NCBI RefSeq assembly: GCF_011064595.1
Contig: NZ_JAALJI010000006.1
Coordinates: 1 to 64,000 of the forward strand
Source of the DNA: Paludisphaera soli
GTDB taxonomy: Bacteria; Planctomycetota; Planctomycetia; Isosphaerales; Isosphaeraceae
Length of the DNA: 64,000 bases
Direction: 5' to 3'
Shown here: piece by piece, positions 1 through 64,000 of the stretch
Layout: each line of letters opens with the position of its first letter
How positions within the stretch are numbered: position 1 is the stretch's first letter
Program-made: the position numbers and the translations under genes
The notes under the pieces: model-generated
The model's database searches: none
What the model was told of the DNA's origin: nothing
What the model saw: the letters and a program-made list of their open reading frames with translations, nothing else

Positions 1-889
1 GGACCCCGCCGCCCCCCCCGCCGCCGTCGTGGGGCGTCCCCCCCATCTGATCGTCGGTGTGGCTCCAGCCGCCCAGGCCGCCGAGGCTCGTCACGCCGCC
101 GCCCGGCCCCCCCTGGTTCGAGGAGGGTGCCCCGCCGGCCGCCGTGAAGCCGCCTCCCCCACCGCCGCCGCCCGCCCCGGACGGCGGCACGAGCCCCCCC
201 GCGCCGCCGTAGCCGCCGCCGAACTGCGGGCCGAAGCCCCCGGCCTGGTACGTCCAGCCGAAGTAGCCCGCCACCCCCTGCTGGACGTACGAGGCGTCCG
301 CGCCGATGCCGCCGCCGCTCAGGGAGTCCACCGTCCCCCCCGAGCCGCCGTGGGCGACGTTCCGGGTCAGCGTCACGCCGTCCAGGACCAGCTCGCCCAT
401 GTTGAAGATCGCCCCCCCGGCACCCAACCCGCCGCCCCCCTGGCCGCTGGAGCCCCCCCGCGCCAGGCCCCCCTCCAGCGTCAGGCCGGCCAGCGTCAGC
501 GAACCCGCCGCGAGGCCCCCGTACTGCGGCCCCCCGGAGACGAAGAAGAACCGGCACGCCTCGCCGGGGTCGCGCCCGATGACGGCCCCCGGCCCGCGGA
601 TCACGATCCGGCTGGTGATCGCCGGGAAGGCGTTCGGCCCGAACCAGGCGTTGTCCGGCCCCGTCGTCGTGTAGGTCCCGGGGGCCAGGTCGATCAGGCT
701 CGCCGGGTCGTCCGAGGCGTTGGCCGCCTCGATCGCCGTGACCAGGTCGGCCACCTGCCCCGCCGCGACGGAGAAATAGGCCGGCGTCTCGCGACGCTCC
801 AGCGCCTCGGCCGCCGGGAGGAGCCGGCGACCGACGGCGGATCGGCGGCGGGCTCGGTCGAGGATCGACGGGGGGCGGGCTGGCGTCAT
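1..889 (-). CDS. Secreted glycine-rich beta-helix protein, 3' end beyond window
   Basis: Open minus-strand frame from the ATG at 887-889 running without a stop off the window edge, so 296 codons are visible and the C-terminus is missing. The N-terminus is Arg-rich followed by a LERRETPAYFSV segment, close to the LExRxxxxS export motif of planctomycete extracellular proteins. Next comes a region typical of right-handed parallel beta-helix or polymorphic outer-membrane proteins: IDLAPGTYT, an ITSRIVIRGPGAVIG rung, LTLAGLTLEGG, AIFNMGELVLDGVTLTRN. After about residue 200 it becomes very Gly-rich. Likely a surface or secreted repeat protein; the substrate or adhesion partner cannot be told. The start follows GGGAGCAGAG, a usable ribosome site. 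Confidence 0.8.
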   Translation of the reverse strand, partial: MTPARPPSILDRARRRSAVGRRLLPAAEALERRETPAYFSVAAGQVADLVTAIEAANASDDPASLIDLAPGTYTTTGPDNAWFGPNAFPAITSRIVIRGPGAVIGRDPGEACRFFFVSGGPQYGGLAAGSLTLAGLTLEGGLARGGSSGQGGGGLGAGGAIFNMGELVLDGVTLTRNVAHGGSGGTVDSLSGGGIGADASYVQQGVAGYFGWTYQAGGFGPQFGGGYGGAGGLVPPSGAGGGGGGGGFTAAGGAPSSNQGGPGGGVTSLGGLGGWSHTDDQMGGTPHDGGGGGGGV

Positions 890-1104
890 CTCTGCTCCCG
901 ATGAACGGGCCGTGGGGACGGGAGCCCGCTCCGACGCGGGGCCTCCGGAGGAGAACCTAGGACGCGGGCCGACCCGGGGCGACGCAAGGGGACCAATCCA
1001 GGCGCGGGGAGGGGACGCCCATGGGGGCGTCGGGGGCCGCCGGCGTATAATGAGGCCGACGGCGGGGGACGATCGGACTTATAGCTAGAGGAGGCGTGAC
1101 CGCG

Positions 1105-1428
1105 ATGATCGACCTGATCAAGCAGACGTTGCTGACCGGCGTGGGGCTGGCCGTGATGACCAAGGACAAGGTGGAGGAGCTGGGTCGCGGGCTCGTCGAC
1201 CAGGCCAAGCTCGGCGAGGCCGAGGGCCGGGAGTTCGTCGACAACCTCATGAAGCAGTCGGAGACCGCCCGCAGCGACTTCGAGACCCAGGTCAACGCCC
1301 TGGTCAAGAAGGCCGTCGACGGCCTGAACCTCGCCCCCAAGGACGAGCTGGTCAAGCTCCAGGCCCGCATCGCCGAGCTGGAAGCCGAGCTGCAGAAGCA
1401 CGAAAGCTCGGCCACCCACGACGCCTGA
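1105..1428 (+). CDS. Phasin-like small coiled-coil protein
   Basis: A 107-residue, all-helical, charged protein. Its N-terminus MIDLIKQTLLTGVGLAVMTKDKVEELG, a central DNLMKQSETARSDFETQVNALVKKAV and a C-terminal heptad helix (LVKLQARIAELEAELQK) match the phasin/PhaF-like family often annotated as polyhydroxyalkanoate granule-associated or granule-regulating protein. No PHA synthase gene is in the window, so a granule role is family knowledge only. A GTG at 1096 is in frame, but AGAGGAGG at 1087-1094 is only 1 base from it and 10 bases from the ATG at 1105, so the ATG is preferred. Convergent with the methyltransferase gene, separated by a hairpin. Confidence 0.75.
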   Translation: MIDLIKQTLLTGVGLAVMTKDKVEELGRGLVDQAKLGEAEGREFVDNLMKQSETARSDFETQVNALVKKAVDGLNLAPKDELVKLQARIAELEAELQKHESSATHDA

Positions 1429-1441
1429 GCGGCGAAGGAAG

Positions 1442-1468
1442 CCCTTCCCCCCGCAGGGGGGGGAAGGC
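1442..1468. terminator. GC hairpin between convergent genes
   Basis: CCTTCCCCCC, a 3-base loop, then a G-run ending GGAAGG forms a strong stem between the ends of the phasin-like and methyltransferase genes. No T-run follows, so termination activity is inferred. The C/G pattern resembles the ends of the MITE-like family 2 elements elsewhere in the window. Confidence 0.5.
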
Positions 1469-1482
1469 GAGGCGCCGAGGCG

Positions 1483-2466
1483 TCAGGCCCCGGCCTTCTT
1501 GGGGGCGCGCTTGCGGCGGGCGGGGGGCTGCTCGGGGGTCTTGCGGCCGCCGGCGAGGGGCTCGGGGCCCCCTTCCAGGGGCTGGCCGGGCGAGGCGGCG
1601 GCGAGCCGCCGCTCGACGGCCGCGGCGTAGTCCTCGGACAGCTCGAAGCCGACGAACCGGCGGTGCAGCTTCTTGGCCACGGTCAGCGTGGTGCCGCTGC
1701 CGGCGAACGGGTCGAGCACCGTCTCGCCGGGGTTGGAGCAGGCCCGGACGATCCGGCCGAGGAGCTGCTCCGGCATCTGGCAGCCGTGCCACCCCGCGCG
1801 TTCCTTGAACGTGCCGCAGACGCGGGGGACGTACCAGGTGTCTTCCATCGGGTCGAAGCCCGTGGCCATGTCCTGCGGGCGGAGGATCCAGGTGTCGTCA
1901 GGCAGCCGGCCCTTGGGGTTGGCGCGGGCGTCGGCGTAGACGAGCTGGCGGGCCGACGGGACGCGGACGTCCTCGTCGTTGAAGGTGAAACGTTTGGGGT
2001 CCTTCAAGAAGTAGAACAAGTGGGCGTGGCTGCGGGCGAACTTGCGTCGGCAGTGGACCCCAAACGTATAGTACCAAACCACCCAGCTCCGCATCGTGAG
2101 CCCCAGCTCGCGGTGGAAGATCCACTTCATCTCGGCGGCGTATTCGTCGCCGATCGCGAGCCAGAACGTCCCGTCGGGCTTGAGCGCACGAACGACCTCG
2201 CGGCCCCAGCGCCTCGTCCAGTCGAGGTAGGCGTCGGCGTCGCGTTGGTCGTCGTAGACATCGTAATCATAGCCGATGTTGAAGGGGGGGTCGGCGAAAA
2301 TCAGGTCGACCGACCCGGCGGCGATCCGTGGCAACAGGTCCAGGCAGTCGCCCGGGTACAAACGGTCGCGATCCAGCCCGAGCGGGGCGGATTCGCTGGT
2401 GTTCCGCGCGCCGGGGGACGGCGCCCCCCCGTCGGCCCCGGGGTGCGGGATGGCCGGCTTGAGCAT
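1483..2466 (-). CDS. Site-specific DNA methyltransferase, beta class (orphan)
   Basis: A 327-residue N4-cytosine/N6-adenine DNA methyltransferase. Catalytic motif IV DPPF lies at residues 59-62 in an [14 protein letters not shown] context. The SAM-binding motif I (FAGSGTT, about 254-260) comes near the C-terminus, in [23 protein letters not shown]. Motif IV before motif I is the beta-class order. The C-terminal 45 residues are low-complexity Arg/Pro/Lys. No restriction endonuclease gene adjoins it, so it is probably an orphan (regulatory or solitary) enzyme; N4 versus N6 specificity cannot be decided from the motif. It starts 12 bases after the sigma-54 activator gene on the same strand, suggesting cotranscription. 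Start ATG chosen as the first in a frame that is conserved from [10 protein letters not shown] onward. Confidence 0.88.
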
Positions 2467-2478
2467 GGTCGGTCTCGC

Positions 2479-3693
<1,215 letters not shown>

Positions 3694-3746
3694 TCCTGGT
3701 GGTGCGGTGTCCTGGTGCGGCTCGGCTCGGCTCGATTCGATTCGGC

Positions 3747-6158
3747 TCAGCGCGGGGCGGCCTCCACCGGCGGGGGCGCGGGGATCGTCGACGTCGGCGC
3801 GACCGGCGGCGGGGGGGGCGTCGTCGGGGCCGGGGCCGCGGGGGCCGCCGGCGCGACGTTCACGGGCGCGGGGGCCTCCGCCGGCGCGGCGGGGGCCCAG
3901 GTGGGCGAGGCGGCCGGGGCGAGCCCCTCGGCCGCCTCGGGGCCGTCGTAGGGGCGCTCGGAGCCGGGCGCGGTGCGGCGGAGGGCCCCCAGGACCATGC
4001 CCAGGCCGGTGTGCAGCTCGGCGTCCTGCTCCTGGCGGAAGGCGGCGTCGAGCTTGACCTCCTGGTCGGCGGCGAGCAAGGGGCCGAACCGCTGGATGCT
4101 GCGGGCGAGCCGGCGGGCGCCGGCGCGGCGGAAGGCCGGGTCGCGGGAGGCGTCGAGGACCGCGTCGGCCAGCGAGCGCTGGGCCTGGGGCGACGGCACC
4201 TCGCCGAGCGTCTCGGCGACGCTCGCCTCCACGTCGTGCAGGCCGATCGCCGACGAGAGGGTCTCGCGGGCCGTGGCCAGGTCGGGGGCGAACAGGCTCC
4301 GCGGGCGGGCGGCGATCCGGGCGAGGGTCTCGGCGGCCAGCTTCGCCTGCGACGTCCGCTCCTCGTCGCTCAGCTTCGAGGGCCGGCCGCCGATCTGACG
4401 CTCCAGGTCCGCGGGGTCGGCCGTGTAGACGATGAACTTGACGCCCGGGTAGTTCCGCCCCAGGTTCGGCCGGCGGACCGGCAGGTCGGCCGGCCCGTAG
4501 ACGAACAGCGGCAGGCCCGACGTCCGCGCGTCGCTGCGGAGCATCGACAGCACGTCGAGCAGGTTCCACGAGCCGGAGGTCTGGTCGTGGGCGGTGAGCA
4601 GCAGCTCCACGTCGGCCGACTCGGTCGCGGCCTGGAAGCCCCGCTCGCCGTTGGCCTCCACGGCCGCCTCGTAGCCCAGGCCCCGCAGCGCCCCGGCCAC
4701 CTGCGCCCCCCGCGCCGGGTTGCCGTCGATGACGACGGCCCGGGGGCGGCTCTGGTTCAGCAGGAACCGCGCCAGCGTGGGGACGACGCGACTCGAGCCG
4801 GGGAACGGGTTGGCCGGGGCGATGTCGACGATGGCCTTCGCGGCGGCGAGCTGGAGCCGGCGGCCGGGGGCCGAGAGCGCCTCGACCAGTGGGTGCGGCC
4901 GGCCGCCGATCGACGGCAGGCTCGGGTCGGCGACCTGCCCCAGCGCCTCGGCCGTGACCGCCGCCAGGTTCGTCCGGTTCGTCGCGATGGCGCCCCGGAG
5001 CAGGTCGGCCAGGACCTCGGGACCTGCGGCGAGGGCCTCGGCGTAGGTCTCCTGGTCCTTGGCCGGGAAGTTCGCGAAGCCCACCTTGTCGACGGCCCGC
5101 TCCAGCAGGAAGCCCAGCTGCACGACCTTCGCCCGGCGGTTCGCGGGCTCCAGCAGCAGGGCCTGGCCGGCGAGCTTGCCGCCGAAGATCCCCTCCACGT
5201 CCACCTGGCGGGCGAGCACCGGCGCGGGGAGGCCCCGGGCCTCGTCCCACTGCCAGAGGAGGACCCGCTCGCTGGGCATCTCGTACTGGTGGCGGGCGAG
5301 CGCCTCGGCGGCGTCGTCGAGCGTGTTCACGGGCGACCGGGGCTGGTTCGCGAACGGCCTCCCGGTCAGCTTCTCGATCGCCGCCGCGGCGGCCGTCTTG
5401 ACCGGGATCGGCGAGTCCGGCGCGGCGGCGGGGAAGGTCAGGAAGGGGACCGCGCGGGGGTCGCCCAGCGCGCCCAGGATCCGCGCGGCGTCGGCCGCCA
5501 GCGACGCGTCCGGGCTGTCCAGGACGGCGATCCAGGCCGGGACCGACGCGCCGTCGAGCCGGCCGGCGTTGTAGACGATCCGCTCGCGCTCGGGGGACGC
5601 GACGCGGTACTTCTTCAGCTCGGCCACCAGCGCCGGGACGGCGAACGAGCCCGACTCGCGGAGCCGGGCGACGGCGTAGTCCTGCTCCTCCTTGGAGGCC
5701 AGCAGCGCGGGGACGTAGCGGCCGATCCGCTCGGGGTCGGCGCTCATGCGGCGGGCGGCGGCGGTCAGCTTGTCGGTCAGGGGCTTCGCGTAGGGCTTGG
5801 TGGCCGGGTCGTCGTCGAGCCGCAGGAACGAGCCGGGGCCGTAACGGTCGCGGAGCTTCAGCAGGGTGGCGTCGTCGACCTCGGCCTTGGAGAAGGTCTC
5901 CAGGTAGGGGACCGCCTGGCGGCCCTGGCCGGTGCGGGAGAGGTAGTCGATCGCCCCCCACAGCTCCTCGGGCGTCTTCGGCTGCTGGGCGAACAGCTCG
6001 GGCCCGGGGGCCTGCGCCAGCGCCGGGCACCAGGCCGGGCCGGCCGCCGACCAGCCGAGCGCGGCGAGCGCCCCGGCCGCCAGCGCCCGAGCGCGGGCCC
6101 CCCGCGACGTAGCCCTGGCTCCGGGTCGGCCGATCGAGCGAACGATGTGTTGACGCAT
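3747..6158 (-). CDS. Secreted HEAT-repeat protein with pseudo-receiver domain
   Basis: 803 residues. The first 50 form a signal peptide (ATSRGARARALAAGALAALGW, then an Ala-rich stretch ending CPALAQA). Residues 60-460 are Ala-rich helical pairs of HEAT type (for example RILGALGDPRAVPFL). Around residues 465-585 a two-layer alpha/beta segment starts RAVVIDGNPARGAQVAGALRGLGYEA and continues to VELLLTAHDQTSGSWNLLDVLSML. It resembles a response-regulator receiver but lacks a clear phosphoacceptor pocket. The C-terminus is a Pro/Ala-rich tail. An exported receiver-like fold cannot take part in ordinary phosphorelay, so it is probably a structural or binding module. Transcribed toward the sigma-54 activator, 53 bases away. 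Function unknown. Confidence 0.8.
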   Translation of the reverse strand: MRQHIVRSIGRPGARATSRGARARALAAGALAALGWSAAGPAWCPALAQAPGPELFAQQPKTPEELWGAIDYLSRTGQGRQAVPYLETFSKAEVDDATLLKLRDRYGPGSFLRLDDDPATKPYAKPLTDKLTAAARRMSADPERIGRYVPALLASKEEQDYAVARLRESGSFAVPALVAELKKYRVASPERERIVYNAGRLDGASVPAWIAVLDSPDASLAADAARILGALGDPRAVPFLTFPAAAPDSPIPVKTAAAAAIEKLTGRPFANQPRSPVNTLDDAAEALARHQYEMPSERVLLWQWDEARGLPAPVLARQVDVEGIFGGKLAGQALLLEPANRRAKVVQLGFLLERAVDKVGFANFPAKDQETYAEALAAGPEVLADLLRGAIATNRTNLAAVTAEALGQVADPSLPSIGGRPHPLVEALSAPGRRLQLAAAKAIVDIAPANPFPGSSRVVPTLARFLLNQSRPRAVVIDGNPARGAQVAGALRGLGYEAAVEANGERGFQAATESADVELLLTAHDQTSGSWNLLDVLSMLRSDARTSGLPLFVYGPADLPVRRPNLGRNYPGVKFIVYTADPADLERQIGGRPSKLSDEERTSQAKLAAETLARIAARPRSLFAPDLATARETLSSAIGLHDVEASVAETLGEVPSPQAQRSLADAVLDASRDPAFRRAGARRLARSIQRFGPLLAADQEVKLDAAFRQEQDAELHTGLGMVLGALRRTAPGSERPYDGPEAAEGLAPAASPTWAPAAPAEAPAPVNVAPAAPAAPAPTTPPPPPVAPTSTIPAPPPVEAAPR

Positions 6159-6344
6159 GACTGTGGTCCGATGAGTTGATGTCCGGGACGCCCCGCCCCG
6201 CCCTGCTCCGGTCCGCCTTCGGCCGTACTCCTCGGCCCCCCGCCCTCCGCCTCCGACTCCGTCCCGTCGCCCTCGCCGCCCGGCCCCCGCGCGGGGCCGC
6301 GGCCGCCGAGGGGCCCCCCGGCGGCCGTCCGCTCCGGTCTATCC

Positions 6345-7640
6345 TCAGCCTTGCAGCTCCGGCTCCAGCTCCTGGGCCACGAGGTCGTCGAGCGTCTCGC
6401 GGCGGCGGACCAGCTTGGCCTGGTCGCCGTCGACGAGGACCTCGGCGGCGCGGGGGCGGGTGTTGTAGTTGGAGGCCATGACCATGCCGTAGGCGCCGGC
6501 CGAGAACGTCGCCAGGAGGTCGCCCCGGTCGAGGGGGGGCAGCGACCGGTCCTTGGCGAAGAAGTCGCCGCTCTCGCAGATCGGGCCGACGACGTCCCGG
6601 GGCTCGGCGCCGGGGATCTCGGCCTCGTAGTCGGCCGGCGGGGCGGGGAACCCTTCGGGCACCACCACGGGCCAGATCCGGTGGAACGACTCATAAAGCG
6701 CCGGCCGGATCAGGTCGTTCATGGCGGCGTCCTGGATCAGGAACCGCTTGTCGCCCGACTGCTTGGTATATAACACACGGCTGACCAGCACGCCGGCGTT
6801 CCCGGCGATCACCCGCCCCGGCTCGATCGCCAGCCGGCACTTCGACGCCTTGATCCCCGGCAGGATGGCCGCCGCGAACTCGCGGATCGGCTTCGCCTCG
6901 GTGCCGCGATAGGCGATCCCGTAGCCCCCGCCCATGTTGTACCAGGCGATCGGGTGGCCCATCGCCCGCAACTGCCCGATCAGGTCCACCCCCTTCTCGA
7001 CCGCCTTGACGTAAGGGTCGACCGAGGTGATCTGCGAGCCGATGTGCATGTGCATGCCGATCATCGACAGGCTCGGGATATCCTTTACGGTCCCCGCGAT
7101 CCGCATGGCCCGATCGATGTCCAAACCGAACTTGGATTCCTTCTGTCCCGTCGACGTGTACCGATGCGTCTTCGGGTCCACGTCCGGGTTCACCCGCAGC
7201 GCGATCGGCGCGACCCGCCCCATCGAAGCCGCCACCCGGGCGATCGACTCCAACTCGGCCTCGCTCTCGACGTTGAACATCAGCACGCCGGCCTCGATCG
7301 CCTGGGCGATCTCCGGGTCGCTCTTGCCCACGCCCGCGAACACGGTCTTGGCCGGGTCGCCCCCCGCCTTCACCACCCGGAACAGCTCGCCGCCGGAGAC
7401 CACGTCGAACCCGCTGCCGTGCCCGTTCAGGAGCTTCAACACCCCCAGGTTCGAGTTCGCCTTCACCGAGTAGCAGACCAGCGGGTCGACCTCGGCGTAG
7501 GCCTCCTGCAGCGTCTTGAGCGCCTCGACGATCGCCCCCGCGCTGTAGACGTAGAGCGGCGTCCCGTACTCCTCCGCCAGCCTGGCGACGGGGACGGCCT
7601 CGCAATAGAGCTGATTCTCGCAGTACTGGAAGGGTTCCAT
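6345..7640 (-). CDS. lysA: Diaminopimelate decarboxylase
   Basis: 431 residues, full length for LysA, the PLP enzyme converting meso-diaminopimelate to L-lysine and CO2 in the last step of lysine biosynthesis. The PLP lysine is in CYSVKANSNLGVLKLL near residue 60. Further landmarks are the HIGSQI motif, the glycine loop YNMGGGYGI, the phosphate-binding region IEPGRVIAGNAG, and the active-site cysteine motif CESGDFFAKDR. An alternative substrate (ornithine or carboxynorspermidine) is unlikely because the CESGD context is LysA-like. Neighbours are unrelated HEAT proteins, with argH further upstream on the same strand. Confidence 0.96.
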   Translation of the reverse strand: MEPFQYCENQLYCEAVPVARLAEEYGTPLYVYSAGAIVEALKTLQEAYAEVDPLVCYSVKANSNLGVLKLLNGHGSGFDVVSGGELFRVVKAGGDPAKTVFAGVGKSDPEIAQAIEAGVLMFNVESEAELESIARVAASMGRVAPIALRVNPDVDPKTHRYTSTGQKESKFGLDIDRAMRIAGTVKDIPSLSMIGMHMHIGSQITSVDPYVKAVEKGVDLIGQLRAMGHPIAWYNMGGGYGIAYRGTEAKPIREFAAAILPGIKASKCRLAIEPGRVIAGNAGVLVSRVLYTKQSGDKRFLIQDAAMNDLIRPALYESFHRIWPVVVPEGFPAPPADYEAEIPGAEPRDVVGPICESGDFFAKDRSLPPLDRGDLLATFSAGAYGMVMASNYNTRPRAAEVLVDGDQAKLVRRRETLDDLVAQELEPELQG

Positions 7641-7722
7641 GGGGCTTCGGTCTTCGCTTCGAGATGAGGAAAAGTTCCCGCCGGCCGCACTCCGCCCGGC
7701 TCGTCATGATTCGTCGTTTCGT

Positions 7723-9480
7723 TCAGGCCGCCCCGATCCGCGCCAGGGCCTCGGCGGCGCACGACCGGGGGCCCCCGTATCCGTCCGACTCGGCCATCCG
7801 GGACAGTTCCGGGATGGCCGCCGCGGCCCCGGGGCCGATCAACCCCAGGACGTCCGCCGCACGCCAGCGGATCTCGGAGGAGCGGTCTCGGAGGAGTCGG
7901 ATCAGGTCGGGGACGGCCGGGGCGGCCGCCGGGCCGATCTTCCCCAGGGCGTCGACGGCCGTCTCCGCGGCGAACTCGCATTCCCGACGAAGGAACTCGA
8001 GCAATTCCGGGACGGCCTCGGCGGCGGCCGGGCCGATCTTGCCGAGCGCCTCGGCGACGTATTCCCGGGTCTCCTCGTCTTCGTGTCGTAGATGAGGGAT
8101 CAGGTCCGAGACCGCCTCGGCGGCCCCGACGTTGCCCAGCGCGATCGCGATGGAGTAGACCGAGTCTCCCCGTCGCAGGAGCCGGCACATCGCGGGGACG
8201 GCCAGGGCGGCCGCCGGCCCCACGCCCCCGAGGACGTACGCAGCCTCGGCGCGAACTCCCGGGTCTTCGTCCCCGAGCACCTCGATCAGGTCCGGGACGA
8301 CCGGGGCCGCGGCCGCTCCCATGGCGTGCAAAGCTTCGGCGATGTCGCCGCGCGAAAGGCAGTACTCCTCCATCCGGAGCAAGGCCGTCAGCCGCGGGGC
8401 GGCCGCGGCGACGCCCGGGACCTGGCGTCCCGCGAGGCTCCCCAGGGCGCAGACGGCGGCATGGCTGTAATCCCCTTCCTCCTCGCCGAGCATCCGGATC
8501 AGGTCCGGGACGACCGACGAGCCCGCATCCCGGCTCCACTCCACCGCGATCGCGCCCAACTCCCGAAGCTCGGCGTCCTCGCTCCGGAGCATCGGGACGA
8601 CGGTCGTCTCGACGACGGAAGGGAGCCGTCCCAGCGCGGCGGCCGAATCGTACTCGTAGCGGACTCGGCCTTCGGCGTCGCGCAGCCGGCCCAGCAGGAT
8701 CGGTGCGGCCTGCTCGGGGCCCCCCTCGATCGTCCCGAGGATCTCGGCCGCATTCGTGAGGAGGTCTCTCCGGGCCTCCGGATCTTCGAGGACCGCGAGC
8801 AGAGCGGGCACGGCCTCCGGCCCCGGCCGGATCGCCAGCAGGGACTCGGCGGCTCGGTCCGCGTCGTGACCGTTCGGATCCCCGAGAGCTTCGATGAGCG
8901 GGGCCGCGGCGTCGGCCGAGCCGATTTTGCACAACGCCTCGAGGGCGGCCCCACGCACTCTCGAATCCTGGTCCCGCAGCAACGGGACGAGGTCCGGGGT
9001 CGCGGCCGCCGCCATCGGGCCGATCTCGCCCAGGGCGTAGGCGACGGATCGACGGACGAATCCGTCCGCATCGCGTAGGAGCGGGATCAGGCCGCTCGCC
9101 TGCGGCGAGCCGAGACGGGCGATCCTCGCGAGCGCGGCGTCGGCGCAGCCTCGGACGCTCGCGTCCGGGTCGTGCAGGAGTGGGATCAGGCCCGTGACGC
9201 CCGAGGCCATCCCGAGTCGCCCCAGAGCGCCCGCGAGCAACCCGCGTACGTCTGGATCGGAGTCGCTCGACAGGGGGAACAGCGAGGGGATAGCCGCCTC
9301 GACGGCCGGGCCGATCTCCCGCAGGGCGTCGGCCGCCCGCTCGTGGGACTTCGACGCTTCCGGGTCGCAGAGCACGGCCAGGAGGTCGGCGATGGCGTCC
9401 GGCCGCGGCGCACCCGAGCCCGGCGCCCGGAGGCGTCGAAGCAGCTCGGCGATGTCCGCACAGGACGCTCTCATCGTCAT
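7723..9480 (-). CDS. HEAT-repeat (PBS-lyase type) solenoid protein
   Basis: 585 residues made almost entirely of about 15 tandem HEAT-like units of 35-40 residues. The consensus is roughly AVPxLIxLLRDxDxxVRxxAAxALGxIGPAAA (for example LIPLLRDADGFVRRSVAYALGEIGPMAAA and LGDEDPGVRAEAAYVLGGVG). There is no signal peptide and no catalytic domain, so a cytoplasmic protein-protein scaffold is the safest reading. It lies between argH (76 bases upstream) and lysA (82 bases downstream) on the same strand; that placement does not by itself imply a role in amino-acid synthesis. The HEAT units here are regular, whereas those of the 3747-6158 protein are diverged. Confidence 0.85.
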   Translation of the reverse strand: MTMRASCADIAELLRRLRAPGSGAPRPDAIADLLAVLCDPEASKSHERAADALREIGPAVEAAIPSLFPLSSDSDPDVRGLLAGALGRLGMASGVTGLIPLLHDPDASVRGCADAALARIARLGSPQASGLIPLLRDADGFVRRSVAYALGEIGPMAAAATPDLVPLLRDQDSRVRGAALEALCKIGSADAAAPLIEALGDPNGHDADRAAESLLAIRPGPEAVPALLAVLEDPEARRDLLTNAAEILGTIEGGPEQAAPILLGRLRDAEGRVRYEYDSAAALGRLPSVVETTVVPMLRSEDAELRELGAIAVEWSRDAGSSVVPDLIRMLGEEEGDYSHAAVCALGSLAGRQVPGVAAAAPRLTALLRMEEYCLSRGDIAEALHAMGAAAAPVVPDLIEVLGDEDPGVRAEAAYVLGGVGPAAALAVPAMCRLLRRGDSVYSIAIALGNVGAAEAVSDLIPHLRHEDEETREYVAEALGKIGPAAAEAVPELLEFLRRECEFAAETAVDALGKIGPAAAPAVPDLIRLLRDRSSEIRWRAADVLGLIGPGAAAAIPELSRMAESDGYGGPRSCAAEALARIGAA

Positions 9481-9556
9481 GGAATCCGACCTTCTTCGGA
9501 TGAAGCCTCCGAGCGACCGCGACGCGATCGCGAGCCTCGGTCATTCAGCCTGCGGC

Positions 9557-10939
9557 TCACGCTTCCAGCTTCGTCTTCCACCGTTCGAGCTGCGTCGCCA
9601 CCTGGCCCGGGGCGGTCGAGCCGTACGACTTGAACGCCCGGATCGCCGCCTCGACGCCCAGCAGGTCCCGGGACTCGGGGCCGAGCTTGGGGGAGGCGTC
9701 GGCGAGGTCGGCGTCGGCGAGGTCGGCCAGGCGTTTGAGGCCCTTACGCTCGCAGAGGCCGACGAGCTTTCCAATCACCTCGTGGGCCGTGCGCTGGGGG
9801 ACGCCCTGGAGGATCAGGTGCTCCATCAGGGTCGTGGCGTCGAGGAAGCCCTCGTCGAGGCGTTCGTTGATTCGTTCGGGGCGGAGGTTGGCGCCGTCGA
9901 CCACCACGGCGGCCAGCTCGACGCAGGCCTCGACGGTGTCGAAGGCGTCGAACAGCGGGAGCTTGTCTTCCTGGAGGTCGCGGTTGTAGGCGAGCGGCAG
10001 GCCCTTGATGAGGACCAGCAGGGTCGTCAGCGAGCCGACCACGCGGGCGGATCGGCCCCGGATCAGCTCCAGGACGTCCGGGTTCTTCTTCTGGGGCATG
10101 ATGCTGGAGCCGGTGCAGATCGCGTCCGGCAGCGCCAGGAAGCCGAACTCCTGGGTGCTCCAGAGGATCCATTCCTCGGCCCAGCCCGCCAGGTGCTCGG
10201 CGATCAGCGTCAGGGCGAAGACGGCCTCGACGGCGAAGTCGCGGTCGCTGGAGACGTCCAGGCTGTTGGCCGCCACGCCGTCGAACCCCAGCGCGCGGGC
10301 GGTGAAGTCGCGGTCGATGGGGATGCTCGTGCCGGCCAGCGCCGCCGCGCCCAGGGGGAGCACGTTCAGCCGCTTGCGGCAGTCGGCCAGGCGGCCGCGG
10401 TCGCGTTCGAGCTTCTCGACGAAGGCGAGGAAGTAGTGCGGCGCCAGCACCGGCTGGGCGCGCTGCATGTGGGTGTAGCCGGGGAGGATCAGGCCGACGT
10501 GGCGGTCGGCCGAGGCGACGAACGCCCGCTGGAGCTGCAAGAGCCCGGCGTCGAGGCGGTCGATCGCGTCGCGGGTCCAGAGCTTGACGTCGGTCGAGAC
10601 CTGGTCGTTGCGGCTGCGGCCGGTGTGGAGCTTGCGACCCAGGTCGCCCAGCTTCTCGGTGAGGGCGGCCTCGATGTGCATGTGCACGTCTTCCCGCTCC
10701 AGGACGAACGGGAAGTCGCCGGCCTCGATCTGGGCCTGGATCTCGTCGAGGCCCTCCACGATGGCCTCGCACTCCTGGCCCGTCAGCAGGCCGACGTGGG
10801 CCAGCATCCGGGCGTGCGCCTGGGAGCCCAGGACGTCGTGACGGAACAGCCGACGGTCGAACGAGATCGACTCCGTGAACTGCTCCACCCGCCGGTCCGT
10901 CCCGGCGTCGAACCGCCCGCCCCAGGGCTTGCTCGCCAC
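9557..10939 (-). CDS. argH: Argininosuccinate lyase
   Basis: 460 residues, the normal size for ArgH, which splits argininosuccinate into arginine and fumarate, the last step of arginine synthesis. Visible family landmarks are the N-terminus KPWGGRF, the substrate-loop [13 protein letters not shown], the [11 protein letters not shown] segment, and the flexible catalytic signature [12 protein letters not shown]. The C-terminal region [28 protein letters not shown] is also typical. No other arg gene is in the window. The start ATG at 10937-10939 precedes the conserved KPWGGRF directly, so it is well supported. Confidence 0.97.
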
Positions 10940-11316
10940 GTTCCCGCCCCTTTCGCCTCGCCTCGATGGTGCGCGTCCGACGCCTGCGCGCCGATTCAGC
11001 AGTCAAAGCCCAAGTATAGGCAGCCCGCCCGAGGGATTCAATCGCTCACACGTCCAGACGCGGCCTGGACGCGAGGGGTTCGTTCCGTCGTCGGATTTGC
11101 GCGAGAAGATCGGCCTGGCGAGACGACATCGTGCGCGCATTGCAGACAGACCTCGCAGGGCGTCTGTCGGGGCTGCCTAACCGCTTCTCTTTGCGCCGCC
11201 GCCGGGCTCGGAACCCGCTGATCTCGTAAAATCGTCTCCAAGTCGAAGCTGCTCGGCGGCGGGATCGTGTCAGACATCTGGAGAATAGGGGGCGTCACGA
11301 TCCATCGGGGAGTGGG
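10940..11316. other. Intergenic region between divergent argH and a membrane-protein pair
   Basis: 377 bases between divergently transcribed genes, so it should hold promoters for both. No consensus promoter, RNA gene or repeat stands out. A 79-codon minus-strand frame (11038-11277) has no ribosome site and unconvincing composition. Confidence 0.5.
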
Positions 11317-11850
11317 ATGTCCAGGACGCCGGCCGCGAAGGGAGGCCGTATGAGGAAGACACGCGGCGATCGCGGATCGCGATGGTCGGTGACCGACGCG
11401 ATGGCGGCCGTCGCCGCCACGGCCCTGCTCTGCGCGGCGTTCGTCCACGACGCTCGCAACGCCCCGAGCTTCACCGCAGTCCCCGCCTGCATGTTCCTGG
11501 TCGCCTGCCTCTACTATCGCGACGCGCTTCGGCTCCAGCGGGCGCGGGGCGTGACGCCGACGACCGCGCTGAAGCTCGCCGTGGGGTTGAGGGCCGTCGG
11601 GGCCGGCCTGGTCCTGATCTTCGGGGCGCTGGTTGCGTTCTTCTTCGGGTTTTCCGCGTTTGCCTGGGAAAGAACCCTCGAATACACCCCTCTGGGGATT
11701 GTCATCGTATCGACCGTGGCGACGCTCCTGGCCGCGCTGCCGGCGACCGTCTTCCTCCGTCGCCGGCTCTGGCCTGCAGCCTTGCCGGAGGAGTCGAGCC
11801 GCCCCGACGATCCGGAACCCGGCGAGGAAGACGGAGGGGATCGTGAATGA
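11317..11850 (+). CDS. Small multi-pass membrane protein, unknown function
   Basis: 177 residues. After a basic N-terminus come hydrophobic segments at about 27-43 (MAAVAATALLCAAFV), 52-66, 88-112 (LRAVGAGLVLIFGALVAFFFGF) and 125-146. An acidic tail (RPDDPEPGEEDGGDRE) follows. The central PACMFLVACLYYRDALRLQRARG aligns by eye with CTGLVALLRYRDVLAWRASRG in the next gene, so the two are diverged paralogs. GGGGAG 5 bases before the ATG is a good ribosome site. The following gene begins inside this one's last codons. No family recognised. Confidence 0.65.
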   Translation: MSRTPAAKGGRMRKTRGDRGSRWSVTDAMAAVAATALLCAAFVHDARNAPSFTAVPACMFLVACLYYRDALRLQRARGVTPTTALKLAVGLRAVGAGLVLIFGALVAFFFGFSAFAWERTLEYTPLGIVIVSTVATLLAALPATVFLRRRLWPAALPEESSRPDDPEPGEEDGGDRE

Positions 11851-12523
11851 CGCCGTGCCTGGGGGCCGCAAGCCGACGTCGGTCGGCGGGATGCTGCTGA
11901 TCCTGGCGGCCGCCGCCCTGCTCTTCGCCGCGCTGCGGAGCGGGGACGACGTCACGACGGTCTGGGCGGTGATCGGCGGCTGCACGGGACTGGTCGCCCT
12001 GCTGAGGTATCGCGACGTCCTGGCCTGGCGCGCCTCGCGCGGGCTGGAGACTGGCCGAGGCCGGAAGTTCCGGGAGGCCCTGGCCGCTGTCGGCGTCGCG
12101 AGCCTGGTGGTGGGGTTGTCGGACCTCGCCTTCCTGGTGGGCTTCTTCGGGACCGTCTCGCCCTTCGGAATCTCCTGGCGCGCGTTCGTGGGGCCGAGCG
12201 GCGGACGATGTTACGTCGGAGAGCCGGCCGACGTCGGATGGCAAGCGACCAAGGGCCTGATCCTCGCAACCCTGGTCGCGGGCTCGTTGAGGCGGGCGAC
12301 CTGGCTCCCGGGTGCCACCGACTGGCGACGCCGCGGTTCCTACCTCAAGCTCTGGCCGGTCGTCGTCGCGTCGGCGATCGGGCTGATCCGGCTCGTCACC
12401 CAGGTCCTGGTCATCACGGCCATTAGACCTGGAGTGAGGACCGATTCGACCGCCTTTGGGCCTGGCAAGAGAAAAGGGCCGACTTCTCCCCCCAGCCCCT
12501 CGCACCCTGAGCCTCGTCCCTAA
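11843..12523 (+). CDS. Multi-pass membrane protein, paralog of preceding gene
   Basis: 226 residues from a GTG start at 11843. GGAGGGGA sits 2 bases before it, and it overlaps the end of the previous gene by 8 bases, so translation is probably coupled. Hydrophobic stretches include MLLILAAAALLFAAL, VWAVIGGCTGLVALL, ALAAVGVASLVVGLSDLAFL and WPVVVASAIGLIRLV. The YRDVLAWRASRGLE segment matches the paralog's YRDALRLQRARGVT. A much longer in-frame upstream reading exists but lies wholly inside the previous gene and is discarded. Its stop overlaps, in antisense, the stop of the convergent YcxB-like gene (TAA 12521-12523 versus TAG 12520-12522). Function unknown. Confidence 0.62.
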   Translation: MNDAVPGGRKPTSVGGMLLILAAAALLFAALRSGDDVTTVWAVIGGCTGLVALLRYRDVLAWRASRGLETGRGRKFREALAAVGVASLVVGLSDLAFLVGFFGTVSPFGISWRAFVGPSGGRCYVGEPADVGWQATKGLILATLVAGSLRRATWLPGATDWRRRGSYLKLWPVVVASAIGLIRLVTQVLVITAIRPGVRTDSTAFGPGKRKGPTSPPSPSHPEPRP

Positions 12524-13782
12524 ACGGGACCGGCGATCTTCCTCGCCGCGCGGTCGACGACGCGGTACTTGCCGACCTTCGACCCGAGGAACGCGGCGGC
12601 GGCCTGGTGGTCGAAGGGCGGGTGGATCGCGTGGTCCGGGACCCAGATCCCGCCGGGGCTCAGCTTCGGGCGGAGCACGAAGCCGTCGCGAAGCTCGACG
12701 ACCCCGCGGAGGAAGTCCCACGTCTCGCTCGCCTCGCCGAGTCGCGTATGGATGAGATACCGTTCCGGAGTGAACGTCACGGCGTACTCGTCGCCTGCGA
12801 GGGGGGACGTGCGGTAAGACCCCCGGATGCGCCGGTCGATCGCGTAAAGCCCCGCCCAGAGAATCAAGGCGGAGAGGTAGATCGCCATGACGGCGAAAAA
12901 GGCGGTCGACCCCGAGACGCGCTCGCCCTGGCCTCTCAGGTCCGCCCAGGCGACGACGATCCCCAGGCCGGCGATCAGCACCGCGTGCCAGAAGCCGAAG
13001 TACAGCAGCCCCCAGAGCCGGGAGCGGTACCAGGGGACCGTCACGATCGCGGTCGCCCAGGTGGCGGCGGCGAACTCGTCGGCCGTGAATCGGTAGGAGG
13101 CCGACCCGACCACTCGCGCCGGATCGGCCGCGATCGGCGGGTCGTGGCGGCTCGTCGCCGGATCGGGCTCGGCGTCCGTCGGGGCGAGGGTCGCCCGGCC
13201 TTTCCCGACCTTCGACTTCAGGAACGCGGCGACGGCCGGCGCGTCGAAGGGAGGCTGGAGCCCCCGCTTCGGGATCCAGGTCCCCTGCCCCGGCGGATAG
13301 GTCAGGACGAGGCCGTCGCGCGACTCGAAGACCCCGGTGAACAACTCCCAGAGCGTCCGCCCCTCCGACTTCGCGGAGCGGGTCAGCAGGCGATCCGGGG
13401 TGAACGCCAGCTCGACCTTGCAGCCGGCCAGCGGGAAGTCGCGGAACCGCTTCCGCAGCCGACGGCCGCGGCCGTAGAGCCAGCGGTCGACGATCCAGCC
13501 CCCCGCGACCAGGAACCCGAGGGCGACGACCATCGACCCCGTCGATTTCTCCCGGTTCCGGAAGTCGGCCGAGCCCAGCCAGACCCCGACGACCGCCAGG
13601 CCGAAGAGGAGCAAGAAGTGCCCGAGCACCAGGAGCGGCAGCCGGACGACCCAGCCGTCGAACGACCGCCCGTTCGCAATCTGCACCCGCCGTTCGGCGC
13701 GGGCGAACTCGTCCTCGGTGTACCAGAAATCGGCCCGCCCGACGATCGCGCCCGGGGGCTCGGCGGTCGGATTTTCGCTCAT
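12520..13782 (-). CDS. Tandem-duplicated YcxB-like membrane protein
   Basis: 420 residues containing two copies of one module. Each copy starts with a short beta segment (ADFWYTEDEFARA / ASYRFTADEFAAA), then two membrane helices (LLVLGHFLLLFGLAVVGVWL with MVVALGFLVAGGWIV; LLYFGFWHAVLIAGLGIVV with FFAVMAIYLSALILWAGL). Each ends in a cytosolic PH-like YcxB domain (LAGCKVELAFTPDRLLTRSAKSEGRTLWELFTGV / LAGDEYAVTFTPERYLIHTRLGEASETWDFLRGV) with matching ends (PPFDAPAVAAFLKSKVGK / PPFDHQAAAAFLGSKVGK). YcxB-like proteins normally carry one module, so this is an in-gene duplication. Function of the family is unknown. Confidence 0.72.
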   Translation of the reverse strand: MSENPTAEPPGAIVGRADFWYTEDEFARAERRVQIANGRSFDGWVVRLPLLVLGHFLLLFGLAVVGVWLGSADFRNREKSTGSMVVALGFLVAGGWIVDRWLYGRGRRLRKRFRDFPLAGCKVELAFTPDRLLTRSAKSEGRTLWELFTGVFESRDGLVLTYPPGQGTWIPKRGLQPPFDAPAVAAFLKSKVGKGRATLAPTDAEPDPATSRHDPPIAADPARVVGSASYRFTADEFAAATWATAIVTVPWYRSRLWGLLYFGFWHAVLIAGLGIVVAWADLRGQGERVSGSTAFFAVMAIYLSALILWAGLYAIDRRIRGSYRTSPLAGDEYAVTFTPERYLIHTRLGEASETWDFLRGVVELRDGFVLRPKLSPGGIWVPDHAIHPPFDHQAAAAFLGSKVGKYRVVDRAARKIAGPV

Positions 13783-13897
13783 CGATCCGATCCGCCCCAG
13801 GAGTGCCGGAACCCGCTCTGGATGTCACGCTGTGACGATTGTAAAACGCCGGGAGGGCCGCCGCAAGCGGGCCCTCCGGCGATCGAGGCCCGCCTGT

Positions 13898-14383
13898 TCA
13901 GTTGCAGCCGTCGGGCGAGGCGGCGAACATGGCGGCCATGCGTTCCTTGATCTGCTCCGGGGTCAAATCTTCCAGATGGGTGGCGACCGACCAGTGGTGG
14001 CCGAAGGGGTCGATGAGCTTGCCGTAGCGGTCCCCCCAGAACACGTTCTCCGGGGGCATGACCGCCGTCGCCCCCGCCGCGACGGCCTGGGCGTAGGTGG
14101 CGTCCACGTCCGGGACCATCAGGTGGATCGTCACGCTCGCCCCCGGGCCCGTCGGCGCGACTGAGCCGTGCTCCGGGAACTCGTCGGCCAGCATCACCAC
14201 CGAGTCGCCGAAGGTCAGTTCGGCGTGCCCGACCTTGTCCACCCCGTCCGGGCCCGGCCACATCAGCCGGAAACGCTCCACCGCCCCGAACGCCTCCTTG
14301 TAGAACTCCATCGCCGCCTCGCACCCCTTCACCACAAGGTGCGGCGTGACCATCGGGAACCCGTTCGCCATCGCATCGGCCAT
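13898..14383 (-). CDS. VOC-superfamily (glyoxalase/PhnB-like) protein
   Basis: 161 residues with the paired beta-alpha-beta-beta-beta units of the vicinal-oxygen-chelate fold: VTPHLVVKGCEAAMEFYKEAFGAVE at the N-terminus and TIHLMVPDVDATYAQAVAAGATAVMPPENVFWGDRYGKLIDPFGHHWSVATH near the C-terminus. The family includes PhnB-like proteins, fosfomycin-resistance enzymes and glyoxalases; the specific substrate cannot be told. The gene has its own strong-looking promoter and a palindrome in the leader, so it is probably a regulated single-gene unit. Confidence 0.85.
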   Translation of the reverse strand: MADAMANGFPMVTPHLVVKGCEAAMEFYKEAFGAVERFRLMWPGPDGVDKVGHAELTFGDSVVMLADEFPEHGSVAPTGPGASVTIHLMVPDVDATYAQAVAAGATAVMPPENVFWGDRYGKLIDPFGHHWSVATHLEDLTPEQIKERMAAMFAASPDGCN

Positions 14384-14417
14384 GAGTCGACCCCTCTACT
14401 CGGACCCTGACGTTGCT

Positions 14418-14435
14418 ACTGTTCGCACGAACAGT
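14418..14435. promoter_or_regulatory. 18-bp palindromic operator-like site upstream of VOC gene
   Basis: ACTGTTCG-CA-CGAACAGT: 8-bp perfect arms with a 2-base centre, between the predicted start of transcription and the ATG at 14383. The order GTTC then GAAC is the reverse of the classical LexA box (GAAC-N4-GTTC), so a LexA site is not claimed. Confidence 0.5.
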
Positions 14436-14454
14436 CGGAGCGACGTTCTGCAGG

Positions 14455-14483
14455 ATTCAACACGGATATCGACGTTCTGTCAA
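14455..14483 (-). promoter_or_regulatory. Sigma-70-type promoter for the VOC gene
   Basis: On the minus strand: TTGACA (14478-14483), a 17-base spacer, then TTGAAT (14455-14460). This is a perfect -35 and a 4/6 -10, placing the start of transcription near 14448, about 65 bases before the ATG. Confidence 0.5.
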
Positions 14484-14908
14484 CGCTTGTACAGTGGCGT
14501 CGGGCGATTTTCACGTTTTCCGCATGTTTGCGAGATAGGGTGTCAAGGAAGTCGCCGGCGGCCGCCGGCCGCCGATCCCGATTCAACCGAGTCGAGAACG
14601 GCCTGATCTCCATCGGCGTCCGCTCGCCTAGGAGCGACCCGGAGAAGTTCCGCACGGTCGCGAGGGAGTTTTTGCTCGACCGCCCGATTTGCGTCGACGT
14701 GGCTTCCGGCGAGCGGACCGGGTTCTGGGTCGTCCTGTACGAAGCCTTCGCGGTCGACCGAATCCCCCAAGCCGCGTCGAGAAGTCATCGCTCGATCGCG
14801 GGGCCTCGCTTGGGGCGCGGCCGCCCTCGGCGAAGGCAGGCCCGGTCGATCCGGCGTCTCGATCGGATTAGGATGTGGCCTTTTCGGCGGACGATACGGT
14901 GCAGGACC

Positions 14909-15466
14909 ATGTGCTATTATCGGCTTCTCCTGACGAACGACGACGGATGGGTCGTTTCCCCGAAGGCCCGCTTCGACGACGGCTCGGGATTGGACCCTTG
15001 GGCGTATCGTCGGTGCATCCGGGTGGACGACCCCAGGCCCATCCCCTTCGAAGTCATCCAGGAAGGGAGGCGGCAGGACTTCAACGTCACCCCCTTCTCG
15101 CCCACCGTCGTCTCGCGCCGGATGGCGGAAACCATCGCCTCCATCGCCCCGGACGACGTCCAGCGCCTCCCCGCGGCGGTCGATGGCGAGGAGGACGGCG
15201 AATGGGAGGTCCTCAACGTGCTCGCATGCCCGGAATGCATCGACCGCGATCGGTCGATCATCCAGTACCACCCCCCTGACGATCCCGATCATCCTGGCCT
15301 GCCCCGGGGGGTCGTCAAGCTCGTCATCGACCCCGCACGCTCCCGAGGCTGTCACATCTTCCTGCCGAAGCACTGGCCCATCGCGATCGTCGTGTCGCAG
15401 GCCATCAAGGATCGCCTCGTGGAACTCGGCGCGACGGGCGTCCAGTACGTCGTCGTCTCTCGTTGA
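14909..15466 (+). CDS. Imm11-like (DUF1629) immunity-type protein
   Basis: 185 residues starting MCYYRLLLTNDDGWV. The C-terminal third (ARSRGCHIFLPKHWPIAIVVSQAIKDRLVELGATGVQYVVVSR) matches the ending typical of Imm11/DUF1629 proteins: H/D-IF, a short loop, an IIVSE-like strand, a helix, then GxTGVxF. Imm11 proteins are predicted immunity factors of polymorphic toxin systems; here no toxin gene is adjacent, so it is an orphan. The open frame extends 127 codons upstream without a conserved look and with Arg-rich composition, so the ATG at 14909 (weak GCAGGA upstream) is chosen. Confidence 0.65.
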   Translation: MCYYRLLLTNDDGWVVSPKARFDDGSGLDPWAYRRCIRVDDPRPIPFEVIQEGRRQDFNVTPFSPTVVSRRMAETIASIAPDDVQRLPAAVDGEEDGEWEVLNVLACPECIDRDRSIIQYHPPDDPDHPGLPRGVVKLVIDPARSRGCHIFLPKHWPIAIVVSQAIKDRLVELGATGVQYVVVSR

Positions 15467-15484
15467 AGCGGGCCCGCGGGGCCG

Positions 15485-17407
15485 TCAGCGTCGGGCGCGT
15501 GCCGGCGGCTCGCTCGCGATCGCGGGGGCGTCGGACTCGGCACCGATCGTGGCCCAGGCGGCGACGGGGCGGCCGGATTCGTCCCGGGCGAGGAGCTTGA
15601 GGACGACGGGGCCGGCCGAGGCGTCGAGCCCTTCCAGGCGGATGGGGCGGGAGTCGAGGGCGCCGGCTGCGGGGATGGCGGCGACGCCGAAGGCGTCGAC
15701 GAGGCCGTCGGCGTCGAGGCGGCCGGGGCGGATCGGCGAGCGCAGGGCGTCGGCGGGGGGCGTCTGGGGTTCCCAGGTCAGGGCGAGGAGCTTCACGGGG
15801 CCTCCCCCCGCCTCGCGGGCGGAGACCCGGAGCCTGGCCTCGCCGTTCGCCGTGGTGTAGGCCCGGGCCGAGATCGTCAGGCGGGGGGCGCGGGGGAGCC
15901 GGGCGGCGGTGACCTGGAGCCTCGCGGCGTCGGGGCCCTCGATGCGGACACGAACGGCCTTCGCGCGGCCGCAGTCGACGATCGCGAAGTGCGGGCTGGT
16001 GCCGGCCGCCTCCCAGGCGTCGGCCTCGCCGTCGGCCGCCAGCCGGGACGGCCGGGGGCCCGCGGGCAGCCAGGGGCCGGCCGGTCCTTCGGGACGGAAG
16101 CCGGCGAAGGCGGGCGCGGACGCCGGGTCGGCGGGAAGCGCCAGGTCCGTCGTCCAGGCGCGGAAGAGGTCCGCGAAAGTCCGGCCGGTGGCCGCTTCGA
16201 GCGCCGCCGCGCCCCGGAGGTCGGAGCCGGCCAGCGTCGGCAGCAGGCCGGGGCCGTAACGGTCGGCGCACCAGCGGAGGAACAGATAGGTGCTCCCCCG
16301 GTTGCCGTGGCTGCGGAACAGGTCGGCCGCGTAGTAGTCGTCGACGACCAGCCGATACCGCTCGGGCTGCGACAGGAAGGCGCTCGCGCGGTAGTCCAGG
16401 TTCGAGCGCCCGAAGCCGTGCAGGTCCTCGCTCAGGTGCGCGAGCGCCTCGTCGAGCCAGCCCTCCTCCTCGACGACCGCGCCGGCGGCGGCCGGCCGAT
16501 GCAGACATTTGCGCGTGAAGACCACGGCGTGCGTGTATTCGTGGGCCATGACCGTGCGGAGGTGCGGCCCGGCGCGGAGGGCCGTGCTCAGGTACATCAT
16601 GTCGCAGCGGTTGCCGAACGGCGCTGGGTAGCTCGGGTCGAGGTCGGTCACGCGGACGTAGCCGTCGACGGCGTGCCGGCCCCCGCCCAGGCGGGTCAGC
16701 CAGCTGGAGAAGAAGACGGTGAACCGGCCGTCGCCGTCGGCGTCGTCGGCCAGGCCGATGGTCCGCGCCGCGACCGGCCGGACGCGGGCGTCGAAGGTCT
16801 CCACCACGTCGGCGAGCGTCGCCGCGTCGACCCGCTCCAGGTCCTCCTCGGCCACGTACACCTGCACCCGCTCGCCGACCGCGCGGAGCGTCCCGCGCAC
16901 CTTCTGATAGTTGCTCGCCCCCCCCACGTCGCCGTCGCGGACCAGGACGTGGAAGTCGCGATGGGGCTCCGGCGGCAAGAGCGGCGCGGGGGCGTCGTCC
17001 GTCGGGGCCACGGGCGGCGGTACGGGCTCGCGGATCGGCCCTTCGTGGGCGACTTCGGGGGCCTCGGCGCGGTCGACGGCCCGCGCCGACAGCCGGACCG
17101 GGAACGGCCCCGCCTCGGGGGCCAGCGACGACACGACGACCAGCAGTTCGCCGCCGTCGGCGTCGCCGGGGGCGTCGAACGTCGCCACGCCGTCATGCAC
17201 GGCGATCGAGACCGGCACGCGGGGCCGCCAGTCGGCCGAAGGGGGTGGGGCCGGGAGCGCGCCCGGCCTGGGTTTGGGGGCCGGCGGACCTGCGGGCGAT
17301 CGGCCGTCCCCTCGGGGGGCCAGGCCCGCCCCGGAAGCCGCCAGCCCCAGCGCCAGGAGGGCGGCGGCCGAGGCCCGTCGGGGCCGAAGTCCGGAACGAT
17401 CCGACAT
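15485..17407 (-). CDS. Secreted zinc metalloprotease, M30-like
   Basis: 640 residues. A signal peptide (RASAAALLALGLAASGAGLA) is followed by a Pro-rich linker and a beta-rich N-terminal domain. The catalytic region has the HExxH zinc motif in TVMAHEYTHAVVFTRK, and about 25 residues later EEEGWLDEALAHLSEDLHG, the pattern seen in hyicolysin-type (M30) and related gluzincins where a downstream Glu completes the site. The C-terminal 200 residues (RVRIEGPDAARLQVTA onward) look like pre-peptidase C-terminal-type beta domains. The frame is open another 120 codons upstream, but the ATG at 17407 has GAAGGGG 6 bases before it and directly precedes the signal peptide. Its end is 18 bases from the convergent Imm11-like gene. 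Confidence 0.8.
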   Translation of the reverse strand: MSDRSGLRPRRASAAALLALGLAASGAGLAPRGDGRSPAGPPAPKPRPGALPAPPPSADWRPRVPVSIAVHDGVATFDAPGDADGGELLVVVSSLAPEAGPFPVRLSARAVDRAEAPEVAHEGPIREPVPPPVAPTDDAPAPLLPPEPHRDFHVLVRDGDVGGASNYQKVRGTLRAVGERVQVYVAEEDLERVDAATLADVVETFDARVRPVAARTIGLADDADGDGRFTVFFSSWLTRLGGGRHAVDGYVRVTDLDPSYPAPFGNRCDMMYLSTALRAGPHLRTVMAHEYTHAVVFTRKCLHRPAAAGAVVEEEGWLDEALAHLSEDLHGFGRSNLDYRASAFLSQPERYRLVVDDYYAADLFRSHGNRGSTYLFLRWCADRYGPGLLPTLAGSDLRGAAALEAATGRTFADLFRAWTTDLALPADPASAPAFAGFRPEGPAGPWLPAGPRPSRLAADGEADAWEAAGTSPHFAIVDCGRAKAVRVRIEGPDAARLQVTAARLPRAPRLTISARAYTTANGEARLRVSAREAGGGPVKLLALTWEPQTPPADALRSPIRPGRLDADGLVDAFGVAAIPAAGALDSRPIRLEGLDASAGPVVLKLLARDESGRPVAAWATIGAESDAPAIASEPPARARR

Positions 17408-17696
17408 CCCAACCCCTTCCCCGCCTGGAGCTTGCCGACTCGACCCGGGCGGTGGCTCCGCCTCGCCGGTCGGCCGCGACAGGCTTTCGATCGGCCTCGT
17501 CGGTCGCGCGGCTTGAGCGGATTGCGGCGGCCTCGGCGGTTCTCGGAACCCCTCCGCGACTTGAGTTTTTCCGCCGCCGGGCCGACGCGGTTCGGGCCGG
17601 GGGCCGTCGAGGATCAAGTCGCCCGACGCGGCGCGCCGATACTCGGGGGGAGAAGGCGTCACGACCCGTCCCAGGATAGGAAAGGCCCGGCCCGTC

Positions 17697-17972
17697 ATGG
17701 ATCCGAGCACGCCCCGCCGCCCGTCCCGTCTCGCGACGGCCGTCGCCGCGATCGCCCTCGCCGGGGCCGCCGCCTGCACCGGCTGCGCCCGCGACCGCTA
17801 CTACAGCGCGACCCCCGGCGACTCCTCGGGCGGCATCGGCCGGATCGTCCGCCGCCCCGCCCTGGAGAAGCCCGAGGTCAAGCCCCTGTTCGTCGGCGGC
17901 TACGCCGGCGCCGACTACAACCGCATGTCCCGCCCCGTCCCCCTCCGCAACCGGCCGATGGACATCGAGTGA
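17697..17972 (+). CDS. Small lipoprotein, unknown function
   Basis: 91 residues with a lipoprotein signal: basic start, ATAVAAIALAGAAACTGC with the likely lipidated Cys in ACTGC. The mature part is about 60 residues, basic, with GGIGRIVRRPALEKPEVKPLFVGGYAGADYNRMSRPVP. Divergent from the metalloprotease gene. Short Gly/Pro/Arg lipoproteins of this kind are common in planctomycetes, but no named family is recognised. Confidence 0.6.
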   Translation: MDPSTPRRPSRLATAVAAIALAGAAACTGCARDRYYSATPGDSSGGIGRIVRRPALEKPEVKPLFVGGYAGADYNRMSRPVPLRNRPMDIE

Positions 17973-18130
17973 GCCCGGCCGGACCCGCCCGGTGTTGACG
18001 GATCGGGCGGAATCGGCGAAACCTACGGCGTGGAGCCGGGCGAAGGAGGGGGCCGCTTCTGAGGCGGCGCGTCCGGGTTGGGTTCCTTTACCTTGCTGGG
18101 AGGGGCGGTCAGGGACGACCGCTCGACGAC

Positions 18131-18628
18131 ATGCTCATGTCTGAAGCGACCATCCAGTACGTCGACGGCGCCATCGAGGGCGTCGAGATCCGATATCTGA
18201 AGACGTTCAGCGACAGCCGCGGCTGGCTGATCGAGGTCTTCCGCCACGATGAGCTGGCCGAGGACCGCTGGCCGGTCATGACCTACATCTCGTGCACGCT
18301 GCCGGGCGTGGCGCGCGGGCCTCACGAGCACGTCGACCAGACCGACGGCTTCGCGTTTATCGGCCCGTCCGACTTCAAGCTCTACCTGTGGGACACCCGG
18401 CCGGACAGCCCGACCTTCGGGCACCGTTACGTCGAGGTCCTGGGCGAATCGAAGCCGGCCGCCGTCTGGATCCCCCCCGGAGTCGTCCACGCCTACCGCA
18501 ACGTCGGCGAGAACCCCGGCCTGGTCCTCAACGCCCCCAACCGGCTCTACGCCGGCGAGGGCAAAAAGGAGCCGGTCGACGAGATCCGCCACGAGGAAGC
18601 CGACCCGCCGCGGTTCATCCTGGACTGA
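18131..18628 (+). CDS. dTDP-4-dehydrorhamnose 3,5-epimerase-like (RmlC-like cupin) protein
   Basis: 165 residues matching the RmlC/WbbL cupin family: IEGVEIRYLKTFSDSRGWLIEVFRHDEL, the metal-free active-site region GVARGPHEHVDQTDGFAFIGPSDFKLYLWD with the catalytic-type His, and WIPPGVVHAYRNVGENPGLVLNAPNRLY. It is somewhat shorter than classic RmlC (about 180), as in nucleotide-sugar epimerase-related proteins. No other rml genes are nearby, so a role in deoxysugar synthesis is inferred from the family only. Starts ATG CTC ATG; the second ATG at 18137 could also serve. Confidence 0.85.
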   Translation: MLMSEATIQYVDGAIEGVEIRYLKTFSDSRGWLIEVFRHDELAEDRWPVMTYISCTLPGVARGPHEHVDQTDGFAFIGPSDFKLYLWDTRPDSPTFGHRYVEVLGESKPAAVWIPPGVVHAYRNVGENPGLVLNAPNRLYAGEGKKEPVDEIRHEEADPPRFILD

Positions 18629-18709
18629 CCCGGCCGTCGCGAACCTCCCCCGCGCGGGGCGTGTCTCGGCGTCAAGGACGGCCGTCACGCCCCCGAAGGA
18701 GGCCCCGCC

Positions 18710-19108
18710 GTGTGTCGCTACGGCTTTCACCAGTACCGCGACCACTTCGCCTGCTTTTCCTGCCGCAAGGCGTTCAAGCAGGACCAGTGGGAAGCTCCCG
18801 AAGGCGAGACCTGGCTTCGGGGGTCGCGGCGCATTCCCGTCTCCCGCCGGGCCCCCTGCCCCGACTGCACCCGGCCGATGGTCGACATGGGCCTGGACTT
18901 CAAGGCCCCGCCGAGGGCCGACCGCAAGGCCTGGAGCATCCTGGAGAGCCTCGCTCGCGCCGGCGTGACGTTCCACAACTGCGGCTGCGGGGGCCCCGGC
19001 TTCCGACCGCCCGGCAGGCGGCGTGAGGTCCCGCGTTGGCTTGCCGCGCGCCGGGAGCTTCCGCCCGGCGAGGCCCTCGCCCGCCGATTCGCAGCCCGGC
19101 AGCGATGA
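18710..19108 (+). CDS. Zinc-ribbon protein, uncharacterised conserved family
   Basis: 132 residues starting MCRYGFHQYRDHFACFSCRKAFKQ, with CFSC and CPDC pairs (ACFSCRKAFK and APCPDCTRPMVDMGLDFKAPP) that would form one zinc ribbon. A later CGCGGPGF lies near residue 95. The DMGLDFKAPP segment recurs in many bacterial proteins of this type, whose function is not known. GTG start with AAGGAGG 8 bases upstream, a strong ribosome site. Its TGA overlaps the ATG of the next gene (ATGA at 19105-19108). Confidence 0.75.
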   Translation: MCRYGFHQYRDHFACFSCRKAFKQDQWEAPEGETWLRGSRRIPVSRRAPCPDCTRPMVDMGLDFKAPPRADRKAWSILESLARAGVTFHNCGCGGPGFRPPGRRREVPRWLAARRELPPGEALARRFAARQR

Positions 19109-19536
19109 TGGGCGGGGCGACCTTTCTACTGATCGTGGCGTGCGGGGTCCTCCTGCTCGCCCTCGACGCCCGGCGCCTCCGGCGACGCCGCTCGGCGTTC
19201 GCGACGCGCCCGCCGCTCGCCGACCCCGAGTTCCTCCGCGCGGTGCGGGCCGAAGCGGCCGACGCCACGCTCTGGCTGGCGGTCCGTCGCGCCTTGGCCG
19301 ATTCCTGCGGCGTCCCGGCCGAGTCGGTCCGTCCCCGGGATCGGCTGGCCGACCTCTGGAACCTCCGCTCGGATGGGCCGGACTTCCTCGACCTGCTGTT
19401 CCGACTGGAGCGGCGACTCGGCGTCAAGATCCCGCGAGGGGCCGTCGAATCGATGTCCCCCGGGTCCCGCCCGGAGGATTTCGGCGACTTCGCCGCCGAT
19501 GTGGTCGCGGGGCTTCGCATGTCGATGCGGCCCTGA
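19105..19536 (+). CDS. Membrane-anchored acyl-carrier-protein-like protein lacking the attachment Ser
   Basis: 143 residues. An N-terminal membrane helix (TFLLIVACGVLLLALDARRLRRRR) is followed by an ACP-like four-helix domain: RRALADSCGVPAESVRPRDRLADLWNLRSDGPDFLDLLFRLERRLGVKIPRG. Aligned with [21 protein letters not shown] of ordinary ACPs, the phosphopantetheine-bearing Ser is replaced by Gly (DGPDF). It therefore probably cannot carry an acyl chain in the usual way. Start ATG 19105 overlaps the preceding zinc-ribbon gene by 4 bases. The longer in-frame upstream start is inside that gene. Role unknown; a structural or regulatory ACP-fold is possible. Confidence 0.62.
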   Translation: MMGGATFLLIVACGVLLLALDARRLRRRRSAFATRPPLADPEFLRAVRAEAADATLWLAVRRALADSCGVPAESVRPRDRLADLWNLRSDGPDFLDLLFRLERRLGVKIPRGAVESMSPGSRPEDFGDFAADVVAGLRMSMRP

Positions 19537-19586
19537 TCCGGAACAGGCAGGCCTCCCGGACCACGAAGCTCGGATGTGCCTCAACG

Positions 19587-19760
19587 CCCTTCCCCCCCGG
19601 CGGGAGAAGATGGCCCGCAGGGCCGGATGAGGAGGAAGGCGGTCACGGGAGACCGCCGGGAAACCAGCCGGGCGCGAACGCCGTCGCTTCCTCGCATAGT
19701 CCGCCTTGAGGATCCCCCTCATCCGGCCTTCGGCCACCTTCCCCTACCAGGGGGGAAGGG
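19587..19760. repeat. MITE-like inverted-repeat element, family 2
   Basis: About 174 bases with imperfect terminal inverted repeats of roughly 45 bases. The left end begins CCCTTCCCCCCCGG and includes GGGCCGGATGAGG; the right end is its complement (CCTCATCCGGCC ... CAGGGGGGAAGGG). The interior has no coding capacity. A related element is at 61155-61363. Confidence 0.6.
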
Positions 19761-19793
19761 AAGATCATCGAATCTCGCTGTTCGAAACGACGA

Positions 19794-19830
19794 CGGCGTG
19801 CGAGGGACGGCGATCGTCCCTCGCACGCCG
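19794..19830. terminator. Perfect 16-bp stem between convergent genes
   Basis: CGGCGTGCGAGGGACG, a 5-base loop (GCGAT), then its exact reverse complement. It lies between the ACP-like gene and sodC, which converge, so a bidirectional terminator is the natural reading; no T-run is present. Confidence 0.65.
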
Positions 19831-19861
19831 CGATTCGTTCGAATCCGACGATCCCGCCCGA

Positions 19862-20416
19862 TCAGGGCTTGGCGACGCCGATGACGCCGACGGCGAGGCG
19901 GCCGCCGGCGTCGCCGGAAGGCTGGGTCTTGAGGTCGTCGGCCTTGGCGTGGACCACGAGGCCGCGACCGAGGATCGAGGTCGGGCCGTGGAACTTCAGG
20001 TGCGAGTCCTCGATCTCGATCGTAGCCTTGCCGCTCTCGTCGGCGGTGATGTTGCCGAGGTCGCCGACGTGCCGCATCGAGGCGCTGCGGTCGGCATGCT
20101 TCTCGCCGGTCGGGTTGAAGTGGCCGCCGGAGGCCATGCCGTCCTCGGACCAGGCACCGAACTCGTGGACGTGGAAGCCGTGCTCGCCGGGGGTCAGGCC
20201 GGTGATGACGCCGGAGACCTTCACCTTGCCGTCGTGCTCGGTGAACGTGATCTGGCCCTGGACCTTGCTGTCCTTGGTCGGGATGAGGGTCGCCACGGCC
20301 TTGGTGATCGCCGGCGCGGCGTGCGCCTTCTCTTCCGCGTGCTGGGCGGAGGCGGAGGAACCCAGCCCGATCAGGCCGCAAAACGCCAGCGCCGCGGCGC
20401 TCCGATGGATCGTCAT
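19862..20416 (-). CDS. sodC: Secreted Cu/Zn superoxide dismutase lacking the conserved disulfide
   Basis: 184 residues with signal peptide (AAALAFCGLIGLGSSASAQ). Metal ligands of Cu/Zn SOD are all visible: GFHVHEFG (two His), GGHFNP, KHADR, RHVGDLGN and its Asp, and GRGLVVHAKADD. It would dismutate superoxide in the periplasm. The two cysteines of the otherwise near-universal intrasubunit disulfide are absent: the loop after HVHEFG reads AWSEDGMASGGHFNP, and the usual RLACGVIG reads RLAVGVIG. ATG at 20416 chosen: AGGGAG lies 9 bases before it and the signal peptide follows. Confidence 0.9.
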   Translation of the reverse strand: MTIHRSAAALAFCGLIGLGSSASAQHAEEKAHAAPAITKAVATLIPTKDSKVQGQITFTEHDGKVKVSGVITGLTPGEHGFHVHEFGAWSEDGMASGGHFNPTGEKHADRSASMRHVGDLGNITADESGKATIEIEDSHLKFHGPTSILGRGLVVHAKADDLKTQPSGDAGGRLAVGVIGVAKP

Positions 20417-20684
20417 TGTCGCATTCTCCCTGGGTTGTCGGTCGCGTCGATCCGAGGGCCGACCATGGCGTCGGCCGTCGCTTTCACGATGGTCGAGGGT
20501 AGCCGTCGGGCCCTCGCGCCTCAAGGGGCCGCCCTTGAGGGATACCCTCTTACGCCCGCAAAGGCCGGGCCGCGATCGACGTTATTCGGAGGCCCCGCCT
20601 TGTATCGCCCCATCCGCGGCCCGATCATGGACCGATGATCCGCCCCGGCCCGGTCGCGCGGGGGCTCGTCGCGGAAACCGGCCC

Positions 20685-21755
20685 ATGTCCACGCCCGACC
20701 CCTTCGCCCCCACCCCGACCGACGCCCTGATCCTGGCCCGGCTGCTGCTCGCCGGGGCGAACGGCGCGAAGGCCGGGGACCTCCGCAAGGACCTGGAGCC
20801 GATCCTGGGCCGCCGCTGGCCGGGGACCGAGCTGGCCTCGGTGATCGACCGCGCCCTGATCAAGCTGGCCGCCGCCGGCCTGGTCGTCCAGCGGCCAGGG
20901 CGGACGAAACGCGCCCCGGCGACCTTCGCCGCGACCGACGAGGGCCGCCTCGCCGCGCTGGCGTTCCTGGGCGTCGAGGCGCTCCCCGAGAGGCCCAAAC
21001 CGACCTGGGCGGGGCTCAAGAAGTCGCTCCTGACCGCTCGGGCCCTGGGGCTGGACCCGGGCGCGGCGACGGCCCGGGACGACGTCCTCCGCGCCGTGCT
21101 GCTGGACCGCCAGGCCGCGCTGGGGCTCGGCGGGACGCCCACGCTCAAGCAGGCGAAGGAGGCCTGGACCCGCAAGCACCTGGGCCTGGGCCCGAAGGAG
21201 AAGGTCACGCTGGAGACCGTCCAGGCGGCCCTGTTCCGCCGCGCCCTGGCCGGAACGCCGACCGCGTCCGCGCCCGCCAAGGGGACGCTCGACCTGCTCC
21301 TGGCCGAACGCCTGGGCGCCCCCGGCAAGCCGTTCAAGACGCTCCGCGACGAGGTCGTCCGCCGCTGGGCCGAGGGGGACCCGGGCGTGGCCGCCGCCCC
21401 GACGACCGAGGCCGACTCCGAGCCCCCGGCCTCCCCCGCGCTCGACCTGGCGGCGTTCGCGGCCCGCGTCCGCGAGGCGGCGAAGGGCTGCCGGACGGGG
21501 CGGCACGGCGAGGACAAGGTGTTCGTCGTCCACGTCTGGCGGGCGCTCCAGCACGACCCCTCGTTCCGGGGGGGCGACTTCGCGCTCTTCAAGAAGCGGC
21601 TCGCCGAGGCCAACAACGCCCGGCTCCTGAGCCTCTCCCGCGCCGACCTCGTGCAGGCCATGAACCCCGAGGACGTCCTGCTCTCGGAGGTCCCCTACAT
21701 GAACACCTGCTTCCACTTCGTCCGCGACGAGCCGACGTGGAGGGCCTCGTCATGA
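20685..21755 (+). CDS. Winged-helix-like protein of a two-gene ATPase module
   Basis: 356 residues, not a family I can name. The N-terminal 100 residues (ALILARLLLAGANGAKAGDLRKDLEPIL ... LIKLAAAGLVVQRPGRTKRAPATFAATDEGR) look like a winged helix. A middle Lys/Leu-rich part (TLKQAKEAWTRKHLGLGPKEKVTLETV) follows. The C-terminal 90 residues form a compact domain (DKVFVVHVWRALQHDPSF, FKKRLAEANNARLLSLSRADLVQAMNPEDVLLSE, NTCFHFVRDE) that appears to be a second helical DNA- or protein-binding module. The frame is open far upstream, overlapping sodC in antisense; the ATG at 20685 is where protein-like sequence begins. Its TGA overlaps the next ATG (ATGA), so it is coupled to the ATPase. Confidence 0.68.
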   Translation: MSTPDPFAPTPTDALILARLLLAGANGAKAGDLRKDLEPILGRRWPGTELASVIDRALIKLAAAGLVVQRPGRTKRAPATFAATDEGRLAALAFLGVEALPERPKPTWAGLKKSLLTARALGLDPGAATARDDVLRAVLLDRQAALGLGGTPTLKQAKEAWTRKHLGLGPKEKVTLETVQAALFRRALAGTPTASAPAKGTLDLLLAERLGAPGKPFKTLRDEVVRRWAEGDPGVAAAPTTEADSEPPASPALDLAAFAARVREAAKGCRTGRHGEDKVFVVHVWRALQHDPSFRGGDFALFKKRLAEANNARLLSLSRADLVQAMNPEDVLLSEVPYMNTCFHFVRDEPTWRASS

Positions 21756-23557
21756 CCGACGACCCCGACCCGCGCGTCGCCGCCTTCTGCTCGCCCCGCG
21801 CGGCCGACCCGTTCCACGCGGTGGCCACGGCGTCGGACGTCTGGCGGCCCGACCCGTTCGACGTGGCCGCCGTCCACGGCCGCGTCCGCGCCTGGTTCGA
21901 CCGCGCCGTCGAACGCGCCCGGGACCCCTCGGGGCCGCCGGCGGGCCGGATGCTCCTGCTCCTGGGCGAGTCGGGCAGCGGCAAGACGCACCTCCTGCGC
22001 GCCTTCCGCAACCGCGTCCACGGCGCGGGACTGGGCTATTGCGCGTACATGCAGATGACGTCCTATACGGGCGACTATCCGCGCTATGCGCTCAACAACG
22101 TCGTCGAGTCGCTCGACCGCCCGTATTATGAGGGCCAGGCGCCCGAGTCGGGCCTGCGTCGGCTCTCCGACCGCCTCGCCGCGATGCTGGCGCCCGAGCC
22201 GGCCCGGGCCGTCGAGCGGCTCCGCGAGGGGGAGCTGGGCCAGGCCGCGATCGACGCGATCGTCGCCGAGGTGGCCGACGCCCTGATCCGCGACGAGCGG
22301 CTAGCGCGGGTGGACGTGGACCTGATGCAGGCCCTGCTCTACCTCCAGGCCGGCGACCCGGCGATCCACGCGCGGCTCCTGAAATACCTGCGCTGCGAGG
22401 ACCTCAACGCCCGCGACCGGCGTTATCTGGGGAACCTGGACCCCAGCACCTACACCGACGCCCCCTCGCGGATGATCGCGCGGATCGGCGGGCTGATCCA
22501 CGCCGTCGAGGGCGCGCCGCTGGTCGTCTGCGTGGACCAGCTCGAGGACGTGTTCGACCTGGACCAGGCGGCCGCCAAATTCCGGCGGGCGATGGCGACG
22601 CTCGGCGACCTGCTCAGCCGCGTGCCGTCGGCGATCGTGGTCGTCTCGTGCCTGGAGAACTTCTACGACGAGCTGAAGCCGATGCTCACGCGATCCACCC
22701 GCGACCGCGTGGAGAACGACCCCCGCCCCGCAGTGCTCGAGACCCCCTGCGCGCCCGAGGAGGTCCGCGCCCTGATCGCGCGTCGGCTCGATTATCTGTT
22801 CCGGTCGGCGGGCGTCGAGCCCAGGCCCGACGACCCGACTTTCCCGATCCCCGAGGCGCTGACGGCGGCCCTGGTGGGCCTGCGCGCCCGCGACGTGTTG
22901 CAGGAGTGCCAGGCGTACCGCGAGCGCTGCGTTGAGGAAGGGAAGATGGCCGCGCACCCTCCTGAAGCGGGCTCCGCGCCCGCCGCGGCGCGGGGCGATG
23001 AGGCCAGGCGGGCCGTGGACGAGATCGAGCGGGCGTGGGACGACTTCCGGAGCACCAGGGCCGAGCCCGTCCCGACCGAGAAGCGCGAGCTGGCGAAGGT
23101 CCTGGCCGCCGCGCTTCGGGAGGCTTCGATCGAGGCGGGGGACGACCCGGCTTCGATCCAGGCCCGCGTCGAGGGCCGATACGTGAGCTTCGAGGGCCCT
23201 CGATCGCGATTCACGGCGGGGGTCTGCAACCGCGCCGCGCAGGGGGGGGCCCTGGCGAAGCAGGTCGAGGAGCTGGCCGCTCTCGCCGCCGCCGAGGGCC
23301 GGCGGGCCGTGGCGGTCCGTTCGACCCCTTTCCCGGTCGGCAAGTCGTCCAAGGTCGCGAAGGTCCTCGCGGCGTTCGAGGCCGGCGGCGGCCTCCGGGT
23401 CGTCGTCGAAGACTCCGACTGGCGCGCCATGGCCGCCTTCGCCGCCTTTCGCGACCGCCGGGGCGACGATCCCGCCTTCGAAGCCTGGCGTAAACGCGCC
23501 CGCCCCTTGACCGGCCTGGGACCGTTGCGGACCATGCTGGATCTGGGCGCGATGTAG
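21752..23557 (+). CDS. AAA/STAND-like ATPase of a two-gene module
   Basis: 601 residues. Walker A is GESGSGKT (residues 72-79) after a leader that wraps DPFxAVAT; Walker B is LVVCVDQLEDVFD (about 257-269), the DQxE form common in STAND and conflict-system ATPases. Between them is a long helical insert with TSYTGDYPRYALNNVVESLDRPYY. The post-ATPase region (ALIARRLDYLFRSAG) resembles an AAA lid. The last 150 residues (VEGRYVSFEGPRSRFTAGVCN ... GGLRVVVEDSDWRAMAAFAAFRDRRGD) form an alpha/beta domain, perhaps restriction-endonuclease-like, without a clear catalytic triad. Overlaps the upstream gene by 4 bases. Chaperone, DNA-translocation or defence roles are all possible; unproven. Confidence 0.75.
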   Translation: MTDDPDPRVAAFCSPRAADPFHAVATASDVWRPDPFDVAAVHGRVRAWFDRAVERARDPSGPPAGRMLLLLGESGSGKTHLLRAFRNRVHGAGLGYCAYMQMTSYTGDYPRYALNNVVESLDRPYYEGQAPESGLRRLSDRLAAMLAPEPARAVERLREGELGQAAIDAIVAEVADALIRDERLARVDVDLMQALLYLQAGDPAIHARLLKYLRCEDLNARDRRYLGNLDPSTYTDAPSRMIARIGGLIHAVEGAPLVVCVDQLEDVFDLDQAAAKFRRAMATLGDLLSRVPSAIVVVSCLENFYDELKPMLTRSTRDRVENDPRPAVLETPCAPEEVRALIARRLDYLFRSAGVEPRPDDPTFPIPEALTAALVGLRARDVLQECQAYRERCVEEGKMAAHPPEAGSAPAAARGDEARRAVDEIERAWDDFRSTRAEPVPTEKRELAKVLAAALREASIEAGDDPASIQARVEGRYVSFEGPRSRFTAGVCNRAAQGGALAKQVEELAALAAAEGRRAVAVRSTPFPVGKSSKVAKVLAAFEAGGGLRVVVEDSDWRAMAAFAAFRDRRGDDPAFEAWRKRARPLTGLGPLRTMLDLGAM

Positions 23558-23618
23558 GCCGGATCGAGGGGCCGAGGCCGCGGACGAGTCCTGTCGGCGC
23601 CCTGCTGGACTCCACTCG

Positions 23619-23652
23619 TCTTCCCTTCCCCCGCCGGGGGGAAGGACGTTGA
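23619..23652. terminator. GC hairpin after the two-gene ATPase operon
   Basis: CGTCTTCCCTTCCCCC, GCC loop, GGGGGGAAGGACG: a long G/C stem 60 bases after the ATPase stop. The core resembles family 2 repeat ends, so it may be a solo repeat end acting as a terminator. Confidence 0.45.
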
Positions 23653-23692
23653 TGGCCCCGTGCACCCTGACTCGAACATCAAGCGGACCCCC

Positions 23693-25120
23693 ATGCCGAA
23701 CCAACCCCACCCGTTCGAAGCCCCCCTCCCCCGCCGCGGCGTCCTGGGGGCGTTCGCGGCGGCCCTGATGGTCCTGCCCCGGGCCTTCGCCGCCGGGCGC
23801 GAGGCGGCGCGGCCGTGGGAGCTGTTCCCGTTCTCGGCCGACGTCACGCCGCTGGTCGGGCACCCCTGCATGGGGGGCGGGATCGAGCCGGTGAAGTCGG
23901 TGGCCGACCCGCTGGAGGCGATCGGCTTCGTCCTGCGCGGCGACTCGCTGGAGAAGCCCGTCGTGGTCGTCGCGGTCGACTGGTGCGAGATCCGCAACGA
24001 GGCGTACGACCGCTGGCGCGAGGCGATCGCCGAGGCCGCCGGGACCGAGCCGGGCCGCGTCCTGCTCTCGGCCGTGCACCAGCACGACGCGCCGATCGCC
24101 GACCTGGCGGCCGAGCGGATGCTGGAGGAGCACGGCTGCGCCGGCCGGATCTGCAACATCCCCTTCCACGAGCTGATCGTCAAGCGGGTGGCGCACGCCG
24201 TCGAGAAGGCGATGGCGAAGGCCCCGCGCCCGGTCACGCACGTCGGCGTCGGCCGCGCGAAGGCCGAGCGCGTCGGCTCCAGCCGGCGCTACGTCCGCCC
24301 CGACGGGACCGTCGTCCACGACCGTACGAGCGCCTCGAAGAACCCCGTGGCGCACGATGCCGAGGAGGGGCTGATCGACCCGTACGTCACGGTCGTGAGC
24401 TTCTGGGACGGCGACGAGCCGGTCGCCGCGCTGAACCATTACGCGATCCACCCGATGAGCTACTACGGCAAGGGCGAGGTCTCCGCCGACTTCGTCGGCA
24501 TGGCCCGCCGGGCGCGGCAGAAGGCCCTTCCCGGCGTCCTGCAGGTCTACGCCTCGGGATGCGGCGGCGACGTGACGGCGGGCAAGTACAACGACGGCGA
24601 CCCCGCCCGCCGCCCCGAGCTGGCCGCCCGCCTGGAAGACGCGATGGCCCGCGCCTGGGAGGCCACCCGCCGCGAGCCGTTGGAACGGGCCTCGCTCCGG
24701 GTCGAGCCCCTGACGTTCACGCCGCGCGAGGGCCCCGGATTCACGGAAGTCGACCTGAAAGCCCGTCTGCTCGACCACGCGAAGCCGTTCGGCCAGTGCC
24801 TCGCCGCCATGGGCCTGAGCTGGCGCGAGCGCGTGGCCGCCGGCCGGCCGATCGACCTGCCGGCGCTCGACCTCGGCCCGGTCGTCCTGGTTTTGCTCCC
24901 CGGCGAGACCTACGTCGCGTTCCAGCTCCTCGCCCAGAAGCTCCGGCCCGACAAGGTCGTCGTCGCGATCGCCTACGGCGACGCCGCCACCGGCTACATC
25001 CCCACCGCCGACCGCATCGCCGAGCGCGACTCCAACCTCGGCGACTGGTGCTGGGTCGCGCCCGACGCCGAGGCCGTGCTCACGAAGGGGCTGGAAGCCG
25101 TGCTCAAGCCCGAACGCTGA
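23693..25120 (+). CDS. Exported neutral/alkaline ceramidase-like hydrolase
   Basis: 475 residues. A twin-arginine-like export signal (LPRRGVLGAFAAALMVLPRAFA) precedes a domain resembling the neutral/alkaline non-lysosomal ceramidase N-terminal family: ADVTPLVGHPCMGG, an acidic strand VVVAVDWCEIRN, VLLSAVHQHDAP, LNHYAIHPMSYYGKGEVSADFVGMARR and YASGCGGDVTAGKYN, which supply zinc-type His and Asp positions. The family hydrolyses ceramide-type amides; many bacterial members have unknown substrates. GTG at 23660 is also in frame, but the ATG at 23693 gives a normal signal peptide. Precedes a secreted esterase on the same strand by 31 bases, likely the same operon. Confidence 0.78.
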   Translation: MPNQPHPFEAPLPRRGVLGAFAAALMVLPRAFAAGREAARPWELFPFSADVTPLVGHPCMGGGIEPVKSVADPLEAIGFVLRGDSLEKPVVVVAVDWCEIRNEAYDRWREAIAEAAGTEPGRVLLSAVHQHDAPIADLAAERMLEEHGCAGRICNIPFHELIVKRVAHAVEKAMAKAPRPVTHVGVGRAKAERVGSSRRYVRPDGTVVHDRTSASKNPVAHDAEEGLIDPYVTVVSFWDGDEPVAALNHYAIHPMSYYGKGEVSADFVGMARRARQKALPGVLQVYASGCGGDVTAGKYNDGDPARRPELAARLEDAMARAWEATRREPLERASLRVEPLTFTPREGPGFTEVDLKARLLDHAKPFGQCLAAMGLSWRERVAAGRPIDLPALDLGPVVLVLLPGETYVAFQLLAQKLRPDKVVVAIAYGDAATGYIPTADRIAERDSNLGDWCWVAPDAEAVLTKGLEAVLKPER

Positions 25121-25151
25121 GGATTCGTTTCGTCTCTCGGAGGATCTTCCC

Positions 25152-26027
25152 ATGCGACGCCTCTCCTGGATCGTGCTCCTCGCGCTGCCGTTCGTCCTGC
25201 CGGACGCCTCGGCGCAGCAGAACCGCCCGCGGCGGGCGCCGATCGAACTCGGGCCCGACGACAAGCCCGCGGTCCCGGCCGCACCCGAGGGCTTCGACGC
25301 CCGCCGCGACGACGTCCCTCGCGGGAAGATCGAGACGGTCGAGTACGACTCGTCGACCGTGGGCGTGAAGCGGAAGATGCGGGTCTACACTCCGCCGGGC
25401 TACGACGAAAAGGCCCCGTATCCGGTCCTCTACCTGCTGCACGGCATCGGCGGGGACGAGGAGGAGTGGGAGCGGGGCGGGAAGGTGGGCGTGGTGATGG
25501 ACAACCTCCTCGCGGACAAACTGGCGACGCCGATGATCGTCGTCATGCCCAACGGCCGGGCCCAGCCCAACGACCGCGCCGAGGGGGACGTCTTCCGCCA
25601 CGCCAAGGCCTTCGAGACGTTCGAGGGGGACCTGCTCAAGGACGTGATCCCGTTCATCGAGAAGACCTACGCCGTGCGGAAGGACCGCGAAGGTCGGGCC
25701 CTCGCCGGGCTCTCGATGGGGGGCGGCCAGTCGCTCAACTTCGGCCTCGGCCATCCCGACGTGTTCGCCTGGGTCGGCGGCTTCTCCTCCGCCCCGAACA
25801 CCCGCCCGCCCGACAAACTGGTGACGAACCCGGAGGAGGCCGCGAAACTGAGGCTCCTCTGGATCTCGTGCGGCGACAAGGACGGACTCATCAACATCAG
25901 CCAGCGCACGCACGGGTACCTCAAGGAGAAGAACGTGCCCCACGTCTGGCACGTCGAGCCCGGCGGCCACGACTTCGCCGTCTGGAAGGACGACCTCTAC
26001 CACTTCGCGCAGCGCCTCTTCCGCTGA
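25152..26027 (+). CDS. Secreted alpha/beta-hydrolase esterase (CE1/feruloyl-esterase type)
   Basis: 291 residues with signal peptide (MRRLSWIVLLALPFVLPDASAQ). The esterase-D/CE1 fold is clear: YTPPGYDEKAPYPVLYLLHGIGGDEEEW, VVMPNGRAQP, nucleophile elbow AGLSMGGGQSLN with catalytic Ser, CGDKDGLI with the Asp, and VEPGGHDFAVWKDDLYHF with the His. Relatives deacetylate or deferuloylate plant xylan or act on other esters. It is 31 bases downstream of the ceramidase-like gene, so the two may be made together for extracellular ester/amide breakdown. AGGATCTTCCC precedes the ATG. Confidence 0.9.
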   Translation: MRRLSWIVLLALPFVLPDASAQQNRPRRAPIELGPDDKPAVPAAPEGFDARRDDVPRGKIETVEYDSSTVGVKRKMRVYTPPGYDEKAPYPVLYLLHGIGGDEEEWERGGKVGVVMDNLLADKLATPMIVVMPNGRAQPNDRAEGDVFRHAKAFETFEGDLLKDVIPFIEKTYAVRKDREGRALAGLSMGGGQSLNFGLGHPDVFAWVGGFSSAPNTRPPDKLVTNPEEAAKLRLLWISCGDKDGLINISQRTHGYLKEKNVPHVWHVEPGGHDFAVWKDDLYHFAQRLFR

Positions 26028-26034
26028 CGGCTCG

Positions 26035-26066
26035 CGCCCCCACGCCCCGCTTCCGGCGTGGGGGCG
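26035..26066. terminator. Perfect hairpin between convergent esterase and TPR genes
   Basis: GCCCCCACGCC, an 8-base loop, GGCGTGGGGGC: an 11-bp perfect stem (12 with the flanking C-G pair) 8 bases after the esterase stop. Likely bidirectional terminator. Confidence 0.65.
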
Positions 26067-26096
26067 GCCGCCTTCGGGCTCCGCGATCCGCCACGC

Positions 26097-27314
26097 TCAG
26101 CTCCAGTGCCTCGCCCACCGGATGCAGGCCTCCACGTCGCGCAGGGCCTTGCGCGCCTCGCGGTACTCCGGGTCTCTGCCGATCGCCTCGCGGAAGCAGC
26201 CGGCGGCCTCGTGGAAGCGCTCGCGGGCCCGCAGCACGAGTCCCAGATTGAGGTACGCCTCGTCGATGCGTCCCTTCGTGCAGGCGATGGCGGCCCGATG
26301 GACCTCCTCGGCCTCGTGCAGCCGCCCCTGCGTCGCCAGCACGCCGCCCAGGAAGATCCGGCCGGCGGCGTGATCGGGGTCGGCCTCGACGGCCTGCCGA
26401 TACCAGGCCGCCGCCTGTTCCGCATCGCCCGCCGCCTTGAAGAGGTGGCCCATGTACACGAGGGGGAGTCGTCGCCGTTCGGGACTGAAAAGCCCGAGGG
26501 CCTTGGCGGTCGCCTGCTCGGCCTCCTCGTAGCGGGCGACGTCGACCAGGGCTTCCCCCAGATGAATCCGGGCGACGGCGTCGTCGGGGTGGTCGATCAG
26601 GTAGCGTCGCGCCACGAGGATCGTCGAGGCCGGGTACGGACCGTTCGACAGCCTCCGCAATCTCTCGTACCGCCTGCGCCGGTTCACCCCGCCCTCTCGT
26701 CGCCGGAAGCTCGATCGGCCGGGTCGGCTTCGACGCTCCGCCCACCTGATGCAGGCCTCGACGTCGCGCAAGGCTTGTCGCGTCTCGCGATGTTCCGGGT
26801 CGAGTCGAAGCGTCTCCCGGAAGCATTCGGCGGCCTCGTGGAAGCGCTCGCGGGCCCGCAGCACCAGGCCCAGGTTGAGGTAGGCCTCGTCGAACCAGCC
26901 CTTCTCGCAGGCGAGGGCGGCCCGCTGGACTTCCTCGGCCTCGTGCAGCCGCCCTTGCTCCGCCAGGAGCCTGCCCAGGTGGATTTGGCCGGCCGCGTGG
27001 TCGGGGTCGGCCTCGGTGGCCCTTCGATACCAGCCCGCCGCCTGCTCCGGATCGCCCGCCGCCCGGAAGAGGTGGCCCATGTTACTCAGGGGGGGTCGTC
27101 GAAATTCGGGCGGGCAGAGATCCAGGGCCTTGGCGATCGCCTGCTCGGCCTCCTCGTAGCGGGCCATGCCGGTCAGAGAGTCGCCCAGCCACATCCAGAC
27201 GACCCCGTCGTCGGGGTAGTCGATCAGGTAGCGACGCGCGACGCGGATCGTCAGGGCGCGGTAAGGGCCCTTCGACAATCGCCTCAGGCGCCCTTTTCGC
27301 TCTTCCTGGCCCAT
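26097..27314 (-). CDS. TPR protein built from an internal tandem duplication
   Basis: 405 residues with no signal peptide. TPR units such as ARYEEAEQAIAKALDLCPPE, AAGWYRRATEADPDHAAGQIHLG and EAYLNLGLVLRARERFHEAAECFRETLRLDPEH are clear. Residues 1-190 and 215-405 are near copies: RRLSKGPYRALTIRVARRYLIDYPDD versus RRLSNGPYPASTILVARRYLIDHPDD, and both halves end LRDVEACIRWA. A basic linker (RRSRPGRSSFRRREGGVNRRRR) joins them. A recent in-gene duplication is therefore likely. Scaffold function assumed; partner unknown. Confidence 0.82.
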   Translation of the reverse strand: MGQEERKGRLRRLSKGPYRALTIRVARRYLIDYPDDGVVWMWLGDSLTGMARYEEAEQAIAKALDLCPPEFRRPPLSNMGHLFRAAGDPEQAAGWYRRATEADPDHAAGQIHLGRLLAEQGRLHEAEEVQRAALACEKGWFDEAYLNLGLVLRARERFHEAAECFRETLRLDPEHRETRQALRDVEACIRWAERRSRPGRSSFRRREGGVNRRRRYERLRRLSNGPYPASTILVARRYLIDHPDDAVARIHLGEALVDVARYEEAEQATAKALGLFSPERRRLPLVYMGHLFKAAGDAEQAAAWYRQAVEADPDHAAGRIFLGGVLATQGRLHEAEEVHRAAIACTKGRIDEAYLNLGLVLRARERFHEAAGCFREAIGRDPEYREARKALRDVEACIRWARHWS

Positions 27315-27611
27315 CGCGCCCCCCCCGCCGGAACTCCAAGCCCGAGAGATCGACCTGCGAGCCTATCAGGAACTCGGCCCCGGGTGTTCGAGACGTCGGG
27401 ATTCCTCGCTACGGGTCGTTGTCGCGTCGACCCGGCCGAGCCTCGCCCGGGCCGTCCCTCCTCTCGCGAATCCGGCGTGGGGGCTTGAGGCGGTGCTCAG
27501 GCCAGGGTTGAGCAGGTCTTTCGACGCCCTCGTCTCCTCGTCCCCGATCGGAACGGCCGCCCCTGTTCTCGGAGCTACTCAGGAGACGACCGGCGGCGAG
27601 GGACCGCCCGC

Positions 27612-28409
27612 CTAGCGGATCGTCCCTCCCGTTTCAGGCCAGGCGGCGGTGAGCATGATCCGCTTGCGGTCCGAGACGACGACGCCCCCGGGCGGCTCCA
27701 GGGTGACGGCGAACAGGGTGGGCTCGCGCACGGGGACGGCCGCGCGGATCGGGACGACGGCCGAGGTCTGGCCCTCGGACAGGGTGAACAGGCCGCCGTC
27801 GACAGGATAGCGGGGGTCCCGGGAGGCGTCGAAGATCCAGAGCTGATAGGCGCCCTGCCGGGGGTCGACGCCGGCCAGCCCCTCCAGGGCGAGGTAGCCC
27901 TGCTGACGCGCGGCGTCCCAGACGACCTCGCCGCCCGCCTCTCGCGCCAGGGGGTGATCGGAGGGGGCCAGGCGGGCCCTCGCGGCGTCGGCCAGGCGCT
28001 CCTGGAGGGTAGGCTGGGGCGCGGGCCGAGGGCCGGGCTCGGGAGCGATCGGGGTCGTGCCGCCGCGCAGGAACGCGAAGGCGAGGGCCGCGGCGGCGGC
28101 CCAGCCCAGCCAGGGGAGCGTTCGACCGGCGATCCGGGAACGGGGGTGGGGCGTAATCTCGGGGGGCGGGCCGACGCGGCCCGGCGCGTCGGCCTCGATC
28201 GCCCGGCGGAGAGCCTCCGGCAGCGGCTCGGAGGGCTCGCCGGCGAGCGCGAGGTCGGCCGCGGCGGCGGCCAGGTCGAGCGACTCGTCGACGAGGCCGT
28301 CGAGGAGTCGGCGCAACTCGGCCGCCTCGCGCGGGTCCAGGCCCTGGAGGGCTCGGTCGGCGAGCAGCTCGTCGCGGCGTTCGTCGGGCGGGGGATGGTT
28401 CGGGTTCAT
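27612..28409 (-). CDS. Anti-sigma factor, RskA type
   Basis: 265 residues. The cytoplasmic N-terminal part (DERRDELLADRALQGLDPREAAELRRLLDG) is like the sigma-binding domain of RskA-type anti-sigma factors. There is no HxxxCxxC zinc motif. One membrane helix (LPWLGWAAAAALAFAFLRGG, about residue 95) leads to a periplasmic RskA domain (GEVVWDAARQQGYLALEGLAGVDPRQGAYQLWIFDA, DGGLFTLSEGQTSAVVPIRAAVPV, FAVTLEPPGGVVVSDRKRIMLTA). It starts 3 bases after the ECF sigma gene, so it is the cognate regulator that holds that sigma factor at the membrane. RskA-type proteins are usually released by regulated proteolysis. Confidence 0.88.
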   Translation of the reverse strand: MNPNHPPPDERRDELLADRALQGLDPREAAELRRLLDGLVDESLDLAAAAADLALAGEPSEPLPEALRRAIEADAPGRVGPPPEITPHPRSRIAGRTLPWLGWAAAAALAFAFLRGGTTPIAPEPGPRPAPQPTLQERLADAARARLAPSDHPLAREAGGEVVWDAARQQGYLALEGLAGVDPRQGAYQLWIFDASRDPRYPVDGGLFTLSEGQTSAVVPIRAAVPVREPTLFAVTLEPPGGVVVSDRKRIMLTAAWPETGGTIR

Positions 28410-28412
28410 GGC

Positions 28413-29012
28413 TCAAGCCCTTTCCGGGGGCTCGGGGTGTGGGGCGGCCAGGCGACTCCGCAGGCGGATCAGCCCGCGGCGGGCGTGCGTCTTGACGGTC
28501 CCCGGCGGCAGGCCGGTGCGGCGGGCGATCTCGTCGTAGGTCAGGCCGTGATAGATGGACAGCGTCAGGACGAGCCGCTGGCCCTCGTCCAGCCCCCCCA
28601 GGGCGCGGGCCGCGCGGTCGGCCTCGTCGCGGCGTTCGACCGCGTCCGGGCCCTCGTGCGGGGGGGCCGCGAGCGTCTCGGGCAGCGGCGAGTGATCGGG
28701 CCGCCGGGAGGCCCGGCGGCGGCGGTCGATCAGGCGACGGCGGGCGATCATGGCCACGAACGTGGATTCGGCCGCCACGTCCGGGTCGTACCGGGGGGCG
28801 GCCGACCAGAGGTCGATGAAGACCTCCTGCACGGCGTCCTCGGCGTCGGCCGGGTCGGGGCAGAGCCGCCGCGCGATCGACCAGACCAGGCCGCCGTGGC
28901 GGTCCAGGCAGTCCCGCACGGCGGCCCGGTCCCCGCGGGCGATGCGGACGAGGATCGATTCGGACACGGTTCGGGTCGCCTCCTCGGCCGGATCGCCGGC
29001 GACGCGGCTCAT
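28413..29012 (-). CDS. ECF-family RNA polymerase sigma factor
   Basis: 199 residues. Region 2 (HGGLVWSIARRLCPDPADAEDAVQEVFIDLWSAAPRYDP ... FVAMIARRRLIDRRRRASRRP) and region 4 (LDEGQRLVLTLSIYHGLTYDEIARRTGLPPGTVKTHARRGLIRLRSRL) are both complete. The ATG at 29010-29012 overlaps the stop of the upstream FAS1 gene (ATGA), and the anti-sigma gene follows 3 bases later. Much longer frame extension upstream is antisense noise. The three-gene order suggests the sigma factor controls its own operon, including the FAS1 protein. Confidence 0.93.
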   Translation of the reverse strand: MSRVAGDPAEEATRTVSESILVRIARGDRAAVRDCLDRHGGLVWSIARRLCPDPADAEDAVQEVFIDLWSAAPRYDPDVAAESTFVAMIARRRLIDRRRRASRRPDHSPLPETLAAPPHEGPDAVERRDEADRAARALGGLDEGQRLVLTLSIYHGLTYDEIARRTGLPPGTVKTHARRGLIRLRSRLAAPHPEPPERA

Positions 29013-30370
29013 TCGGGGATCAGGACCGAGTCGATCGCGTGGATGAGCCCGTTGGACGCCCCCACGTCGGTCGCCTCCACCTTCGCGCCGCCGATGACCA
29101 GCCGGCCGTCGTCGATCGTCGCCCGGACCTTCGGCCCCAGCAGCGTCTCGACCTCGCCCCTGGCCACGACCTCGCGCGCCGACGCCTTGCCGGCGACCAC
29201 ATGATACTTCAGGATCCGCGCCAGCACCTCGCGGTTGGCGGGCTTCAACAGCTCCTTGAGCCGATCCTTTCCCAGCCTGGCGAACGCCTCGTCGGTGGGG
29301 GCCAGGACGGTGAACGGCCCGTCGCCCCGGAGGGGGTCGTCCAGGCCCACGGCCTTCAGCGCCGCAGCCAGCACGTTGAACTTCCCGCGGGCGGCGGCCA
29401 CGGCGAGGATGTCGTCCGCCCGCTTCGGCGGCGGGATCACCGCCGAGATCGCGTGGACGATCCCGTTGCCGACCTCGTTGTCGGCGTCCGTCACCGGCGC
29501 GCCGCCGACGGTCAGGCCGTGGCCGTGCACCTCGACCTTCAGGGCGACGCCCGCCAGGGTCGGGACGTCCTTGGCCTCGCGCAGGGCCTGGGCGGTCAGC
29601 TTGCCGGGCACGACGTGGAGCTTGAGGATCTCGGCGAGCTTCTTCCGGCCGTCCTCGGAGTCCAGGAGCGCGTCGAGCGTGTCGTGCCCGAGCTTGCGGA
29701 AGGCCTCGTCGCTCGGCGCCAGGACGGTGAACGGGCCGTCGCCCCTCAGGGCGTCCTCGAGGCCGGCCGCCTTGATCGCCTTGACCAGCGTCTGGAAGCG
29801 ATTCTTCGCCGCGAAGGCGACCACGTCGGGCCTGGGCGGGGTCAGGACCCGGTCGATGAAGTGGACCACGCCGTTCCGGCAGGCGACGTCGGCCCGGATC
29901 ACGGTCGCTTCGTCCACGGCGACGCCGCGGGCGTTGGCGGCCACGGTTAGCCGGCCGCCGTTGAGCGTCTCGACCCGGCCTTGCGAGGTCAGCTCGGCGG
30001 CCGTGACCCGGCCCGGGACGACGTGGTACTTGAGCACCTCGGCCAGCTTCCCCTGGTTCTCGGCCCGCAGGAGCGCGGCCAGGTCCTCCTTCGGCAGGCG
30101 GGCGAAGGCCTCGTCGGTCGGGGCGAACAGGGTGAAGGGGCCGCCGTTCGACCGGAGCGTGTCGAGCAGGGCGCCGAGGTAGACGGCCGTGACCAGGGTG
30201 TTGGCCCGGCCCGTCGCGGCGGCCCGGGCGATCACGCTGCGGCCGCCCTCGCCGGGGGCGTCGTCCAGGTTGGGCAGGTCGTCGGCGGGGGCGGTCGGGG
30301 GGGCCGCCAGGCTCGCGAGGGCCAGGGCGAGCGCGGCCAGCTTGCGGGCGTTCGGGGTTCTGAGGCGCAT
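29009..30370 (-). CDS. Secreted protein with three fasciclin (FAS1) domains
   Basis: 453 residues, signal peptide LAALALALASLAAPPTAPAD. Three FAS1 domains follow at roughly 45-180, 182-320 and 320-453. Each has the landmark GPFTLFAPTDEAFARL / GPFTVLAPSDEAFRKL / GPFTVLAPTDEAFARL and the H2 motif LKYHVVPG / LKLHVVPG / LKYHVVAG. Each ends with a NGVVHFIDRVL / NGIVHAISAVI / NGLIHAIDSVL strand. FAS1 proteins mediate adhesion or matrix contact. It is the first gene of the FAS1/sigma/anti-sigma operon, with a 4-base overlap into the sigma gene. Confidence 0.93.
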   Translation of the reverse strand: MRLRTPNARKLAALALALASLAAPPTAPADDLPNLDDAPGEGGRSVIARAAATGRANTLVTAVYLGALLDTLRSNGGPFTLFAPTDEAFARLPKEDLAALLRAENQGKLAEVLKYHVVPGRVTAAELTSQGRVETLNGGRLTVAANARGVAVDEATVIRADVACRNGVVHFIDRVLTPPRPDVVAFAAKNRFQTLVKAIKAAGLEDALRGDGPFTVLAPSDEAFRKLGHDTLDALLDSEDGRKKLAEILKLHVVPGKLTAQALREAKDVPTLAGVALKVEVHGHGLTVGGAPVTDADNEVGNGIVHAISAVIPPPKRADDILAVAAARGKFNVLAAALKAVGLDDPLRGDGPFTVLAPTDEAFARLGKDRLKELLKPANREVLARILKYHVVAGKASAREVVARGEVETLLGPKVRATIDDGRLVIGGAKVEATDVGASNGLIHAIDSVLIPE

Positions 30371-31101
30371 GAGGGTCTCCGCGGGGGGTCGGGTGTTCGG
30401 CAGGACGCTCGGCGATGGGGCTTCGTCCCCACCCCACGGAGTGTTCGCCGGCCGCCCGTCGGCGGATTCACGCCCTCGCGGATTTCTCCGAGTTCCCGCC
30501 CGACGCCTCGGGAGGCGCGGACCGCACGTGAACGCTCCGGGACTCGATCCGCCGGCGAGATCGCCGGGCCGGCATGGGCGAACTCGTCCCGTCGACGCCC
30601 GCGCGCCGGGATCCCCCGAATCCGGGTCATCGGACGACGCGCCGCCGATCCGGGATCATGTCCGATGCGAGGGACGCGGCGGGCCCCGCGAATCCGGCCG
30701 AACGAAGCCGATCACCTGGCGGGCCGGGCTCGCCCGGCGAATTCGGCGCGGGGTGGGTCGTGTCGAAGTGGAAGTTTCGCCTGGGGTCGAAGAAGCGAGA
30801 GAACGACACCACGCCCTCGGCGGGGCGGTCAGGACGTGGAAGGCGACGCCCTCGGATTGGTAGAGACGGGGGGGCGGATGCGTCCGGCCTCCGCGGCGGT
30901 GGTGGAGATGGGCGTCGACCCGGCCGGACGGCGTCGTCGAGCGTCGCCGGTCGGCATCGGTCGAGTGGAATCCGCCTGCGCGGTTTAAGCTCGCCGGGAC
31001 TCGTCCGTATGTTCGGAGCGGGCCGGGCGGGACGCCGTCGCGAGAAGGGACGCGTCGAATCGACGCCTCCGGCCGGATCTCTCGAACGTGAAGGCCCCGA
31101 C
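30371..31101. other. 731-base gap holding a decayed gene fragment
   Basis: Apart from the DUF5648 remnant at 30735-30935, no gene is supported here. The overlapping open frames have Arg/Pro-rich compositions typical of wrong-frame reading. Confidence 0.5.
30735..30935 (-). pseudogene. Frameshifted remnant of a DUF5648 C-terminus
   Basis: Minus-strand reading gives RLYQSEGVAFHVL in one frame and then PAEGVVSFSRFFDPRRNFHF and DTTHPAPNS in another. These correspond to RLYQSEGVAFHVL ... ADGAVPFLRFYNSRRNLHF and YTTHPHAEFAK at the end of the intact gene at 31568-32593. Nucleotide similarity to 31561-31760 is obvious by eye (AATTCGGCG, GTCGAAGTGGAAGTT versus GTAGAAGTGGAGGTT). A frameshift and loss of the upstream part make it a decayed duplicate. 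Confidence 0.7.
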
Positions 31102-31548
31102 ATGTTGAGCGCCGAGACCGCCAAGCAGATCGTCCGTTCCGTCGTCCGAAGCTCGCCGAGCCGCAAGCGGATCGACAGCACGTTGGCCCGCGTGATGCCC
31201 AACCGCCTGGGGCTGACGGGGTCGCTGCGCAACCTCGGGATGATCGCCATGGGATACCAGGGCGATGAGCCGGAGGCCGCCGCGCTCTCCTGCGTCGGCA
31301 TCGCCGACGTCACGACCGACGACGTCAAGGCCGCGAAGATCGCCGGCGTGCGCGAGGTTCGGCCCCATAGTCGCGAGTACCTGAACATCGCCCATACGGC
31401 GACGTTGATCGTCATGGACGACGGGTCGGAGTACGTCTTCGATTGGCACGCGACCCTGCAATCCAGCGATCCTCTGATCTTCAAGCGTGCGGATTGGGAC
31501 CGCGGCAAGGGGGGCGTGCGCTACTCCGGCTTCAAGGGGCTCGACTGA
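31102..31548 (+). CDS. Uncharacterised small protein
   Basis: 148 residues, starting MLSAETAKQIVRSVVRSSPSRKRID. The second half has a strand-rich look: SREYLNIAHTATLIVMDDGSEYVFDWHATLQSSDPLIFKRADWDRGKGGVRYSGFKGLD. No family is recognised. It sits in a patch of SUKH, DUF7684 and ADP-ribosyltransferase-like genes, so a toxin- or immunity-related role is possible but only by position. A longer in-frame extension upstream overlaps the decayed fragment and is not supported. Confidence 0.5.
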   Translation: MLSAETAKQIVRSVVRSSPSRKRIDSTLARVMPNRLGLTGSLRNLGMIAMGYQGDEPEAAALSCVGIADVTTDDVKAAKIAGVREVRPHSREYLNIAHTATLIVMDDGSEYVFDWHATLQSSDPLIFKRADWDRGKGGVRYSGFKGLD

Positions 31549-31567
31549 CGGCCGACGTCGATCCCGC

Positions 31568-32593
31568 TTACTTCGCGAATTCGGCGTGCGGGTGGGTGGT
31601 GTAGAAGTGGAGGTTGCGTCGCGAGTTGTAGAAGCGGAGGAAGGGGACGGCGCCGTCGGCGGGGGCGGACAGCACATGGAAAGCGACGCCTTCGGACTGG
31701 TACAGGCGGGGGCGGATGCGTTCAGCCTGCGCGTCGGTAGTGTAGAGGTGGTCGATGCGGCCCCGGAGCAGCTCGACGGGGGCCGCGTCGGGGGCGTCGG
31801 GGGTGGGGACGTGGCAGGCGATCCCCTCGGGGGCGAACGCGCCGGGGACGTCGATCGTGGGGCTGATCGTGTAGCGATGGGCCCCGGTGCGGACGTTGAG
31901 CCAGCGGTGGAGCGGGACGGTGCCCGGTCGGGGCTCGGCGAAGACGTAGCCGAGCGTCCCCTGGCGGTCGAGTCGAGTGAGGTCGAATTTGAGGACGACG
32001 AACTCGGGGGCGTAGTCGATCCCGCAGAGGACGCCGTAGTCCTTGTACATCGCCGCGCGCTTGAGGATCTCGGCGTTGAGCTTCTGGTTGACCGACTCGG
32101 CCTTGCCGTCGACGACCTGGGTGGCGATCGCGTCGAACTGCTTGCCCAGCAGCTTCGCCAGCAGGCCCGCCACGCCCTCCAGCTCGGTCCGCTTGACCTC
32201 GTCGACCTCGACGCGGAACCGAGGCGTGCCGTCGGGCCCGGCCTCGATGTTGGCGCTCGCCTTGATCTCGAACCGGAACTTCCGCCAGCCGTCGACGTGG
32301 CCCTTCGACCGCGACGCGTTCTCGCCGATCGGCCCCGAGGCCGGCGGCCGGAACTCCCCCTCCGCCGTGAACGCCGCCAGCAGCTTCCTCGCCTGCGGGT
32401 CGATCCCCACCAGCCGGAACGAATGCACCGACCCCCGGTACTTCTCCTGGTCGAACCGGTTCGGCGGCAGCTTCTCCACCACCCCGGCCAGGTAGCCTTT
32501 CTCCAGCTTGATCTCCGTCGCGGCCCGTGCGGGAGCGATCAGGAGGCTCGAAAGGATTGCGAACGCGAGGCCCGCGCGACGGGGGTGGCTCAT
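31568..32593 (-). CDS. Secreted DUF5648 protein
   Basis: 341 residues with signal peptide (RAGLAFAILSSLLIAPARAA). The N-terminal 210 residues (TEIKLEKGYLAGVVEKLPPNRFDQEKYRG ... ADVEVDEVKR-like strands, VVLKFDLTRLDRQGTLGYVF) are uncharacterised. The C-terminal 115 residues are a DUF5648-type beta-propeller-like repeat: VPLHRWLNVRTGAHRYTI, GRIDHLYTTDAQAERIRPRLYQSEGVAFHVL, FLRFYNSRRNLHFYTTHPH. That domain is common in secreted bacterial proteins and often sits with peptidases or cell-wall enzymes; its ligand is not known. A broken copy of this C-terminus lies at 30735-30935. Confidence 0.78.
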   Translation of the reverse strand: MSHPRRAGLAFAILSSLLIAPARAATEIKLEKGYLAGVVEKLPPNRFDQEKYRGSVHSFRLVGIDPQARKLLAAFTAEGEFRPPASGPIGENASRSKGHVDGWRKFRFEIKASANIEAGPDGTPRFRVEVDEVKRTELEGVAGLLAKLLGKQFDAIATQVVDGKAESVNQKLNAEILKRAAMYKDYGVLCGIDYAPEFVVLKFDLTRLDRQGTLGYVFAEPRPGTVPLHRWLNVRTGAHRYTISPTIDVPGAFAPEGIACHVPTPDAPDAAPVELLRGRIDHLYTTDAQAERIRPRLYQSEGVAFHVLSAPADGAVPFLRFYNSRRNLHFYTTHPHAEFAK

Positions 32594-32789
32594 CGGGATC
32601 GATCCATCGAGGGCCGGGGCGGGGTCCGTGGGCGCGGCTTTGTACCATCATCGCGACGATCGGACCAGGCGATTCGAGGGCTCGCGGCTTCGGGAGCCCG
32701 GCTCCTGGCGCCACGCGAACGGGCGTGGAATCATGGCCGGTCGTTTCACGTCGGATCGATGGGCGTCGTTCACGAAGGAAGGTCGGGCC

Positions 32790-33452
32790 GTGAGGTCTTA
32801 CGAAGATCGCTACCGGGCGTTGTTCCAGGACTTCGGCTATCCGCTGGCCGGGAACGCCGCGCTCTCGACCCGGACGATCGAGCAGGCCGAGGCGCGGCTG
32901 GGCGTCCGGGTGCCGGCGTCCTTGCGCGCGTATTACCTCGTCGCCGGCCGCGAGAAGCGGTTCAACCTCAGCCAGGAGCGCCTGCTGCCGCCGTCGGAGT
33001 GGACGGTGGAGGGGAGGAGGCTGGTCTTCCTGGAGGAGAACCAGAACGTCTGCATCTGGGGCGTCTCCGTCCGCGACCCCGACGCCGAGGATCCTGCCGT
33101 CTCCGAGGGGGAGCCAGACGACGAATCCGCGTCGTGGCACGGCGTCCTGAAACGCAAATGCTCGGATTTCCTGGCGTGCATGCTCCACCACCAGGCCGTC
33201 TACGGTGGTCTCCCTCACCTGGCCTTCGGCGCCTTCACCAAGACGCCGATCTCCGCCGATCGGCTCGCCAAGCTGGGTTGGAAGAACTACGGCGAGATGA
33301 AGGGCGAAACGTCCTACAGCCGCCCGAACCAGGTCGTCACCGTCGCCCCCATCGCCCTCCCCTTCGCCAAGGGCTGGACGGTCAACGCCGGGGCCAGGAC
33401 CAAGCGGGACCTCGAGGCGATCCAGGCGGAGTTGGGGCTGGAGGCCGGTTGA
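32790..33452 (+). CDS. SUKH (SMI1/KNR4) family immunity-type protein
   Basis: 220 residues. The SUKH core is YEDRYRALFQDFGYPLAGNAALSTRTIEQAEARLGVRVPASLRAYYLVAGREKRFN, followed by RLVFLEENQNVCIWGVSVRDPD, the usual E-x-Q-x-x-x-W-G strand. SUKH proteins are the commonest predicted immunity proteins of polymorphic toxins and contact-dependent systems. No toxin carrying a secretion domain is nearby. GTG at 32790 is chosen because GAAGGAAGG lies 8 bases upstream; an in-frame ATG at 32733 would add 19 residues. Confidence 0.8.
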   Translation: MRSYEDRYRALFQDFGYPLAGNAALSTRTIEQAEARLGVRVPASLRAYYLVAGREKRFNLSQERLLPPSEWTVEGRRLVFLEENQNVCIWGVSVRDPDAEDPAVSEGEPDDESASWHGVLKRKCSDFLACMLHHQAVYGGLPHLAFGAFTKTPISADRLAKLGWKNYGEMKGETSYSRPNQVVTVAPIALPFAKGWTVNAGARTKRDLEAIQAELGLEAG

Positions 33453-33505
33453 GGCGGCCGCAACGTCTCGTAAGCGATCTCCGATCAGCGGTCTGGAGGG
33501 ATCTC

Positions 33506-33973
33506 GTGGAGCGAATCGTTCGAGGGCCCGGCCATGACATCTGGATCGAGACGCTGGAGCGGCCGTTCGCGTTCCGGTCTCCCTTCGACGGAGAGGACTT
33601 CGTCTTGCTCCTCGTCGACGGCCTCGGGGCCGTTCCGGAAGAGCGAGCGACCCTGGGGGGGGAACTCGTCCGGCAGGGCTGCCGTTACGCCGTGTGTGCG
33701 GGGCTTGAGTCTTCGAAGTGGGAGGATGCGGTCGATTGGGCCTTCGTGAGCACCGATCCCGATTTCCACCCGCCGGACGATCGCTTCGTCATGACGACGA
33801 GGCACGAGGGAGAGGCGGTCTCGGAGGTCGTGGGGTGGTTTCTCCGATCCACCGCCTTTGATGACTTCACGCCCGCCAACTTCCTCGTGCTCCTGATCGG
33901 CTCTCAGCCTGCGGTTGAGGTCGAAATCCGGAGGGCGGTCGCCCGGCTCGCCGGTGGATGGAGTCCGCCCTGA
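33506..33973 (+). CDS. DUF7684-like protein, immunity-type
   Basis: 155 residues. GELVRQGCRYAVCAGLESSKWEDAVDWAFVSTDPDFHPPDDRFVMTTRHEGEAVSEVVGWFL matches the conserved stretch of DUF7684 (a GCxYxxxxG strand, W(D/E)DxVDWA, a PDDxFVMTTxH segment). This domain is found in short single-domain bacterial proteins often near SUKH-type genes; no activity is known. GTG start with GGAGGG 6 bases upstream. The same frame is open for a long way before this because of high GC, but that part is antisense to the DUF5648 gene. Confidence 0.7.
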   Translation: MERIVRGPGHDIWIETLERPFAFRSPFDGEDFVLLLVDGLGAVPEERATLGGELVRQGCRYAVCAGLESSKWEDAVDWAFVSTDPDFHPPDDRFVMTTRHEGEAVSEVVGWFLRSTAFDDFTPANFLVLLIGSQPAVEVEIRRAVARLAGGWSPP

Positions 33974-34040
33974 CCATTCGAGGGATGCTAGAGTTCGTGA
34001 GGTCGCGTGGCGGAAGCGGTTGTCGAGGAACGGGCGGGCC

Positions 34041-34628
34041 ATGTTCGATTATCGGGACTATCATCGGACGGTCGTAGCCTTTCATGGGACGACGGCGGCG
34101 GTGGCCGAGCGATTGGTGGACGGCGGGGCTTTCACTCCCAGCACGAAGTCCTACGAATGGCTGGGTCAGGGGGCTTACTTCTGGGAGTACGCCCCGAAGC
34201 AGGCCTGGAAGTGGGCCGAGCGGCGAAGGGGGAACGCTCGACCGGCGGTCGTGGGGGCCATGATCCGATTGGGCAACTGCCTGGATCTCCTGGACCCCGA
34301 GAACGTCGCGTGGCTCAAGAGGATCCAGGCGGATATGCTGGAGACTTCGCGGCGGGCTCGGACGCCCCTCCGTCGCAACTACCGCGACAAGAAGAGCCTT
34401 GATTGCGCGGTGTTCAACTGGATCTATTCGCAATCGGATGCGACAGCCACGCCCATACAGACTTCGAGGGCGGTCTACGTGCCGACCGACAAGGCGAAAC
34501 GGGTTTGGCCCGGGAGCTGGATCTATGAAGAATCGCACGTCCAGGTCTGCGTCCGGGAGCCGAAGAACATCTTCGCCCTCTGGCACGTCCGGACGGACGG
34601 CCGATACGGCAGGGACGACGCCGGCTGA
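34041..34628 (+). CDS. ADP-ribosyltransferase-like protein, putative toxin
   Basis: 195 residues. The N-terminus RTVVAFHGTTAAVAERLVDGG and then EWLGQGAYFWEYAPKQAWKWAERR have the arrangement of PARP/diphtheria-toxin-type ADP-ribosyltransferases: H15-G-T for NAD ribose and G-x-Y46-F-W-E for nicotinamide stacking. A later acidic position cannot be assigned with certainty (candidates include the Glu in WIYEESHVQVCV). No signal peptide, so it would act inside the cell. A small gene starts within its last 104 bases in another frame, typical of a toxin-antitoxin arrangement. The target (protein, RNA or DNA) is unknown. Confidence 0.62.
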   Translation: MFDYRDYHRTVVAFHGTTAAVAERLVDGGAFTPSTKSYEWLGQGAYFWEYAPKQAWKWAERRRGNARPAVVGAMIRLGNCLDLLDPENVAWLKRIQADMLETSRRARTPLRRNYRDKKSLDCAVFNWIYSQSDATATPIQTSRAVYVPTDKAKRVWPGSWIYEESHVQVCVREPKNIFALWHVRTDGRYGRDDAG

Positions 34629-34800
34629 TCGCCCCTCGCCCGAGGTGGAGGGCGAGGCCGGGGCGACCTTGAGGGCCGTGGCGGACAAGCTGAGGGCGAT
34701 GTCCGCCGAGGACTTCCGCGGTTCGCTCGTGGACGCGGGCATCCTCAACGCTCAGGGCGAACTGACCTCGCCCTACGCCGGGCCGGGCGACGTTTCCTGA
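34525..34800 (+). CDS. Small antitoxin-like protein overlapping the ART-like gene
   Basis: Up to 91 residues from ATG 34525, which has GGGAG 9 bases upstream and overlaps the ART-like gene by 104 bases. The convincing part is the C-terminus ATLRAVADKLRAMSAEDFRGSLVDAGILNAQGELTSPYAG, a pattern (xEEFxxSLVxAGIxxxxGxLTxxY) that I associate with short proteins beside putative toxins. The N-terminal Ser/Arg-rich 35 residues are translated from the overlap and may not be real; a GTG at 34645 would give a 51-residue version. Antitoxin function is inferred from position and size. Confidence 0.55.
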   Translation: MKNRTSRSASGSRRTSSPSGTSGRTADTAGTTPADRPSPEVEGEAGATLRAVADKLRAMSAEDFRGSLVDAGILNAQGELTSPYAGPGDVS

Positions 34801-34806
34801 GGCGGC

Positions 34807-37542
34807 CTACAACTCCATCTCCGCGCGGACGACGGCGTCTTCGAGGTCGCGGGTGAGCTTGAAGCCGACCTTCTCGCAGACGCGGAGCATCTCGACGTTC
34901 TCGGGGAGGATGTCGCCGACGACGCGGGCGACGTGCTCGTCGCGGCCGACCTGGAGGATCCGGCGCAGCAGCTCGCTGCCCAGGCCGCGGCCCTGGAACT
35001 GGTCGCTGACGAGGAGGGCGAACTCGGCGTCTTCGGTCCCGCGGATCTTGCTCAGGCGGCCCACGCCCATAATCCGGCGCTCGCCGGTCTCGGGGTCCTT
35101 GTGGTCGGCGACGAGGGCCATCTCGCGGTCGTAGTCGATGAAGCAGATCCGGGTCAGCCGCTCGTGGGCGACGCGGGTGCTGTACTTCATGGCGTGGAAG
35201 TAGCGGAACGAGACGCTCCGCTCCGAGAGCGTGGCGTGGAACTTCACCAGCAGCGGCTCGTCCTCGGGGCGGATCGGCCGGATGACCAGGGGCTCGCCCT
35301 TCTTCGAGGTCCAGGGGAACGTGTACTGGGCGGGGTAGGGTCGGATCGCCGGGCGAGGCAGGTCGTCGGCGTGGATCAAGGGGCCGTGGACGATCACCCG
35401 GGCGTCCAGCACGATCAGGCGGTCGGGCGAGGCGAACAGCGGGTTGACGTCGATCTCGCGGATCCAGGGGAGTTCGACGACCAGGTCGCTGAACCGGACC
35501 AGCAGGCGCTCCAGCGCGGCCATGTCGACCGACGCCTGGCCGCGCACGCCCTTCAGCGCGGCGTAGACGCGGGTCTGCTCCATCATCCGGCGGGCGAGCG
35601 TGGTGTTCAGCGGCGGCAGCCCCAGCGCGCGGTCGCCGACGACCTCGACGTGGCGGCCCCCCGAGCCGAAGAGGAGCACGGGGCCGAACTCGGGGTCCAG
35701 GCTGCTCCCCAGCAGGACCTCCACGCCCCCCTCGGGCTGGACCATCGGCTGGACGCCGACCCCCTGAAAGTGCCCCGGGCCGGCGTGGGCCTCGACCGAG
35801 CGCTCGATGGAGCGGAAGGCGCCGCGGACGGCGTCGGCGTCGTACAGGTTGAGCCGGACGCCGCCGACGTCGCTCTTGTGGGTGATCGTGGTCGAGTTCA
35901 GCTTCACCGCGACGGGCCAGCCGAACCCCTCGGCCGCCTCGACCGCCTCGTCGGGCGTGTGCACGACCGTCGTGGGGACGGTGGGGATCTCATAAATCGT
36001 CAGCAGCCGCTTGGACTCGGCCTCAGTCAGGATGGTCCGCCCCTCGCGGCGCACGGCCGCCAGGACGGCCTCGGCCTGCTCGCGGGGCGAGCCGGCGGCG
36101 GGGTCGTCGGCGGGCCGGGTCGGGGTCTCGTAGAGCCCCTGGAGGTTGTACGACGACCGCCACATGAGGGCGAAGACGCGGGCGGCGGCGTCGGGGTGGG
36201 GGTAGGTCGGGACGCCCGCCTCATTGAGGATGGTCGTTCCTTCCTCGATCGATTCGCCCCCCATCCAGCAGGCGAGGACGGGCTTGCCCAGGACCTTGGC
36301 GTGCCGCTTCAGCCGGCCGGCGACGGCGGTCGGGTCGGTGGCGGCCTGGGGGGTGAGGATCGTCAGGAGGCCATCGACGGCGTCGTCGGCGGCGAGGATC
36401 TCGACCGCCTTGCCGAACCGCTCGGCGTCGGCGTCGCCCAGCACGTCGACCGGGTTGTCCCCGCTCCAGCCCCGGGGGAGGAACAGGTCGAGGGCGCGCA
36501 TGGAGTCTTCCGAGGGCTCGGCCAGCTCGCCGCCGTGCTCGATCAGGGCGTCGGTCGCCAGCACGCCGGGGCCGCCGGCGTTGGTGACGATCGCCAGCCT
36601 CGGCCCTCGCGGGCGGGGCTGCTTCGAGAGGACGTCGGCCATGTCGAAGACGTCGGCGATCGAGTCCACGCGGAGGACGCCCACGCGGCGGAAGGCGGCC
36701 TCCAGCACCTCGTCGCTGCCGGCGAGCGCCCCGGTGTGGGTCGCCGCCACCCGCGCCGCGGCGTCGGTCCGCCCGGCCTTGATGACGATGATCGGCTTGG
36801 TCAACGCCACCTCGCGCGAGGCCGACAGGAAGGCCCGCGCGTCGCCGATCGACTCCATGTAGATGACGATGCTCTTGGTGTGCGGGTCGTCCCCCAGGAA
36901 GTCGATCAGGTCGCCCCAGCCGACGTCCAGCATCGAGCCGACCGAGATGAACGCGCTGAAGCCCACGTTCTCCTTGCGGCTCCAGTCCAGCACGGCCATG
37001 TCGAGCGCGCCGCTCTGGCTGATGTAGCCGACGCTCCCCGGCCGCGCCGGGCGGTGGGCGAAGGTGGCGTTCATGCCGCTGTGGGGCCGCATCACCCCCA
37101 GGCAGTTGGGGCCGATGATCCGCATCCGGCCGCGACGCGCCCGCTCCAGGACCTCGTGCTCCAGCCGGACGCCCTCGGGCCCGGCCTCGCGGAAGCCGGC
37201 CGAGATCACCACCGCGCCTTTCACGTGGGCGTCGACGCATTCCGAGATCACGCCGGGGACCTTCGCGGCGGGGGTCAGGATCACCGCCAGGTCGACCGGG
37301 TCGGGGACCGAGGCGACGTCCTCGTACGCCTTGATCCCCAGCACGTTCCGGCGGTTGGGGTTGACGGGGAAGACCGTCGCGCCGAAGGGGTTGCTGATCA
37401 GGTTCCAGAGCACCGCGCGGCCGGGGCTCCCCACCTTCTCCGTCGCGCCGACCACCGCCACCGTCCGGGGCGCGAAGATCACGTCCAGCGGCCGACGCGG
37501 CGCCCCCTCCTCGGATTCCCGCCCGCCGAACAGACGACTCAT
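34807..37542 (-). CDS. ADP-forming acyl-CoA synthetase/GNAT fusion, Pat-like protein acetyltransferase
   Basis: 911 residues. Order of parts: CoA-binding Rossmann domain ([22 protein letters not shown]), succinyl-CoA-ligase-like region with [13 protein letters not shown] near residue 265-270, ATP-grasp region ([43 protein letters not shown]), then a C-terminal GNAT acetyltransferase (about 770-911) with the acetyl-CoA loop [12 protein letters not shown] near 850. This is the layout of Salmonella Pat and E. coli PatZ, which acetylate acetyl-CoA synthetase and other proteins. The His that carries phosphate in active ADP-forming synthetases (THTGA) is present here. ATG chosen with GAGGGGGG 6 bases before it. 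Confidence 0.9.
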
Positions 37543-37742
37543 GACGACCCCCCTCGACGGATGCTCCTGCCCGGCCCCATGGTAACGCGGCCGCCGAGGC
37601 TGCCATAGCCGGCCGTCGCCGGGGCGTGGCACGGGGACGGGGACGGACCCGTGGCGCGCGGAGCGACCCGTCGCGGCCGAGCTGGTCGCGGCGGGTCGTG
37701 GGTGGGGGGGCGGCTTCGGGGCGGCCGGGGGGCCGTCCGGGA

Positions 37743-38864
37743 TCAGTACGCGTCGGAGCTGACGATCTCGCCGCCCCCCTTGGTGCCGAGGGCCCACCAC
37801 ATGTTCATGGCGATGGAGCCCTTGACGAACCGGGTGCTGCCGTCGCCGAAGAGGACGTTGGCGCCGCCGGAGTGGTTGCTGTTGGCGTTGGTCAGGTGCG
37901 AGTGGTCCGAGGACCCCACGCCGCAGGTGCCGCATCCGAACCGGCAGGCCGACCAGGTGTACTGGGTCGAGCTGGGGGGGACGATGGTGTTGAACAGGGT
38001 GAAGCCCTCGGCGCCCCAGGCCCAGTGGCCGCCCCGGTTGGACTGGAGGCCGCCGCCCGCCGTGGCCGCCTGGAAGGCCGTGTTGCAGGTCTGCAGCACG
38101 TTCGACATCTGGACGCCGGGGGCGATCTCGCCCATCGTCAGGAAATTGTTGGCGTCGAGCGCCCGGGCGTCGCCGCCCGTGCCGGAGAGGCTGTCGACGT
38201 TCACGCCGGTGACCTGCGGCCGGGGGCGGTTGTCGCCCGAGCCGACGAGGCCCTCGCTGAAGGCGACGGTGTTGGACGAGCCGTCGGTGATGTCGTTGAG
38301 GCCGTAGGACTGCTGGTACGAGAAGAGGCCCGTGCTCCGGAGGTTGCCGCCGCAGTTCGGCGGGGGATTCTGCGCGACGTTGAAGTCGGCGTTGAACGAC
38401 GTCCCCCGGCTGGCGTAGTAGCTGTTGTACCCCACCTTGCCGGCGTTGCCGTCGGACGGGCAGAGGAACGACGACACCTTGGTCTGCCACGAGGTCGCGT
38501 TGACGTCCCAGCCCACGCCCTGCAGCGGGTCGAGCTGGAAGTTGGCGGCGTTGTAGATCGCCGTCTGCTCCATCGCGGTCAGCAGCAGCGCGTGGACGCT
38601 CCAGCCCGACCAGGCGACGCAGCCGCCGTTGGCCGTGTTGTACGACGCCGACACGCCCATCGGGAACGTGTTCTGCGACGAATGATAATTGTGCATCGCC
38701 AGCCCGATCTGCTTCAGGTTGTTGATGCACTGGGCGCGCCGGGCGGCCTCGCGGGCCGATTGCACGGCCGGCAGCAAGAGCGCGATGAGGACGGCGATGA
38801 TGGCGATCACCACCAGCAATTCGATCAGGGTGAAGCCCCGATCCTTCCTGCGAGATCCGGTCAT
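37743..38864 (-). CDS. DUF1559 pseudopilin-like protein (copy 1)
   Basis: 373 residues. A prepilin-type leader and N-methylation site ([55 protein letters not shown]) open the sequence, with cleavage expected before FTLIE. The rest is the planctomycete DUF1559 domain, with its closing [21 protein letters not shown] ... [18 protein letters not shown]. These proteins are type II secretion/type IV pilus-like pseudopilins found in tens to hundreds of copies per planctomycete genome; the role of individual copies is unknown. A 70-residue lipoprotein gene is 83 bases upstream on the same strand. Confidence 0.92.
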
Positions 38865-38947
38865 GGACTGGCTCCTGGGCGGGCCCCGTCGGGTCGCGGC
38901 GGGGGCCGGTTGGGGATGGGAGAGGCGCCGGGGTCGGGCGGGCCGGC

Positions 38948-39160
38948 TCAGCGCCGGGCTCTCGCCTTCTTCGACGGCTTCTTCTCGTGCTGGGCCTGCG
39001 AGTACTGGATCGAATCCTTGAGGGCGTCGCGCGGCGACGTCTCATACCGGGCCTCGGACACGGGCTCCGAGCCGCAGCCCGGGGCCGCGGACAGGGCGAA
39101 GGCGGCGACGGCCCAGGCGACGCCGACCGTCGCCCAGCCCAGATATCCACGGGCACGCAT
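38948..39160 (-). CDS. Small lipoprotein paired with DUF1559 copy 1
   Basis: 70 residues. Signal [24 protein letters not shown] with lipobox SAAPGC. The mature part ([41 protein letters not shown]) is short, charged and Lys/Arg-ended. The frame continues upstream to 39598 without protein-like sequence, so the ATG at 39160 is chosen (AGAAAGG about 9 bases before). Same order, lipoprotein then DUF1559, as at 41521/42193 and 54525/54203. Confidence 0.65.
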
Positions 39161-39649
39161 GTTGGCAGACCTTTCTCTTCTCTCGGCGTCCGCGCCCCGC
39201 CGCATGCGGCCCGACGCGCCGACGAGGGGGCCGGGAGCCGCGAGGGCCCCGACCTCGATAACGTGACGATCGGAAACGCGGCGGGCGCGGCGCGCCTTCG
39301 GGCGTCGATCCGCCCGGGGGAGCGCCCCGCCTCGCACGGCCCGCACGCTGCCGGGCGGGACCGTTCCATTCCATCGACTCATCGATCCGACCCGATCGTC
39401 GGATGTCTCGCTGTTAGTGAATATACGGCGAGTTGCGGCGCAGGCAATGGGTTGATAACGAAATTCTTCGGACTTGCGCGGGCGTCGAGAATTGACGGCC
39501 CATGCAGGAATTCGCCGCATTTCGACCCATTCATCACATGGCGGAGTTCGCCGTTCAGCTTCTCGAATCAATGGCGAGGATATGTCGGCCCAAGACATGA
39601 ATGAACATGTCGAGGATCCGGGGCCCGGGCCGGTCGATCCGGCGGCGGG
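39161..39649. other. 489-base intergenic region between two minus-strand genes
   Basis: Separates the sigma-54 activator end (39650) from the lipoprotein start (39160), so it should contain the promoter of the lipoprotein/DUF1559 pair. An AT-richer patch lies around 39405-39480. I see no -24/-12 sequence in the right orientation and no repeat or RNA gene. Confidence 0.45.
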
Positions 39650-41221
39650 TCAGGCCCCGTCGACGCGCGGGGGGCGGAAGCGGTCCCAGTCGACGCCCAG
39701 CTTCTTCATCCGGGAGCGGAGCGTGTGGGGGTTGACGCCCAGGATCGCGGCGGCCCCCCGGGGGCCCTCGACCCGCCCCCCGGCGCGGACCAGGGCCTGC
39801 TCGATGTGTCGGGCCGCGGCCTGGTCGAGGGTGGCCAGCGGTTCGAGCCCGCCGGCCGATCCGGGCTTCGCCGGGGCCGTCGGCGTCGGGGCGGGCGCGA
39901 TCGAGGGGACGCCGAGCGCCCGGGCCACGTCCAGCCCCGCGCCGTTGCCGAGGATCGCGGCCCGCTCGATCACCGCCGCCAGCTCGCGGACGTTCCCCGG
40001 CCAGGGGTAGCGGACGAGCCGTCCCACGTCGTCGGTCGTCGGCGAGAGGTCCGGCAGGCCCAGCCGCTTCGCCGCGCGGTGGGCGAAGTGGGCGGCCAGG
40101 GCCGGGACGTCGGCCAGGCGGTCGCGCAGGGGGGGGAGGTGGATCGGGAAGACGGCGAGGCGATACCAGAGGTCCTGGCGGAACCGGCCGTCGTGGACCA
40201 TCGCGTGCAGGTCGCGGTGGGTCGCGGCCACGATCCGCACGTCCACCCGCCGGGGCTTCTCCCCCCCCACCCGCTCGAAGCGGCCGTCCTGCAGGATCCG
40301 CAGCAGCCGCACCTGGGCCGCCGGCGGCAGCTCGCCGCACTCATCGAGGAACAGGGTGCCGCCGTCGGCCCGCTCGAACCACCCCTTGCGCTCGCCGACC
40401 GCCCCGGTGAACGACCCTTTCTCGTGGCCGAACAGCTCGGAATCGACCAGCTCCGAGGGGATCGCGCCGCAGTTCACGCGGAGGAACGGCCCGGCCGATC
40501 GGCGCGACCGGGTGTGGATCGCCCGCGCGACGACCTCCTTGCCCGAGCCGGTCTCTCCGAGGATCAGGACCGGGGCGTCGGCCGTGGAGACCAGCTCGAT
40601 CTGCTCCATGACCTCGCGGAGCCCGGTCTCGGCGCCGACGATCGAGACGGCCAGGTCGTCGCGGTCGAGCCGGGACCGCAAGATCCGGTTCTCGGCCTCG
40701 GCCGCCTCGCGCAGCTTGACCAGCTCGCGGAGCCGGTGGTCGTTCTCCACGGCCACCGTCAACGGCTCGACGAGCGCCCGCGCCAGGCCTTGATGCTCGG
40801 CCGTGAACCCCCGGGGCGACGCCGTCGACAGCACGAGGACCGCCGGCGCCCCCTCCTCCGGGTCGAGAGGGGCCGCGAGGACCGTCCCCTCCACGCCGGC
40901 GGGGACCAGCCCCGGCAGGAGGGCCCGGAATCCTCGCGAGTCCACCCCCACCTCCCCCCGCGAGCACCAGTCCAGCACCCTCGCCAGGGCGTCGGCCGGG
41001 ATCGGCGTCCGCGAGTCCCCCCGCGTGCCACTCCCCCCCGCCCTCTCGAAGGCCGTCGTTTCCAGGAAGCCGCCGGGACGGTCGATCGAGCGGATCGCCA
41101 GCACGTCCAGCGGGAGCCGGCCCGCCAGCATCGGGACCGTCTCCTCCAGCGACTCCGCCAACGTGCGGTGCCGCGACACCACCCGCCAGACGCTCAGCAA
41201 GATCGGGCCGAAGTCGTTCAT
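39650..41221 (-). CDS. GAF-domain sigma-54-dependent activator (NtrC/FhlA type)
   Basis: 523 residues. Residues 1-165 form a GAF-like sensor (SVWRVVSRHRTLAESLEETVPMLAGRLPLDVLAIRSID ... LVLSTASPRGFTAEHQGLARALVEPLTVAVEN), then a helical linker to about 195. The AAA+ domain has Walker A GETGSGKE (222-229), sigma-54 loop GSFTGA (269-274, Ser variant), Walker B GTLFLDE and the WPGNVRELA region. A Pro/Ala linker leads to a Fis-type HTH (GPRGAAAILGVNPHTLRSRMKKLGVDW). It is transcribed away from a lipoprotein/DUF1559 pair preceded by a consensus sigma-54 promoter, which makes that pair its probable target. GAF domains in this family bind small molecules. Confidence 0.92.
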   Translation of the reverse strand: MNDFGPILLSVWRVVSRHRTLAESLEETVPMLAGRLPLDVLAIRSIDRPGGFLETTAFERAGGSGTRGDSRTPIPADALARVLDWCSRGEVGVDSRGFRALLPGLVPAGVEGTVLAAPLDPEEGAPAVLVLSTASPRGFTAEHQGLARALVEPLTVAVENDHRLRELVKLREAAEAENRILRSRLDRDDLAVSIVGAETGLREVMEQIELVSTADAPVLILGETGSGKEVVARAIHTRSRRSAGPFLRVNCGAIPSELVDSELFGHEKGSFTGAVGERKGWFERADGGTLFLDECGELPPAAQVRLLRILQDGRFERVGGEKPRRVDVRIVAATHRDLHAMVHDGRFRQDLWYRLAVFPIHLPPLRDRLADVPALAAHFAHRAAKRLGLPDLSPTTDDVGRLVRYPWPGNVRELAAVIERAAILGNGAGLDVARALGVPSIAPAPTPTAPAKPGSAGGLEPLATLDQAAARHIEQALVRAGGRVEGPRGAAAILGVNPHTLRSRMKKLGVDWDRFRPPRVDGA

Positions 41222-41257
41222 GGGCCCAAAATACCAGGATATATGACGGAAATCCAG

Positions 41258-41287
41258 GAAATATCATGGGTAACCCCGTGGTATTTC
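41258..41287. promoter_or_regulatory. Inverted repeat, probable upstream activator site for the sigma-54 activator
   Basis: GAAATATCATGGG-TAAC-CCCGTGGTATTTC: 13-base arms with a 4-base centre, 11 of 13 pairs complementary in DNA. Its centre is about 140 bases upstream of the expected start of transcription from the -24/-12 promoter and about 50 bases upstream of the activator ATG. That position suits both target activation and self-control. An additional half-site AAATACCA is at 41229-41236. Confidence 0.6.
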
Positions 41288-41385
41288 ACGGCTCACGGGT
41301 TCGTTCACAGCCCGTTCTGTTGCAAAGCCTACAATCTCGCCTCACTTAGTGGGATTTGAGGCCATATGGCTGGGTCTCGGGGCGA

Positions 41386-41402
41386 TTGGCACTCGGCTTG
41401 CT
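41386..41402 (+). promoter_or_regulatory. Sigma-54 (-24/-12) promoter
   Basis: TTGGCACTCGGCTTGCT: TGGCAC, 5 bases, TTGC with the invariant GG and GC dinucleotides 10 bases apart, an essentially perfect match to the RpoN consensus. It points to the lipoprotein gene about 120 bases downstream. Confidence 0.8.
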
Positions 41403-41520
41403 CTAAGGGCGATCCGTTCTCGACAAACTCGACCGAACAGGTTTGGTTCCGAGGCCGAACTCGGATGAGCGACGGCGGATCGTCGCGAGCTTGCGGCGAG
41501 TCGGTTCGATGGCTTCCAGG

Positions 41521-42060
41521 ATGACACGGACGATGAACACGGCGACGGCGGTTCCGGTTGAGAGGAAGCGGGGCGAGGGCGAGGGGCGGGGCCGCTGGGA
41601 GCGGGCCCGCCTCGCGACGAGGGCGCTGGGCCGGGCCGCGATGCTGGCGGCCGCCGCGGCGGCCTTCGGCTGTAGCGACGACGCCGCTTCCGGCCCGGGC
41701 GTCCCGGTCTTCCCGGTGAAGGGGAAGGTGACGTTCGAGGGGGAGCCGGCCGCCGGCGCGTTCGTGGTCTTCAATCCCAAGACGCCGCCGAAGGCCGGGG
41801 CCGAGGCGTACACGCCCCGGGCGACGGTCCAGGCCGACGGCTCCTTCTCGCTGACGAGCGCGACCGAGGGCGACGGCGCCCCGGCCGGCGACTACGCGGT
41901 GACCGTCCAGTGGACGAAGCCGGTCAAGCAGGGGAACGACCTGGTCGCCGGCCCGAACGTGATCCCCAAGGCCTACACCACCCCCGCGACCACCCCGCTG
42001 CAGGTGACGGTGAAGGATTCGGACAACGCGCTGGAGCCGTTCGCGATCACCAGGAAGTGA
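41521..42060 (+). CDS. Lipoprotein with carboxypeptidase-regulatory-like domain, paired with DUF1559 copy 2
   Basis: About 179 residues. After a basic leader the signal AMLAAAAAAFGC carries a lipobox (AAFGC). The mature part is a beta-sandwich like the carboxypeptidase regulatory/transthyretin-like domains frequent in planctomycete lipoproteins: PVFPVKGKVTFEGEPAAGAFVVFNPK, ATVQADGSFSLTSATEGDGAPAGDYAVTVQW. Likely surface-exposed. ATG codons at 41509, 41521 and 41533 are all possible starts. It lies about 110 bases after the expected sigma-54 start of transcription and is followed by a DUF1559 gene 132 bases later. Confidence 0.78.
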   Translation: MTRTMNTATAVPVERKRGEGEGRGRWERARLATRALGRAAMLAAAAAAFGCSDDAASGPGVPVFPVKGKVTFEGEPAAGAFVVFNPKTPPKAGAEAYTPRATVQADGSFSLTSATEGDGAPAGDYAVTVQWTKPVKQGNDLVAGPNVIPKAYTTPATTPLQVTVKDSDNALEPFAITRK

Positions 42061-42192
42061 CCGCGAGCCCGGCCCGGCCGTCCGACCCGCGTTTTTATCC
42101 CCTTCGGATCCGCACACAACTTCCGCCCGCGTGACGACACGTGTCGAGCGCGCCTCCCCCCAGAAAAACGAATGGAATTCCAGGAGTCCAGG

Positions 42193-43206
42193 ATGAACCG
42201 CCTCCCCCGCCCCCGCCACCGCTCGGGTTTCACGCTGATCGAGCTGCTGGTCGTGATCGCCATCATCGCCGTCCTGATCGCCCTGTTGCTGCCGGCCGTG
42301 CAGGCCGCCCGCGAGGCCGCCCGCCGCTCCCAGTGCGTGAACAACCTGAAGCAGCTCGGCATCTCGGTCCACAATTTCCACGACGTCAACAGCGAGCTTC
42401 CCAGCAGCATCCGGCCGACCGGCCTGACGACCCTGCCGCGGGTCGCGGCCCTGCTGGGCATGCTCAACTTCATGGAGCAGACCCAGGTCTACAACGCCCT
42501 GAACATTGGCATCACCTGGGGCGATCCGGCCAACTCGACGGCCGTCCGGACGCGGATCAGCACCCTGATCTGCCCCTCCAGCCCGGCCGACCCCAGCCGG
42601 CTCGACGGCATCCCCGAGGTCCAGCCCTACTCGCCGAGCTGGACGCCCACGGTGGCCGCCATCACCGACTACTCGCCGATCGTCGCGATCGACTCCCGCC
42701 TGGGCGGCCCGCCGTACAACGTCTTCCCGGCCGGCTCCACTCCGCCCGAGACCCTGATCGTCAAGAACAAGAAGACGCGCCTGGCCGACGCCACCGACGG
42801 CCTCTCGAACACGATCGTCTTCGTCGAGTCGGCCGGCCGGCCGTTCGTCTACCGCCGCGGCGGCCGGGTCTTCGGCTCGGTCCCGGCCAACCGGGTCAAC
42901 GCCGGCGGCTGGGCCCGCCCGGCCAGCGACGTGACCCTCAACGGCTCCACGGCCGACGGCTCGGTCTTCCCCGGCCCGGTCGTGATCAACGCCGCCAACG
43001 GCGAGAACGTCGCCGGCCAGCCCTTCCCCCACCCGTACTACGTCAGCGAAGGGACCGGCGGCCTCTTCGGATTCCACACCGGCGGGATCAACGTGCTGCT
43101 GGGCGACGGCTCCGTCCGATTCATCAAGGACTCGATCGCCCTGCCGACGATCGCCGCCCTGGTGACCCGCGGCGGCGGCGAGATCGTGTCGGCCGACCAG
43201 TATTGA
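42193..43206 (+). CDS. DUF1559 pseudopilin-like protein (copy 2)
   Basis: 337 residues. Prepilin leader [59 protein letters not shown]1559 body ending [41 protein letters not shown]. An upstream in-frame ATG (42172) exists, but CAGGAG 7 bases before the ATG at 42193 marks the better start. Downstream of the lipoprotein in what looks like a sigma-54-driven unit; a strong hairpin follows before the sulfate transporter genes. Shorter and with a different middle than copies 1 and 3. Confidence 0.92.
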
Positions 43207-43248
43207 CATGGACGCCGAGGCGGCGACGCCCGACAATCCCAACCGATA

Positions 43249-43290
43249 AGGCCAGGTCCCGCCCGTCGCCCGACGCGCGGGACCTGGCTT
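43249..43290. terminator. Hairpin between DUF1559 copy 2 and the sulfate transporter operon
   Basis: CCAGGTCCCGC (43252-43262), 14-base loop, GCGGGACCTGG (43277-43287): perfect 11-bp stem, extendable with AAG/CTT flanks. It suggests the sulfate operon is a separate transcription unit, although read-through cannot be excluded. Confidence 0.6.
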
Positions 43291-43326
43291 CACCGCCTTC
43301 CGGCCCCGACCGATTCCGAGGATCCG

Positions 43327-44400
43327 ATGGAGCATGACACCCCCCTCCCCGCCCGCACCCCCGCGGGCGCGTCGACGATCGCCGTCGCCCTGACGCTGGC
43401 CCTGGCCGCGTCCGGCTGCGGCGACAAGCCGGTCTCGAACGCCGATTCGCTGAAGATCGGCGCGTACTCGGTCGTCCGCGAGGTCTTCCACGAGGGCCTC
43501 ATCCCCGCCTTCATCAAGAAGTGGAAGGCCGAGACGGGCCGCGAGGCGACGTTCGAGGAGTCCTACAACGCCTCGGGCGCCCAGGCTCGCTCGATCGGCT
43601 CGGGCTTCGACGCCGACATCGCCGCCCTCTCCCACACGGGGGACATGGAGATCCTCGTCAAGGCGAGCAAGGTCGCCCCGGGCTGGAAGGACGGGGCCTA
43701 CAAGGGGATCCTGACCAACAGCCTGGTGGTCATCGGCCACCGCGAGGGGAACCCGAAGTCGATCCACGACTTCGCCGACCTGGCCAAGCCCGGCGTCGGC
43801 GTGCTCTACCCCGACCCCAAGACCTCCGGGGGCGCCCGCTGGAACATCAACGCCATCTACGGCTCGGCCCTGCTGCAGGCCCGCGAGAAGGACCCGGCGA
43901 ACCCCGACCTCGCGCCGGTCAAGGACCTGATGGCCAAGGTCCAGGCGAACGTCGTGAACATGGACCAGTCGGGCCGCCAGAGCATGGCGAGCTTCGCGAA
44001 GATGAAGTCCAGCGACGCCGTCGTGACGTATGAGAACGAGCTGCTGCTGCGGGCCAAGGAGGGGGACGCGATCCCCTACGTCGTGCCGCCGGCCACGCTC
44101 CTGATCGAGAGCCCGGTCGCCCTGGTCGGCCCGTCGATCGCCAAGCACGGCAATGAGGCGCTGGCGAAGGCGTTCCTGGAGTTCCTGCTCTCGGCCGAGG
44201 GCCAGAAGATCTTCGCCGAGTACGGTTTCCGGCCGGTCAACCCCGAGGTCAAGGACGCGGTCGCCGGCCGCCCCGAGCCCGCCAAGGTCTTCACGACCGA
44301 CGACCTCGGCGGCTGGGCGAAGCTCGAAGAGGAGCTGTACTCGACCGACGGCCTCTGGACGACGATCGCCGCCCAGGCCGTGCAGAACCGGGGGAAGTGA
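43327..44400 (+). CDS. sbp: Sulfate ABC transporter, substrate-binding lipoprotein
   Basis: 357 residues. Lipoprotein signal (STIAVALTLALAASGC) then the sulfate/thiosulfate-binding fold: LKIGAYSVVREVFHEGLIPAFIKKWKAETGREATFEESYNASGAQARSIGSGFDADIAALSHTGDMEIL, WNINAIYGSAL, VVTYENELLLRAKEGDAIPYVVPPATLLIESPVALVG. The GSGFDADIAALSH segment fits sulfate-binding proteins better than molybdate ones. It delivers sulfate to the CysTWA permease encoded directly downstream (3-base gap). Confidence 0.92.
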   Translation: MEHDTPLPARTPAGASTIAVALTLALAASGCGDKPVSNADSLKIGAYSVVREVFHEGLIPAFIKKWKAETGREATFEESYNASGAQARSIGSGFDADIAALSHTGDMEILVKASKVAPGWKDGAYKGILTNSLVVIGHREGNPKSIHDFADLAKPGVGVLYPDPKTSGGARWNINAIYGSALLQAREKDPANPDLAPVKDLMAKVQANVVNMDQSGRQSMASFAKMKSSDAVVTYENELLLRAKEGDAIPYVVPPATLLIESPVALVGPSIAKHGNEALAKAFLEFLLSAEGQKIFAEYGFRPVNPEVKDAVAGRPEPAKVFTTDDLGGWAKLEEELYSTDGLWTTIAAQAVQNRGK

Positions 44401-44403
44401 GCC

Positions 44404-45243
44404 ATGGCCGTCGTACCCGCGACCCTCGCCCGCCGCGCCATGCAGCCCGCCGCGGCGCTGCGGGGGGCGAGCCTCGCGTACCTGGGGGTCATGGTCGTCG
44501 TGCCGATGCTGGCGATGACCTGGCAGGCGGTCGAGCCCGGCCCCCGGGCCTTCTGGGCCGCCGTGAGCGAGCCCTACGCCTGGCACGCCCTGAAGCTGAC
44601 CTTCGTCACGGCGTTCATCATGGTGCTGGTGGGCGCGGTCACGGGGACGGCCACCGCCTGGGTGCTGGTGCGGTATGAGTTCCCCGGCCGGAACCTGGTG
44701 AACGCCCTGATCGACCTGCCGTTCGCCGTGCCGACCGTCGTCACCGGGGTGATGCTGGTGGCCCTGTACGGGCCCGAGAGCGTCGTCGGGGCGATCGCCG
44801 GCAAGGCCGGTTGGAAGGTCATCTACGACCAGCCGGGGATCATCCTGGCGCTCCTGTTCGTGACCTATCCGTTCGTGATCCGGAGCGTCCAGCCGGTGCT
44901 GCTGTCGCTGGACCGGGCCGAGGAGGAGGCCGCCGCGACGCTTGGCGCGGGGCCCTTCACGACCTTCCTCCGCGTCACCCTGCCGACCCTCTGGCCGTCG
45001 ATCCTGACCGGCTCGGCCCTGTCGTTCAGCCGGGCGCTGGGCGAGTACGGCAGCGTGGTGATGGTGGCCGGGAACCAGCCGCTCCTGACCAAGACGGCCC
45101 CGATCTACGTCTTCGGCGAGATCGAGAGCGGCAACCGCCACGGGGCCCTGGCGGTCTCGGCGGTGCTGCTGGCGTCGTCCCTGCTGATCCTCGTCGTCCT
45201 CAACGCCCTGCAGCGCCGGGGGGAGGTCCGCGATGCGAGCTGA
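44404..45243 (+). CDS. cysT: Sulfate ABC transporter permease CysT
   Basis: 279 residues with six predicted membrane helices and the binding-protein-dependent permease loop EEEAAATLGAGPFTTFLRVTLPTLWPSILTGSALSFSRALGEYGSVVMVAG. The FSRALGEYGSVV ending is the CysT/CysU hallmark. It starts 3 bases after the binding-protein stop and overlaps cysW by 11 bases, so the operon is tightly coupled. Forms the channel with CysW. Confidence 0.95.
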   Translation: MAVVPATLARRAMQPAAALRGASLAYLGVMVVVPMLAMTWQAVEPGPRAFWAAVSEPYAWHALKLTFVTAFIMVLVGAVTGTATAWVLVRYEFPGRNLVNALIDLPFAVPTVVTGVMLVALYGPESVVGAIAGKAGWKVIYDQPGIILALLFVTYPFVIRSVQPVLLSLDRAEEEAAATLGAGPFTTFLRVTLPTLWPSILTGSALSFSRALGEYGSVVMVAGNQPLLTKTAPIYVFGEIESGNRHGALAVSAVLLASSLLILVVLNALQRRGEVRDAS

Positions 45244-46156
45244 TGAAGGCGACGGCGCCGACGCCGGCGCGAGCCCGACCGAGCCCGATCGCCCGACGCT
45301 GGCGAGGGCCGTGGACCTGCCGCTGGAGGGCCGCGACGCGCCCTCGTCGTGGGGCCGCCGGCTGCTGATCGGGGCGGTGCTGCTCTGGTTCGCGGCCCTG
45401 ATCCTGATCCCCGGCCTGGCGCTGGCGAGGCAGGCGTTCGCGGGGGGGGCGAGGCCCCTCATCGCGGCGCTGGCCGAGCCGGGGGTGCAGCGGGCGTTCG
45501 CGATGTCGCTGGGGATCACGCTGGTCGCCACGCTGGTGAACACGGTGTTCGGGATCGCCATGGCGTTGGTGCTGGTCCGGCAGCGGTTCTTCGGGCGATC
45601 GCTGGTCGACGGCGTGGTGGACATGCCGTTCGCCGTCTCGCCGATCGTGGCCGGGCTGATGCTGATCGTCCTGTACGGGCCCGACAGCGCGATCGGGGGC
45701 TGGCTGGAGTCGCGCGGGTTCCAGGTGGCGTACGCCCTGCCGGGGATGATCCTGGCGACGATGTTCGTGACGGTCCCGTTCGTGGTCCGCGAGCTGGTGC
45801 CGATCCTCCGCGAGATGGGCGAGGAGTACGAGCAGGCGGCGCACACGCTGGGGGCGGGCCGCTGGCGGACCTTCCGGAGCGTGACCCTGCCGTCGATCCG
45901 CTGGGGCGTGGCGTACGGCGTGACCCTGACCGTCGCCCGCTGCCTGGGCGAGTTCGGGGCCGTCCTGGTCGTCTCGGGCAACGTCATCGGCCGGACCCAG
46001 ACGGCCACCCTGTACATCGCCGAGGGGATCGAGAGCTTCCACCCCGAGGGGGCGTACGCCGCCAGCCTCGTTCTGGCCGCCTCGTCGTTCCTCCTGCTGG
46101 TGGGGATGGACCTGTTGCGGGCCCGCCTGGAGCGGACGAGGGAGGTGGAGCCGTGA
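45233..46156 (+). CDS. cysW: Sulfate ABC transporter permease CysW
   Basis: 307 residues. After a 45-residue acidic cytoplasmic start, six membrane helices and the CysW-type loop [81 protein letters not shown] is the typical CysW version of the loop ending. Second half of the sulfate channel. Overlaps cysT by 11 bases in another frame. Confidence 0.95.
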
Positions 46157-46302
46157 GCGAGCTTCGGGACCTGGACCTGGGCGCGAGGCCGGCGCAAGGC
46201 CATCCGAGATTGGCGTCGCGGCCCTCGCTTTCGTACCATCGAGGGACGTGGCTCGCGCCGCGGCGCGAGGCCGCGGCGGGGACGGGAGACGAGGAGAAGG
46301 CC

Positions 46303-47409
<1,107 letters not shown>

Positions 47410-47419
47410 GCCGTGGCGA

Positions 47420-47459
47420 GATTGGCTTCGTTCGCGCCCGCCTGGAAACGAAGCCAATC
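47420..47459. repeat. Perfect 13-bp inverted repeat after cysA
   Basis: GATTGGCTTCGTT, 14-base loop, AACGAAGCCAATC. Eleven bases after the cysA stop, so it may end that operon. The arm recurs at 47509-47524 (GGATTGGCTTCGTTCG) without a partner, which suggests an interspersed repeat rather than only a terminator. Confidence 0.6.
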
Positions 47460-47508
47460 GACGCAAGCTTCTTTGGTGGTTCGGCTTAAGATCGGTTTTC
47501 GGGCTCCG

Positions 47509-47524
47509 GGATTGGCTTCGTTCG
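47509..47524 (+). repeat. Second copy of the GATTGGCTTCGTT arm
   Basis: GGATTGGCTTCGTTCG repeats the left arm of the hairpin 90 bases upstream, followed by TCCACTTTT. Confidence 0.5.
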
Positions 47525-47734
47525 TCCACTTTTCTCATGCCCCGCCGGCCTCGCGACGGCCCCGGGAGCCCGGCCGACCGCCTCGCGGCGCGCAACGCCC
47601 CATCCAGGAGGATGCTCCCGTTCGCCGATCGGGGAGGGGGCGTCGTCAAAATCCACCGCGACCTCAGGTTCTCATGCCTTCCCTTCCCAGCCAGGGGGGA
47701 AGGACGTCGGGGGCTGGTCGCCCGCCGATCACAA

Positions 47735-47895
47735 AGTACCGGGTGAAGGCGTCGGAGCTTGATCCGTGCATCCGTCGTCGTGCAAACGCCGCCGGATCTC
47801 GACGCCCCGCCCGTTCCGCTCCTCTTCCCACGCCGCCACCTCCCGCTCCAGCTCATCCCTGGTCTCGAAGAAACCGGGGGCGTTCTTCGGCTGTG
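47735..47895 (-). pseudogene. Remnant of an IS630-type transposase C-terminus
   Basis: Minus strand gives FFETRDELEREVAAWEEERNGRGVEI in one frame, then CTTTDARIKLRRLHPVLCDR in the next. Together they match the end of IS630-family transposases (LxxEVxAWxxxRN, then FTTxDARIKLxRLYP). A frameshift near 47785 and absence of the N-terminal DDE part make it a dead fragment. Confidence 0.55.
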
Positions 47896-48086
47896 AAACG
47901 AAGCGACCGGGCGGCAAGCCCTCGCAAGCCCAGCAGAGCCTCAGGGACTCGATCACGAACAGCGGCGGGGTGACCCTCCGGGTCTCGCCCGTCTCCGAGC
48001 CGGAGACAGCCATGGGGGTAGTTCACGGACCTCAATCGATGACGCATGGAGTCCCGACCTGCCCCCAGGCATGCCACAGGTTTCGT

Positions 48087-48150
48087 GTCAAGAATCCTTG
48101 ACTCCGGGCGAATGTCAAATAGACTTGACGTGGTGTCAAGAATATTTGTC
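48087..48150 (+). promoter_or_regulatory. Three operator-like repeats upstream of membrane protein/HTH pair
   Basis: GTCAAG-AATC-CTTGAC (48087-48102, perfect), GTCAA-ATAGAC-TTGAC (48114-48129) and GTCAAG-AATA-TTTGTC (48135-48150, 4/6 in the right arm). They end 24 bases before the ATG at 48175. TTGACT (48099-48104) with TAGACT (48120-48125) could be a promoter overlapped by them. Self-repression by the HTH protein encoded downstream is the natural inference. Confidence 0.6.
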
Positions 48151-48174
48151 ATTGCCGCGAACAAGGAGGCCCTG

Positions 48175-48594
48175 ATGGGTGCGTCACTCGAGGAGAAAGG
48201 CGTGTGGCTCCAACTGGTCGCCACGGTGCTCGGGCTGGGGGCCTACTTCGTCGTCGCGGGGCTCATGCTCTCGGCGGGCGTCACGGCCCTGCCGGCCTAC
48301 GTGCCACTGTTCATCGTGACTGTCGTGATGATGGTGGCCCTGATGGTGGCCGGGTTCGTCGTGGCGGCGATTGCGAGCCGGCCCGAGGGACGGGACGAGC
48401 GCGACCGGCTGATCGGTTGGCGGGCCGAGAACAACTCGTCGTGGGTGCTCGCCGTGGGGGTGTTCGCCGCGATCACGGGCATGCTCTTCTCCATCAACAA
48501 CGTCTGGATCGCGCACCTGCTGCTGCTCTCGATGTTCCTGAGCGAAGTGCTGGGGCAGGTCCTCCGACTCGTCTACTACCGCCGGGGGGTCTAG
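48175..48594 (+). CDS. DUF2178-like four-helix membrane protein
   Basis: 139 residues with four hydrophobic helices (LVATVLGLGAYFVVAGLML, VPLFIVTVVMMVALMVAGFVVAAI, VLAVGVFAAITGMLF, HLLLLSMFLSEVLGQVL) and the family motif GRDERDRLIGWRAENNSSW between helices 2 and 3 (D-E-R-D-x-x-I). Start ATG 48175 with AAGGAGG upstream; the frame extends to 48046 but that part covers the operators. Followed 2 bases later by a small HTH regulator, an arrangement common for this family. Function of the membrane protein is unknown; related SdpI-type pairs give immunity or signal sensing. Confidence 0.8.
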   Translation: MGASLEEKGVWLQLVATVLGLGAYFVVAGLMLSAGVTALPAYVPLFIVTVVMMVALMVAGFVVAAIASRPEGRDERDRLIGWRAENNSSWVLAVGVFAAITGMLFSINNVWIAHLLLLSMFLSEVLGQVLRLVYYRRGV

Positions 48595-48596
48595 GG

Positions 48597-48821
48597 ATGG
48601 TCCCCGCCAAGGTGGTCATTCGGAATCAGATCCGGGCGCTCCGGTTCGAGAGCGGCGAGATGACCCAGCAGGATCTCGCCGATCGGATCGGCGTGAGCCG
48701 GCAGACGGTCAACGCGATCGAGGGCGGCAAGTACTCGCCGTCTCTGGAGGTGGCGTTCCGGGTCGCGCAGGTCTTCGACAAGCCCCTCGAGGCGGTCTTC
48801 CAGTGCCTCATGACGGAGTGA
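48597..48821 (+). CDS. Cro/CI-type HTH regulator
   Basis: 74 residues consisting of a single XRE helix-turn-helix: IRNQIRALRFESGEMTQQDLADRIGVSRQTVNAIEGGKYSPSLEVAFRVAQVFDKPLEAVFQ. This is the compact YozG-like type that accompanies DUF2178-like membrane proteins. Probably binds the GTCAAG-N4-CTTGAC repeats upstream of the pair. Starts 2 bases after the preceding stop. Confidence 0.92.
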   Translation: MVPAKVVIRNQIRALRFESGEMTQQDLADRIGVSRQTVNAIEGGKYSPSLEVAFRVAQVFDKPLEAVFQCLMTE

Positions 48822-49051
48822 CATGCTCGCGAGTTCACGGGTAGCCCTGGTGGTCGCCAAGTTGAAATTGCGGTCGCTATCCACATCGGTCCTCCTGGGG
48901 CACTGATTACCAAAGGAGGGGGGGCCGTCAGCGGTTTGTCGAACCGGGCCTCGCCGCCCCTCTGGATCGGAAGCAGCGAGAGCGACCGCCCCGAGAGATC
49001 AAGCTCGACGACTCGCCTCAATATCGAACGAGTTCGGGCGAACGTCTTGCC

Positions 49052-50710
49052 ATGAGCCACCAAATCCCCCCCACCGATCGACGATCCGACCTGGACGCCC
49101 TGCGAGCCGGGGCCATGCTGCTGGGGATCGTCCTGCACGCGTCGCTCTCGTTCTTCCCGTCGTTCTGGATGGTCGCGGACCGCCGGCAGGAACCGGCGTT
49201 CGGGATCCTCTTCGCGGCGATCCACGGCTTCCGCATGCCGCTCTTCTTCGTCATGAGCGGCTTCTTCAGCGCCATGCTGCTGCAGCGTCGAGGACGGTTG
49301 GAGCTGGTGAAGCATCGATATCGGCGGGTGTTCCTCCCCTTGCTGCTGGGGATGGTCACGATCATCCCGCTCACGAACGCGATCTCGGGCCTCGCGATGT
49401 CGTCCGCACCCTCCGACGATCGCGGCGTGGCGACGCCGGGGGGCGGGGCCTCGACCCTCTGGGGCGCCGCGCGGGCGGGCGACCTTGACGCGATCGAGCG
49501 TCACCTGGCGGCCGGCGAGTCGGTGAACGCCGCCGACCCCGAACACGGCGGGACGGCCCTGCAGTGGGCTGCGGCCGCCGGCCGGGCCGAGGCGATCGAG
49601 CGCCTCATCGAGCGCGGCGCCGACGTGAACGCCACCGGCCGGGACGGCGGGACGGCCCTGCACGCCTCGGCGTTCCTGGGCCATGAACGGGCCGTCGAGG
49701 CGTTGATCCGCGGCGGCGCGGACGTCAACGCGGTCAACGGGAGCGGCGCCACGCCGCTGAGCGTGGCGAGCCTGGACGAGGGGACCACCCGCTACTTCGC
49801 CTCGCTCCTGCGGCTGGAACTCGACGAGGACGGGCTGGGGCGCCGCAAGGCCGCCATCGCGGAGGTCCTGCGGGCCCGCGGAGCGACGGCGGGCGCGCAG
49901 CCGGGACTGGCCGCGTTTCTGACGCAGATGCCCGTGTTCGGCCACCTCTGGTTCCTGTGGTTCCTCTGGTGGCTCGTGCTCGGCTATGCGGCCGTCTCGG
50001 CCCTCGCCGCGAGGCTGCCGACGGCCCGGCCGCCGGGCTGGCTCGTCCTCTCGCCCGCCCGCTACCTCTGGCTGGTCCCGCTGACGATGGTCCCGCAGGC
50101 GTTCATGGGCGGCGGCGACTCGCCGGGCTTCGGGCCGGACACCTCGACGAGCCTCCTGCCGATCCCGCAGGTCCTGGCCTATTACGCGATCTTCTTCGGC
50201 TTCGGGGCGCTCTATTTCGGGTTCGACGACCGGGAGGGGCGGGTCGGCGGTCGCTGGTGGGCCCCATTGGCGATCGGGCTCCTCGTGGTGCTGCCGCTGG
50301 GCCTGGCGCTCGCGGCGGGGTGGGACGGGCCGCCGGGCGTCGCGCTCGGGCCGCAGGCGCGACGGGGCCTGGCGATCTTCCTGCAGGCGGCCTATCCCTG
50401 GCTCCTGACGTTCGGGCTCATGGGGCTGTTCCGGCGGGCCTGCCCGGCGGAGAGCCCGGGGATGCGCTACCTGTCGGACTCGGCCTACTGGCTCTACCTC
50501 GCCCACCTGCCGCTGGTCGTGGCATTGCAGTATCTGGTGCGAGACTGGCCGATCCCGGCCGTCCTGAAGTTCGCGATCGTCGTCGCGGCGACGACCGGCC
50601 TCCTGTTGTGGAGCTACCGGGCCCTGGTGCGGTACACCTGGCTGGGCCGCTTCCTGAACGGCCCTCGCGTCCGGCCCGAGCCGGCGGCTACGCCCGCCGT
50701 CGTCGCCTGA
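49052..50710 (+). CDS. Acyltransferase-3 membrane protein with ankyrin repeats inserted in the membrane domain
   Basis: 552 residues. The N-terminal 115 residues are the first helices of an acyltransferase-3 (OafA/MdoC-type) enzyme: RRSDLDALRAGAMLLGIVLHASLSFFP with the conserved His29, then HGFRMPLFFVMSGFFSAMLLQRRG and KHRYRRVFLPLLLGMVTIIPL. Residues about 133-243 are three ankyrin repeats (GDLDAIERHLAAGESVNAADPEHGGTALQWAAAAG; RAEAIERLIERGADVNATGRDGGTALHASAFLG; HERAVEALIRGGADVNAVNGSGATPLSVASL). The remaining helices continue to MRYLSDSAYWLYLAHLPLVVALQYLV, the usual family ending. The reading frame is continuous, so this is a domain insertion. Likely O-acylates a surface glycan; the ankyrins may bind a partner. 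Confidence 0.85.
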   Translation: MSHQIPPTDRRSDLDALRAGAMLLGIVLHASLSFFPSFWMVADRRQEPAFGILFAAIHGFRMPLFFVMSGFFSAMLLQRRGRLELVKHRYRRVFLPLLLGMVTIIPLTNAISGLAMSSAPSDDRGVATPGGGASTLWGAARAGDLDAIERHLAAGESVNAADPEHGGTALQWAAAAGRAEAIERLIERGADVNATGRDGGTALHASAFLGHERAVEALIRGGADVNAVNGSGATPLSVASLDEGTTRYFASLLRLELDEDGLGRRKAAIAEVLRARGATAGAQPGLAAFLTQMPVFGHLWFLWFLWWLVLGYAAVSALAARLPTARPPGWLVLSPARYLWLVPLTMVPQAFMGGGDSPGFGPDTSTSLLPIPQVLAYYAIFFGFGALYFGFDDREGRVGGRWWAPLAIGLLVVLPLGLALAAGWDGPPGVALGPQARRGLAIFLQAAYPWLLTFGLMGLFRRACPAESPGMRYLSDSAYWLYLAHLPLVVALQYLVRDWPIPAVLKFAIVVAATTGLLLWSYRALVRYTWLGRFLNGPRVRPEPAATPAVVA

Positions 50711-50730
50711 GCCTGCGCCGTGGAGCGACC

Positions 50731-50910
50731 CTCCTCACTCGACGCCACCGGCACGGGATCGTTGTGAGGGCCGAACTCGGTCTCCGAACCCGTGGATCGG
50801 CGTCGGCCCGCTCCCGAGCCTTCGCCGAGATCCCCGACCGGCCCACGGGGTCTCCGTTCCCGTGACGCCCGAAGGTCCTGCCTCGCCATTGGGTGGCGTT
50901 GAGTGAGGAG
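50731..50910. repeat. MITE-like element, family 1, copy A
   Basis: 180 bases bounded by 19-bp terminal inverted repeats CTCCTCACTCGACGCCACC (50731-50749) and GGTGGCGTTGAGTGAGGAG (50892-50910), one mismatch. The centre carries a diverged form of the CCACGGGTTC hairpin core found at 56275-56377 and 60975-61075. Non-coding. It fills most of the gap between the acyltransferase and PEP-CTERM genes. Confidence 0.75.
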
Positions 50911-51059
50911 CGTGCACGGAGACCTTCGAAAAGAGGCGGGGGCGCGCGGTGTTCTCAGGCCGCCCGCCCCCGGTCTCGCTCGTTCGGATGGTCGATTCGT
51001 CGTCCTCCAGGCCGCCTCCTTTCGAATCGAGCTCAAGAGGGGTACGCGAAGGGCGGGTC

Positions 51060-51752
51060 TCAGGCGCGGGCGCGTCGGCGGCGGCGCGCCGAGACGACGG
51101 CGAGGATCAGCCCCAGGCCCATCAGGCCCGCGGAGGCCGGCTCGGGGACGACCGGCGGGACGTTGCCGGTGACGCCGATGAAGTTGAGGACGAAGTCCGC
51201 GCTCTCGGGCGCGTCGAAGACGAGCGCGACCGAGGCGAGGCTCGTCAGGTCGACGCCGGTGAAGCCGGCGAAGCCGAACGAGACCAGGCCGACGGACAGG
51301 TTCGAGAACGAGACGGTCCGGGTGGCGCCGAACGTGTCGGTCAGCGTGATGCCGAGGGTCAGCCTGGCGTCGGCCGCGATCAGGTCGACCTCGAACTGCG
51401 AGCCGTACTGGGCCAGGTCTTCCCCGCCGAGCCCGGCGCCGAAGGCGTCGTAGACGATCGAGCCCGAGGCGTTCACCCCGGCGCCGCTGTTCAGGATGAA
51501 GTAGCCGGGGTCGCCGCCGGTCACGACCGCCGTGGCGTTCTGGCCGAAGGGGTTCGCCGAGACGGCGAGGTTCAGCGTGCGGGATCCGCCCAGGACGCCG
51601 ACCGCGGCCGTCGTGCTGGAGGTCGAGCCGGTGCCGCCGGTGATCGAAGTGGACTGGGGCGACGTGCCGAAGTCGTCGACGGTGAAGTCGGCCCGCGCCG
51701 CGGTCGAGGCGAGCGCGAGCAGGGCGGCGAGGCCGAGGAACGTCCGATGCAT
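51060..51752 (-). CDS. PEP-CTERM exported protein
   Basis: 230 residues. Signal peptide (FLGLAALLALASTAARA), a beta-rich Thr/Ser/Gly body with a lectin-like or choice-of-anchor look (FTVDDFGTSPQSTSITGGTG ... VDLTSLASVALVFDAPESADFVLNFIGV), and the C-terminal sorting signal VPEPASAGLMGLGLILAVVSARRRRRARA (PEP motif, membrane helix, Arg cluster). In exosortase-bearing bacteria such proteins are cleaved and anchored or released into the matrix. No exosortase gene is in the window. AGGAGA 9 bases before the ATG. Confidence 0.92.
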   Translation of the reverse strand: MHRTFLGLAALLALASTAARADFTVDDFGTSPQSTSITGGTGSTSSTTAAVGVLGGSRTLNLAVSANPFGQNATAVVTGGDPGYFILNSGAGVNASGSIVYDAFGAGLGGEDLAQYGSQFEVDLIAADARLTLGITLTDTFGATRTVSFSNLSVGLVSFGFAGFTGVDLTSLASVALVFDAPESADFVLNFIGVTGNVPPVVPEPASAGLMGLGLILAVVSARRRRRARA

Positions 51753-52395
51753 CAAGCGAGTCTCCTGTGATGGCCTTGGGGCAGGGTCCGGGTGACGTCC
51801 GGGCCGGGGGCGTCGCGGCGGGGCCGGTGGGCCCCGGGGGAGGCGCGCCGCCCGACGGGCCGCGCCGCGGGGGAGCGGCGGGCGTGGACGCGACCCCTGG
51901 GGAGCGGGGCCGGTCGCGGACATTCTAAAGCTTGATCCACGTAGTTACAAATGGAGATTCGAAGAAATGCGCAGGTCGGCGCTTGTCCAAATGAGTGCGT
52001 GCCCCCGCGCGGGCATCAATCGCGGAATCCCTAGTATTCCTTGCGAATCCGGCGTCCGTCGCCGTTCGCGAGGCCGGCGCGGCCTCCTCGTCGACCTCCC
52101 CGGCGGGAGCCCGCAAGGGCGACGTTTCGGGCCGATTTCGGCATTCCTTGTAAAGCTTTCTTAAGAAATCAAGAAATCAAGACTACTGCATAGATATGTT
52201 GGTTGAACGGCCTGGGGGCGACGTCTCGGGCGCCGCGGGGTCGACCCGCCCGTGGACCGGCCCGTCGCCGATCCGCGGCCGCGCGAGCCGAGCCGCCGAC
52301 GGTCCCGGTCGGGGCGGGAAGCGCGACGGCCGGCCCGGGAGGGGGTCTCCGGGGCCGGCCGTCGTGGGGGGGGGCGGGGGTGGGTCGCGGTCGGA
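51753..52395. other. 643-base intergenic region with an AT-rich patch
   Basis: Upstream of the PEP-CTERM gene and downstream of a minus-strand operon. 51925-52200 is clearly AT-richer than the window average and contains AAGAAATC tandem copies near 52164-52180, the sort of place for promoters or a horizontally gained scrap. Beyond the hairpin at 52322-52362 I see no gene. Confidence 0.5.
52322..52362. terminator. Hairpin after the 52396-53151 gene
   Basis: CGACGGCCGGCCC (52322-52334), 15-base loop, GGGCCGGCCGTCG (52350-52362): perfect 13-bp stem just beyond the minus-strand stop. Confidence 0.6.
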
Positions 52396-53151
52396 TCAGC
52401 CCCGGCGCGGGGCCGGGGCGGCGCCGAGCGCCGCGCCGGCGGCGGCGAGGGCGGCGATGAGGAGCTGGGCCGTGAGCCGCGCGCCGGGGGTCGTGGCCAC
52501 GGGGCGGCTGGTCTCGGCCAGGGGGAACGCCAGGGCGCCGGCCACCTGGTAGGCGACGACCCCCACGACGCCGCCGAGCAGGCCGCCGACGACCGCCTGG
52601 GGGACGCCCCGGCGGCCGGCCGCGCCGAACCCGAGCGCCGCGCCGGCCGCCGCGCCGAGCAGGCCGGCGATCGCCCCCTGCATCGCCAGGGCGCCGAGCA
52701 GGCCGTCGTCGTCCTGGGGGAGGAGGCGGAAGCCGAGCCGGACGGCGACCTGCACGGCCGCGACGGCGGCGGCGGCCCCCAGGGCCGAGCCCCCGAGCGC
52801 CGCCAGGCCCGCGTCGCGGGGGGATTTGCGGGAGAGGCCGCCGACCGCGCCCAGGGCCGCGCCCAGCGCGGCGCCGAGCAGGCCGAAGACGACCGAGGTC
52901 TCCGCGAGGACGCCGGCGCGGTGGCTGGCGGTGGCGACGGCCGTCTCCGCCGGCGTGGCGAAGCCCGGGGTCGCGGTCAGGGGCGGCCGGAACCGCCCGT
53001 GCATCGACTCCTCCGCCAGCCACGAGGCCAGGCCCGCGAGCAGGCCGGCGGACGTCGCCAGGGCGAGGAGTCGGATCGTCGAGGCCCGCTCGCGCGGCGC
53101 CTCGACGACGGGTCCGGGGGTCGATCGGGGATCGACGTCGGGGGTTGACAT
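52396..53151 (-). CDS. Ala/Gly-rich multi-pass membrane protein
   Basis: 251 residues. Multiple Gly/Ala-rich hydrophobic helices: LLALATSAGLLAGLASWL, VVFGLLGAALGAALGAVGGL, AALGGSALGAAAAVAAVQVAV, ALAMQGAIAGLLGAAAGAALGFG, VVGGLLGGVVGVVAYQVAG, LIAALAAAGAALG. The repeated GLLGAAxGAALG pattern suggests internal repetition. No family recognised and no charged pocket to suggest catalysis. It follows DUF1559 copy 3 by 20 bases on the same strand. Confidence 0.65.
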   Translation of the reverse strand: MSTPDVDPRSTPGPVVEAPRERASTIRLLALATSAGLLAGLASWLAEESMHGRFRPPLTATPGFATPAETAVATASHRAGVLAETSVVFGLLGAALGAALGAVGGLSRKSPRDAGLAALGGSALGAAAAVAAVQVAVRLGFRLLPQDDDGLLGALAMQGAIAGLLGAAAGAALGFGAAGRRGVPQAVVGGLLGGVVGVVAYQVAGALAFPLAETSRPVATTPGARLTAQLLIAALAAAGAALGAAPAPRRG

Positions 53152-53171
53152 GGGGAGGGTTCGCCTCGGGA

Positions 53172-54203
53172 TCAGAAGGAGTCGGAGCTGATCACCTCGC
53201 CGCCGGCCTTGGTGCCCAGGGCCCACCAGATCGGCATCGAGACGCTGCTCTTGATGAACTTCACGCTGCCGTCGGCCATGGCCGCGTTCACGCCCCCGGG
53301 ATGGTTGCTGGTGGCGTTATAGTAACCGCTGTGCAGCGCCCCGCAATCGGGCCCGCAGTCCATCCGGCAGGAGTTCCAGGGGAACTCGTTGGAATTGGGC
53401 GGGATGAGCGTCTGGAACATGCTCTCGCCCAGGGCGCCGAGGTTCCAGCGGTAGCCGCGCTGGCCCATGCTCCGCTGGGTCTTGAACCACTCGTTGCAGG
53501 TCTGCCAGTCCTGGCGCAGGGCGGCGAGGTTGTTGGTGGGGTCCAGGAGCCCGTAGGCGGGGCCGGCGCCGGAGCTGGAGGGGCCGTCGCGCCACCTGGT
53601 CTGGCGGGGGCTGTAGAGGGTCGTGGAGACGAGGGCCTCGGAGTAGGCGATGGTGTTGGACGAGCCGTCGGTGACGTGCTGGAGCCCGTAGTTCGCCTTG
53701 CTGGCGAACATCCCGGTCGACTCCCGGTTGGGGTAGAAGCCCGCGGTCGTGCCCACCGAGCCGAAGTAGTTGTTGGTGTTCTCGGTCCCCGTCAGGCCGT
53801 CCGACGGGCAGACGAACACCGCCACCTTCGAGAGGAAGACCGTCGTGTTGTTGGCGGCCCCGCCCCCCTGCCAGGTCGACCACGAGAAGTTGGCCGCGTC
53901 GTAAAGCGGGCGCTGCTCCAGGTAGGGGAGGAGCATGGCGTTGGCGCCCCAGGTCCCCCAGTCGGCCTGCACGCCGACGTCGGAGTAGGCCAGGGTCGCC
54001 GTCATCGGGAACGAGTTCAGGGCGCTGTGGTAGTTGTGCAGCCCCAGGCCGATCTGCTTGAGGTTGTTGATGCACTGGGAGCGGCGGGCGGCCTCGCGGG
54101 CCGACTGCACGGCCGGCAGCAGAAGCGCGATGAGGACGGCGATGATGGCGATCACCACCAGCAGTTCGATCAGCGTGAAGCCTCGGGACGCCTGACTTTT
54201 CAT
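53172..54203 (-). CDS. DUF1559 pseudopilin-like protein (copy 3)
   Basis: 343 residues with leader [54 protein letters not shown] and closing domain [43 protein letters not shown]. Closely resembles copy 1 in its ends ([18 protein letters not shown] there). ATG at 54203 preceded by TTGGAGAAG; a TTG at 54218 is in frame but is part of that ribosome site. The lipoprotein gene is 73 bases upstream. Confidence 0.92.
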
Positions 54204-54276
54204 CGGGAACTTCTCCAAGGGATGAGGGAGGACGGCTGGGCGAAACGATCGGACGGGGATGAGAGGCGAGCCCCGG

Positions 54277-54525
54277 TCAGGGGGCAGGCTTGGGTTCCTC
54301 GGGGGTCGTCGCCTCGGCCGCCGGTTCGGCGGCCGGCTTGGACTTGGCCGAGGCCTTGCCGCCGGCCTTGCGCTTCTCCATGTACCCTCCCATCGCGTCC
54401 ATCAACTTCTGGTCCTTGGAATGGTCGACCGTGACCGTGTCGCCCGACCCTCCGCCGTCGCAGCCCGCGAGGGCGATCGAGCCCGCCATCGCGACTGCGA
54501 AAGCCGCTTTGCATCGAAGCCTCAT
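54277..54525 (-). CDS. Small lipoprotein paired with DUF1559 copy 3
   Basis: 82 residues: [21 protein letters not shown] signal with lipobox ALAGC. The mature part is [49 protein letters not shown], Lys/Ala/Pro rich. GGAGG 5 bases before the ATG. Same order and similar size class as the lipoprotein of pair 1. Confidence 0.72.
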
Positions 54526-54937
54526 GAATCCCTCCGCCTTCAGGAATGGACGTGTGATGACGTGCGGACATCCTCGTGCCATCGATCCCCAGATCTCGGC
54601 GCGCAGGCCGAGCGCCCGGCCGTAAGGCCTTGTTGCAACTCGACTTCCTCGCATGCCTGCACGATGGATGGGGCCGGCGCGGCCGGGGCCGGCTAAGGGC
54701 CGGTCGGTCGCGTCGATGGCATCGGTAGGTTCTTCGCCAGCCGATCGGATAGCAAGCGAAAAATGCCAGCGATGGCGATGAATTTCGATGAATTGTTTAA
54801 TATTCAGCGTCCGCATCGGCGGTTCGCGGCCGGGTTTCCGTGGAATTTTTCGGGCTCCCGTCCGGTCCGCGCGGCGACGGTGATAACCCTCCGTGGGAGG
54901 ACGGGACGCGAGATGAGGCGACGCGAGGGGGTGGGCC
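54526..54937. other. 412-base divergent intergenic region
   Basis: Between the lipoprotein (minus) and a small plus-strand membrane protein. An AT-rich stretch lies at 54770-54860. A minus-strand TGGCA ... TTGC pair near 54750-54770 has a spacing 2 bases too long for sigma-54. No gene or repeat seen. Confidence 0.45.
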
Positions 54938-55201
54938 GTGACCGTGAGCCTGACGACCTTGAAGCTGGTCTGCGAGCTGGCGAGCGTCTGGATGGTGGGG
55001 ATCGTGGCGATCGTGGCGTTCGTCGTGGTGGCCGTCGACCGGCTGAACGTGCGGATCGCCGAGCTGGAGGAGCGGATCCGCGTCCTCAGCGGCGAGCCCG
55101 CCCGGCCGACCCCCGCCCCGGCGGCCCGTCGCCGGGCCGACTCCCGCCCGGGCCTCTCCACCCCGTCCCGCTCCTGGTCCTGGTCCGGCTCGCGGTGCTG
55201 A
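54938..55201 (+). CDS. Small single-helix membrane protein
   Basis: 87 residues. One membrane helix (SVWMVGIVAIVAFVVVAVD) followed by a short coiled coil (RLNVRIAELEERIRVLSGE) and a Ser/Pro/Arg tail ending in Cys. GTG start after GAGGGGGTG. The tail is low-complexity and may include read-through of no functional value. Precedes the ketopantoate-reductase-like gene on the same strand, gap 79 bases. No family recognised. Confidence 0.5.
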   Translation: MTVSLTTLKLVCELASVWMVGIVAIVAFVVVAVDRLNVRIAELEERIRVLSGEPARPTPAPAARRRADSRPGLSTPSRSWSWSGSRC

Positions 55202-55280
55202 GGGGGGCGTGTTAGGGTGGGGACGCCGGGCGGGGCGAGCGGCCCCCGGCGTGAGGCGGGTCCGAGGAGGGGGCGAGACG

Positions 55281-56207
55281 GTGCGAATCCTGGTGGTCGG
55301 CGCGGGGGGGATCGGCGGGTACTACGGCGGCCGGCTGCTGGAGGCGGGCCGCGACGCGTCCTTCTTGGTCCGGCCCCGCCGGGCGGCGAAGCTGGCGGCG
55401 AACGGCCTGGCGATCCGCAGCCCGTCGGGCGACGCCCACCTGCCCGCGCCCGACGCGCTCACGGCCGACGCGCTGGCGGGCCGGGGCCCGTTCGACCTGG
55501 TGATCGTGACGTGCAAGGCGTACGACCTGCCGGGCGCGATCGAGGACTTCGCGCCGGCGGTCGGGCCGGGGACCGTGATCCTGCCCACGCTCAACGGGAT
55601 GCGGCACCTCGACGCGCTCGACGCCCGGTTCGGCCGCGACGCGGTGCTCGGCGGCCTCTGCCTGATCTCGACGCGGCTGGACGACGACGGCGGGATCGTC
55701 CACCTGAGCGACGTCCACCGGCTGACCTTCGGCGCGCGCTCGCCGGCCCAGGCGGAGGCCGTCCGCCGCGTCGCCGAGGCGTTCGAAGGCGCGAAGTTCG
55801 AGCCGGTCCCCAGCGACGACGCGACGCTCGCGATGTGGGAGAAGTGGGCGTTCCTCGCCACCCTGGCGGGGATCACCTGCCTGATGCGCGCCGCGATCGG
55901 CGACGTGGTGAAGGCCGGCGGCGCCGACCTGGTCCACGCGCTTTTGGACGAGTGCCGGGCCATCGCCGAGGCCAACGGCCGCGCCCCGCGGCCGGCGTTC
56001 CTGGAGATGTCGCGGACGCGGCTCACCGACCCGTCGTCGACGCTCACGGCGTCGATGCTCGACGACCTGGAACGCGGCGGCCCCACCGAGGCCGACCACA
56101 TCCTCGGCGACCTCCTCCGCCGCGCCCCGGCCGCGCCGCCGCCCACTTCCCTCCTCCGCGCCGCCTTCACCGCGATCCGGGCGCAGGAGCATCGGGCCGG
56201 CCGCTGA
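55281..56207 (+). CDS. panE: 2-dehydropantoate 2-reductase (ApbA/PanE family)
   Basis: 308 residues. NADPH-binding ILVVGAGGIGGYYGGRLLEAG at the N-terminus, DLVIVTCKAYDLPGAIEDFAP with the catalytic-type Lys, ILPTLNGMRHLDAL, then the helical C-terminal domain (WEKWAFLATLAGITCLMRAAIGDV ... RTRLTDPSSTLTASMLDDLERGGPTEADHILGDLL). The SSTLTASMLDDLERGxPTEADHI signature fits PanE-type enzymes, which reduce ketopantoate in pantothenate/CoA synthesis; some relatives act on other 2-oxoacids. GTG start with GAGGAGGGGG upstream. Confidence 0.88.
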   Translation: MRILVVGAGGIGGYYGGRLLEAGRDASFLVRPRRAAKLAANGLAIRSPSGDAHLPAPDALTADALAGRGPFDLVIVTCKAYDLPGAIEDFAPAVGPGTVILPTLNGMRHLDALDARFGRDAVLGGLCLISTRLDDDGGIVHLSDVHRLTFGARSPAQAEAVRRVAEAFEGAKFEPVPSDDATLAMWEKWAFLATLAGITCLMRAAIGDVVKAGGADLVHALLDECRAIAEANGRAPRPAFLEMSRTRLTDPSSTLTASMLDDLERGGPTEADHILGDLLRRAPAAPPPTSLLRAAFTAIRAQEHRAGR

Positions 56208-56596
56208 GCCGCTACGCGGTCGGGATCTCGGAGATTCCGGCACGCCTCGCTCAACATACGAGGGAAAGATCCTCGGGTGCCACGGGTTCGGAGAACCCGT
56301 GGACCGGCCGGGGATCTCGACGGAGGCTCGGGAGCGGCCCGACGCCGATCCACGGGTTCTCCGAACCCGTGGCACCCAGCGACCCGAGTTGATCGTGGTC
56401 CGGGCGGCCCGCCCGGACGTGGAAGGCTCGGGATTTCCGACGTCCGGGCAGGCCGCCTCACTCGCCCGAGCTTCAGATTCTCCAGACGCCTCGGCGGGAT
56501 CGTGAGCGACGCACCGGACGGTAGGCCCCGGCTCGGCGGGCGGGTAGACTTCACGATCGGGGCGGGGTGGAGCGGCGTGGGCGGGGAGGGCGCGGG
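56208..56596. other. 389-base gap with a family 1 core repeat
   Basis: Contains the perfect 29-bp inverted repeat described separately; otherwise no gene. The promoter of the sulfatase gene is presumably in 56400-56590. Confidence 0.5.
56275..56377. repeat. Family 1 core: perfect 29-bp inverted repeat
   Basis: Arms 56275-56303 and 56349-56377 are exact reverse complements. Each arm is itself a hairpin (CCACGGGTTC / GAACCCGTGG). The 45-base centre reads like the centre of copies A and B. The outer CTCCTCACTC repeats seen in copies A and B are missing here. Confidence 0.8.
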
Positions 56597-57955
56597 ATGA
56601 CGGCCTGGGGCGTGCTGGCGATCGCGGCGGGGATGGTCATGGCGTCGGAGGCGCCCGCGCCCGAGGCGCGGCCGAACATCGTGATAGTCTATGCGGACGA
56701 CCTGGGGTTCACGGACCTGGGCTGCTACGGCGGCGACGTGGCCGCGACGCCCAACATCGACCGCATGGCCCGCGAAGGGGTCCGGCTGACGCGGTACTAC
56801 TCGGCGTCGCCGATCTGCTCCCCCTCGCGCTGCGGGCTGCTGACCGGGCAGTTCCCGGCCCGCTGGCGGATCACCAGCTACCTGCAATCCAGGGCCGGGA
56901 ACCGGGCGTGCGAGCAGGACGACTTCCTGGACCCCGCCGCGCCGAGCCTGCCACGCGTGCTGAAGGCGGCGGGCTACGCCACGGCGCACGTCGGCAAGTG
57001 GCACCTCGGCGGCGGCCGCGACGTGGTCGACCCGCCGAAATTCGCGGCCTACGGCTACGACAAGGGCCTCGGCACCTGGGAGAGCCCGGAGCCGCACCCG
57101 GACATCACCGCGATGGACTGGATCTGGTCGTCCCGCGACCCGGTCAAGCGCTGGGACCGCACGCGATGGATGGTCGACCGCACGCTCGACTTCCTGGACG
57201 ACCACGCCGATTCGCCCTGCTTCGTGAACCTCTGGCTGGACGACCCGCACACCCCCTGGGTCCCCTCGGCCGAGGACATGGCGCCCGGCAAGGACGGCCA
57301 GGGCACCGGCAAGGAGCCGACCCCCGAGCGCCTGCGCGGCGTGCTGGAGGAGGTCGACCGCCAGGTCGGCCGGCTGTTGCAGGCGATCCGCGAGCGTCCC
57401 CAGGCGCGGCCGACGCTCGTCCTGTTCGTCTCCGACAACGGCCCCCTGCCCACCTTCGACCGCCGCCGCTCCGGCGGCCTGCGCGGCAGCAAGATGAGCC
57501 TGTACGAAGGGGGGACCCGACTCCCCTTCCTCGCCTGGGGGCCGGGCCTGGTCGCCCCGGGCGTGACCAACACGGCCAGCGTGGTCTCGGCCGTCGACCT
57601 GATGCCCACCCTCGCCGCGATGGCGGGCGCCCCCCTGCCCCCCGGCTACGAGCCCGACGGCGAGGACATGACCGCCGTCCTCCGCGGCGAGCGTCCCAGG
57701 CGGTCGAAGCCCTTGCTGTGGGAGTACGGCCGCAACCCGACCTCGTTCGCCTATCCCAAGGGGGACGACCGCTCCCCCAACGTGGCGATCCTGGACGGCG
57801 ACTGGAAGCTCCTCGTCAACGCCGACGGCACAGGCGCCGAGCTGTACGACCTGGCCCTCGACCCCGAGGAACGCTACGACCGCGCCGCGACCGACCCCGA
57901 ACGCGCGAAGCGGCTGACCGAAGCCGCCCTGCGCTGGCGGCGGTCGATGCCGTGA
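56597..57955 (+). CDS. Arylsulfatase-type sulfatase
   Basis: 452 residues. Short signal-like start, then RPNIVIVYADDLGFTDLGCYGGDVAATPNIDRMAREG (calcium-binding Asp pair 34-35) and the sulfatase signature ICSPSRCGLLTG, where Cys74 would be turned into formylglycine. GKWHLGG, FVSDNGPLPTF and LPFLAWGPGLVAPG supply further active-site positions. Belongs to the arylsulfatase-A-like S1 family that planctomycetes carry in large numbers for sulfated polysaccharides. The substrate is unknown. GGGGAGGG 6 bases before the ATG. Confidence 0.94.
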   Translation: MTAWGVLAIAAGMVMASEAPAPEARPNIVIVYADDLGFTDLGCYGGDVAATPNIDRMAREGVRLTRYYSASPICSPSRCGLLTGQFPARWRITSYLQSRAGNRACEQDDFLDPAAPSLPRVLKAAGYATAHVGKWHLGGGRDVVDPPKFAAYGYDKGLGTWESPEPHPDITAMDWIWSSRDPVKRWDRTRWMVDRTLDFLDDHADSPCFVNLWLDDPHTPWVPSAEDMAPGKDGQGTGKEPTPERLRGVLEEVDRQVGRLLQAIRERPQARPTLVLFVSDNGPLPTFDRRRSGGLRGSKMSLYEGGTRLPFLAWGPGLVAPGVTNTASVVSAVDLMPTLAAMAGAPLPPGYEPDGEDMTAVLRGERPRRSKPLLWEYGRNPTSFAYPKGDDRSPNVAILDGDWKLLVNADGTGAELYDLALDPEERYDRAATDPERAKRLTEAALRWRRSMP

Positions 57956-57971
57956 ACGCGGCGTCGCCGCC

Positions 57972-58376
57972 TCAACCCGGCGGGACTTCGCCTTCTTCGA
58001 TCAGGCTCTCGCGAAGCTCGATGCGGAGGGCGTCGTTGATGCGCAGGACGCTCACGGTGACGCGTCCGATCGGGGTCCGGCCGTGGAGGACGGCCCCCCG
58101 CCATCGGAAGTGTCGCGCCCACTTGTGGCGCCGGGGGTTGAACAAGGGGGTCAGCCTGTTCGTCCTCGGGTCGCGGCCGCTGATGTCCGAGCCCTTGTAG
58201 GAATTGCAGCGGAAGCAGCTTAGGGCCAGATTGCCGGCGACGGTCGGTCCGTGATGTTTCCGGGAGATGACGTGGTCGATCTCGAATGGGCGATCGTCGA
58301 ACGCGGGAGAGAGGCGGCAGTACTCGCAGCGCCCTCCCGCCCTGCGCCAGACGAGTCGGGTGAGCTCGGCGTCCAT
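57972..58376 (-). CDS. HNH endonuclease
   Basis: 134 residues. RRAGGRCEYCRLSP (first CxxC), FEIDHVISRKHHGPTVAGNLALSCFRCNSYKGSD (His-Asn core and second CxxC) make a complete HNH/zinc-finger nuclease domain; the C-terminal part (RWRGAVLHGRTPIGRVTVSVLRINDALRIELRES) is a beta extension seen in short cyanobacterial and planctomycete HNH proteins. Paired with a 99-residue helical protein 6 bases upstream. Could be a nicking/repair or selfish-type nuclease; target unknown. Confidence 0.9.
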   Translation of the reverse strand: MDAELTRLVWRRAGGRCEYCRLSPAFDDRPFEIDHVISRKHHGPTVAGNLALSCFRCNSYKGSDISGRDPRTNRLTPLFNPRRHKWARHFRWRGAVLHGRTPIGRVTVSVLRINDALRIELRESLIEEGEVPPG

Positions 58377-58382
58377 GCGGCT

Positions 58383-58682
58383 TCAGGATGCGTCGGGGTG
58401 AGTCGGCCTGCCGGCCAGCGCGCGTCGCGCCTTCGATTTCAGGACCGCGAGGACGTCGCCGGCCGTGACGAAGGCCAAGAGTTCGGCCTTCTCCTCGGGG
58501 GTGAGGGCGTCGTCCTGGTTGCGGACGGCCAGGTCGTGCATGCGGACCTTGTCGGGTTCGCTGAAGCCCAGTTCGAGGATGTGGCGGGCTAGGTCGGGCG
58601 AGAGGGTCCCGCGCTCGCCGCCCAGCAGGCGGGCGAGGATCGTGGCCTCGGTTTCGTCGCGGCGGCGGGTGGCGACAGTCAT
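58383..58682 (-). CDS. Small helical partner of the HNH endonuclease gene
   Basis: 99 residues: ETEATILARLLGGERGTLSPDLARHILELGFSEPDKVRMHDLAVRNQDDALTPEEKAELLAFVTAGDVLAVLKSKARRALAG. This all-helical pattern, with TPEEKAELxxF and a VLKSKARRAL end, recurs as a small gene directly upstream of HNH genes in related bacteria (my recollection, not checked). ATG at 58682 with GAGGAA 10 bases before; an upstream in-frame ATG exists. The stop is 6 bases from the HNH start. Confidence 0.7.
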   Translation of the reverse strand: MTVATRRRDETEATILARLLGGERGTLSPDLARHILELGFSEPDKVRMHDLAVRNQDDALTPEEKAELLAFVTAGDVLAVLKSKARRALAGRPTHPDAS

Positions 58683-58826
58683 CGATGGTGTTTCCTCGTC
58701 CGATCGTCCCATCGGGGGGGTAACAGGCTCGATCCTACCCGACGGCCCGGCTAAAGTGGAGGGGGCCGGGGGCGGAGACGCGATCCGGCGACGCACCTCG
58801 ACCTTCGCTCACCGGCGGCGCTTTCC

Positions 58827-59399
58827 ATGGAACCCTCAATCCCCCGCGAGCCGGACTGGGCGTTGGCCTCGACGAGGCTGGTGCTGGCGTGCGACGAGGC
58901 CGTCGGGCGGTTCGCGCGGGAGCATCCCGGGGAGGCTTGCTCGTTCCTGGCGATGGCGGTCGGGTCGTGCTTCGGCGAGGTGGTGATCGCGTTCGACACG
59001 CCGGCGAACGGGCTGGCCCGGGCGCGTCGGAACGAGGCGCTGGTGGTCCGGTCGCGGAACCGGGCGCTCGCCACGGAGTTCGGCTGGCGGAACGCGGGGT
59101 TCCACCTGAACCGCTCGCTGATCGCCCTGCACGCGCCGTCGTCGGCCGAGTTCGCGTATCCCGAATTCGCGCGGATGCACTTCGCCGACTGGGAGCCCTA
59201 CTTCCTGGACCGGGGCCGTCCCGGCGAGGCCGACCCGACCGGCAAGGTCGCGGTCCTGCTCCAGGGTGTGGCGAACGCCGTCGTCGACCGGGGCCTGCTC
59301 CGCCGGCTGAACCTCGCCTCCCCGTTCTACGTCGGCGGCGAGTTCGCCCGCGAGGACCTCGGGCTGGTGGTCCTGCGGGCCACCAACTGGCCCTCCTGA
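58827..59399 (+). CDS. Uncharacterised protein
   Basis: 190 residues: MEPSIPREPDWALASTRLVLACDEAVGRFAREHPGEACSFLAMAVGSCFGEVVIAFDTPANGLARARRNE, then LATEFGWRNAGFHLNRSLIALHAPSS, YPEFARMHFADWEPYFLDRG and LLRRLNLASPFYVGGEFAREDLGLVVLRATNWPS. The layout (start helix, two-strand FGEVVIAFDT, W-rich centre) vaguely recalls DUF4303/SUKH-associated proteins, but I cannot assign it. No signal peptide. Divergent from the HNH pair. Confidence 0.62.
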   Translation: MEPSIPREPDWALASTRLVLACDEAVGRFAREHPGEACSFLAMAVGSCFGEVVIAFDTPANGLARARRNEALVVRSRNRALATEFGWRNAGFHLNRSLIALHAPSSAEFAYPEFARMHFADWEPYFLDRGRPGEADPTGKVAVLLQGVANAVVDRGLLRRLNLASPFYVGGEFAREDLGLVVLRATNWPS

Positions 59400-59520
59400 T
59401 GGGCGCCCGCCGGCGGGGACTTCGCCCGCCGAGGGTGGAGAGGCGGCGGGTTGCGGCCGATAACAGGAAGGAGTCGGGCCGTCCACGGAGGGGCTGCGCC
59501 CGCGTCCGAACCGTTCACGG

Positions 59521-60894
59521 ATGAACCCGATGTCCAAGCGATCGCGCGACGAGAAGCGGCGGCCGACGGCGATGCGGCCCTTCGCCGAGGGGCTGGAGAC
59601 GCGCCGGCTGCTGACGTCGGGCTGGCCGTCGTACCTGTCGGCGGCCGAGCTGCGGTCGCTGCTCAACGAGCCGGTCGGCTACCCGGTGGTGCGGCCGAAC
59701 ACGCCGGTCCTCCCCTACGGCCTGGCGGCGAAGGACGCGACGTACATCGACCCCTCGGTCGGCGTGACGAACGGCTACGCGGTGATCGTGGGGACGCAGA
59801 GCTTCATCGGCCCGTTCGCGAAGCTCAACGCGTCGGACGGGGTCGTGAAGATCGGCGGCGGCTCGGCGATCCTGGACAACGCCTCGATCACCGCCAACCC
59901 CACCCACGCCAAGGGCGCCGACGTCCCCGAGGTCCGCATCGGCGACGCCGTGCAGGTCGGCTACGGCGCGACGATCCTCGGCCCGGCCGTCGTCGGCGGC
60001 TACGGCGCGGCCTCCAGCCCGACCTCCATCGGGGCCGGGGCGGTGATCGACGGCGCGACGATCGAGCCCGGCGCGTTCGTCTCGACCCTGGCCCGCGTCG
60101 GCCCCGGCGTGACCGTCCCCGCGGGGATGAAGGTGCTCGCCGGCGCGAACGTCGTCACCCAGGCCGAGGCGGCCGACCCGGCGCTCGGCAAGGTGACGCC
60201 CGTCACGGCGGACGACCTGGCCGAGCTGGGCCGGACGATCACCGCCAACCTGCAGCTGGGCGTCGGCTACATCACGCTCTATCAGGGCCAGGCGGCCACC
60301 GGGACCAGCCCGGGCGTCGCGACGACCCGGACGGGGGTGTTCAACGGCAACCTGTCGACGGTCCTCGGCTCGAACGTCCAGCCGGGCCCGCCGACGACGT
60401 TCCTGCCCCCGGGGACCGCCCCGCGATACCCCACCCCGCGTCGGGGGCTGGCCCAGGGCGTGCTGACCGGCTTCCCCGCCCGGGCGACCGGCAACGCCTC
60501 GTTCCTCCAGCGGGCGCACACCGTGGCGGCGAGCGTCGGCCGGCGGAACGCGATCCGGGCCGACCAGGGCCAGCCGATCGCCGTCGGCTCGATCGCCCGC
60601 ACCGGCTACGGCGTCACCCTGAACGCCCCCTACGGCGGGTCGCTCGCCATCGGCCAGCGCCTCAGCGCCGGCGACGGCGCGGTGATCCTCGGCGGGGGCC
60701 CCGGGAGCCGCTCCGTCCTCGGCGACGACGTGACGATCGGCGCGGGGGCCGTCGTCCGGGGCTCCTCGCTCGGCGCCGGCTCGACCGTCGGCCCGATGGC
60801 CTACCTGCTCAACTCCAGCTTCCCCGCCGGGACCCAGATCCCCGCCGGCGCGATCTACGTGGACGGTGTGCTCGTCGGCTTCGTCAGCCGCTGA
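59521..60894 (+). CDS. Exported left-handed beta-helix (gamma-carbonic-anhydrase-like) protein without metal His
   Basis: 457 residues. The N-terminal RPFAEGLETRRLLTSG is the planctomycete extracellular export motif (LExRxLLS). Two segments of hexapeptide repeats follow: YIDPSVGVTNGYAVIVGTQSFIGPFAKLNASDGVVKIGGGSAILDNASIT / VRIGDAVQVGYGATILGPAVVGG / TSIGAGAVIDGATIEPGAFVSTLARVGPGVTVPAG, and near the end GAVILGGGPGSRSVLGDDVTIGAGAVVRGSSLGAGSTVG. That is the gamma-carbonic-anhydrase fold, but the three zinc His are not present at GYGATILGP-type positions, so hydratase activity is unlikely. A 150-residue linker sits between the halves. Probably a structural surface protein. Confidence 0.8.
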   Translation: MNPMSKRSRDEKRRPTAMRPFAEGLETRRLLTSGWPSYLSAAELRSLLNEPVGYPVVRPNTPVLPYGLAAKDATYIDPSVGVTNGYAVIVGTQSFIGPFAKLNASDGVVKIGGGSAILDNASITANPTHAKGADVPEVRIGDAVQVGYGATILGPAVVGGYGAASSPTSIGAGAVIDGATIEPGAFVSTLARVGPGVTVPAGMKVLAGANVVTQAEAADPALGKVTPVTADDLAELGRTITANLQLGVGYITLYQGQAATGTSPGVATTRTGVFNGNLSTVLGSNVQPGPPTTFLPPGTAPRYPTPRRGLAQGVLTGFPARATGNASFLQRAHTVAASVGRRNAIRADQGQPIAVGSIARTGYGVTLNAPYGGSLAIGQRLSAGDGAVILGGGPGSRSVLGDDVTIGAGAVVRGSSLGAGSTVGPMAYLLNSSFPAGTQIPAGAIYVDGVLVGFVSR

Positions 60895-60924
60895 CGGGCC
60901 GCGAGTCGAGCCCTCGAAACGACA

Positions 60925-61116
60925 CTCCTCACTCGACGCCACCGACACGCGATCGTTGGTGAGGGCCGAGTTCGGGTGCCACGGGTTCTGCGAACGCGTG
61001 GATCGGCGTCGGGCCGCTCCCGAGCCTTCGTCGAGATCCCCGGCCGGTCCACGGGTTCGCAGAACCCGTGGCACCCTCAGAGCCTCCATCGCATGCTGGT
61101 GGAGTTGAGTGAGGAG
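60925..61116. repeat. MITE-like element, family 1, copy B
   Basis: 192 bases bounded by CTCCTCACTCGACGCCACC (60925-60943) and GGTGGAGTTGAGTGAGGAG (61098-61116). The core has GGGTGCCACGGGTTC and its complement around 60975-61075, like the core at 56275-56377. Shared with copy A both in ends and centre. Confidence 0.75.
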
Positions 61117-61154
61117 TGACCTCGAATTTCGTCCCGGACGGATCTCAACGCAAC

Positions 61155-61363
61155 GGCCTTCCCCCCTGGCGGGGGAAGGTGGCCCGAAGGGCCGGATGAG
61201 GGGGGGCCAAGCGAGAAGGCCGTCGGAGTTCCGACGAGGTTCGCCGAGGCCGTCGGCCGTGCGGGCCTGGCTTCGAAGTCCGAAGCCCCCCGCACGCGTC
61301 ACCCCCTCATCTGACCGCTGCGCGGTCTGTCTTCCCCCGCCAGGGGGGAAGACCGTTTCCGGC
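61155..61363. repeat. MITE-like element, family 2, second copy
   Basis: About 209 bases. Left end GGCCTTCCCCCCTGGCGGG with GGGCCGGATGAGG; right end CCCCTCATCTGACC ... CGCCAGGGGGGAAGACC. The ends are imperfect inverted repeats like those of 19587-19760. Confidence 0.6.
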
Positions 61364-61520
61364 CCGCGAGCCCCTGGCTCGCGTCGTCGCTTCGAAGAAC
61401 TCGCCCACCCGCCCGGCGGATTCCTCCGGGAACGTCCCAACAAAACGCGGCGAGAAGCGTCTATAGGTGTGGACGCATCTCCCATCTCCGCGAAGCGGAC
61501 TTCCCACGAAAGGGCCGGCC

Positions 61521-62534
61521 ATGCGAGCCTTCCCAGCCAGCCTCCTGACCCTGGCGTTCCTCCCGTCGACCGGCTGCGACGCGGACTCCTCCTCGCGGTA
61601 CGCCAATTATGAGGCGAAATCGGCCGTCGCGCCACCGGCGACGACCCCGCCGCCCCCCGCCGGCATGGTCATCTCGGCGGACGCCTTCGACGGGAATTCC
61701 TCCATGGGGATGATGGGCGGGATGATGGGGGCGGCCCGGTCGGATCAGGCTCCGAGCCCGGCGGGGCCCCCGCCGGCCGGGGCGGGCGAGGCGGCGGGCG
61801 TCGAGCGGAAGGTCATCTACGACGCCACGCTCGACCTGGCCGTCGACAAGGTGGACGCGGCGGCCGCGCGGGTCGGCGAGCTGGTCGCCTCGTCGGGGGG
61901 CTACATCGCCGAGGAGAACATGACCGGCTCGCCGGGCTCGACGCGCTCGCAGTTCTGGAAGCTCCGCATCCCGGTCGACCGCTTCGACGGCCTGGTCCGG
62001 TCGTTCATGGCCCTGGGCGAGCTGGTCCGGTTCGACCGCAAGTCGCAGGACGTCACGGCCGAGTTCTACGACGTGGAGGCCCGGATCAAGAACAAGCAGG
62101 TCCAGGAGCAGACGCTCCAGAAGATCCTGGAGGAGCGATCCGGGCAGCTTGAGGAGGTGTTGAAGGTCGAGGTCGAGCTGTCGCGCGTCCGGGGCGAGAT
62201 CGAGCAGATGCAAGGTCGCATCCGGGTGCTCCGGAACCTCTCGTCGCTCGCCACCCTCACGTTGACGATCACCGAGCGCGACCGCTTCCAGCCCCCCGCG
62301 CCGGTCGTGGCCGACTTCCCCACGCAGGTCGCGCGGACCTGGCAGGCGTCGCTGACGAGGCTGACCGACCTGGGCAAGGCCGCGATCCTGTTCGTCGTCG
62401 GCCAGGCGGTCTGGACGCCGTTCTGGGCGGTCGGCCTCCTGCTCGGCTGGCTCGGCCTGCGTCGGCTGATCGCGGCGACGAGGTCGCCCGCCCCGGCGGC
62501 ACCGCCGGCGAGCCCGACCCCCTCCGGCGGCTGA
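61521..62534 (+). CDS. DUF4349 lipoprotein
   Basis: 337 residues. Lipoprotein signal RAFPASLLTLAFLPSTGC, a Pro/Gly/Met-rich linker (MMGGMMGAARSD), then the DUF4349 domain: RKVIYDATLDLAVDKVDAAAARVGELVASSGGYIAEENMTGSPGSTRSQFWKLRIPVDRFDGLVRSFMALGELVRFDRKSQDVTAEFYDVEARIKNKQVQEQTLQKIL, a coiled coil (EEVLKVEVELSRVRGEIEQMQGRIRVL), and a C-terminal membrane helix (LFVVGQAVWTPFWAVGLLLGWLGL). The architecture fits a bitopic envelope protein of unknown role. The start has AAGGG before the ATG at 61521. Confidence 0.88.
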   Translation: MRAFPASLLTLAFLPSTGCDADSSSRYANYEAKSAVAPPATTPPPPAGMVISADAFDGNSSMGMMGGMMGAARSDQAPSPAGPPPAGAGEAAGVERKVIYDATLDLAVDKVDAAAARVGELVASSGGYIAEENMTGSPGSTRSQFWKLRIPVDRFDGLVRSFMALGELVRFDRKSQDVTAEFYDVEARIKNKQVQEQTLQKILEERSGQLEEVLKVEVELSRVRGEIEQMQGRIRVLRNLSSLATLTLTITERDRFQPPAPVVADFPTQVARTWQASLTRLTDLGKAAILFVVGQAVWTPFWAVGLLLGWLGLRRLIAATRSPAPAAPPASPTPSGG

Positions 62535-62904
62535 AGGGGCTCAGAAGTAGACCTGGAACTGCATCCAGAAGAGGTCGGACGTGGACTGGTGGAGCCCCTC
62601 GTGGGTGCTATAGAGCGCGGGCCGGGAGGGATCTGCTGCGTCGGGCGAGCATCAGGCCGGATCGCCGGCCCGACGAGCAGGTCCGGGAGTCGCTCCGCCG
62701 TCCCGAAGTCGCCCCGATCGTCGAAGCCGAGTTCCGGCGGCGGCCGTCCTGGCCGGTGACGAACGACGGCTTCCGCCGGATCGAGGCCGCACGAAAGGCG
62801 TCCGAGGCGCAGGAGAAGGCCCGCAAGCATGCCAGGCGGCCCCATTCCAGGGACCGGGCGTGTGGGTTCGCGTCGGCAAGCCGCCGCGCTTCCGCCCTCG
62901 TTGG
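62535..62904. other. 370-base gap with coding remnants
   Basis: Minus strand: an outer-membrane-protein-like tail (62541-62645). Plus strand 62628-62850: an open stretch with protein-like composition (RASIRPDRRPDEQVRESLRRPE, ARKASEAQEKARKHA) but no start or stop of its own. Both look like decayed gene pieces. Confidence 0.5.
62541..62645 (-). pseudogene. Remnant C-terminus of an outer-membrane beta-barrel-type protein
   Basis: Minus-strand reading PALYSTHEGLHQSTSDLFWMQFQVYF then TGA. Alternating aromatic/polar residues with a final Phe are typical of barrel ends, and STSDLFWMQxQVxF endings occur in planctomycete porin-like proteins (my recollection). A stop lies only 8 codons further upstream, so only a scrap remains. 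Confidence 0.45.
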
Positions 62905-63837
62905 TCAGACCGATTCGGCACCATCGGGGCCCGCGCGACGAGCCCGGCCGCGGCCGAGCATGGCGACCCCGCCGATCGCCAGCATGACGACGGCCGAAGG
63001 CTCCGGAACGGCCGCGACCCTGAACCCGGAGTCGAAGGTGACCGCGTTTGCAACCGAACTGCCGTCGGCGAGGGTCACGTCGGTCAGGCGAAACGTGCTC
63101 CCGAAATCGGCGATCGCGTCCGCGTCGAAGGAGGCCCGAGTGAAAGTGGAGAAGAGCAAGTTCATGGAGTAACCGCCCAGCAGCGGCGCGTATGGCAGCT
63201 GGAAGTCGGCCATGAAGCTGACCGCCCCGCCTCCAGGGTCGTACGAGAAGCCGCGGGCGTTGATGACATTGAATGCGCTGTTGCCGGGCCCCTTGGCGTA
63301 GTAGTAGGTCGTAAACCCATGCATGCCCGGCGTCGAGGCGATGAGCTCGGGCGTCAGGCTCGTCGACGAGACCAAGCCTTCCTGGAAGCCGCCGAAGGAC
63401 GAGACGAAGACGTCCGCTTCAAACTTCGAGAAATCGGACCGGAGATCGTATCAATAAATCCCCGTCACCTCGAGGGTCACGTATATCGAGTCGGGAATCG
63501 GGTGGCCGTCATTCAGCCTGATGACGTCTCGCCATTGGGCGACGGCGGCCTGGGCGGTGCTCAACGCGAGGTCCGTCCGCCCCGATACCGACAGCCGGAC
63601 GCCGGGGTCGGCGAGCAGCGAAATGGACGCCGATGCTGCCGACCCCGCCGCCGAACCTGCGGCGGCGCTTTCGTTCCAGTAATCCCCGTAGCGGTCGACT
63701 TCGTCGGCTCCCTGAACGCCGGAAAGCCCCTGCACACCGACCACCGTATAGACTTCGGCGGCCATCGCACCCGTGAGCGAGGCGATCGTCAAACTCATGA
63801 CCAACGAGCATGTCGAGGCGAGATAACTCATTCGCAT
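62905..63837 (-). pseudogene. PEP-CTERM protein gene interrupted by an in-frame TGA
   Basis: One frame runs from ATG 63837 (signal peptide MSYLASTCSLVMSLTIASLTGAMA; body EVYTVVGVQGLSGVQGADEVDRYGDYWNESAAAGSAAGSA) to LEVTGIY and a TGA at 63451-63453. It continues in the same frame with YDLRSDFSKFEADVFVSSFGGFQEGLVSSTSLTPEL and ends with a sorting signal VPEPSAVVMLAIGGVAMLGRGRARRA. Signal peptide and PEP-CTERM tail on either side of one stop, with no frame change, show a single 310-residue protein broken by a nonsense codon. Sequencing error or stop read-through are alternatives. Confidence 0.75.
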
Positions 63838-64000
63838 GTTCAGTATTTCCTTGCAAAATGGCGAGATCGTATCGAACGCCCGTCGCGAATCGACCTCAGG
63901 GGCCGATCTTACCTGGTGTTTTCTTTTGATTTAATATCTATATAGTTTTTTTCGTTCCAAAACAGTATGCGTTCGACGGGCTCGGTGTAGCCGATCGGGC
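63838..64000. other. AT-rich intergenic end of the window
   Basis: Upstream of the PEP-CTERM gene; 63915-63965 is strongly AT-rich (TTTTGATTTAATATC, TATATAGTTTTTTTCG-like runs), probably promoter DNA. No gene is visible. Confidence 0.45.

Follow-up and report, generated by a model that had tools for sequence, protein, structure and literature searches.

A sodC-linked winged-helix and Orc/Cdc6-like ATPase gene pair in an Isosphaeraceae planctomycete is very probably a reduced form of a nuclease, AAA+ and HerA operon family

The locus described here raises the question of what a winged-helix protein and an AAA/STAND-like ATPase, encoded by two overlapping genes (A and B), do in a planctomycete cell, and whether the two genes form a complete system. 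The window, which is the whole 64-kb stretch of DNA that was analysed, lies on contig C154 of genome G000, an Isosphaeraceae-like planctomycete. The original prediction, made from the sequence alone, read the pair as a compact unit closed by a hairpin and as the likely signature of a mobile or defence module. Both open reading frames and their ATGA overlap proved to be real; coding is backed by codon-model scores, by the many genomes that carry orthologues (36-80% identity), and by an excess of interspecies changes at third codon positions. The start of gene B was placed at the ATG at 21752, with the GTG at 21737 also possible. The hairpin does exist 3′ of gene B, but the region folds no more stably than shuffled sequences (z -0.62) and a T tract is missing; the hairpin was rejected as a terminator. 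Elsewhere in the window, positions 26097-27314 encode a 405-amino acid TPR-like protein that seems to be internally duplicated, with two similar halves. The features of the locus are collected in Table 1.

Table 1. Coordinates of the gene pair, its domains and its surroundings in the window, and of one further HerA layout in relatives
Feature	Position	Strand	Basis or remark
sodC (Cu/Zn superoxide dismutase)	19862..20416	-	Pfam Sod_Cu 1.9e-44; conserved neighbour marking the ancestral site
268-bp gap, position of nuclease gene X in relatives	20417..20684	+	X relic absent
Gene A	20685..21755	+	356-aa putative adaptor, winged-helix(-like) at both ends; AF2, orthologues
A, N-terminal winged helix (residues 11-95)	20715..20969	+	AF2; MarR/PadR/RosR folds at Z about 12
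A, C-terminal second winged-helix-like domain (residues 255-347)	21447..21725	+	AF2 secondary structure
Gene B (short form)	21752..23557	+	601-aa Orc/Cdc6-like AAA+ ATPase with alpha/beta domain, without HerA part
B, AAA+ domain (residues 9-414)	21776..22993	+	VIA-align Z 14.3 Cdc6, 13.7 TnsC, 13.5 RdrA, 13.4 BrxC
B, Walker A GESGSGKT (residues 72-79)	21965..21988	+	G72, G75, G77, K78 and T79 invariant in 59 homologues
B, Walker B DQLED (residues 262-266)	22535..22549	+	In 59 homologues, D262 invariant and both Q263 and E265 conserved in at least 90%
B, C-terminal alpha/beta domain (residues 438-598)	23063..23545	+	AF2; order a-b-b-b-a-b-a-b, without E-x-K
135-bp gap to next ORF, position of ~460 HerA motor codons in relatives	23558..23692	+	HerA relic absent
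Hairpin 3′ of B, 9-bp stem	23624..23645	+	Stability at chance level, without T tract
Third HerA layout, some Isosphaeraceae	L139:5001-10757; also L137, L138, L140, L142

Gene A and its scanned relatives matched no Pfam, PADLOC or NCBIfam model, and its description comes from the AF2 model (pLDDT 87.5). The winged-helix N-terminus that had been proposed is present in this model. The C-terminal domain, which had been predicted to be purely helical, is instead modelled as helices together with three strands, in an order that resembles a second winged helix. This domain is the best conserved part of the protein, with F302, L306, D321 and S334 invariant, while the region between the two winged helices is helical and variable. 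As modelled, the product of gene A is a double winged-helix protein.

The product of gene B passes the Pfam cut-offs for both AAA_16 (39.5 bits against 32.6) and nSTAND1 (31.0 bits against 27.1), which places a STAND-type NTPase domain in the protein and upholds its assignment as an AAA/STAND-like ATPase; the Walker A and Walker B motifs on which that assignment had leaned are present, with key residues that are invariant or nearly so. No Pfam repeat family of the kind that forms STAND-style C-terminal superstructures was found in B, and its C-terminus is a single alpha/beta domain. For the AAA+ part, Cdc6/Orc tops both the Foldseek and the VIA-align lists, the latter with a Z score of 14.3 over 250 residues. 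The extra alpha/beta domain that had been foreseen is visible in the AF2 model (pLDDT 91) at about residues 440-600 and carries the conserved motifs CNK..GG.L..Q, VRST.FP and VVVEDSDWR. Its modelled strand order resembles that of restriction enzymes; a profile comparison with Mrr_cat gave P 0.08, homology to Mrr or DUF559 was below significance in profile comparisons, and a sequence search of the PDB returned chance-level rows only. An active nuclease was rejected, as neither an E-x-K nor a D occurs at the expected positions, and the modelled fold is possibly that of an inactive restriction endonuclease (REase). The short B also matched the PADLOC model mad8, weakly (4.6e-4).

Whether A and B are the whole system was answered by their relatives. 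In other genera the B orthologues are 1,057-1,088 amino acids long and consist of the AAA and alpha/beta domains, a linker, and then a full HerA-like ATPase (Pfam HerA_C 1.2e-11 and DUF87 6.5e-9; PADLOC HerA 1.1e-11 and mad8 1.4e-21). The neighbourhood survey that had been suggested to look for a recurring third gene did find one. This gene, X (366-440 amino acids), lies directly upstream of A and encodes a C-terminal DUF559/Vsr-like nuclease domain (DUF559 matches of 7e-8 and 3e-9) that resembles solved Vsr-like endonucleases. The core E..D..E-x-DG...RDRxKD is invariant, as are the expected acidic residues in 31 sequences. The idea of a complete two-gene unit is thus contradicted by the intact relatives, in which the nuclease gene and the fused HerA motor recur and from which the window pair differs by the loss of both.

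As a three-gene system, intact X-A-B is widespread: it occurs in Planctomycetota, Myxococcota, Nitrosomonas, Thiorhodospira, a filamentous cyanobacterium, Verrucomicrobiota and a metagenome-assembled genome of Bacteroidota. One of its bearers is Singulisphaera acidiphila DSM 18658 (L041/L058). Among the 68 loci of this family (system 1), which come from at least six phyla, HerA is present in 55, of which 43 also have X; ten lack HerA and have enough downstream sequence for this to be judged. The distribution is patchy, with matches, mostly weak, in 8 of the 246 genomes of an evenly drawn phylum sample. Relatives of the pair were not found in phages or in IMG/VR contigs, no multi-gene model that matches X-A-B was found in PADLOC 2023 (PADLOC and Pfam recognise parts only), and a literature search for HerA together with DUF559 gave nothing relevant. 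Several Myxococcota B proteins (L070, L092, L101, L105, L109) share, as a clade, an N-terminal extension of ~190 amino acids without a Pfam match.

The genus of the window and a second Isosphaeraceae clade have lost both X and the HerA part; in them A is followed by the short B. Relics of X or HerA were looked for in the gaps beside the window pair and none was found, and a genome-wide search of the reduced genomes for X elsewhere returned only the X′ gene of a second system that is described below. The gene sodC adjoins intact X-A-B at three loci (L037, L039, L057), A-B with HerA but without X at L038/L055 and L143, and A-B without either in the window genus and at L114. Since the intact, X-less and HerA-less forms all stand beside sodC, the system was pruned at an inherited site, and the window pair is very probably a reduced X-A-B. 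The HerA-less Isosphaeraceae forms fall into two well-supported clades in the tree, but a single shared origin survives the AU test (p-AU 0.208), so that the reduced form may have arisen either once or twice. The B of Polyangium fumosum (L076) also lacks HerA, through an independent event, and the gene after it encodes a WD40-repeat protein whose N-terminus is NTPase-like. In one congener (G001), a DDE_5 transposase has inserted between sodC and A (L034:12429-13706).

With nuclease and motor gone, the pair might be a decaying remnant, its function lost and A-B on the way out. Such decay would fit the missing X and HerA parts, the congener G005, which lost the pair by a local rearrangement that leaves sodC and the downstream hydrolase-like gene about 24.6 kb apart, and genome G047, where an IS-type insertion within B interrupts X-A-B (L046:7056-13759). 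It is nevertheless unlikely, because five congeners and the second, divergent clade all retain undamaged reading frames, gene overlap and ATPase motifs, and because B is truncated cleanly at a domain boundary. Moreover, between congeners both genes show a third-position excess and YN00 omega values of 0.03-0.04, like those of the flanking genes, values that are rough owing to dS near saturation and that are read as evidence of constraint only. Judged from these sequence comparisons, A and the short B are under purifying selection. The Isosphaeraceae series, in which X-A-B, A-B with HerA and A-B without HerA occur at one inherited site, amounts to a natural dissection experiment that shows which parts selection keeps once the motor and the nuclease go.

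The same stability of position within the genus and the family, together with a fold closest to Cdc6/Orc and the shedding of motor and nuclease, could also suggest a domesticated Orc/Cdc6-like DNA-binding ATPase pair that serves replication, repair or regulation and is possibly linked to stress through sodC. Such a housekeeping role is quite improbable in view of the loss in G005, the absence of the pair from many Isosphaeraceae and from most of the phylum, downstream neighbours that are not conserved between genera, and a swapping of effectors in relatives that is unlike housekeeping genes. Two findings had been named in advance as speaking against a defence module: vertical inheritance beside non-defence genes was observed within Isosphaeraceae, with G005 lacking the pair, while no match to a housekeeping family was obtained.

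The effector swapping concerns the position of X directly upstream of A. In Minicystis rosea this position is held by an EAD5-CHAT protein and a caspase-family protein (L082:7264-8996), and in two Polyangium species by YcaO and TfuA (L113:7218-9250 and L076:7252-9227), which were assigned by a Pfam run in one species and by sequence in the other. Conflict-type genes also occur near some loci, namely TIR-AAA_21 (L118), ResIII-PLD-DUF3427 (L092), an AAA_21 and HNH-like pair (L061), and a TIR-like gene with a probable SIR2 gene (L075), the former probably being the ThsB match of the pooled scan. The flanks of the other loci are ordinary, and only some intact operons have defence-like flanks. When 103 flanking proteins were pooled for a PADLOC scan, run without a control set, isolated ThsB, PDC-S03, PD-T4-6-type and one mad6 matches came up, and enrichment in defence islands is not claimed. 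The defence-like part of the original prediction stands in that the pair belongs to a nuclease, AAA+ and HerA family of the conflict type, patchy across phyla, and falls short in that its location is not explained by defence islands.

In terms of mobility, a complete operon of the second system lies on the mobilizable Methylobacterium aquaticum plasmid pMaq22A_1p (L182:5225-10093), and a piece of system 1 lies on a conjugative Xanthobacter plasmid. The gene table of pMaq22A_1p lists no gene in the L182:5225-10093 stretch. The window copy itself keeps one position, next to sodC, across the genus and several Isosphaeraceae, which does not agree with its description as a mobile module.

The window's own genome also carries system 2, an intact divergent operon X′-A′-B′ on another contig (C143; L003:8570-13409). 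It encodes a DUF559 nuclease (X′), a 219-amino acid A′, and a B′ of 1,065 amino acids with AAA, alpha/beta and HerA parts, which matches mad8 at 4.3e-27. A third layout, present in genus g17, which carries the reduced pair, consists of a 383-amino acid protein, a separate AAA protein of 744 amino acids, and a PDDEXK_1-HerA fusion of 786 amino acids. Another intact HerA system was found in nine of ten genomes with the reduced pair and in none of ten with a full-length B (Fisher p 1e-4 by genome and 0.03 by genus, in a sample of essentially two clades). Because of the two-clade sample, and because G004 keeps the pair without system 2 or 3, the co-residence is treated as a lead only. A stand-alone HerA-like ATPase of 833 amino acids (L126:8582-11083, on contig C79 of G000) was rejected as the lost motor, since every other congener checked has a similar gene, whether or not it carries the pair, and the neighbours of this gene are unrelated.

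A partnership of A-B in trans with the co-resident system is rather doubtful on present evidence, and so, to much the same degree, is the more specific arrangement of a sensor pair without nuclease or motor that acts in trans with, or regulates, the divergent HerA-nuclease system of the same cell. If it were true, a defence system minus its effectors would have come to serve a different system as its recognition or regulatory module, and the series at the sodC site opens the question of whether defence systems share parts across loci. A guard, antidote or decoy role, in which the short A-B would moderate or antagonise the co-resident HerA system through inactive mixed complexes, would account for the co-residence and for the retention of the AAA+ domain and its motifs. 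It seems a poor prospect, since the B of system 2 is only about 25-31% identical to the window B, which makes mixed rings doubtful, and since G004 has no partner and only two clades are involved.

Our preferred reading, to which we give a probability of roughly 0.6, is that the pair is what remains, at its original site, of an X-A-B system of the Orc/CDC6-HerA capture kind: its adaptor and ATPase core, maintained and most likely still tied to the response to invaders. By analogy with named systems, the X-A-B family as a whole is probably directed against invaders. In the intact systems, invading DNA would be bound by the winged helices of A and the Orc/Cdc6-like part of B, which would assemble on it into an ATP-dependent switch; the C-terminal HerA motor of B would then reel the DNA in, and the nuclease of X, or a substitute effector, would destroy the DNA or the cell. 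In the window genus, A and the short B would have been kept as a DNA-sensing ATPase core without motor or nuclease, and their job may be to lend recognition to X′-A′-B′ or to tune it. A point against the anti-invader reading is the vertical stability of the locus beside sodC, which is not what a typical defence island shows.

Several named systems share parts of this architecture. DndFGH (DndG/DndH) follows a similar logic of a winged-helix (wHTH) protein, a HerA/FtsK motor and a nuclease, but its ATPase and its nuclease are different and belong to separate families. The MADS model mad8 matches the HerA-like part of full-length B relatives and only weakly the short B, while A, and the X and A of intact relatives, match no mad model. 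The N-terminal Orc/Cdc6 AAA+ part of BREX BrxC has the same fold as B (Z about 13.4), BREX likewise combines AAA+ with wHTH, and BREX-related capture (BRC) systems also recruit HerA (PMC12839542). However, B is much shorter than BrxC and continues into a different alpha/beta domain, and PglZ, the BrxX methylase and BrxA/B were not noticed in the list of neighbouring ORFs beside A-B.

The nearest named system to X-A-B was not predicted until 2024, when neighbourhoods with an Orc/CDC6 ATPase, an inactive REase, an active REase, HerA/FtsK and a wHTH protein were described (Iyer et al., NAR 2024; PMC10853773), and the Orc/CDC6-HerA/FtsK capture systems were predicted to intercept invading DNA. Like these, X-A-B places an Orc/Cdc6-clade AAA+ ATPase, a HerA/FtsK motor, a separate wHTH protein and an active nuclease in one operon, with a possible inactive REase next to the AAA+ and with links to TIR/STAND-type conflict genes. 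X-A-B differs in that its presumably active nuclease is DUF559/Vsr-like and has its own gene, HerA is fused to the AAA+ protein, and proteases or YcaO-TfuA can occupy the effector position; neither 'DUF559' nor 'Vsr' occurs in the main text of PMC10853773. The intact X-A-B operon fits a DUF559-nuclease variant of the Orc/CDC6-HerA capture kind, and the window copy, which has the Orc/Cdc6-clade AAA+ and the wHTH component but lacks two defining features, motor and nuclease, is for that reason a reduced derivative of this kind rather than a member of it.

Follow-up and report, generated by a model that had tools for sequence, protein, structure and literature searches.

Acyltransferase-3 (AT3) proteins share a DxxRx10H motif (PMC9833829, PMC12423673) and have been grouped with OpgC-C and human HGSNAT in the TmAT superfamily (PMC12423673). 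In the published model of OafB, the loop between transmembrane helices (TMHs) 3 and 4 is re-entrant and blocks the acyl-CoA pore, moving aside in simulation, and the same work models the SGNH domain of this protein as a lid that closes onto the membrane part (PMC9833829). That extracytoplasmic domain, proposed as a lid in the AT3-SGNH enzymes OafB and OatA, is a C-terminal hydrolase placed after an 11th helix (PMC9833829, PMC9558356). Fusions of AT3 to C-terminal SGNH and alanine racemase domains are among those covered by a review of the family, which raises as open questions the route by which AT3 enzymes gain access to an acceptor and the possible need of stand-alone AT3 proteins for a partner on the outer side of the membrane (PMC9558356). 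Periplasmic ankyrin repeats that help an enzyme, in this case a catalase, are described for AnkB of Pseudomonas aeruginosa, as cited in PMC10294975; AnkB, likened here by its description, is a free-standing protein rather than an insert in a membrane enzyme. Neither PMC9558356 nor PMC12423673 mentions ankyrin in its main text. Our search, which covered openly accessible papers, found no description of an AT3 protein with ankyrin repeats. Automatic domain databases very probably list the architecture already.

Here we describe a gene of Paludisphaera soli in which an ankyrin domain lies inside an AT3 enzyme. It was found in a 64,000-nucleotide stretch of DNA (the window) from a genome assembly of 7.97 Mb in 197 contigs that is 99.97% complete. 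The gene content of the window and the nearest named loci indicate a planctomycete. The gene occupies positions 49052 to 50710 on the plus strand, as judged from the open reading frame, Pfam matches and same-genus homologues, and consists of a single stop-free frame from ATG to stop that encodes 552 residues. A Pfam scan detected Acyl_transf_3 (PF01757, 101.1 bits versus a cut-off of 31) in two stretches, the first at residues 13 to 134. Between them it placed Ank_2 (PF12796) at residues 136 to 228 (55.1 bits versus 27.3), with Ank_4 and Ank (PF00023) also above their cut-offs there; the ten AT3 matches above cut-off in the source genome include two that are the halves of this one gene. The continuous frame from AT3 through ankyrin and back to AT3 reported in the first-pass annotation was thus borne out, as was its conserved His29, which stands with D15 and R18 in the DxxRx10H motif. 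Taking the open reading frame, Pfam and a structural model together, the order is AT3 helices 1 to 3, the insert with its ankyrin repeats, and helices 4 to 10. The N-terminal AT3 part (residues 1 to 113, positions 49052 to 49390), delimited by conserved columns and modelled helices, comprises TMH1 with the DxxRx10H motif, TMH2, an RXXR motif (R89 and R92) and TMH3. The C-terminal AT3 part (residues 294 to 552, positions 49931 to 50707), supported by invariant columns and a separate model, begins with HLWFLWF at the start of TMH4 and continues through TMH5 to TMH10, with an SXXXY motif (S475 and Y479) in TMH9.

The closest characterized relative among those tested was OpgC (MdoC; E. coli b1047), the osmoregulated periplasmic glucan (OPG) succinyltransferase. 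The best NCBIfam match of the window protein was the glucan biosynthesis protein MdoC (NF003014), at 128.5 bits and below the cut-off of 338, and 18 of 18 ankyrin-free sisters matched MdoC as well. Profiles built from the two AT3 halves found E. coli OpgC at 6e-26 and 1.5e-9, a better score than that of the other AT3 proteins tried from the window's genome. OpgC has the same DxxRx10H motif and the same HLWFL at the start of TMH4 but, unlike the window protein, lacks ankyrin repeats and has a short helix 3-4 loop of about 27 residues. Its acceptor does not carry over readily to the new protein. MdoG (opgG/mdoG) was found in none of the 6 genomes of the genus and in 2 of 21 genomes overall, and only E. 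coli was positive among the 14 control genomes in that search; since the genus lacks MdoG, an OPG is an improbable acceptor here, and we regard this candidate as weakened. Among solved folds, the nearest to the C-terminal half was human HGSNAT (Z 5.7-5.8 and rmsd 5.6-5.8 over 191-204 residues), a match that we consider weak because Z is below 6 and it was seen only in the VIA comparison; HGSNAT has a luminal domain of its own and no ankyrin insert. Foldseek with the C-terminal half returned no match below E 0.001, a PDB sequence search with the ankyrin-free alignment returned none up to E 10, and structure searches with the whole model were filled by the ankyrin part. No SGNH family appeared in the Pfam scan of the protein, and the chain ends soon after TMH10 in the model. 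The window protein therefore differs from OafB and OatA in carrying its extra domain, an ankyrin one, in the helix 3-4 loop.

A contig scan with a first alignment yielded at least 508 relatives; the best 80 were examined, and 78 of these were aligned with the window protein to give an alignment of 79 proteins (effective number of sequences, ~58). All 79 match Acyl_transf_3 plus Ank_2, Ank_4 and Ank in Pfam. The insert, which comparison of loop lengths and a low K+R fraction of 0.09 place at residues 114 to 293 (positions 49391 to 49930, plus strand) in the predicted extracytoplasmic TMH3-TMH4 loop, is 159 to 236 residues long across the alignment, with a median of 183. Between the TMH3 core and the HLWFL of TMH4, 25 of the 26 ankyrin-free relatives have 16 to 52 residues and one, L036, has 80, whereas the window protein has 181 (residues 114 to 294) and the three other ankyrin-bearing proteins compared have 166 to 234. 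The motifs that flank the insert are common to the ankyrin-bearing and ankyrin-free groups. We concluded from the loop lengths and the shared flanking motifs that the insert replaces exactly the TMH3-TMH4 loop and that the enzyme is otherwise intact; the same order and the same boundary were kept in 79 of 79 aligned proteins.

The first-pass annotation had counted three repeats at about residues 133 to 243. We rejected that count, since solved four-repeat ankyrins align across model residues 135 to 279 or more, and replaced it with four repeats at about residues 134-166, 167-198, 199-231 and 232-280. Together they span residues 134 to 280 (positions 49451 to 49891, plus strand) according to Pfam, structural matches and the model, and the fourth is interrupted by about 20 extra residues that, from our reading of the sequence, sit between its helices. 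An AlphaFold2 model of the whole protein made with 79 sequences had a mean pLDDT of 92.5 and a pTM of 0.90. The ankyrin part was mostly at 85 to 98, residues 123 to 127, in the linker, were the sole stretch within the chain below 50, and a separate model of residues 291 to 552 reached a mean pLDDT of 88.9. In structural comparison of the model, four-repeat ankyrins and DARPins matched residues 135 to 282 at Z ~20, among them 2v5q_D (Z 20.3, 125 residues) and 1n0r (Z 20.1, 121 residues).

We propose that the protein is an active OpgC-like acyltransferase in which the outer gate loop has been replaced by an ankyrin lid serving as a dock for a periplasmic protein or for the acceptor, a reading that we give about an even chance of being right. 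Such an enzyme would bind acyl-CoA on the cytoplasmic side and deliver the acyl group, by way of a membrane pore, to an extracytoplasmic acceptor. The helix 3-4 loop, which has a pore-gating role in the OafB model, would have been exchanged, most likely once, for the four-repeat domain; this would cover the mouth of the pore like a lid and dock an extracytoplasmic partner protein or acceptor, and docking would be coupled to pore opening in a manner akin to the lid proposed for the OafB SGNH domain. The insert occupies the site of the putative AT3 gate, a role assigned to this loop by simulation of a different AT3 protein; for the window protein, pore gating and docking are inferred. The OafB SGNH lid would be the nearest functional parallel, with another domain at another position in the chain. 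More tentatively, the ankyrin domain could represent a second, separately evolved outside lid, such that opening of the pore depends on a docked periplasmic protein or glycan carrier, with transmembrane acyl transfer under external control in a subfamily found in at least eight phyla. A natural subfamily with a protein-binding domain in the pore-gating loop would offer a direct handle on the AT3 acceptor and partner questions, and its ankyrin repeats would belong to a membrane enzyme and lie on the extracytoplasmic side.

The alternative that survives best is that the ankyrin domain is structural only, stabilizing the enzyme or mediating oligomerization without binding an acceptor or an outside partner. 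Within the insert, conservation is highest at the scaffold positions of the repeats, and mean identity across the 79 proteins is 34% in the insert versus 55% in the membrane part, which does not indicate a single universal ligand; both observations fit a structural role. The same can be said of the gene neighbourhood, as no neighbour gene family conserved across phyla was found among the best 80 of at least 508 loci. This result also bears on the earlier suggestion that the insert recruits or senses a protein partner in the control of glycan acylation: the ankyrin domain inside the AT3 enzyme, on one membrane face and with an order and boundary shared by other genomes, was upheld, and the recruiting or sensing of a partner and a glycan acceptor stay at the level of suggestions. 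No neighbour conserved across phyla points to a partner. Set against a purely structural role, however, are positions kept in or just after the extra stretch of repeat 4 (D242 at 0.83, T246 at 0.76, A250 at 0.77 and R or K at 266 at 0.95 among the 79 proteins), and ankyrin repeats usually bind proteins. We regard the structural explanation as a serious possibility, though rather an unlikely one.

A different view would be that the AT3 part has lost its catalytic function and now only anchors the ankyrin domain in the membrane, and we know of no member of the subfamily with a demonstrated activity. The pattern of conservation argues against this. D15, R18 and H29 of the DxxRx10H motif in TMH1 are invariant in 79 of 79 proteins, as are S475 and Y479 of SXXXY in TMH9; of the RXXR motif at the cytoplasmic face of TMH3, R89 is invariant and R92 is kept in at least 90%. 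For the FXXXXXL motif of TMH2, F65 is invariant and six positions on the window protein has F71 rather than L, counted along its own sequence. Given the invariance of DxxRx10H, R89 and SXXXY, the AT3-ankyrin protein is most likely an active acyltransferase, and we consider a non-catalytic anchor very unlikely.

Ankyrin repeats are most often intracellular, and the topology could in principle be inverted, or the loop could point inwards, so that a cytoplasmic ankyrin domain controlled access of acyl-CoA. From the model helices and the charge pattern, the protein is predicted to have ten transmembrane helices with both ends in the cytoplasm. The K+R fraction across the 79 proteins is high at the N-terminus (0.34), in loops 2-3 (0.40), 4-5 (0.14), 6-7 (0.17) and 8-9 (0.20) and at the C-terminus (0.22), and low in loops 1-2 (0.05), 5-6 (0.01), 7-8 (0.11) and 9-10 (0.12) and in the insert. 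In the model, the RXXR motif of the cytoplasmic face precedes the insert and is separated from it by one helix, TMH3. One OatA topology study is described as at odds with the ten-helix model, but the same source also cites topologies of OafB and Oac in which the helix 3-4 loop is long and lies outside, in the periplasm, or within the membrane (PMC9833829). The earlier placing of the insert on one face of the membrane was therefore supported by structure and topology prediction, which put it between helix 3 and helix 4 on the extracytoplasmic side; this side is most likely the correct one, in view of the positive-inside pattern and the published topologies of relatives, and a cytoplasmic ankyrin domain appears highly improbable.

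The same domain order recurs well beyond the source genome. A search of 59 genomes, its own included, found full-length homologues in all 5 other genomes of the genus (65-74% identity) and in four further genomes (G025, G018, G017 and G055; 49-71% identity). Within the class, 41 of 198 genomes, and 37 of the 177 of good quality, gave a strong match (E 1e-100 or better), a few of the 41 being partial (e.g., G008, G092 and G119). The full-length order, defined as rows that cover model positions from about 4 to 536 or beyond, out of 546, was present in 38 of the 198, two of these 38 with one internal stop. Finished chromosomes with the same order include CP036526.1 and CP036432.1. By NCBI names, the best 80 of the at least 508 relatives comprise 43 from Planctomycetota, 19 from Verrucomicrobiota, 5 from Gemmatimonadota, 4 from Latescibacterota, 2 each from Acidobacteriota and Poribacteria, 1 each from Chloroflexota and Armatimonadota, and 3 without a phylum, so that eight phyla are named, some of the labels resting on single metagenome bins. 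An assembly error or a chance fusion of two genes, for which the 197 contigs of the source assembly might speak, is practically negligible and was rejected as far as sequence allows, since the order is repeated in every same-genus genome, in the class genomes with a strong match, in finished chromosomes and in eight named phyla. Thus, the arrangement represents a real, old enzyme subfamily. A phage origin was also rejected: a scan of viral contigs gave 123 pattern matches, with no relative among them.

A tree of the AT3 columns of 54 rows contained one branch that splits the ankyrin-bearing from the ankyrin-free proteins, with support of 100/99 and presence in 100% of 200 bootstrap trees. Long branches (L034, L035, L036 and L039) and ankyrin rows more than 62% identical had been left out, and the tree is unrooted, with ankyrin-free rows from the window's class only and ankyrin rows from many phyla. 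A preliminary tree, made quickly from 79 of the 119 rows, required two changes of the ankyrin label, because the ankyrin-free L034, on a very long branch (4.92), joined the ankyrin-bearing L091. Distances in the ankyrin part correlated with those in the membrane part (r 0.73) about as the two membrane halves did with each other (0.71), a value reached by none of 500 permutations. Taken together, the single-branch split and the correlated distances suggest that the ankyrin domain was most likely acquired or lost a single time and was otherwise inherited with the enzyme.

Several individual copies and relatives depart from the common form. One genome (G016) has several AT3-ankyrin copies on contigs C115, C41, C167, C153 and C196 (L022), at least two of them arranged in tandem and one, interrupted by several stops along the part that matches, apparently broken. 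In L020 and L117, the copy starts inside the ankyrin part and is preceded by unrelated sequence; this is probably a truncated or mis-assembled copy in a metagenome bin. Among ankyrin-free proteins, the AT3 protein at L036:460-1935 (minus strand) has an 80-residue stretch in the helix 3-4 loop that is Gly/Pro rich by eye, which suggests that this loop tolerates insertions. Another relative (L028:91-1857, plus strand) has a different soluble-looking insert, assigned no Pfam family, further along the chain. Two ankyrin-free AT3 proteins (L035:18-2066 and L038:793-2877, both minus strand) have long C-terminal extensions; that of L035 resembles a tyrosine/dual-specificity phosphatase by eye, Pfam giving AT3 only.

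Conservation of neighbouring genes was confined to taxon-limited groups. Among the 80 loci examined, 12, mostly planctomycetes by name, have an orthologous Ser/Thr kinase gene just upstream on the same strand (L083:3421-5818, L066:3246-5832 and 10 others). These kinases are 64-76% identical to that of L083, with a partial copy in L086, and have hydrophobic segments after the kinase domain that suggest a membrane-bound protein. An ECF sigma factor precedes the kinase in 7 of the 12 loci. The kinase stop codon lies 54 to 368 bases from the candidate AT3 ATG where one was found, and 3 of 11 loci examined had no candidate. The kinase/ECF linkage may reflect a possible operon and regulated expression in one planctomycete group. 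Sulfatases (8 loci) and a second gene family (7 loci) also recur as neighbours in the 80 loci; both are common in these bacteria. Upstream of the gene in the window, positions 48106 to 48821 (plus strand) hold a small membrane-protein-like frame to which Pfam assigns no family and, after it, an Xre-type HTH regulator, and elsewhere the window encodes DUF1559 with an N-methylation motif and PEP-CTERM.
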